The translations under genes and the position numbers were made by a program. A stretch of 21,492 nucleotides of DNA from a virus, in the IMG/VR virus record IMGVR_UViG_3300036985_004030, positions 1 to 21,492 of that record; one strand, 5' to 3'. This document shows, one piece after another, positions 1-21,492 of this stretch. Position 1 is the stretch's first letter. Each line of letters opens with the position of its first letter. The notes below the pieces were generated by a model. It saw only the letters and a program-made list of their open reading frames with translations, was not told the DNA's origin and did no database searches.

Positions 1-75
1 TATGGCGATAAGGTCCAGCAAGAACATTCTGGTCTGATAGGGGTCCAGCAAATCACCGGGATGGAAGTGAAATAA
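1..75 (+). CDS. C-terminal end of a protein, possibly terminase small subunit (partial)
   Basis: An open frame runs in from the left edge and ends at a TAA at 73-75, leaving 24 residues (YGDKVQQEHS..., ending ITGMEVK). The rest lies outside the window. The short polar tail with a YGDK-QQ-EHSG pattern and a hydrophobic ITGMEV end is reminiscent of small terminase C-termini in phages, and the large terminase lies just downstream. Small terminase is therefore the best guess, made from context and a weak resemblance. A VQQ motif occurs twice, encoded by a 10-base direct repeat at 12-21 and 42-51. GC is near 50%, like the next gene and unlike most of the window. Confidence 0.45.
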   Translation, partial: YGDKVQQEHSGLIGVQQITGMEVK

Positions 76-173
76 GGCTGTATTGATTATCAGTCAATTA
101 CAAAGTGTTTCACCGGTGACAAACTTGACTAAGTTATTAACAATCAGTAGTATAAATAATTAACCAAAAAAAC
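76..173. promoter_or_regulatory. Intergenic gap with palindrome, possible operator/promoter
   Basis: This 98-base gap is the longest one at the left end and lies before the terminase genes. It contains a perfect 10-base palindrome, TCACCGGTGA, at 110-119, loosely flanked by GTT and AAC. Downstream a TTGACT at 125-130 is followed, with a 17-base spacer, by TAGTAT at 148-153; a better TATAAA at 151-156 has a 20-base spacer. A promoter with an adjacent operator is possible. The promoter match is mediocre and no regulator is visible nearby. Confidence 0.3.
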
Positions 174-524
174 ATGATTCACAATGGCAGTCTGGGAAAG
201 CACCAGAACATTCTTTTCGCAACCTTCGGGGCTGGCGACATCAGCTTTGCACGTGCGCGCTACGAAGAAGAAACACACAACCGTCTTCTGATATTCAAGA
301 CACAGGACCCACCACGCAAGATCGGTGAAGTGTCCAGTGATGACGCAGGAAAGAATTCTGATGATCTTACACCACCGCAGATAGTTTTCGAATTCACTAA
401 GCCTGAAAGCATCACAGCACTTGTGCATTCGCTTTTGGAACTTCAAAAGGATTTGTTTGACAAGCAGAATTCGGTGAAGCCCATCGACCCGCAAAATGAT
501 ATAAAAGTCGGAAGCGGCCAATAA
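174..524 (+). CDS. Hypothetical protein between the terminase genes (116 aa)
   Basis: I do not recognise this protein. It starts at ATG 174 after an A-rich leader and ends one base before the large terminase ATG, so the two are probably co-transcribed and translationally coupled. It is soluble-looking, with no signal peptide or membrane segment. The N-terminal half is mixed; the C-terminal half has a likely helix around residues 78-95 (SITALVHSLLELQKDLFD) and then a polar tail. Its place between a possible small terminase end and the large terminase suggests a packaging accessory role, but this is inference. Base composition is near 50% GC in the lines counted, clearly higher than the genes after position 900, so it may belong to a differently derived block. 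Confidence 0.6.
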   Translation: MIHNGSLGKHQNILFATFGAGDISFARARYEEETHNRLLIFKTQDPPRKIGEVSSDDAGKNSDDLTPPQIVFEFTKPESITALVHSLLELQKDLFDKQNSVKPIDPQNDIKVGSGQ

Positions 525-525
525 C

Positions 526-1890
526 ATGAAGCTATCCTTCGACACACGTGGCAATGAAAAACAGAAGCAGTGCGCCCGTGATTGGACGGACAACACTGTT
601 TCTGACATCGTGTACGGTGGTTCGAAAGGTTCAGCCAAGTCATTCACAGGCTGTTCATTGATCTTTGGTGATGCTTTCATCTATCCTGAAACACACTACT
701 TTGTTGCAAGGAAGAATCTGAATGACATCAGAAAGTTCACCATCCCTTCCATTCATGAAGTGCTGCAGCTATGGAATGTTGGTCCTGAATACTACAAGTA
801 TAATGGCCAAGACAACTATTTTGAACTATACAACAAGTCAAAAGTCTTTCTGCTTGATGCTAAGTACTTACCAAGTGATCCACACTTCTACAGGTTTGGA
901 TCAATGCAAATGACACGTGGCTGGATTGAAGAAGCAGGTGAATTCACAAAGGAAGCAAAGAACAATCTTCAAGCATCAATTGGAAGATGGAAGAATGATC
1001 TGTATGGAATAAATGGCAAGCTTTTACAGACGTGCAATCCATCAAAGAACTATTTATATTCTGACTATTACAAACCAAACAAAGAAGGAACACTTGAACA
1101 CTGGAAGAAATTCATTCAAGCGCTTCCAACAGACAATAAAATGTTGTCAAAGGAATATCTTCAAAACTTGGAAAGAATTCTGTCAGCGAATGAAAAACAG
1201 CGTTTGCTGTTGGGGAATTGGGAATATGATGACAACCCCAATGCACTTTGTGAATATGATTCAATCATTGGAATGTTTTCAAATGATCAACTTTATCAAG
1301 AAAGCAAAGTTGAAAAGAAGTACATCACAGCGGATGTTGCCAGATTCGGTTCTGACAAAGCAATTGTTGCTGTCTGGAAAGGCTGGTGTTTGATTGAATG
1401 CTATGTGTTTGATAAGTCAAAGACAACACAGATTCAAGATTGCATCAACGCACAAAGAATGAAACATGGAATATCAAAAAGTCATTGCATTGCGGATGAA
1501 GATGGTGTTGGTGGTGGTGTGGTTGACAATTGTGGAATCAAAGGATTCGTGAACAATTCAACACCAATTGATGAAGGATTGAAAGACAAACCAAACTATC
1601 AGAACCTTCAAGCACAATGTCTTGTTAGGTTTGCAAAGCGCGTCAATGAAGATGGTGTGTTCTTCATGGCTGAAATATCTGACAAGCACAAAGAAGAAAT
1701 CATTGAAGAAATGGAAACAATTGAATCATACAAGACTGACATTGATGGAAAGCTGAAGGTGATTCCAAAAGAAAAAGTAAAAGAAAGAATTGGAAGATCA
1801 CCAGACTGGCGCGATGTTCTTATGATGCGCGAATGGTTTGAACTGAAGCCAGTTTCATCTGGATTCAAGTCATACATGCCAACAAGATAA
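526..1890 (+). CDS. terL: Terminase large subunit (packaging ATPase and nuclease)
   Basis: This is the DNA-packaging motor that translocates DNA into the prohead and cuts it. The 454-aa length is usual for the family. The N-terminal ATPase has a variant Walker A at residues 31-39 (GGSKGSAKS), a Walker B-like stretch at 132-139 (GWIEEAGE, with the acidic pair E135-E136) and a coupling motif around 167-171 (LQTCN). The C-terminal RNase H-like nuclease shows acidic residues at D270 (ITADVARFGSD), D324-D326 (CIADEDGVGGG) and D430 (SPDWRDVLMMR), matching the three metal-binding positions expected. It starts one base after the preceding stop. GC falls from about 50% to about 40% near position 660, inside the ATPase domain just after Walker A, which may mark an old recombination joint. 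The identification is strong. Confidence 0.95.
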   Translation: MKLSFDTRGNEKQKQCARDWTDNTVSDIVYGGSKGSAKSFTGCSLIFGDAFIYPETHYFVARKNLNDIRKFTIPSIHEVLQLWNVGPEYYKYNGQDNYFELYNKSKVFLLDAKYLPSDPHFYRFGSMQMTRGWIEEAGEFTKEAKNNLQASIGRWKNDLYGINGKLLQTCNPSKNYLYSDYYKPNKEGTLEHWKKFIQALPTDNKMLSKEYLQNLERILSANEKQRLLLGNWEYDDNPNALCEYDSIIGMFSNDQLYQESKVEKKYITADVARFGSDKAIVAVWKGWCLIECYVFDKSKTTQIQDCINAQRMKHGISKSHCIADEDGVGGGVVDNCGIKGFVNNSTPIDEGLKDKPNYQNLQAQCLVRFAKRVNEDGVFFMAEISDKHKEEIIEEMETIESYKTDIDGKLKVIPKEKVKERIGRSPDWRDVLMMREWFELKPVSSGFKSYMPTR

Positions 1891-1907
1891 AACAAAACAA
1901 AGGTGCA

Positions 1908-2630
1908 ATGATACATCTGACAGCAAACAACAAGAAGTTCACCTTTCCACAAGTGTGGGGTGAAGTTACATTGAAGCAATTCAATCAAATGGAATCATTG
2001 ACAGACTTGAAAGACATTGCAAGTGTTTTGTCTGGACTGCAAGTGAATGATTCAATGCTTGAACACCTTCAGCCATTCATGTTCTTCATGACAACACCAT
2101 TTGATCCGGATGACTGGAAGCTTCCAAAATCAGTTGCAATCAATGGTGAACAAATTGCGCTTGACTTTGACATTCGAAATGAAACACTTGGACAAAAGAT
2201 CTTGCTTCAGTATAACGTGAAGCCAAATGAAATTGCAAAGGCTGTTGCAATATATCTTCAGCCAAAAATCACTGGTGCAAAATTCGAATATGAAAAAGCA
2301 ATTGAAGTCATTCCAATTGTTAATAACTTGTCACTGAATGTTGCATTTCCTATTGCGGAATTCTTATTTTCACAATTGCGCAAAACAATTGAAACTGAAA
2401 ACAAAGAACTTGCTTCATCCGTTACCAGTGAACAAGTGCGCGCTGGAATTCATTCATTCGATCAATTCAGCTTCTACAACACAATTGATTCACTTGCTGG
2501 CGGTGATGTATTAAAATATGAACAAGTTCTGAATCTGTCATATAATGTTGTATTTTTGAAACTCAAAAGAACGCTTCTTGAATCAAAGTACAAGACTAAC
2601 TATCAGAAAATCATGAACACAAAACAATGA
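1908..2630 (+). CDS. Hypothetical phage protein in the neck/tail operon (240 aa)
   Basis: The function is not recognised. The N-terminus (FTFPQVWGEVTLKQFNQME, residues 12-30) has the look of a small beta-hairpin followed by a helix seen in many unannotated Bacteroidota phage proteins. The rest is predicted mainly alpha-helical, with no membrane segment or signal peptide. The start at ATG 1908 has an AAAGGTG stretch two to three bases upstream. The stop overlaps the next gene in an ATGA junction, implying coupling with the neck/terminator genes. A tail assembly chaperone or head-tail accessory is possible on position alone. Confidence 0.6.
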   Translation: MIHLTANNKKFTFPQVWGEVTLKQFNQMESLTDLKDIASVLSGLQVNDSMLEHLQPFMFFMTTPFDPDDWKLPKSVAINGEQIALDFDIRNETLGQKILLQYNVKPNEIAKAVAIYLQPKITGAKFEYEKAIEVIPIVNNLSLNVAFPIAEFLFSQLRKTIETENKELASSVTSEQVRAGIHSFDQFSFYNTIDSLAGGDVLKYEQVLNLSYNVVFLKLKRTLLESKYKTNYQKIMNTKQ

Positions 2631-3079
2631 AAGCTGAACTTGATCTTCTTGTGTCGCAACTGACTGCAAATGGTGATTCATTCACACCAATATACGGAAC
2701 AAATTCATGGCAAAATGTGCTAATTGATGAAGCGCAATTTCCGGTGGTGTGTTATGACATGCCAAAAGTAAAATATGAAACACCGAAATCTGGATTCATT
2801 GGTGAAGTATATCCGCTGACAATTTATATTGCATACAAGTCAGAACTTGAATGGACTGGAAGCCAGCATGAAGATGTGATTGAAAAAGCAAACACAGCCA
2901 TGCGTGAATGGATTTCAAGGTGTCAGAACTACAAAGATGCAAACGGCAACAGAATACTTGAAATAGTTTCAATTCAGACAGCGGATCGTGTGAAGTGCGT
3001 GTTTGATGTTTGTTCATCTGGTGTCATGGTGACAATGGATGTCAAGCCAGCAATCAATCTTTCAGTGTGTGTGTCATAA
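2627..3079 (+). CDS. Probable tail terminator / tail-completion protein (150 aa)
   Basis: The length, alternating beta-strand pattern and position fit a small tail-terminator or completion protein, which caps the tail tube and joins it to the head. Residues 31-60 (VLIDEAQFPVVCYDMP...) suggest strands, followed by YPLTIYIAYKSELEW around 62-77. The C-terminal half has a helix (IEKANTAMREWISRC) and a second sheet. The start shares an ATGA junction with the upstream stop, and the stop abuts the next ATG directly. The downstream gene looks like an HK97 gp10-type neck protein, which often neighbours terminators. No catalytic motif is seen. The role comes from order and shape, not from a signature motif. 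Confidence 0.5.
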   Translation: MKAELDLLVSQLTANGDSFTPIYGTNSWQNVLIDEAQFPVVCYDMPKVKYETPKSGFIGEVYPLTIYIAYKSELEWTGSQHEDVIEKANTAMREWISRCQNYKDANGNRILEIVSIQTADRVKCVFDVCSSGVMVTMDVKPAINLSVCVS

Positions 3080-3541
3080 ATGGAAACAAAACAAATACTT
3101 GAATCATTTGCTTCAAAGCTAACTGAAGAAATCAAGCAAGCCATTCCAAAAGTGACTGGCAAGACAGCGGATTCAGTGAAAGAACGTGTGTATTCAACCG
3201 GGTTTGAAATCAGTGCAAATGCAAGTCTTGTGACATTGATTGATGGAAGAAAGCCAACAAGCGATTCGGCAACAGAAGGAAATCCAAACTTGAATGAAAT
3301 CATTCTTCAGTGGATCAAAGACAAGGGACTGCAACCAAAAGATGGAATTTCAATTGAATCACTTGCGTTCTTGATTTCACGTTCAATTCATCGCAAAGGA
3401 ACAAGACTTTATCAACTTGGTGGTGGAAACAATCTTTTCAAGTCAGTGCTGAATGATTCAAAGATTGACTTGCTTGTTGCGCAATTAGCAGAAAACAAAT
3501 CCATTGAAGTAAGTTCATCAATTATAAAAGAATTCAAATGA
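3080..3541 (+). CDS. Probable HK97 gp10-like neck protein (153 aa)
   Basis: HK97 gp10-like proteins sit at the head-tail joint. The typical pattern is visible: an N-terminal helix (residues 4-22), a TGKTADSVKERV segment around 26-37 where these families carry 'TG.L..S', a strand pair with FEISANASLVTLIDGRKPT, and a C-terminal region ESLAFLISRSIHRKG (about 95-109) followed by LFKSVLND. The length is typical. It starts immediately after the preceding TAA and overlaps the next gene by four bases. Its place among neck genes agrees with this reading. A related virion-morphogenesis protein is an alternative. Confidence 0.5.
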   Translation: METKQILESFASKLTEEIKQAIPKVTGKTADSVKERVYSTGFEISANASLVTLIDGRKPTSDSATEGNPNLNEIILQWIKDKGLQPKDGISIESLAFLISRSIHRKGTRLYQLGGGNNLFKSVLNDSKIDLLVAQLAENKSIEVSSSIIKEFK

Positions 3542-4611
3542 TTAATGTTGTAACATATCCACAAAAGACAATCAATGGTCAAGTGTCGGAAGTTTCCAAA
3601 TGGAACGCGGTGCATCACCCTATTCAATTTGAAATACAAAGACAAGACCGGTCTGTGATTTCTGCAACACAATATTCACCAACACAAGTCACCATCTTTT
3701 TCAATGGTACTTTCGAAGGAATTGTTGGTGATTCCATATATTTTGAAAGCGGAATCTTCAAGGGAACTGGCGTTGTTGCTGTCATTGGTTTTTCTGGTGT
3801 GACATCCGGAATCATTGTTGATTTTGTTGTTGCAACATACTCGGTTCAATTAGGTGGTTTTTTAAACTTTGTATCATACCGGTCAAGCTATTACATTGAA
3901 ACAACAATCTTTGGTGTGGATGAAACACCAGCATACTATGAAGTCGGAACTTCGATAAACAAACCAGATGCAACCGGGCGCGCAAAAATAGATGTTTCAG
4001 CTTTCTTGAAAACAATTGTTTCATATCAAGACACATTTGAATACAATCAACTGAACAAGTCAGATCTAAGTCAAGGCGGTCAATTTAATATTCAATATCG
4101 TGAAGGCTACAATGGAACAACTGGCGCATGGTCTGGAATTAGCACATCAAATTTATTCTATTATGTGAATGCTTCAAAGCAGATTCAACAAGTGTATGGC
4201 GCAAATATGGGTGAATATGTTCCATTTGACACAGCGTTCACAACAGAACCAAAAGCAAAGTTTCTTTCAGACTTCAACAAACCTACATACTTTCCTGGGT
4301 TTCCATTTAGCTTGTCATTTATTTATTCAGATGCAATTGCTGGAAGTCAGATTGTAAAATTCGAAGAAGAAAAAGATTCAAATGGTGGTGTTGTTAGCAC
4401 ATTGTCTTTCAATCTTGATCCAGCATACTTGCAACAAGTCAACCGCTTGATGCTATCAGATGACTTTCCTTGCACAACAGAAGAAGTTGATGTGTGGCTT
4501 CAGACAGATGGCGCTGTGTGTCGCGAATATGTTCTTGCTGACTATGTTGCTGAAGACTATGTTGAAGAATTGTGTGGTGTGATTGAAGTTGATCCTGGTG
4601 AACCGCGTTAA
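3538..4611 (+). CDS. Probable tail structural protein (357 aa)
   Basis: No named family is recognised. The protein is rich in beta-prone stretches and aromatic residues, with Gly/Thr/Ser turns and no signal peptide, as in virion tail proteins. Segments such as GRAKIDVSAFLKTIVSYQDT (147-166) and FPGFPFSLSFIYSD (about 255-268) resemble parts of unannotated Bacteroidota phage tail proteins. An acidic C-terminus (YVAEDYVEELCGVIEVD) ends the chain. It starts at ATG 3538, overlapping the preceding stop by four bases, and is followed after 12 A-rich bases by another structural candidate. A baseplate or minor tail role fits; a major tail role cannot be excluded. Confidence 0.55.
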   Translation: MINVVTYPQKTINGQVSEVSKWNAVHHPIQFEIQRQDRSVISATQYSPTQVTIFFNGTFEGIVGDSIYFESGIFKGTGVVAVIGFSGVTSGIIVDFVVATYSVQLGGFLNFVSYRSSYYIETTIFGVDETPAYYEVGTSINKPDATGRAKIDVSAFLKTIVSYQDTFEYNQLNKSDLSQGGQFNIQYREGYNGTTGAWSGISTSNLFYYVNASKQIQQVYGANMGEYVPFDTAFTTEPKAKFLSDFNKPTYFPGFPFSLSFIYSDAIAGSQIVKFEEEKDSNGGVVSTLSFNLDPAYLQQVNRLMLSDDFPCTTEEVDVWLQTDGAVCREYVLADYVAEDYVEELCGVIEVDPGEPR

Positions 4612-4623
4612 TAAAAATAAAAA

Positions 4624-5112
4624 ATGGCTATAATCACAGAAATAAAAACCATCAAAATTGATTGCGCTTGCAAAGACAATCCAGTCTATTTGCAATGGCG
4701 CGGAACAAATGGTGGAATCAATTATTGGTTGTTTCATTCAGTACAAACTGAAGTTGAAACATCTTCAGTCAAGTCAGATTTCTTTCCGTATGTTGGTGAA
4801 CTTGAAGACGCATTCAGCAATGAAGAAACACTTTCAAAGGGTTCACAGCCATCATTGATTGTTGGTGGTTACATTGATGTTGAAGATCTTGGAAAAGGTT
4901 TCAAACCTTCAGACGCACCTGGATTGAAAGGATTGATTCGATCACTTGATGTTTCAATCTTAATGAATCCGGAAACATGGCAAGATTCAGCGCCACAATG
5001 GATGCGCGTCAAAGTTGCACCCGGAACATTCAAAATACTTGACACAAATCAAACAAAAGCACAAATTGAATTCACATTGTTGCTTCCATCAATTAACATC
5101 CAAACACAATAA
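4624..5112 (+). CDS. Probable tail structural protein (162 aa)
   Basis: This small, strand-rich protein has an N-terminal CACKDNPVYLQWRGTNGG stretch (residues 14-31) followed by INYWLF. That 'YLQW..T.GG..YWLF' pattern recurs in structural proteins of Bacteroidota phages whose exact role is undefined. The second half has a conserved-looking segment, DAPGLKGLIRSLDVSILMN, and ends in a beta-strand pair. There is no signal peptide or membrane segment. The ATG lies in the A-rich leader AATAAAAATAAAAA, a style typical of Bacteroidota genes. It sits between two larger tail candidates and two bases before the next gene. Tail or baseplate component is the likely role. Confidence 0.5.
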   Translation: MAIITEIKTIKIDCACKDNPVYLQWRGTNGGINYWLFHSVQTEVETSSVKSDFFPYVGELEDAFSNEETLSKGSQPSLIVGGYIDVEDLGKGFKPSDAPGLKGLIRSLDVSILMNPETWQDSAPQWMRVKVAPGTFKILDTNQTKAQIEFTLLLPSINIQTQ

Positions 5113-5114
5113 GC

Positions 5115-5597
5115 ATGAAAAACACGCTGAATGAAAGTCAATTTTTGAACAAATATCAACAACATCTTGCGAAGATGACACATTCATTCTTGATCCAAAC
5201 GCTGGACAAAAAAGAAGATGAAGTGAAAATCATTTATGAATCATTTTGCAATGAATGGGAAAAGCTTGTTGAAAAGGTGAATGCACAATATGGTGGATTT
5301 GTTCTTGCGCATGGATCATGGCGCAACATTTTTGAACGCGATGGATATAGAAATATAATCACAAAGCCAATTGCACCAGAAGAAAAAGCTTCCATCTTGC
5401 GGATCATTTTCATTGTTGAAGGGAAAACAGAATTTCAGCGCGCATTGCGTGAATTCAAATACAAATACATCTTCTTGATTGTACGAATCAAATATTGGTG
5501 GCGCAAGCTTCCATTCTGGAAAGAAAACAGACAGCAAGCAAGACAAATCAAAAATGACATACAAGCAACACAATCAAAAATGTATGTTGTAAAATAA
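5115..5597 (+). CDS. Hypothetical protein in the tail operon (160 aa)
   Basis: I do not recognise this protein. It is largely helical and its C-terminal 60 residues are strongly basic and aromatic (FKYKYIFLIVRIKYWWRK at about 113-130, then Lys/Arg/Gln-rich). The hydrophobic run FLIVRI is short and interrupted by charges, so it is more likely a buried helix or amphipathic segment than a membrane span. It begins two bases after the previous stop, and its stop overlaps the next ATG by one base (TAATG). Its position resembles that of tail assembly chaperones, but no slippery frameshift site joining it to the preceding gene was found. Confidence 0.55.
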   Translation: MKNTLNESQFLNKYQQHLAKMTHSFLIQTLDKKEDEVKIIYESFCNEWEKLVEKVNAQYGGFVLAHGSWRNIFERDGYRNIITKPIAPEEKASILRIIFIVEGKTEFQRALREFKYKYIFLIVRIKYWWRKLPFWKENRQQARQIKNDIQATQSKMYVVK

Positions 5598-7519
5598 TGA
5601 ATAAAGAACTTTACATCAACGGAAGCTTCATTGAATTGTCAGATCAATCAAAAATTGGCTTGACAATTCAAGCAAACACACTTTCTGACTTACAAACCAG
5701 ACAAGGAAATTTTTCAAGTGAATTCATTGTTCCTTTTACACCAGCAAATCAACAAGCACTTGAACTTTCAAACAACATAAATTCAGACACAACAATTCCA
5801 TACAAGTTGAATGGTGTGAAGTATCTTGAAGATGGAATTGAAATCATTTTTGATGGCTTCGCTATAATCAAAAGCGCTTCAGCTGGTTATTCTGTGTCAA
5901 TTTATTCTGGCAACTTGGACTTCTTCAGTGCTGTCGGTGATGCGCTTCTGACTGACTTGGATCTTTCTGACTTAGATCACACTTACACTTTGGCAAATGT
6001 TCTTGCATCATATCCAAATACTGGTGGCTACATTTATAGTCAGATTGATTTCAGAAAAATTGAAACAACTTTGTCCCCTTCAAACATGGGACGTTCTGCG
6101 TTCATGTTTGTTCACACATTGATTGAAAGGATTTCAGACGCAATTGGCTATGCACTTGCTGGTGACTTGCTTCTTGATGACTATTATATCAACATGATCT
6201 TGACAACCAACTTCAGACATTCGGAAGCATGGCAAGAAAGCACAAATTCAAGCACATCATTGACAGCACCAAACACAATTTCAACAATCATTGGCGCGCC
6301 AATTACAAGTGTTTACAATATCGGATTTCCAACAAGTGGACACATCACTGGTGGAATTTATGTTGCGCCAGAAGCATTGTCAGCATCGTTTTCAGCTTCA
6401 ATTCCAATTCAATTCGGTTTGACTGGATCCGGTTCACAATTCGCGGATTCTGCTTCAATACAAATTGTAAACATCACAACTGCAACAATTCTTGATGCTG
6501 ACACAATCAATCCAAATACTGACATTGGCGGTGGCGCTGAACGCTTTTATACATTTCAAGTCAATGCTTCATCCGCGTCTTATAGTCCCGGTGATCAAAT
6601 TCAAATACGTTTTGAACAAGTTTATTCTGCAATAGGTCTTTATAGGTGGACTTATCTTGTAGGAAGTATTTACGGATCAAATGTCAGTGTTGGCTTCATT
6701 CCATATCTTGGTGGTGATGTGAATGTTTCTGAAATACAACACGACATGAAGCAAACGGAATTTGTCAAGGGAATCTTGAACATGTTCTGTGCGGTTCCGC
6801 AAGTGAATGTTCCAACAAAAACTTTGACAATCAACAAGCTGAATGACATTCAAGCAAACATTCCAAATGCGCTGGACTGGTCAAGAAAAGTTGATGTGAA
6901 ACGCGGAATAAATATTTCATATCGTGACACAGCGTATTCACAAAACAATCTTGTGAAGTATTCGAATGATCCAGAAGTTGTTGCTGAAGTTGCTGAATGG
7001 GTGTACTACACAACAGATGGTGTGATTGTGTCACCGGATGAAACACTTGACAAAGAAAAAACAATTGTTCAGCTTCCTTTCAGTGGAACAATAAGCACAA
7101 ACCGCATACCATACAAGAACAACGACTTTTCAATTGACGTATTTACACCGCGCGTGTTAAGGCTTGGAAGATTTTATTTCAATATAGGAACCGGAACAAC
7201 GTCATACTATCCAACACAAGAAGGTTCACATTTCCAGCCAAATGGCGGATATGAAACACTATCAATGTATGATGGCGGTGCGTCAAGGTGGTCTTTTATT
7301 CGCAACTATTCGACAATAGAAGGAATCCTTGAAAACTATAAAGGTGTTTCACTATTCGTGAACTTGAATTCAGTTGACATTTTGAACATTGACTTCTTGA
7401 TACCTATTTATTTGGACATTCACACAGCTGACATTCAAGTGAATGGATATTTTTATTTGAATAAGGTTGAAAACTACAAAGGCGGTGAATCAACCAAATG
7501 TGAACTAATAAGATTGTAA
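5597..7519 (+). CDS. Large tail / baseplate structural protein (640 aa)
   Basis: The size, composition (Ser, Thr, Asn, Gly, aromatic) and long strand-rich character fit a tail-tip or baseplate protein. The N-terminus (MNKELYINGSFIELSD, then IGLTIQANTLSDLQTRQGNF) has the look of the start of distal tail or hub-like proteins in Bacteroidota phages. The central 200-370 region is low in charge and rich in Ser/Ala/Thr, suggesting a beta-sandwich that may be surface exposed. The C-terminal part (VNGYFYLNKVENYKGGEST) returns to a more conserved style. No enzymatic motif is seen. It precedes the lipoprotein and tape-measure genes, an order opposite to many siphophages, where tail-tip genes follow the tape measure. 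Confidence 0.6.
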   Translation: MNKELYINGSFIELSDQSKIGLTIQANTLSDLQTRQGNFSSEFIVPFTPANQQALELSNNINSDTTIPYKLNGVKYLEDGIEIIFDGFAIIKSASAGYSVSIYSGNLDFFSAVGDALLTDLDLSDLDHTYTLANVLASYPNTGGYIYSQIDFRKIETTLSPSNMGRSAFMFVHTLIERISDAIGYALAGDLLLDDYYINMILTTNFRHSEAWQESTNSSTSLTAPNTISTIIGAPITSVYNIGFPTSGHITGGIYVAPEALSASFSASIPIQFGLTGSGSQFADSASIQIVNITTATILDADTINPNTDIGGGAERFYTFQVNASSASYSPGDQIQIRFEQVYSAIGLYRWTYLVGSIYGSNVSVGFIPYLGGDVNVSEIQHDMKQTEFVKGILNMFCAVPQVNVPTKTLTINKLNDIQANIPNALDWSRKVDVKRGINISYRDTAYSQNNLVKYSNDPEVVAEVAEWVYYTTDGVIVSPDETLDKEKTIVQLPFSGTISTNRIPYKNNDFSIDVFTPRVLRLGRFYFNIGTGTTSYYPTQEGSHFQPNGGYETLSMYDGGASRWSFIRNYSTIEGILENYKGVSLFVNLNSVDILNIDFLIPIYLDIHTADIQVNGYFYLNKVENYKGGESTKCELIRL

Positions 7520-7520
7520 C

Positions 7521-7832
7521 ATGATACCAAACGAAAACAAAATGAAGCGACAATTTTATGTGACATTGATCTTCTTGACAATCGCGCTTGCCGTTATTTC
7601 ATTGGCTTCTGGCTGTAAAAAAGAACAACCATCATGCGGAACGTGCGAATATATTGAACACTATTCACACAATGATTCAACATTCAGAATCTCTGGAACA
7701 ACATTCTGTGATGAAGATTATGAACGCATAAAAAATGAACAACACTTCTATTCAGACACAATTGGTGCAAACGAATTTGGAATTGGCGGTGTTCACACAG
7801 ATATTCATTCACAATTTAATTGTTCAAAATAA
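7521..7832 (+). CDS. Small lipoprotein encoded in the tail operon (103 aa)
   Basis: The protein has a lipoprotein signal peptide: a short charged start, a hydrophobic core at about residues 12-28 (FYVTLIFLTIALAVISL) and a lipobox-like ASGC with Cys32 as the predicted lipidated residue. The mature part of about 70 residues has four more cysteines (C39, C42, C63, C101), including a CGTC pair, so disulfide bonding in the periplasm or at the outer membrane is likely. Translation could also start at Met8 (ATG 7542), giving a neater signal peptide. It lies between the large tail protein and the tape measure and overlaps the next ATG by one base. Small phage lipoproteins are known from superinfection exclusion and lysis; which applies here is not shown. 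Confidence 0.75.
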   Translation: MIPNENKMKRQFYVTLIFLTIALAVISLASGCKKEQPSCGTCEYIEHYSHNDSTFRISGTTFCDEDYERIKNEQHFYSDTIGANEFGIGGVHTDIHSQFNCSK

Positions 7833-10336
7833 TGGCTGAAGAAATTGAAAAAGTTGTCATCATAAAGATTGACTTAGATGTAAATGAATACACAAAAAAG
7901 TCTGTTGAACTGAACAAAGAAATCAGTGAAATCAATAAAGCGCAAAAGGAACTGAAGAAGTCTGGTCACGAATTGTCAATTGAATATCAACAGAACAAAG
8001 AAAAGTTGACATCATTGAATTCTGAATTACGCCAGAACAATAAAACAATTCAAGACGTCACAAAAGCGAATCAAGCACAAGCTGGTTCAAATGATCAGTT
8101 GCGCGCACAACTTTCAATTCTTACTTCTGAACTGAACAAAAAGAATCAAGCAGAAGGTGAAGCAACAGAACAAACCATTGAACAACAAAAACAAGTTCTT
8201 GCGCTTACTGATCAACTGAAAAAGAATGAATCAGCTGTTGGTGACAACAGAAGGAATGTAGGAAACTATTCAAGCGCTTTGAAGGATCTGAAAGCAGAAT
8301 TGAAAGCAACCAAATCAGAAATGATTGGAATTGCTTCAGCTTCCGGTGTTGATTCAAAAGAATTTCAAGAAGCTTCTGAAAAGGCTGGAAAGCTTCAAGA
8401 TCAAATCAATGATGTGAATGACGCAACAAAAGCAATGGCTTCTGGTTCCGGACTTGAAAAGTTTTCAAACACACTTGGACTTGTTGGCAAGGATTTGATG
8501 AACCTTGACTTTGCTGGCGCTTCAGAAAAAGCAAAAGGTCTTGGCGCAATTGCAAAGTCCATTTCATTCAAAGACACGATTGCTGGCGCGAAGTCTTTCA
8601 TTGTTACAATTTATGAAGTTGGTGCATCATTGATGGCGCTTCCAATTTTTTGGGTTGTTGCCGGAATCGCATTGATTGCATCCGCTTTTTATCTTGCATC
8701 AAAGGAAACACAAGAAAATGCACAAAAGCAAGTTGATTCAATTGATTCTGTGATAAATAGATATTCACGTTTATTTGACATTCAAGCAAGACTTGGAAAA
8801 GCTTCTGGACAAAATGTTGAAGAAATTGAAATGAAGAAGCTTCAGCTTGTCAGAAAAGGTGTTGCAATGCAAATTGCTGTTTTGGAAAAGCTTCAAGGAA
8901 CACAAGCTGGATTGAATGATGACCAAAAGAAAATGCTTGATGAATTGCGCGTGAAGCAACTTGAAAACATTGCTGACATAGGTGAAGCAAATATCAATTC
9001 AATAAAAAAACAAGGCGCTGACAAAATCAAAGCATTTCAAGAAGATGCAAAAACGACAGCTGAAGTGCGTGCTAAAAGAACAAAGGAAGCACTTGATGCG
9101 CTTGCTGAACAAAGAAGATTGAATGAAGAAAGACTTGCAGAAAATAAAAAGTATCTGTTGCAAATTGAAGATCAAGAAGTTGAAATGATTCAAGATGAAG
9201 AAGTTCGTGAACAAGCGAAACTTGCACTGGATCATACAAGAAGAATTCAAGCAATCACAGAATCAAAAGCAGACAATGACATCAAACATGATGCGCTTCT
9301 TTCACAGCAAGAACTTTTTGAAAAGCAAAGCAATGATATATCAAAAAAATATGCGAAGATAAGACAGACAGCTTTTGACAAAGCTGTTGAAGATCAAATC
9401 AAAGCAGATCAACCGCGAATCAAAGCTGTTGAAGATGCTGAAAAGAAGATGGAACAAGACGCGATTGATTCACAAAATCGCATTCTTGACAACTTTGTGA
9501 AGACTTCAAATGAAATGGAAGATGAAGCAAAAAGTAGAGAAAAAGCCATTCAAGCATTGATAAATGAAAGTTTTGAAATGACTTCAAGGGCGGTCAGTGC
9601 TGTTGCTGAAATCCGTTCAAACCAGCGTGAACAAGAAATAATAAACATTGAAGAAGAAACAAAAATCAAGATTGACAATCTTCAAGCACAAGCGGACGCT
9701 GGAATTATAACACAAGATGAATTTGAAACTAAGTCCAACAGAATCAAAATGGACTCAGCAAAAAGGGAATCCGCATTGAAAAAGAAGCAATTCGAAGAGA
9801 ACAGAAAAATTGCATTGATACAAGTTGCAATAAGCACAGCACAAGGTGTTGCAAACGCGCTCACAATCATGCCAGCATACTTGGTTCCAGCATACATTGC
9901 GCTTGCGCTTGCAACCGGTGCGCTTGAAGCTTCAGTGATTCAGTCGCAACCAACACCAGCATTTGCTGAAGGTGGAAAAGTTTTAAGCGGAAAAAGAATC
10001 ACTTCTTCAGATGGTAAGTCAATAAGACGTTCAAATGGTGACAATCTTCTTGCTACAATCAAAACTGGTGAAGTGATATTGAATGAAAGACAACAGCGCA
10101 TGCTTGGTGGAAGCAACACATTCAAAAAAATCGGTGTTCCGGGTTTTGCGGATGGTGGTCTTGCGGATGGTGGATTTTTTGCAAACACATTGTCATCTGG
10201 AATTGATGAACAAATCTTTGCGCAAAATCAAACAATGAAGGTTCTGGAAAATTTGCCACAACAAGTTGTGTTTGTTGAATCTATAAGTCAAAAAACAAAT
10301 GACGTGGCTGAAGTTGAAGCGCGTGCAAATATTTAA
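7832..10336 (+). CDS. Tape-measure protein (834 aa)
   Basis: The tape measure sets tail length and is ejected with the DNA. It is the longest gene here. The N-terminal ~230 residues are heptad-like, Lys/Glu/Gln-rich coiled coil. A hydrophobic segment lies at about residues 258-286 (LPIFWVVAGIALIASAFYLA). A second long coiled coil runs from about 380 to 650, and a further Ala-rich hydrophobic region lies around 660-702. The C-terminal part has the FAEGGKV motif (about 709) and Gly-rich repeats FADGGLADGG common in tape measures. A TTG twelve bases upstream extends the frame, but ATG 7832 overlaps the upstream stop as TAATG and is preferred. At the usual ~1.5 angstrom per residue this implies a tail near 125 nm. 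Confidence 0.88.
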   Translation: MAEEIEKVVIIKIDLDVNEYTKKSVELNKEISEINKAQKELKKSGHELSIEYQQNKEKLTSLNSELRQNNKTIQDVTKANQAQAGSNDQLRAQLSILTSELNKKNQAEGEATEQTIEQQKQVLALTDQLKKNESAVGDNRRNVGNYSSALKDLKAELKATKSEMIGIASASGVDSKEFQEASEKAGKLQDQINDVNDATKAMASGSGLEKFSNTLGLVGKDLMNLDFAGASEKAKGLGAIAKSISFKDTIAGAKSFIVTIYEVGASLMALPIFWVVAGIALIASAFYLASKETQENAQKQVDSIDSVINRYSRLFDIQARLGKASGQNVEEIEMKKLQLVRKGVAMQIAVLEKLQGTQAGLNDDQKKMLDELRVKQLENIADIGEANINSIKKQGADKIKAFQEDAKTTAEVRAKRTKEALDALAEQRRLNEERLAENKKYLLQIEDQEVEMIQDEEVREQAKLALDHTRRIQAITESKADNDIKHDALLSQQELFEKQSNDISKKYAKIRQTAFDKAVEDQIKADQPRIKAVEDAEKKMEQDAIDSQNRILDNFVKTSNEMEDEAKSREKAIQALINESFEMTSRAVSAVAEIRSNQREQEIINIEEETKIKIDNLQAQADAGIITQDEFETKSNRIKMDSAKRESALKKKQFEENRKIALIQVAISTAQGVANALTIMPAYLVPAYIALALATGALEASVIQSQPTPAFAEGGKVLSGKRITSSDGKSIRRSNGDNLLATIKTGEVILNERQQRMLGGSNTFKKIGVPGFADGGLADGGFFANTLSSGIDEQIFAQNQTMKVLENLPQQVVFVESISQKTNDVAEVEARANI

Positions 10337-10339
10337 GAT

Positions 10340-10585
10340 ATGACATACACAATATTGCTTGAATTGCAAGAACAAAAGAAATTGAAAGAATTCATTTCAC
10401 TTGGTATCATTCCAGTGAAGGTGTTCACTCAATTTGAAATTTACAAGTATTACTTGCAAGAACTGGAAAACAACAGACGTGAAAAGAATTGTGTGATGCA
10501 AGCGGTGTCAAACACAGCTGAACAATTCAGATGCGCTGAATCAACCATTTTCCGCGCAATTAAATTTAATCAAAGCACTAAATGA
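10340..10585 (+). CDS. Small helix-turn-helix protein (81 aa)
   Basis: The C-terminal half holds a likely DNA-binding helix-turn-helix: MQAVSNTAEQF, a turn at RCAES, then the recognition-type helix TIFRAIK (about residues 53-75). The N-terminal half is a helical segment, ISLGIIPVKVFTQFEIYKYYLQEL. Small proteins of this shape occur in Bacteroidota phages near structural genes and are usually unannotated. It begins three bases after the tape-measure stop, and its stop overlaps the next ATG by four bases. A regulator of late or accessory genes is plausible. DNA binding is inferred from the motif alone. Confidence 0.6.
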   Translation: MTYTILLELQEQKKLKEFISLGIIPVKVFTQFEIYKYYLQELENNRREKNCVMQAVSNTAEQFRCAESTIFRAIKFNQSTK

Positions 10586-10791
10586 TCTTAAAAGAAATCT
10601 GGAATGGATGGAAGAATGTCTTCTTTGAAAATGAAGCCTCTGAAAAGTTGGCAAATGACAGAATAAAAATTTGCAACACATGTCCAACAAAAGGAAAGTT
10701 TGTGTGTAAAAAAAGCAAAGGTGGTTGCGGTTGTCCAATTGTATCTTTGATTCGTTCAATAGATTCTAAATGTAAAAAGGGCAAATGGTGA
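10582..10791 (+). CDS. Cys-rich zinc-binding-like miniprotein (69 aa)
   Basis: Six cysteines are arranged as C31-x2-C34, C42, C49-x-C51 and C64, with the ending DSKCKKGKW. The CNTCP...C...GGCGCPI...R...KC..GKW pattern resembles small proteins of Bacteroidota phages grouped, as far as I recall, under DUF6171; a profile search would settle this. The cysteines could hold one zinc ion with extras. The N-terminal helix (residues 1-28) is amphipathic. It overlaps the upstream HTH gene by four bases and the next glycosyltransferase by seven, so it belongs to the same transcript. Its function is unknown. Confidence 0.65.
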   Translation: MILKEIWNGWKNVFFENEASEKLANDRIKICNTCPTKGKFVCKKSKGGCGCPIVSLIRSIDSKCKKGKW

Positions 10792-11432
10792 AAATAGGTG
10801 TACTAATACCAGACAAAGGTGACAGAGAGCTTTTTCTGAATCACTGCATTGATATGATGGAAAGACAAAGCATTGCGCCAGATGTTATTCTTATTGTAAA
10901 TGAAGACAGCGGAATTGCTGGCTGTGATATTACATGGCGCTACAAGAAAGGGTTCAAGAAAATATTTGACCAGTATGAATGTGACGTTTGTTTCTTGATT
11001 GAAAATGATGACTGGTATAAAAACAACTACATTGAAAAGATGCTTGAAGCATGGGTGAAGGCTGGACAACCAGAACTTTTTGGAATTGAAACGTCTGTGT
11101 ATTATCATATTGGAATAAAGAAATACAAGAAGTTGATTCATCCAAAACGTGCCAGCGCATTTTGCACAATGGTGACAAAGGAAGTTCTTGACTATGCTTT
11201 TTGCGCCGACAATGAAGCTTTTTTTGACATACATTTGTGGAAATCTTCAATGACAAAAGCGGTCTTCATTCCGGATCAAGAATTGTGCATTGGGGTAAAA
11301 CATGGAATTGGTTCTTGTGGTGGTAAAGGTCATCTTGAATCTTTTCCGTATGATAAAGATGACAAAGATTCTGAATACTTAAAAAAAATAATTGACACAA
11401 AAAGCTTCAATTTTTATGGAAAACAAATTTAG
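10785..11432 (+). CDS. Glycosyltransferase-like protein, GT-A fold (215 aa)
   Basis: The fold is suggested by an N-terminal strand (KIGVLIPDKGDR, 3-14), the segment MMERQSIAPDVILIVNEDSG (24-43) and an acidic ENDDWY at 73-78, which fits the metal- and nucleotide-sugar-binding DxD-type motif of family-2-like enzymes. After it come WYKNNYIEKMLEAW and a His/Gly-rich GVKHGIGS near 170-177. It is shorter than classical GT2 enzymes but close to phage-encoded ones. The start ATG lies seven bases inside the preceding gene (ATGGTGA). A GTG three bases later is an alternative. Donor and acceptor cannot be read from the sequence. It is the first of several sugar-related genes here. Confidence 0.65.
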   Translation: MVKIGVLIPDKGDRELFLNHCIDMMERQSIAPDVILIVNEDSGIAGCDITWRYKKGFKKIFDQYECDVCFLIENDDWYKNNYIEKMLEAWVKAGQPELFGIETSVYYHIGIKKYKKLIHPKRASAFCTMVTKEVLDYAFCADNEAFFDIHLWKSSMTKAVFIPDQELCIGVKHGIGSCGGKGHLESFPYDKDDKDSEYLKKIIDTKSFNFYGKQI

Positions 11433-11511
11433 AAATATAAGAACCGGGCTTCTGATATGCTTGTCAGTTTCCGCTTTGTTTTGGGGACTTATTATCTGGC
11501 TATTATGGTAA
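11416..11511 (+). CDS. Single-pass membrane miniprotein (31 aa)
   Basis: A 31-codon frame runs from ATG 11416 to TAA 11511. It encodes a basic start (MENKFRNIRT) followed by about 20 hydrophobic residues (LLICLSVSALFWGLIIW), ending LLW. This is a textbook one-pass membrane peptide with a positive N-terminus, so the N-terminus is probably cytoplasmic. It overlaps the end of the preceding glycosyltransferase by 17 bases and the ATG of the next one by seven (ATGGTAA), the same coupling style as its neighbours. It fills the 72-base space between the two enzymes that otherwise appears empty. It might anchor an enzyme, act at the membrane or be a cryptic toxin or holin-like peptide; none of these is shown. 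Confidence 0.55.
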   Translation: MENKFRNIRTGLLICLSVSALFWGLIIWLLW

Positions 11512-12251
11512 AATTTTTGATTGTTGCTTCTGGTTATAACTGCAAGCAATATGTGCTTCCATGTTTTCAAAGCTTATTGCTTCAAACATACAGAAATTTT
11601 GATGCTGTCTTGATCAGTGATGGAAGCATTGACAGAACTTCAGAAGAATTGAAACGCTTTTCTGGAAAAGATGGAAGAATCATTTGTGAATCCTTTCCAC
11701 AAAACATTGGCGCAACAAAAAGAAGATTTGATGCAATAAGAAAATACGCAAAAGAACCAAATGTTGTTGTTGTTTTTCTTGGACTTGATGACAGACTTTT
11801 GCCGAATGCACTGGAAGTGATTGCAAAGAAGTATGATGAAGGAATGTGGATGACTTACGGAAATTGGATCAATCAAAAAGGTGTCGGACTTCCAGAAGAC
11901 TTTGAACTTGACTTTGATGAAGAAACGCACGCTTCAAGAAATTACAGACGTGTGCGATATAGATCAACCGCACCAAACACATTCAAAAGATTCTTGTTTG
12001 ATCAGATTCCAGAAGCTGACTTCAAGATCAATGGCGCATGGATAAACACAACAACTGAATCAGAAGTCATGTTCAGTTGCTTGGAAATGTGCGGAAAAAA
12101 CAGAATTGGTGTGATCAAAGAACCTATCTATGTGTACAATGAAAACTTGCCAAACGGAAGCTTGCGAAGACTTGGTTCAACATACAAGCGGAACATTTAC
12201 AACATAGTAATTGCAAGACCGAAGAAAAATTTGTTTAAATTAGCAGAATGA
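11505..12251 (+). CDS. Family-2-like glycosyltransferase (248 aa)
   Basis: GT2-type features are clear. The N-terminal strand KFLIVASGYNCKQYVLPC is followed by FQSLLLQTYRNFDAVLISDGSIDRT (residues 21-45), with the classic DGS.D.T nucleotide-binding motif. GLDDRLLPNAL (93-103) supplies the DxD-type acidic pair. The C-terminal part is of mixed type and ends basic. A longer frame opens at 11457, but its first 16 residues lie over the membrane miniprotein. ATG 11505 gives the normal start of the fold (MVKFLIVASGYN) and overlaps the miniprotein stop. The stop overlaps the next gene by four bases. It probably transfers a sugar from a nucleotide donor; the acceptor is unknown. Confidence 0.82.
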   Translation: MVKFLIVASGYNCKQYVLPCFQSLLLQTYRNFDAVLISDGSIDRTSEELKRFSGKDGRIICESFPQNIGATKRRFDAIRKYAKEPNVVVVFLGLDDRLLPNALEVIAKKYDEGMWMTYGNWINQKGVGLPEDFELDFDEETHASRNYRRVRYRSTAPNTFKRFLFDQIPEADFKINGAWINTTTESEVMFSCLEMCGKNRIGVIKEPIYVYNENLPNGSLRRLGSTYKRNIYNIVIARPKKNLFKLAE

Positions 12252-13153
12252 AAGTTTTAAACATCTGTGTTGATGACTATGCAAATTTCTCACATGACAA
12301 TGCGAATGCTTTGCGTTCTGTTGGGGTGCATTGTGTTGACGTTAAACTTCAGCCACATGTGTTCAACTACAAAACAGAAAGCACACTTGCGAATGAATCC
12401 ATCTTGAAAGAACTAATTGCCGAAGCTGAACTTGTTCAGATATTTCATTCAGATAGTTCTTTGATAAAGTATTGTTCCGGAAAAAGACTTGTTGTGTATC
12501 ATACCGGGACACGTTACAGACAGAACCATCAAAAGTTCAATGCGCTTTTCAATCCGCATGTGGAAAAATCATTTGTTGCGCTTGGTGAATTTTACGGACT
12601 TGGTGCAAAGAATGAACAATATATTGTTGGCGCTACAAAGGTGCATGGACAAAAGCCATTGCACTTCATTCATCCTTTGCGCTTTGCTCACTTTCCTTCA
12701 AATCCAGAAGTGAAAGGAACGCAATCAATTTTGAATGCGGTGGAATCAATCAATCACAAAAACTTCCGTTTTGAATTTTCGCTTGACAAGGTTTCACATG
12801 ATCAACAGATTTCAAGAATGAACATGTGTGATGTTTACATTGAAATGAATTCAACACATCAAGGTGGCAAACCTTATGGAAGTTGGGGAATCACAACACT
12901 GGAAGCAACGTCACTTGGAAAAATAGTCATCACGAATCACACAACACTTGATGTGTATGAAAAGACTTATGGAATCACACCACCACTTGTGTTGATTGAA
13001 AAGCATGGAAGCATTGAAGCTTGTATCAACAATCTTCTGTCATTGACAGAATCACAAATACATCTATTAAAAAAACAATCCTTCGAATGGCTGGAAAAGT
13101 TTCATTCTTTTGAAGCAACTGGATCCAAACTAAAACAAATGTTATCTTTATGA
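12248..13153 (+). CDS. GT-B-fold glycosyltransferase (GT4-like, 301 aa)
   Basis: The protein has the two-domain look of GT-B enzymes. The N-terminal domain has MKVLNICVDDYANFSHD and the loop YHTGTRYR (84-91). The C-terminal domain has SNPEVKGTQSIL (151-162) and a donor-site region KPYGSWGITTLEATSLGKIVIT (208-229), equivalent to the 'E..ACG.PVI' motif of GT4 enzymes. It is somewhat shorter than typical members (about 350-400 aa), with a compact N-terminal domain. It overlaps both neighbours by four bases. It probably works with the adjacent GT-A enzymes on one glycan; the substrate is not identifiable. Confidence 0.7.
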   Translation: MKVLNICVDDYANFSHDNANALRSVGVHCVDVKLQPHVFNYKTESTLANESILKELIAEAELVQIFHSDSSLIKYCSGKRLVVYHTGTRYRQNHQKFNALFNPHVEKSFVALGEFYGLGAKNEQYIVGATKVHGQKPLHFIHPLRFAHFPSNPEVKGTQSILNAVESINHKNFRFEFSLDKVSHDQQISRMNMCDVYIEMNSTHQGGKPYGSWGITTLEATSLGKIVITNHTTLDVYEKTYGITPPLVLIEKHGSIEACINNLLSLTESQIHLLKKQSFEWLEKFHSFEATGSKLKQMLSL

Positions 13154-13668
13154 GTTACGCGGAAAAGCTTCAGCAATTCAACAGCACTGCAAAATACATG
13201 TCAGAACTTGTGTTTCTTCAGCGCTTAATCGGAAATGAACAAAAGGTCATCATGGATTTTGGTTGTGGAATAAACACAGCGCTGAAATTCTTGAACACAA
13301 GAACTTCTTGTGTCTGTCTTGGATATGATAAAAACAAATATCTTCAGCATTTTGACTATTGTTCACCGCATGAACATGTGAACATTGTGTACTTCATGCA
13401 CTCAATTGCACACATTGAAAACATTGAATCTGTGTTGATGTCACTGAACACCAAAACAATCATTGTGATCACACCAAACAAATCATGGATTGATGAAAAC
13501 AAAAATGACTTTTACAAACCAGATCATTCTGTCATAAAGCATTTCACGCAAGATTCATTGATTGAACTTGTTGAAGCTTCCGGATATGCTGTTGCTGAAT
13601 CTGGTCAATTCGGAAAATGTATCAACAACAAGAATGAAAGAATCTTTTTAATAGCACATAAAAAATGA
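13150..13668 (+). CDS. Class I SAM-dependent methyltransferase (172 aa)
   Basis: Motif I of the SAM-binding Rossmann fold is visible as VIMDFGCGIN (residues 33-42), followed by an acidic motif II at GYD (58-60), YFMHSIAHIENIESVL (81-96) in the position of motif IV/post-II, and TPNKSWID in the next strand. Near the C-terminus, HFTQDSLIELVEASGYAV is the helix-strand often seen in sugar or small-molecule methyltransferases. It is short, with no target-recognition domain of DNA methyltransferases and no N/DPPY motif, which argues against ordinary DNA methylation. Four-base overlaps on both sides place it within the glycosylation cluster, so O-methylation of a sugar is the simplest idea. Confidence 0.75.
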   Translation: MSYAEKLQQFNSTAKYMSELVFLQRLIGNEQKVIMDFGCGINTALKFLNTRTSCVCLGYDKNKYLQHFDYCSPHEHVNIVYFMHSIAHIENIESVLMSLNTKTIIVITPNKSWIDENKNDFYKPDHSVIKHFTQDSLIELVEASGYAVAESGQFGKCINNKNERIFLIAHKK

Positions 13669-14441
13669 AGCTTGGTTGCATTTATACAATTTTTAATGGT
13701 ATTGAACTATTAAAAAAATCAATGAAACAAATCATTGATGAAGTTGATGTTGTTGTCTTGGTGTTTCAAGACGTTTCAAATCGTGGACAAAAAGATGAAC
13801 ATGTCAGATTCAAGATTGCTGAAATTGTCCAGCATCATTTCACCAAAAAAGAAATGGACAAAATTCACATCATTCAGTTTGTTCCGAATCTTGGAATTGA
13901 CACAAAGACAAATGAACTGAACAAACACAATCTTGGATTGAAATTCTTGAAGTCGCAAGATTGCACACACTTCATGCTGTCGGCAACTGATCACTATTAT
14001 CACAAAGAAGAATTTAAAAGCGCAAAACAGAAAGCGCTTGAAGGAAACTTTGATGTCACACTGACTTCAATGTTCACATACTACAAAGAACCAACATGGC
14101 AAATTGAACCAATTGAATCATACTACATGCCATTTGTTTGCAAGATTCACAGATCAACAGAATATGTGAAAAAGAAATGGATGTATCTTGTTGATCCTTC
14201 AGTCAGAATCAACACAGATTCTTCAATGTATTTATTTAAACAAGAAGAAATCATGTTGCACCATTATAGCATGATTCGTGAAGACATTGAAAACAAGTTC
14301 AACAATTCAGCTTCTTCTGTGCGATGGGGTGATAAAGCAAAAGTGTATCTTGATGAATACAACAACGCAACACTTGAAAGTAAACTTGAATATTTTGGTG
14401 GACGTGGATTGAAAGTTGTTCCGAATTACTTCAAGATTTGA
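13665..14441 (+). CDS. Glycosyltransferase-like protein, GT-A type (258 aa)
   Basis: The N-terminus MKLGCIYTIFNGIELLKKSM resembles the start of GT2-like proteins with an opening strand and helix. FMLSATDHYY at 103-112 stands where the DxD motif is expected, but with a D-H form. The C-terminal EEIMLHHYSMIREDIENK (194-211) resembles a conserved HHYS..R.DI motif found in phage and bacterial sugar transferases. Length is normal for a small GT-A enzyme. Its 3' end converges with, and overlaps by 16 bases, the minus-strand zinc-ribbon gene; no terminator is visible there. Substrate unknown; family assignment tentative. Confidence 0.6.
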   Translation: MKLGCIYTIFNGIELLKKSMKQIIDEVDVVVLVFQDVSNRGQKDEHVRFKIAEIVQHHFTKKEMDKIHIIQFVPNLGIDTKTNELNKHNLGLKFLKSQDCTHFMLSATDHYYHKEEFKSAKQKALEGNFDVTLTSMFTYYKEPTWQIEPIESYYMPFVCKIHRSTEYVKKKWMYLVDPSVRINTDSSMYLFKQEEIMLHHYSMIREDIENKFNNSASSVRWGDKAKVYLDEYNNATLESKLEYFGGRGLKVVPNYFKI

Positions 14442-14605
14442 CGCACTTCAATCACAGATGCTTCAATCAGTTCTGACTTGCAGAAGATGCACTTCCATGA
14501 AATAACCTTTCCAGCTTTCATTGTATTAATTTGCATCAACCGGTTGCACTTTGGGTTTGTGCAATGCGGTCTGTTTCTTTCGTTTCCCTTGTATGCGTGT
14601 GTCAT
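14426..14605 (-). CDS. Zinc-ribbon miniprotein, Com-like (59 aa)
   Basis: On the minus strand, ATG 14605 opens a 59-codon frame ending with TAA at 14426-14428. Four cysteines form CTNPKC (C15, C20) and CIFC (C39, C42), spaced as in a zinc ribbon, with RLM after the first pair and KSEL after the second. This layout recalls Com, the Mu-family zinc-finger translational activator (C..C.KLL...KC..C). The match is by pattern only. It lies three bases after the stop of the upstream minus-strand gene, so the two form an operon. It fills the space between 14441 and 14609 that otherwise looks empty, and overlaps the plus-strand gene by 16 bases. Confidence 0.6.
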   Translation of the reverse strand: MTHAYKGNERNRPHCTNPKCNRLMQINTMKAGKVISWKCIFCKSELIEASVIEVRQILK

Positions 14606-14608
14606 ATT

Positions 14609-15136
14609 TTAAAAGCTTGGAATGAATAAAGACAACATGCTTTCTTTTGTGACAGACAACTTGACGTCCCTTTCTGAAAGCAATGCGTGAAGACTTTTGA
14701 AGTCATCCATTGCGCGTTTGAATGATTGTCCAGTGAAGTTTGGGTGTGAAGTAAAGTCAGCGCCAAACAAACGAATTTCTTTTGCACCTAATTTGAAAGC
14801 CATCACACATGCAACAAACGCGGAATTGTTTGAATATGAAACAAGATCTTTGTTGTCAAACATCTTCATGTTGCTTCTTCCAGGTGCAAGCCTTATTTTT
14901 TGATAGCTGTCATGATTCTTCCATTCATCAAATGGTGTGAAGAATTTCTTGCACCATGAATTTTCTATTGTGTGAAGTCTTTCTTTTGTGAAACAAGCCG
15001 GAAGGTCAACACAAACAAGATAGTCAACCGGTGTGTCTGGAAAGAACTTGTTGATGTCATTCACACCAATGGTTGTGTTTTCACAAACTTCATATCTGTG
15101 AATACTATCACCCAAACAAAGCACATCAATTTTCAT
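14609..15136 (-). CDS. Glycosyltransferase-like protein, DUF115/MptE-type (175 aa)
   Basis: The only sizeable minus-strand gene. It starts LCLGDSIHRYE (6-16), continues with IGVNDINKFFP (23-33) and YLVCVDLP (39-46), and later NNSAFVACVMAFKLGAKEIR then LFGADF (103-128). These GDS, GVN, D and 'A...LGAKEI.L.G.DF' blocks are typical of the DUF115/MptE-like and sialyltransferase-like group. A TTG start at 15151 would add five residues, but ATG 15136 gives a natural MKIDVLCLGDS beginning. At 175 residues it is short for the group. A consensus-like promoter lies directly upstream. It is tied to the zinc-ribbon gene and adjoins the sugar-gene cluster. Confidence 0.5.
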   Translation of the reverse strand: MKIDVLCLGDSIHRYEVCENTTIGVNDINKFFPDTPVDYLVCVDLPACFTKERLHTIENSWCKKFFTPFDEWKNHDSYQKIRLAPGRSNMKMFDNKDLVSYSNNSAFVACVMAFKLGAKEIRLFGADFTSHPNFTGQSFKRAMDDFKSLHALLSERDVKLSVTKESMLSLFIPSF

Positions 15137-15142
15137 TTGGCA

Positions 15143-15170
15143 ATTATACAAAAAAAAAGCAATCTGTCAA
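15143..15170 (-). promoter_or_regulatory. Sigma70-like promoter for the minus-strand pair
   Basis: Reading leftward, TTGACA lies at 15170-15165 and TATAAT at 15148-15143, with a 16-base spacer that is mainly T. Both hexamers match the sigma70 consensus exactly. The -10 box ends only six bases before ATG 15136, so the transcript would be leaderless or nearly so. An exact match to both boxes upstream of the one inverted operon is unlikely to be accidental, although the AT-rich setting and the different promoter consensus of Bacteroidota temper this. Confidence 0.55.
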
Positions 15171-15181
15171 AATTGTGAAAG

Positions 15182-15210
15182 TTGTGTTTTTTTATTTGTT
15201 AGTAATTTTG
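15182..15210 (+). promoter_or_regulatory. Possible Bacteroidota-type promoter for the head genes
   Basis: TAATTTTG at 15203-15210 matches the Bacteroidota -7 consensus TAnnTTTG, with a TTG at 15182-15184 about 18 bases upstream as the -33 element. The -7 box ends five bases before the protease ATG at 15216, implying a leaderless or very short leader. It shares the 79-base divergent gap with the minus-strand promoter. T-rich DNA makes chance matches likely. Confidence 0.4.
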
Positions 15211-15215
15211 TTACA

Positions 15216-16331
15216 ATGAAAAAAGTTCACTTTTATCTTTATGGCGCAATTGCAAATGAACCGGGTTCATTTGCACAAGAATTTGGAATCATTTCAGCAA
15301 AACAAGTTGCTGACTTCATTCATGCAAATTCTGGTGCTGAAGAATTAGTTGTTCATATCAATTCACCAGGCGGTGACGTTCATGAAGGGTTTGCAATCCA
15401 TGACATCCTTTCCACATCTGGAAAGAAGATCACAACAATCATTGAAGGAATGTGTGCATCAATTGCAACAATTGTTGCACTTGCTGGATCAACACGCGAA
15501 ATGACAGAACATTCAACATTCTTCATTCATAATGCTTTTGGTGGCGCAATGGGTGATGCTGAAGAATTGCAGAAATACACCAACGCTGTGAAAGAAGCAA
15601 CTGACAAAATCATTGACTTCTATGTTTCAAAAACTGGCGCTGAACGTGAAGCAATTTCAGCAATGATGTCAAACGAAACATCAATGGTTGCTGAAGAAGC
15701 AAAACGTCTTGGATTCATCACAGACATAAAAGTTCCGGTGACTGCAAAGATTCTTTCATTCACATCAATTCAAAAATCAAATAACAATTTTATAACAAAA
15801 GAAGACATGAAAAAAGAAAATCAAACACTTTTGGCTTCAATCAAAAATTTGCTTGGAATCAAAAATGAAGAAGTAATTGTTGCAATGCTTGACGTTGAAA
15901 CTGACAAAGGAACACTTCATGTTGAAAAGCCAAAAGTTGAAGGAATCATTTCAGTTGATGACGTTTGCACCATTGATGGCGCACCGGCAACTGAAGGTGA
16001 ATATACAACCAATGATGGCACAATTTACGCAATTGATGCTTCTGGAAAAGTCACAGCTGTGACAATCGAAGAAGAAGAAAACAAAGATTCTGAAGAAGTG
16101 ACTGCATTGAAAGCTTCATTGAAAGCATCTGAAGATGCACTTGAAGCAATGAAAGCTGAAAAGGAATCATTCGAAAATTCAATGACAATTGAATTGACAA
16201 ACATCAAGAAACAAATCACAAGCAACTACACACCGCCAAAAGACAAGAAGCAATTCAACAAGGGTGCTGTCTTGAATGAAGATCCGGCTGTTGCTTTGAG
16301 AGAAAGAAAAGAATCATATAATAAAAAGTAA
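15216..16331 (+). CDS. Prohead protease (ClpP-type) fused to a scaffold-like region (371 aa)
   Basis: This is the head-maturation protease. Residues 1-185 form a ClpP/S14 fold: VVHINSPGGDVHEGFAIHD (45-63), with the NSPGG motif at 49-53, catalytic Ser82 in GMCASIATI and His105 in FFIHNAFGG. The third residue is likely near E154 (ETSMVAEEAKRLGFI), since ClpP carries Asp or Glu there. Residues 186-371 are a scaffold-like extension: a Gly/Asp-rich beta domain (VCTIDGAPATEGEYTTNDGT, 250-269), then Glu/Lys coiled coil (about 285-335) and a basic tail. Such fusions of protease and scaffold are known in phage heads. It is followed by the capsid gene after 46 A-rich bases. A protease role is clear; the scaffold role is inferred. 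Confidence 0.88.
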   Translation: MKKVHFYLYGAIANEPGSFAQEFGIISAKQVADFIHANSGAEELVVHINSPGGDVHEGFAIHDILSTSGKKITTIIEGMCASIATIVALAGSTREMTEHSTFFIHNAFGGAMGDAEELQKYTNAVKEATDKIIDFYVSKTGAEREAISAMMSNETSMVAEEAKRLGFITDIKVPVTAKILSFTSIQKSNNNFITKEDMKKENQTLLASIKNLLGIKNEEVIVAMLDVETDKGTLHVEKPKVEGIISVDDVCTIDGAPATEGEYTTNDGTIYAIDASGKVTAVTIEEEENKDSEEVTALKASLKASEDALEAMKAEKESFENSMTIELTNIKKQITSNYTPPKDKKQFNKGAVLNEDPAVALRERKESYNKK

Positions 16332-16377
16332 TTAATAAAAACAAAAAACAATAAGTAAACAAAAAACAAATAAGAAG

Positions 16378-17598
16378 ATGAAAAAGTTTCCATTCAAATC
16401 AATTTTAGCCTTAACACTTGTATGTGTTGTGATGGCTTTACTACAAGTCGCAAATTTCATTCCAGCGGTTGTTGGTTTGAGTTTAGTTGCTTTCGTTATT
16501 CCGCAAACTGGTCTTGCAATGGGGGTTTTGAATCCAGCGCAATTGACATGGAATGGTAAGGAAATAATGGCTTTAAATGAAGCTATCTTTGAAAGCATTT
16601 TTGTGAATCCAGCTTTGACAGATGTTCACACAATTGTCACTGGAATTGTTGCCAAACAACAAATTGCATATTTGGGTTTGCTTGGATTGGTAGGAAAAAA
16701 AGGTGTTGGATGTGATCCAGCAAGTGACACAGCAACAGCAACGATGACTGAAAAATTCTGGCTTCCAGAATCTATTCAAATGCGTCTTGAAGAATGCTGG
16801 ACAACTTACAATGCAAGTTTCTTTGTATGGTCACAAAATAAAGGAATCAAACGTGCTGACTTAACAAATACTGACGTGATGGCTTTCATTGAAGAACGCG
16901 CTGGAACTGGACTTGATGAAGCAAAATTGCGTCATGCTTGGTTTGGTGACACAGATGCTTCAACAACAACTGATTCACCAGCTGGTGTGATCACAGCTGG
17001 AACTGACTTGTCTTTCTTCAATGCAATTGATGGTTTCTTCAAACAAATGTATGCAATTGTTGCGGTTACACCGGGAACAAAAGCTTCAACCATCACAAAA
17101 AATTCTGGTGTGTCTTATGCTTTACAAGCTTTTGACGCAACAGATGTGACAAATAAGGTTGTTATGGGATACATGGCTGACATCTTAGATGAAGGCGACA
17201 CACGTTTGACTGATCGCGATGACAAAATGTTCTTAGTGACAAAATCGGTGTATGATCAATTGAAACGCGAATACAAATCTTATGGAAATGTTGCGGATTC
17301 ATTCATGATGAACATCAACGGAATTCCAACATTAACTTATGATGGTGTTCCAGTGATCAAGTTTTCTTTCTGGGATCGTATGATTCGCGCATACCAAAAC
17401 AATGGTGTTGTTTGGTATCAACCGCACAGAATCATTTTGACTACAAAAGCAAATCTTCAAATTGGTGTTGAATCAGAAGAAGCATTGCGTGAACTTGATG
17501 TTCATTATGACAAAGTAAGTAAAAACAACTATATTGATGCTACATTCTTGATGGATGCAAAGATTGTTGAAGACTACATGATTTCTGTTGCATACTAA
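16378..17598 (+). CDS. Major capsid protein (406 aa)
   Basis: The size, position after the protease and sequence style (E-loop-like and spine-helix stretches, e.g. FEEWF-type aromatic/acidic runs and LREYKSYGNVADSFM near 300) fit an HK97-fold major capsid protein. Its N-terminus is unusual: residues 1-50 are almost entirely hydrophobic (about 8-23 and 27-42), starting MKKFPFKS, with a Gly-rich boundary at TGLAMGV. This resembles a double membrane segment or signal peptide rather than a charged delta domain. It may be removed by the adjacent protease. The start ATG has an AATAAGAAG leader and an intrinsic terminator follows the stop. Confidence 0.78.
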   Translation: MKKFPFKSILALTLVCVVMALLQVANFIPAVVGLSLVAFVIPQTGLAMGVLNPAQLTWNGKEIMALNEAIFESIFVNPALTDVHTIVTGIVAKQQIAYLGLLGLVGKKGVGCDPASDTATATMTEKFWLPESIQMRLEECWTTYNASFFVWSQNKGIKRADLTNTDVMAFIEERAGTGLDEAKLRHAWFGDTDASTTTDSPAGVITAGTDLSFFNAIDGFFKQMYAIVAVTPGTKASTITKNSGVSYALQAFDATDVTNKVVMGYMADILDEGDTRLTDRDDKMFLVTKSVYDQLKREYKSYGNVADSFMMNINGIPTLTYDGVPVIKFSFWDRMIRAYQNNGVVWYQPHRIILTTKANLQIGVESEEALRELDVHYDKVSKNNYIDATFLMDAKIVEDYMISVAY

Positions 17599-17606
17599 AA
17601 AAATAA

Positions 17607-17636
17607 GCAAGGGGTGTTTCACTCCTTGCATTTTAT
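17607..17636 (+). terminator. Intrinsic terminator after the capsid gene
   Basis: GCAAGGGGTG at 17607-17616 pairs with CACTCCTTGC at 17620-17629 (10 pairs, one G:U) around a TTT loop, followed by ATTTTATAAAT. The stem is GC-rich for this genome and starts nine bases after the capsid stop codon. It would limit transcription of the downstream genes relative to the capsid gene. Confidence 0.88.
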
Positions 17637-17657
17637 AAATTCTTAATACAAAAAAAA

Positions 17658-18236
17658 ATGACACAAATATGTGGACTATTAGCTTCTGGAATTGGTGCGG
17701 ATTGCACAAATCCATTGCAAGCCGGAACGGAAGACACACTTGTTCTTTTAAACAGAACACAAATTGCAACATTGACAAAGAACATTTCAAATCCACAAGT
17801 GATTGAAGACATCATTCTTGAATCCGCTGGACTTGGTTATGTTTTTCAAGGATTGAACAATTCAATCGCACCAAAATCAATGATGGTCAAAGGAAGATAT
17901 TTCCGCAACTGGTCACATGAAATCAACTTCATTGCATTTGATGTTGCACCAACTGCAAAGCAAGTGATTGAAGACATGAAAGATGGTGACTTGACTGCAA
18001 TTGTTTACAACAAATACAAAGGTGCATCCGGAAATTCAGCATTTGAAATTTATGGTTTGTATGCTGGCTTGAAAGCTGAATTGATTGAACGTGATGTGAC
18101 AAACACAGAAACGCAAGGTGCTTTCAATATCACTTTAAAGACAGACAATGAACGCGGTCTTGAACCATATCAACCACAAACATTGTTCATTTCTGACTAT
18201 GCAACAACACTTTTGGTTGTTGAAGGTCTTGTGTAA
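17658..18236 (+). CDS. Probable major tail (tube) protein (192 aa)
   Basis: The starting motif TQICGLLASGIGADCTNPLQAGTED, strand-rich middle and the segment FEIYGLYAGLKAELIERDV (about 130-148) followed by GAFNITLKTDNE resemble structural proteins of Bacteroidota phages that may be tail-tube subunits. No enzymatic motif or signal peptide is seen. An A-rich leader (ATACAAAAAAAA) precedes the ATG. It is the only gene bracketed by two hairpin terminators, so it could form its own high-level transcript. A tube protein sitting between capsid and portal is unusual. A capsid decoration protein is an alternative. Confidence 0.5.
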   Translation: MTQICGLLASGIGADCTNPLQAGTEDTLVLLNRTQIATLTKNISNPQVIEDIILESAGLGYVFQGLNNSIAPKSMMVKGRYFRNWSHEINFIAFDVAPTAKQVIEDMKDGDLTAIVYNKYKGASGNSAFEIYGLYAGLKAELIERDVTNTETQGAFNITLKTDNERGLEPYQPQTLFISDYATTLLVVEGLV

Positions 18237-18266
18237 TTAAACAAAGCATTTTTATTTCGAATACAT

Positions 18267-18299
18267 AAAAAAATGCTGAATGAACTTTCAGCATTTTTT
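18267..18299 (+). terminator. Intrinsic terminator after the probable tail-tube gene
   Basis: ATGCTGAA (18273-18280) pairs with TTCAGCAT (18287-18294) around a six-base loop TGAACT. An A run before the stem and a T run after it extend the pairing. The U-tract TTTTTTG is good. The next gene starts 15 bases further on, so some read-through must occur or another promoter must be present. Confidence 0.85.
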
Positions 18300-18313
18300 G
18301 TTAAAAAAAAAGT

Positions 18314-18862
18314 ATGGAAAGCCAGCTGGAAAGAATCAAATATGTGTTATCTTTGGAAGGAACCAAAAAGAACTGGCGCAAAAAACATTCAAGTGTTGAG
18401 TTTCAAAAAGCAAGTCAACTGAATCGTGAATTGTTTGGAATGCCATTGAACAAAGTCGCAAAATGCAAGTGCATTGAAGACATGTTTTTCATGTTGCACC
18501 GGCTGAATGTAGAAAAATTAAAAACCATTAATAAAATAAAAATGAATCAATTCAAATTAAAAAAAGGAAAGTTGATCACGCTTCATGGAATGGCAACAGC
18601 CTACACTGAACACAACATGACAGATGAAAAAGCAATTTTGCTTTTGAAAATTAGCAAGGGACACATCAAGTCATTTGAAGAATACCCATCAAATTGGGAA
18701 TCATTGGTGTTTGGTGCTGTAAAAAAAACAGAAGCACCAGTGTTGAAAGCTGAAGTAAAGGCTGAAGCAAAAGAAGAAATTTCACCGCTTCCAAAAGAAG
18801 AAAAGAAAATTGAATCTGAAGCAAAGAAGCCGGAATTCAAAAAGAAATTTAAGAAGAAATAA
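18314..18862 (+). CDS. Hypothetical basic/acidic protein before the portal (182 aa)
   Basis: The function is not recognised. The first 130 residues are helical and rich in Lys and hydrophobics (MESQLERIKYVLSLEG, KASQLNRELFGMPLNKV, CKCIEDMFFMLHRL). The segment FKLKKGKLITLHGMATAY at about 77-94 looks like a conserved core of unannotated Bacteroidota phage proteins. The last 50 residues are a low-complexity Lys/Glu/Ala tail ending KPEFKKKFKKK, probably disordered. It starts just after a terminator and precedes the portal by 19 bases. A head or connector accessory role is possible. One of few GAG Glu codons in this window falls in it. Confidence 0.55.
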   Translation: MESQLERIKYVLSLEGTKKNWRKKHSSVEFQKASQLNRELFGMPLNKVAKCKCIEDMFFMLHRLNVEKLKTINKIKMNQFKLKKGKLITLHGMATAYTEHNMTDEKAILLLKISKGHIKSFEEYPSNWESLVFGAVKKTEAPVLKAEVKAEAKEEISPLPKEEKKIESEAKKPEFKKKFKKK

Positions 18863-18881
18863 ACAAGCCAAAACATAAAAG

Positions 18882-20246
18882 GTGAAGGCAACAGCAACAG
18901 AAGTTTCAAAAAGAATCACGATCAGCGAAAACAAAACTGAAGGGATTTTGAACTATGACTTTGACAACGCATATCCGCAAAGAATTGTGGACATTGTCAA
19001 CGCGTCTGGTGCTGGAACTTCATGTGTCAACATGAAAACACGTTTTCTTGTTGGTGGTGGAATGAAAGACTTGACATTCTACAAATCAAAGGTGAACAAA
19101 GAAGGAATGACAATTGACCAGCTTTTGAGAAAGATTGCTGTGAACATGTCATACTTGCCATTTGTAGCCTTGCAAATAAATTATAACGCACTTTTTGAAC
19201 CGGTTGAAGTCAATTATGTTCCCTTCACTTATGTAAGGTTAACAAACAAAACTGACAAAGAACATGCTTCAATGGTTGCCATCTATGATGATTGGCAAAA
19301 AATAGGAACAAAGAAAATTGACAAAAAGAAAATTGACTTTCTGAATTTCTACAATAGAAATCCAGAAGTCATTCAAGCTGAAGTTGATGCTGTTGGCGGT
19401 TGGGAATTTTACAAGGGACAAGTCTTCTTGTATTCGCCAGAAGGGTTTGAATATCCGCTTGCAACGTATGATTCAGTGCTTGAAGACATTCAGACTGACA
19501 GCAAAGCAAAGATCTTTAAATTCAGAAACATCACAACAAATTTCATGGCTTCGCACATGGTTGTGACAAACAAGTTTGAAGATGAAGGTGATCGCGATGA
19601 ATTTCATGCAAACTTGGAAACTTTTCAAGGTTCTGAAGATGCAATGAAACTTTTTCACATTGAAAAAGAAACGGATGAAGACACAATTGAATTGAAGAAA
19701 ATTGAAATTCAAGACGTTGAAAAGCTTTATGAATTCACAGAATCTTCAGTGCGTGAAAATATTATTTTATCATTCAATCTTCCACCGGTGTTGTTGCTTA
19801 GAAATGCCGGAAGCGCTTTTTCAAGCAACCAGATTTCAGAAGCGACTGCATTCTACAATGGTATAACAGCGGATGAACGTCTTGTGATTGAAGAAATCTT
19901 CAAGGAAATTTTCACCGGGTTTGCTGAAAACATAAACACTTCAAATGACTATTCAATCATACCTTTCAAAGCGCCAGTTTCAGAATCAGAACTTGGTGCT
20001 GAATACTTGAAGTATTTCACAACAGATGAAATTCGCGAATCAAAAGGATATGCAAAAGCTGAACAAGTTCAGATTGAATCAAAGCCATTGTTTGAAGTTC
20101 TTGGTGTCGGTGGATTGCAAGCAATCAATTCAATGCTTGCGGATCCTATATTGACAAGGGAACAAAAGCTTGCACAATGTACAAACATATACAACTTATC
20201 AATGGAAAAGGCTGTTGAATTAGTTGATGGAATAAAAACAACATAG
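18882..20246 (+). CDS. Portal protein (454 aa)
   Basis: The portal is the ring at the head vertex through which DNA enters. The length is typical. The recognisable part is SFNLPPVLLL then RNAGSAFSSNQISEATAFYN at about 297-326, the helix-loop that in many portals reads 'PP.LLG....S.N..EA...F'. Upstream, IDQLLRKIAVNMSY and VNYVPFTYVRL fit the crown/clip helices and strands. The start is GTG 18882 (preceded by AAAAG). No good ATG exists upstream after the previous stop, and downstream Met residues would remove conserved-looking sequence. The stop is directly followed by the connector ATG. Other head proteins nearby support the call. Confidence 0.78.
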   Translation: MKATATEVSKRITISENKTEGILNYDFDNAYPQRIVDIVNASGAGTSCVNMKTRFLVGGGMKDLTFYKSKVNKEGMTIDQLLRKIAVNMSYLPFVALQINYNALFEPVEVNYVPFTYVRLTNKTDKEHASMVAIYDDWQKIGTKKIDKKKIDFLNFYNRNPEVIQAEVDAVGGWEFYKGQVFLYSPEGFEYPLATYDSVLEDIQTDSKAKIFKFRNITTNFMASHMVVTNKFEDEGDRDEFHANLETFQGSEDAMKLFHIEKETDEDTIELKKIEIQDVEKLYEFTESSVRENIILSFNLPPVLLLRNAGSAFSSNQISEATAFYNGITADERLVIEEIFKEIFTGFAENINTSNDYSIIPFKAPVSESELGAEYLKYFTTDEIRESKGYAKAEQVQIESKPLFEVLGVGGLQAINSMLADPILTREQKLAQCTNIYNLSMEKAVELVDGIKTT

Positions 20247-20849
20247 ATGGACGCGGTTCAACTTATAAAAATAGAAGACATTCAAAAGGTGAAGCCAATT
20301 TCATCAAATGCGGATGTGAACAAAAAACTGAATACTTTCATTCTTGAAGCGCAAGAATTTGATCTGGTTCCGTTTCTTGGTGATGAATTTTATATTTCTT
20401 TGGAAGAAGACTTTGTTGCACAACCATCACTTGAAACTTATTCTGACTTATTCAATGGCTGTGAATACACTTATTCTGGTGTAAAGTATAGACATAGAGG
20501 TGTCAAACAAATGCTTGTTTATTTCGCGTATTCGCGCTATCTTGCAGATGTTCAAAGCAATCAAACTGCTTTTGGAAATGTTGTGAAATCAACACCAGAT
20601 TCAACACCAGTTTCAGAAAAAACAATTGCAAGACAAGTCAATCAAGCATTGGCTGGTGCAAACAAATACAAAAGTGATCTTGATGACTACCTTTGCAGAA
20701 TGTCATCTTCATATCCGCTTTGGACTGGACGCATAGCTGACAGAACAAAAAGAAGTTCAATCAGACTTTCCGCTGTTGGTGGAAATGGGAAAATTGGAAG
20801 TTCAACTTGTTGCAGAAGATGCGGAAAATATTCAAATTGTAATTGCTAA
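20247..20849 (+). CDS. Head-tail connector protein with Cys-rich C-terminus (200 aa)
   Basis: The protein resembles the small helical connectors (DUF6712-like, as far as I recall) of Bacteroidota phages. It has DVNKKLNTFILEAQEFDLVP (residues 23-42), YRHRGVKQMLVYFAYSRYLA (81-100), QSNQTAFGNVVKST and a C-terminal helix up to LDDYL. These form the ring below the portal. The last 15 residues are unusual: TCCRRCGKYSNCNC carries five cysteines (C188, C189, C192, C198, C200), which could bind a metal or form disulfides. It starts immediately after the portal stop and is followed by an unfinished gene. Confidence 0.65.
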   Translation: MDAVQLIKIEDIQKVKPISSNADVNKKLNTFILEAQEFDLVPFLGDEFYISLEEDFVAQPSLETYSDLFNGCEYTYSGVKYRHRGVKQMLVYFAYSRYLADVQSNQTAFGNVVKSTPDSTPVSEKTIARQVNQALAGANKYKSDLDDYLCRMSSSYPLWTGRIADRTKRSSIRLSAVGGNGKIGSSTCCRRCGKYSNCNC

Positions 20850-20860
20850 AAAATTAAAAA

Positions 20861-21492
20861 ATGATAGAAGATTTGTTGTTGCGTGTGGTTTCAAATCCAC
20901 CGCTTGTTGCAAAAGGTTCACAACTTACATGGCAAGAACTTGATGGAAATTTTGTTGAAATATACAATGCTATCATGGCAAATTATTTGTCAAGCTACGT
21001 TGACGCGTATGACAACGGGGTGACTTATGACAATGTCATTGTCAATTATGCTGTTTATGATTCTGTGATCTGGAAATTCATCAACGGAACACCAAATGTT
21101 GGAACAACACCCGGCACTGATCCAACAAGATGGGAACGCGTTTTTGCTTCTGATCTTGCACACAAAAAAAATTCAGACACAATTCTTGCTGAAGGAACAG
21201 CGGATGAAGTGACAGCTGAACAACTTGCAATTCTTGTGAACGCTGGCGCTGTTGTTTTTTCCGTTTCAAAACTTGTAGCTTCAGCGGACGTGAAGACAGC
21301 ATTCAGTGTTCCGGTCAAAGTCATAACGCATCCGGGTGGCGCTTATGCCGGTAAAAAAATAAAAATTCTTTCTTCTGAAATTGAAAATTTGATTGAACTT
21401 AGTCCAGCATCTGTTGCATACGTTTCAAATCTTACAATGAACTTATATACAAACACAGCAACAAGGGTTCAATTCAATTTCTCAAACATTCT
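20861..21492 (+). CDS. Tail or receptor-binding candidate with carbohydrate-binding-like segment (partial)
   Basis: An open frame starts at ATG 20861 behind the A-rich leader CTAAAAAATTAAAAA and runs off the right edge; 210 codons are seen. The N-terminus (NPPLVAKGSQLTWQELDGNF, residues 12-31) is a start found in Bacteroidota phage tail or fibre proteins. Residues about 46-90 (VDAYDNGVTYDNVIVNYAVYD, then a VIWKFI stretch and PGTDPTRWERVF) resemble a chitin-binding/CBM5-12-like fold with its aromatic Tyr/Trp pattern. The rest looks strand-rich. A receptor-binding or adhesin role fits this and the position at the end of the head cluster, but the resemblance is by eye only. Confidence 0.6.
   Translation, partial: MIEDLLLRVVSNPPLVAKGSQLTWQELDGNFVEIYNAIMANYLSSYVDAYDNGVTYDNVIVNYAVYDSVIWKFINGTPNVGTTPGTDPTRWERVFASDLAHKKNSDTILAEGTADEVTAEQLAILVNAGAVVFSVSKLVASADVKTAFSVPVKVITHPGGAYAGKKIKILSSEIENLIELSPASVAYVSNLTMNLYTNTATRVQFNFSNI

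Follow-up and report, generated by a model that had tools for sequence, protein, structure and literature searches.

Head genes of the window and the N-terminus of the capsid protein

The window, as we call the whole 21,492-nucleotide stretch of viral DNA analysed here (record IMGVR_UViG_3300036985_004030), carries a head module in which protease, capsid, structural gene and portal follow in that order, with the terminase on the same contig. Its relevant features are these:

15216..16331, + strand: head maturation protease (ClpP type; PF00574, E 4.1e-29; phrog_94) fused to a coiled-coil-like, scaffold-like C-terminal half
16357..16377, + strand: A-rich stretch preceding ATG1, resembling the bases 5' of the start codons of many leaderless relatives
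16378-17598, + strand: capsid ORF, 406 aa, HK97-fold capsid protein
16378..16518, + strand: leader, residues 1-47; K2, K3 and K7, followed by some 40 residues without charge, most of them hydrophobic, up to a final TGLA; kept in the relatives L001 and L002
16519..16521, + strand: ATG48, probable relic of an ancestral start codon; relatives' starts lie at or near it; TTT in L001 and L002
16519..17598, + strand: remainder of the ORF with its stop, residues 48-406, the capsid domain of HK97 fold; matched by phrog_38780 from residue 52 to residue 406 (E 9.9e-40)
17658..18236, + strand: head gene following the capsid, 192 aa, of a virion structural type; matches are phrog_21217, of unknown function, and phrog_19979, a virion structural protein
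18882..20246, + strand: portal protein; phrog_11226, E 2.5e-68

The capsid body covers positions 8-360 of the 360 in the phrog_38780 profile. In a model of the whole protein, built from an alignment of 38 sequences, residues 59-406 adopt the HK97 fold and matched 343 PDB chains in Foldseek (E<=0.001), and VIA-align superposed the model on the capsid proteins of phiRSA1 (7oz4; Z 17.7, rmsd 4.0 over 281 residues) and HK97 (1ohg; Z 14.9, rmsd 3.4 over 248 residues). Residues 59-406 aligned to residues 117-380 of 1ohg, which places the leader where the removed N-terminal part of the HK97 protein would be; the first 49 residues of the model have pLDDT values below 50 (about 30). By its modelled fold and gene context the ORF is an HK97-fold major capsid protein, predicted to assemble into the head.

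The original prediction, made from the letters alone, concerned positions 16378-16530 (residues 1-51 of the 406) and described an MKK start followed by two hydrophobic stretches and a small-residue end. This description was accurate: K2, K3 and K7 are followed by hydrophobic stretches at about residues 9-24 and 27-41 and then by TGLA-MG. The comparison with a signal peptide also held, the segment having a basic n-region and a hydrophobic core like those of a Sec signal peptide and ending in a small-x-small pattern where the capsids of relatives begin; cleavage and export are putative. Among the 25 window ORFs chosen as main genes, the capsid ORF has the longest run free of D, E, K and R (53 residues from residue 8, that is residues 8-60, the next charged residue being K61; the next ORFs reach 44 and 39), the highest 40-residue Kyte-Doolittle mean (2.09, followed by the tape measure at 1.72) and the highest 19-residue mean (2.38, followed by a lipoprotein-like ORF at 2.34 and the tape measure at 2.28). 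The membrane hairpin that had also been proposed gained no support from a single AlphaFold prediction of residues 1-60 with 3 sequences only, which gave one low-confidence helix at 6-44 (mean pLDDT 62, pTM 0.29).

Other parts of the window also drew our attention. Amid the tail genes, positions 7521-7832 encode a 103-aa lipoprotein-like ORF with a hydrophobic start followed by LASGC and no Pfam match, for which a spanin or a superinfection-exclusion lipoprotein would be a guess. A glycan-type gene run at 10785-14441 separates the tail and head modules and includes a family 2 glycosyltransferase (11457-12251) and a methyltransferase (13150-13668), its other neighbours having no Pfam match above cut-off. 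Just before the head module, at 14609-15151, lies a 180-aa minus-strand ORF, opposite to the other main genes and with no Pfam match.

Distribution and translation of the leader

We collected relatives from IMG/VR (by capsid profiles, by the capsid of the relative L112 and by the protease), from phage records and from GTDB genomes. Together these yielded 135 distinct family capsid proteins with a readable 5' end, the window included (three sets of 116, 14 and 5), one of these entries being a truncated copy of another. The set of 116 derives from 166 loci including the window, 8 of which were dropped for lack of a readable 5' end, leaving 158 with some contigs present twice. The set of 14 comprises the complete family members found on examining 38 of 80 loci, the rest of these 38 having other next genes or none found; two partial members, L203 and L205, are leaderless and stand outside the count. 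Genome-contig searches for prophage relatives returned none at the first attempt and five (GTDB) at the second, all leaderless. For each protein we counted from the first ATG that follows the upstream stop, so that TTG and GTG starts fall outside the count.

Only four of the 135 proteins carry a leader: those of the window, L001, L002 and L112. The remaining 131 start at or near window residue 48 (some about 10 residues earlier) with neither leader nor delta domain, often with MALITPADLTFNG or MALIDVTDLTFNG; L009 (MAIITPAQ) and L010 (MGIFTTSQ) are examples. Hydropathy over 17 residues separated the two groups within the set of 116, the four leader proteins reaching at least 2.4 and the next best 1.4. 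The best values in the set of 14 were 1.53 (L201, at residue 49, inside the capsid domain) and 1.38. One capsid relative (L166:264-1337) has a first ATG that puts a short hydrophobic MKKIILL ahead of the common start; this extension may be minimal or due to chance. L008 was discarded as a relative, since its MGVLNPAQ match lies inside an apparent RNA-phage protein and was judged to be due to chance.

Searches for further leaders added little. A further viral search for closer kin returned L001-L003 only. Against 50,697 phage records, tblastn with residues 1-71 of the window capsid at E 10 returned 3 weak matches, which we judged unrelated, and nothing was returned for the L112 leader. The leaders matched nothing convincing in Pfam and PHROGs, the best being L001 to DUF4190 (E 0.0045, 17.1 bits against a cut-off of 35). 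The motif FIPAVVGL occurred in 9 IMG/VR stretches, the only capsid genes among them lying on the contigs of L001 and L002 (L080 and L082).

L001 and L002, 82% and 80% identical, both keep the leader, and their leader proteins are identical to each other. Between the window and L001, 36 base changes alter 19 of the 47 leader residues; no charged residue is gained or lost, and the alignment has no gap. When we placed 36 base changes at random in the leader (50,000 trials, with and without AT bias), an open frame free of charged residues at 9-47 survived in 391 trials (199 under AT bias), i.e. 0.8% and 0.4%, and an open frame that had acquired no new polar residue in 236 (65 under AT bias). We obtained dN/dS values of about 0.5 for the leader (0.257/0.509) and about 0.2 for the body (0.122/0.600), and the synonymous excess in the leader is weak and not significant (binomial P 0.09). 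Each single statistic is moderate; the leader is nevertheless more than chance. The DNA identity of L001 and L002 dips to 0.65 and 0.75 in two 60-base bins within the capsid gene (L001:3720-3840), against 0.83-1.0 elsewhere, while the leader is nearly identical, and recombination or a fast-changing surface patch is possible there.

The argument for translation rests on a missing start codon and not on the simulation. Codon 48 is TTT in L001 and L002, and neither has ATG, GTG or TTG at codons 38-63, so initiation must occur at codon 37 or earlier if a conserved part of the capsid domain is not to be lost; the leader is therefore translated in these two, at least in part. This, together with the open frame without gain of charge, the gapless alignment with L001 and the A-rich context of ATG1, makes it very improbable that ATG48 is the true start and that AT-rich DNA merely happens to leave the frame open before it, even though the start position in 131 of the 135 family proteins, the ATG retained there by the window and the non-significant synonymous excess would fit such a reading. 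The A-rich stretch probably marks a start of the Bacteroidota type. The original prediction had set homologues with a true start near residue 50 against the leader; 131 of the 135 literally start there, but the leader is not refuted by them, because L001 and L002 have no start codon at that place and the others simply lack the segment. Judged from the codons present, a second start at ATG48 could yield a leaderless form in the window phage, and a TTG at codon 56 could bypass the leader in L112.

Origin of the leaders, the junction and the neighbouring protease

On a tree of 76 representative capsid bodies, three of them leader-bearing, the leader label needs at least two gains or losses, two being forced by well-supported branches: the window pairs with L001 (100/100), and L112 pairs with the leaderless L011 (100/100), the bodies of the latter two being 69% identical. 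All leaders end in G-x-A followed by M or F near the start of relatives (TGLA-MG, TGIA-FG and NGYA-FD). Compared with shuffled leaders, those of the window and L112 resemble each other weakly (z 2.3-2.7 with the junction, 1.5-2.5 without it), so two separate acquisitions are possible, as is a single module that was exchanged or lost. From its position, ATG48 of the window looks like a relic of the old start.

The protease encoded next door consists of a ClpP domain, a small domain, a coiled-coil-like stretch and a basic tail, a layout common to leaderless relatives (16 aligned; scaffold part read from sequence), with Ser82 and His105 invariant in all 16. By comparison with ClpP, we take these two to be the catalytic residues. 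We considered the leader as the partner of a special protease and rejected this, the same protease-scaffold fusion being present in leaderless relatives. The proteases of L112 and L011 (L121 and L122) are 37 and 41% identical to that of the window, whereas those of L089, L090, L108 and L010 are 27-34% identical despite capsids nearer to the window's, and this mismatch suggests mosaic exchange of head genes. On the L112 contig, a small gene between protease and capsid (L121:3577-3975) has a signal-peptide-like start ending SQAQ, of the Bacteroidota Q-rule type; it had no match in the 50,697 phage records at E 0.01 and only a sub-threshold Pertactin match in Pfam.

The original prediction had contrasted the leader with the charged, coiled-coil delta domain usual in HK97-like capsids and suggested that the scaffold-like part of the protease could replace that domain. 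Residues 8-60 are indeed uncharged, and the contrast fits other Bacteroidota capsids: their genomes gave 18 PF05065 loci with 16 distinct proteins, of which L190 was dropped by eye as a false match; none of the other 15 has a strongly hydrophobic N-terminus (17-residue means up to 1.36), and most start with a charged stretch. No family relative examined, however, has a delta domain. Likewise, the coiled-coil-like half is present but, being common to leaderless relatives, it bears on why the family can be without a delta domain and not on why one clade has a leader. Replacement of the delta domain by the protease tail is thus reasonable for the whole family, as far as these sequences suggest, and no explanation of the leader.

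Possible roles of the leader and comparison with known systems

We favour, with a probability of about 0.45, the reading that the leader is a membrane-directing pro-segment, removed at the junction during head maturation. A hydrophobic pro-segment would have been added in front of a capsid protein ancestrally without one. It would bring newly made subunits of the shell, or the first capsomers, to the inner membrane of the host through a signal-recognition or YidC route and so concentrate them where the portal starts a head. Cleavage close to G-x-A, at about residue 47/48, would then release a mature subunit like that of leaderless relatives, the ClpP-type head protease encoded next door being the likeliest enzyme. 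Tethering to the membrane and removal by the fused protease had both been raised in the original prediction, and each would be a part of this reading. M or F, not Q, follows the junction, in contrast to the SQAQ of the gene beside the L112 capsid, which favours the phage protease over a host signal peptidase. Cutting would occur before or with shell closure, because the scaffold domain of HK97 faces the prohead interior and a leader held in a bilayer could not persist in a closed shell. Supporting a pro-segment, the leader is conserved in three contigs directly before the ancestral N-terminus, and leaders occur on two separate branches, each with a G-x-A junction and with a protease carrying Ser82 and His105 next door. 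Against it, only four sequences have a leader and 131 of 135 family capsids do without, so that a membrane step is not generally needed; in T4, moreover, the portal and not the capsid protein is the membrane link. The fuller account, in which removable leaders gather subunits on the inner membrane until freed by the head protease and were gained at least twice just before the old start codon of leaderless capsids, we hold more tentatively.

Rather unlikely, in our judgement, is that the leader acts inside the prohead, hydrophobic helices of adjacent subunits packing together as a greasy stand-in for a delta domain and being degraded with the scaffold. The HK97 scaffold domain does lie on the interior surface of the capsomers, as described in PMC10275583, and the window leader takes the place of the removed N-terminal part of HK97 (59-406 against 117-380 of 1ohg) and is predicted in isolation as one long helix; about 40 uncharged residues would, however, be poorly soluble, and a scaffold-like coiled coil is already provided by the protease with or without a leader. 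Removal of the leader is itself inferred, and ATG48 could give two forms in the window phage, which would suit a leader that persists in the virion or on a minority of the subunits, for instance for membrane contact at infection. We consider this improbable, as L001 and L002 are without an internal start and HK97-fold proteins have their N-termini at the shell or within it.

To about the same low degree we credit a genuine Sec signal peptide that signal peptidase I of the host would remove and that would take some capsid protein to the periplasm or to the outer face of the membrane. Its n-region, h-region and small residues at -3 and -1 would suit this role, as would the signal-peptide-like start, ending SQAQ, of the adjacent gene in the L112 phage; heads of tailed phages are nevertheless packaged in the cytoplasm, and the hydrophobic region of a signal peptide is usually shorter than that of the leader. 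At the presumed cut site, the residue after A is M48, F48 or F54 (window, L001 and L112), not the glutamine that follows the cut in Bacteroidota signal peptidase I substrates according to a passage of PMC10367356. If the favoured pro-segment is correct, the leader hints at an unusual way of starting a virus head, and its presence and absence in close relatives (L112 and L011) offers a natural comparison for what membrane contact adds to head assembly.

A ClpP-like protease with a scaffold-like tail is shared with Lambda/mEp460-type fusions, the 'putative protease/scaffold protein' of mEp460 being among the matches. To our knowledge, the capsid proteins of these phages have no leader. HK97 resembles the window capsid in the fold of the body and in having an N-terminal segment that, here, may be removed before maturity; its N-terminal domain acts as a scaffold, as PMC10275583 describes it, whereas the window leader is uncharged after K7 and a separate coiled coil resides on the protease. 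According to PMC9026906 and PMC9958956, T4 and SPN3US build their proheads on the inner membrane, and proteolysis precedes their release; a prohead that starts at the membrane and is freed by protease action is what we infer here; the T4 prohead is attached through the portal and YidC, while in the window phage a hydrophobic leader carried by the capsid protein would provide the attachment.

The only direct precedent that we found in the literature is PMC10367356, which states in a single sentence, SignalP 6.0 being among its annotation tools, that major capsid proteins of 'Nixviridae' prophages of Porphyromonas gingivalis have signal peptides. They and the window capsid are alike in belonging to Bacteroidota phages and in a signal-like N-terminus thought to be removed by the phage head protease, a likeness by description; tblastn of the window capsid against the 50,697 phage records matched 3, none named Porphyromonas. 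In the light of that sentence, our basic observation is a variant of something already in print, and what is added here is the pattern of gain or loss within one capsid family, a start codon that is probably a relic, a junction common to the leaders, and the occurrence of leader-bearing and leaderless proteins among close relatives.
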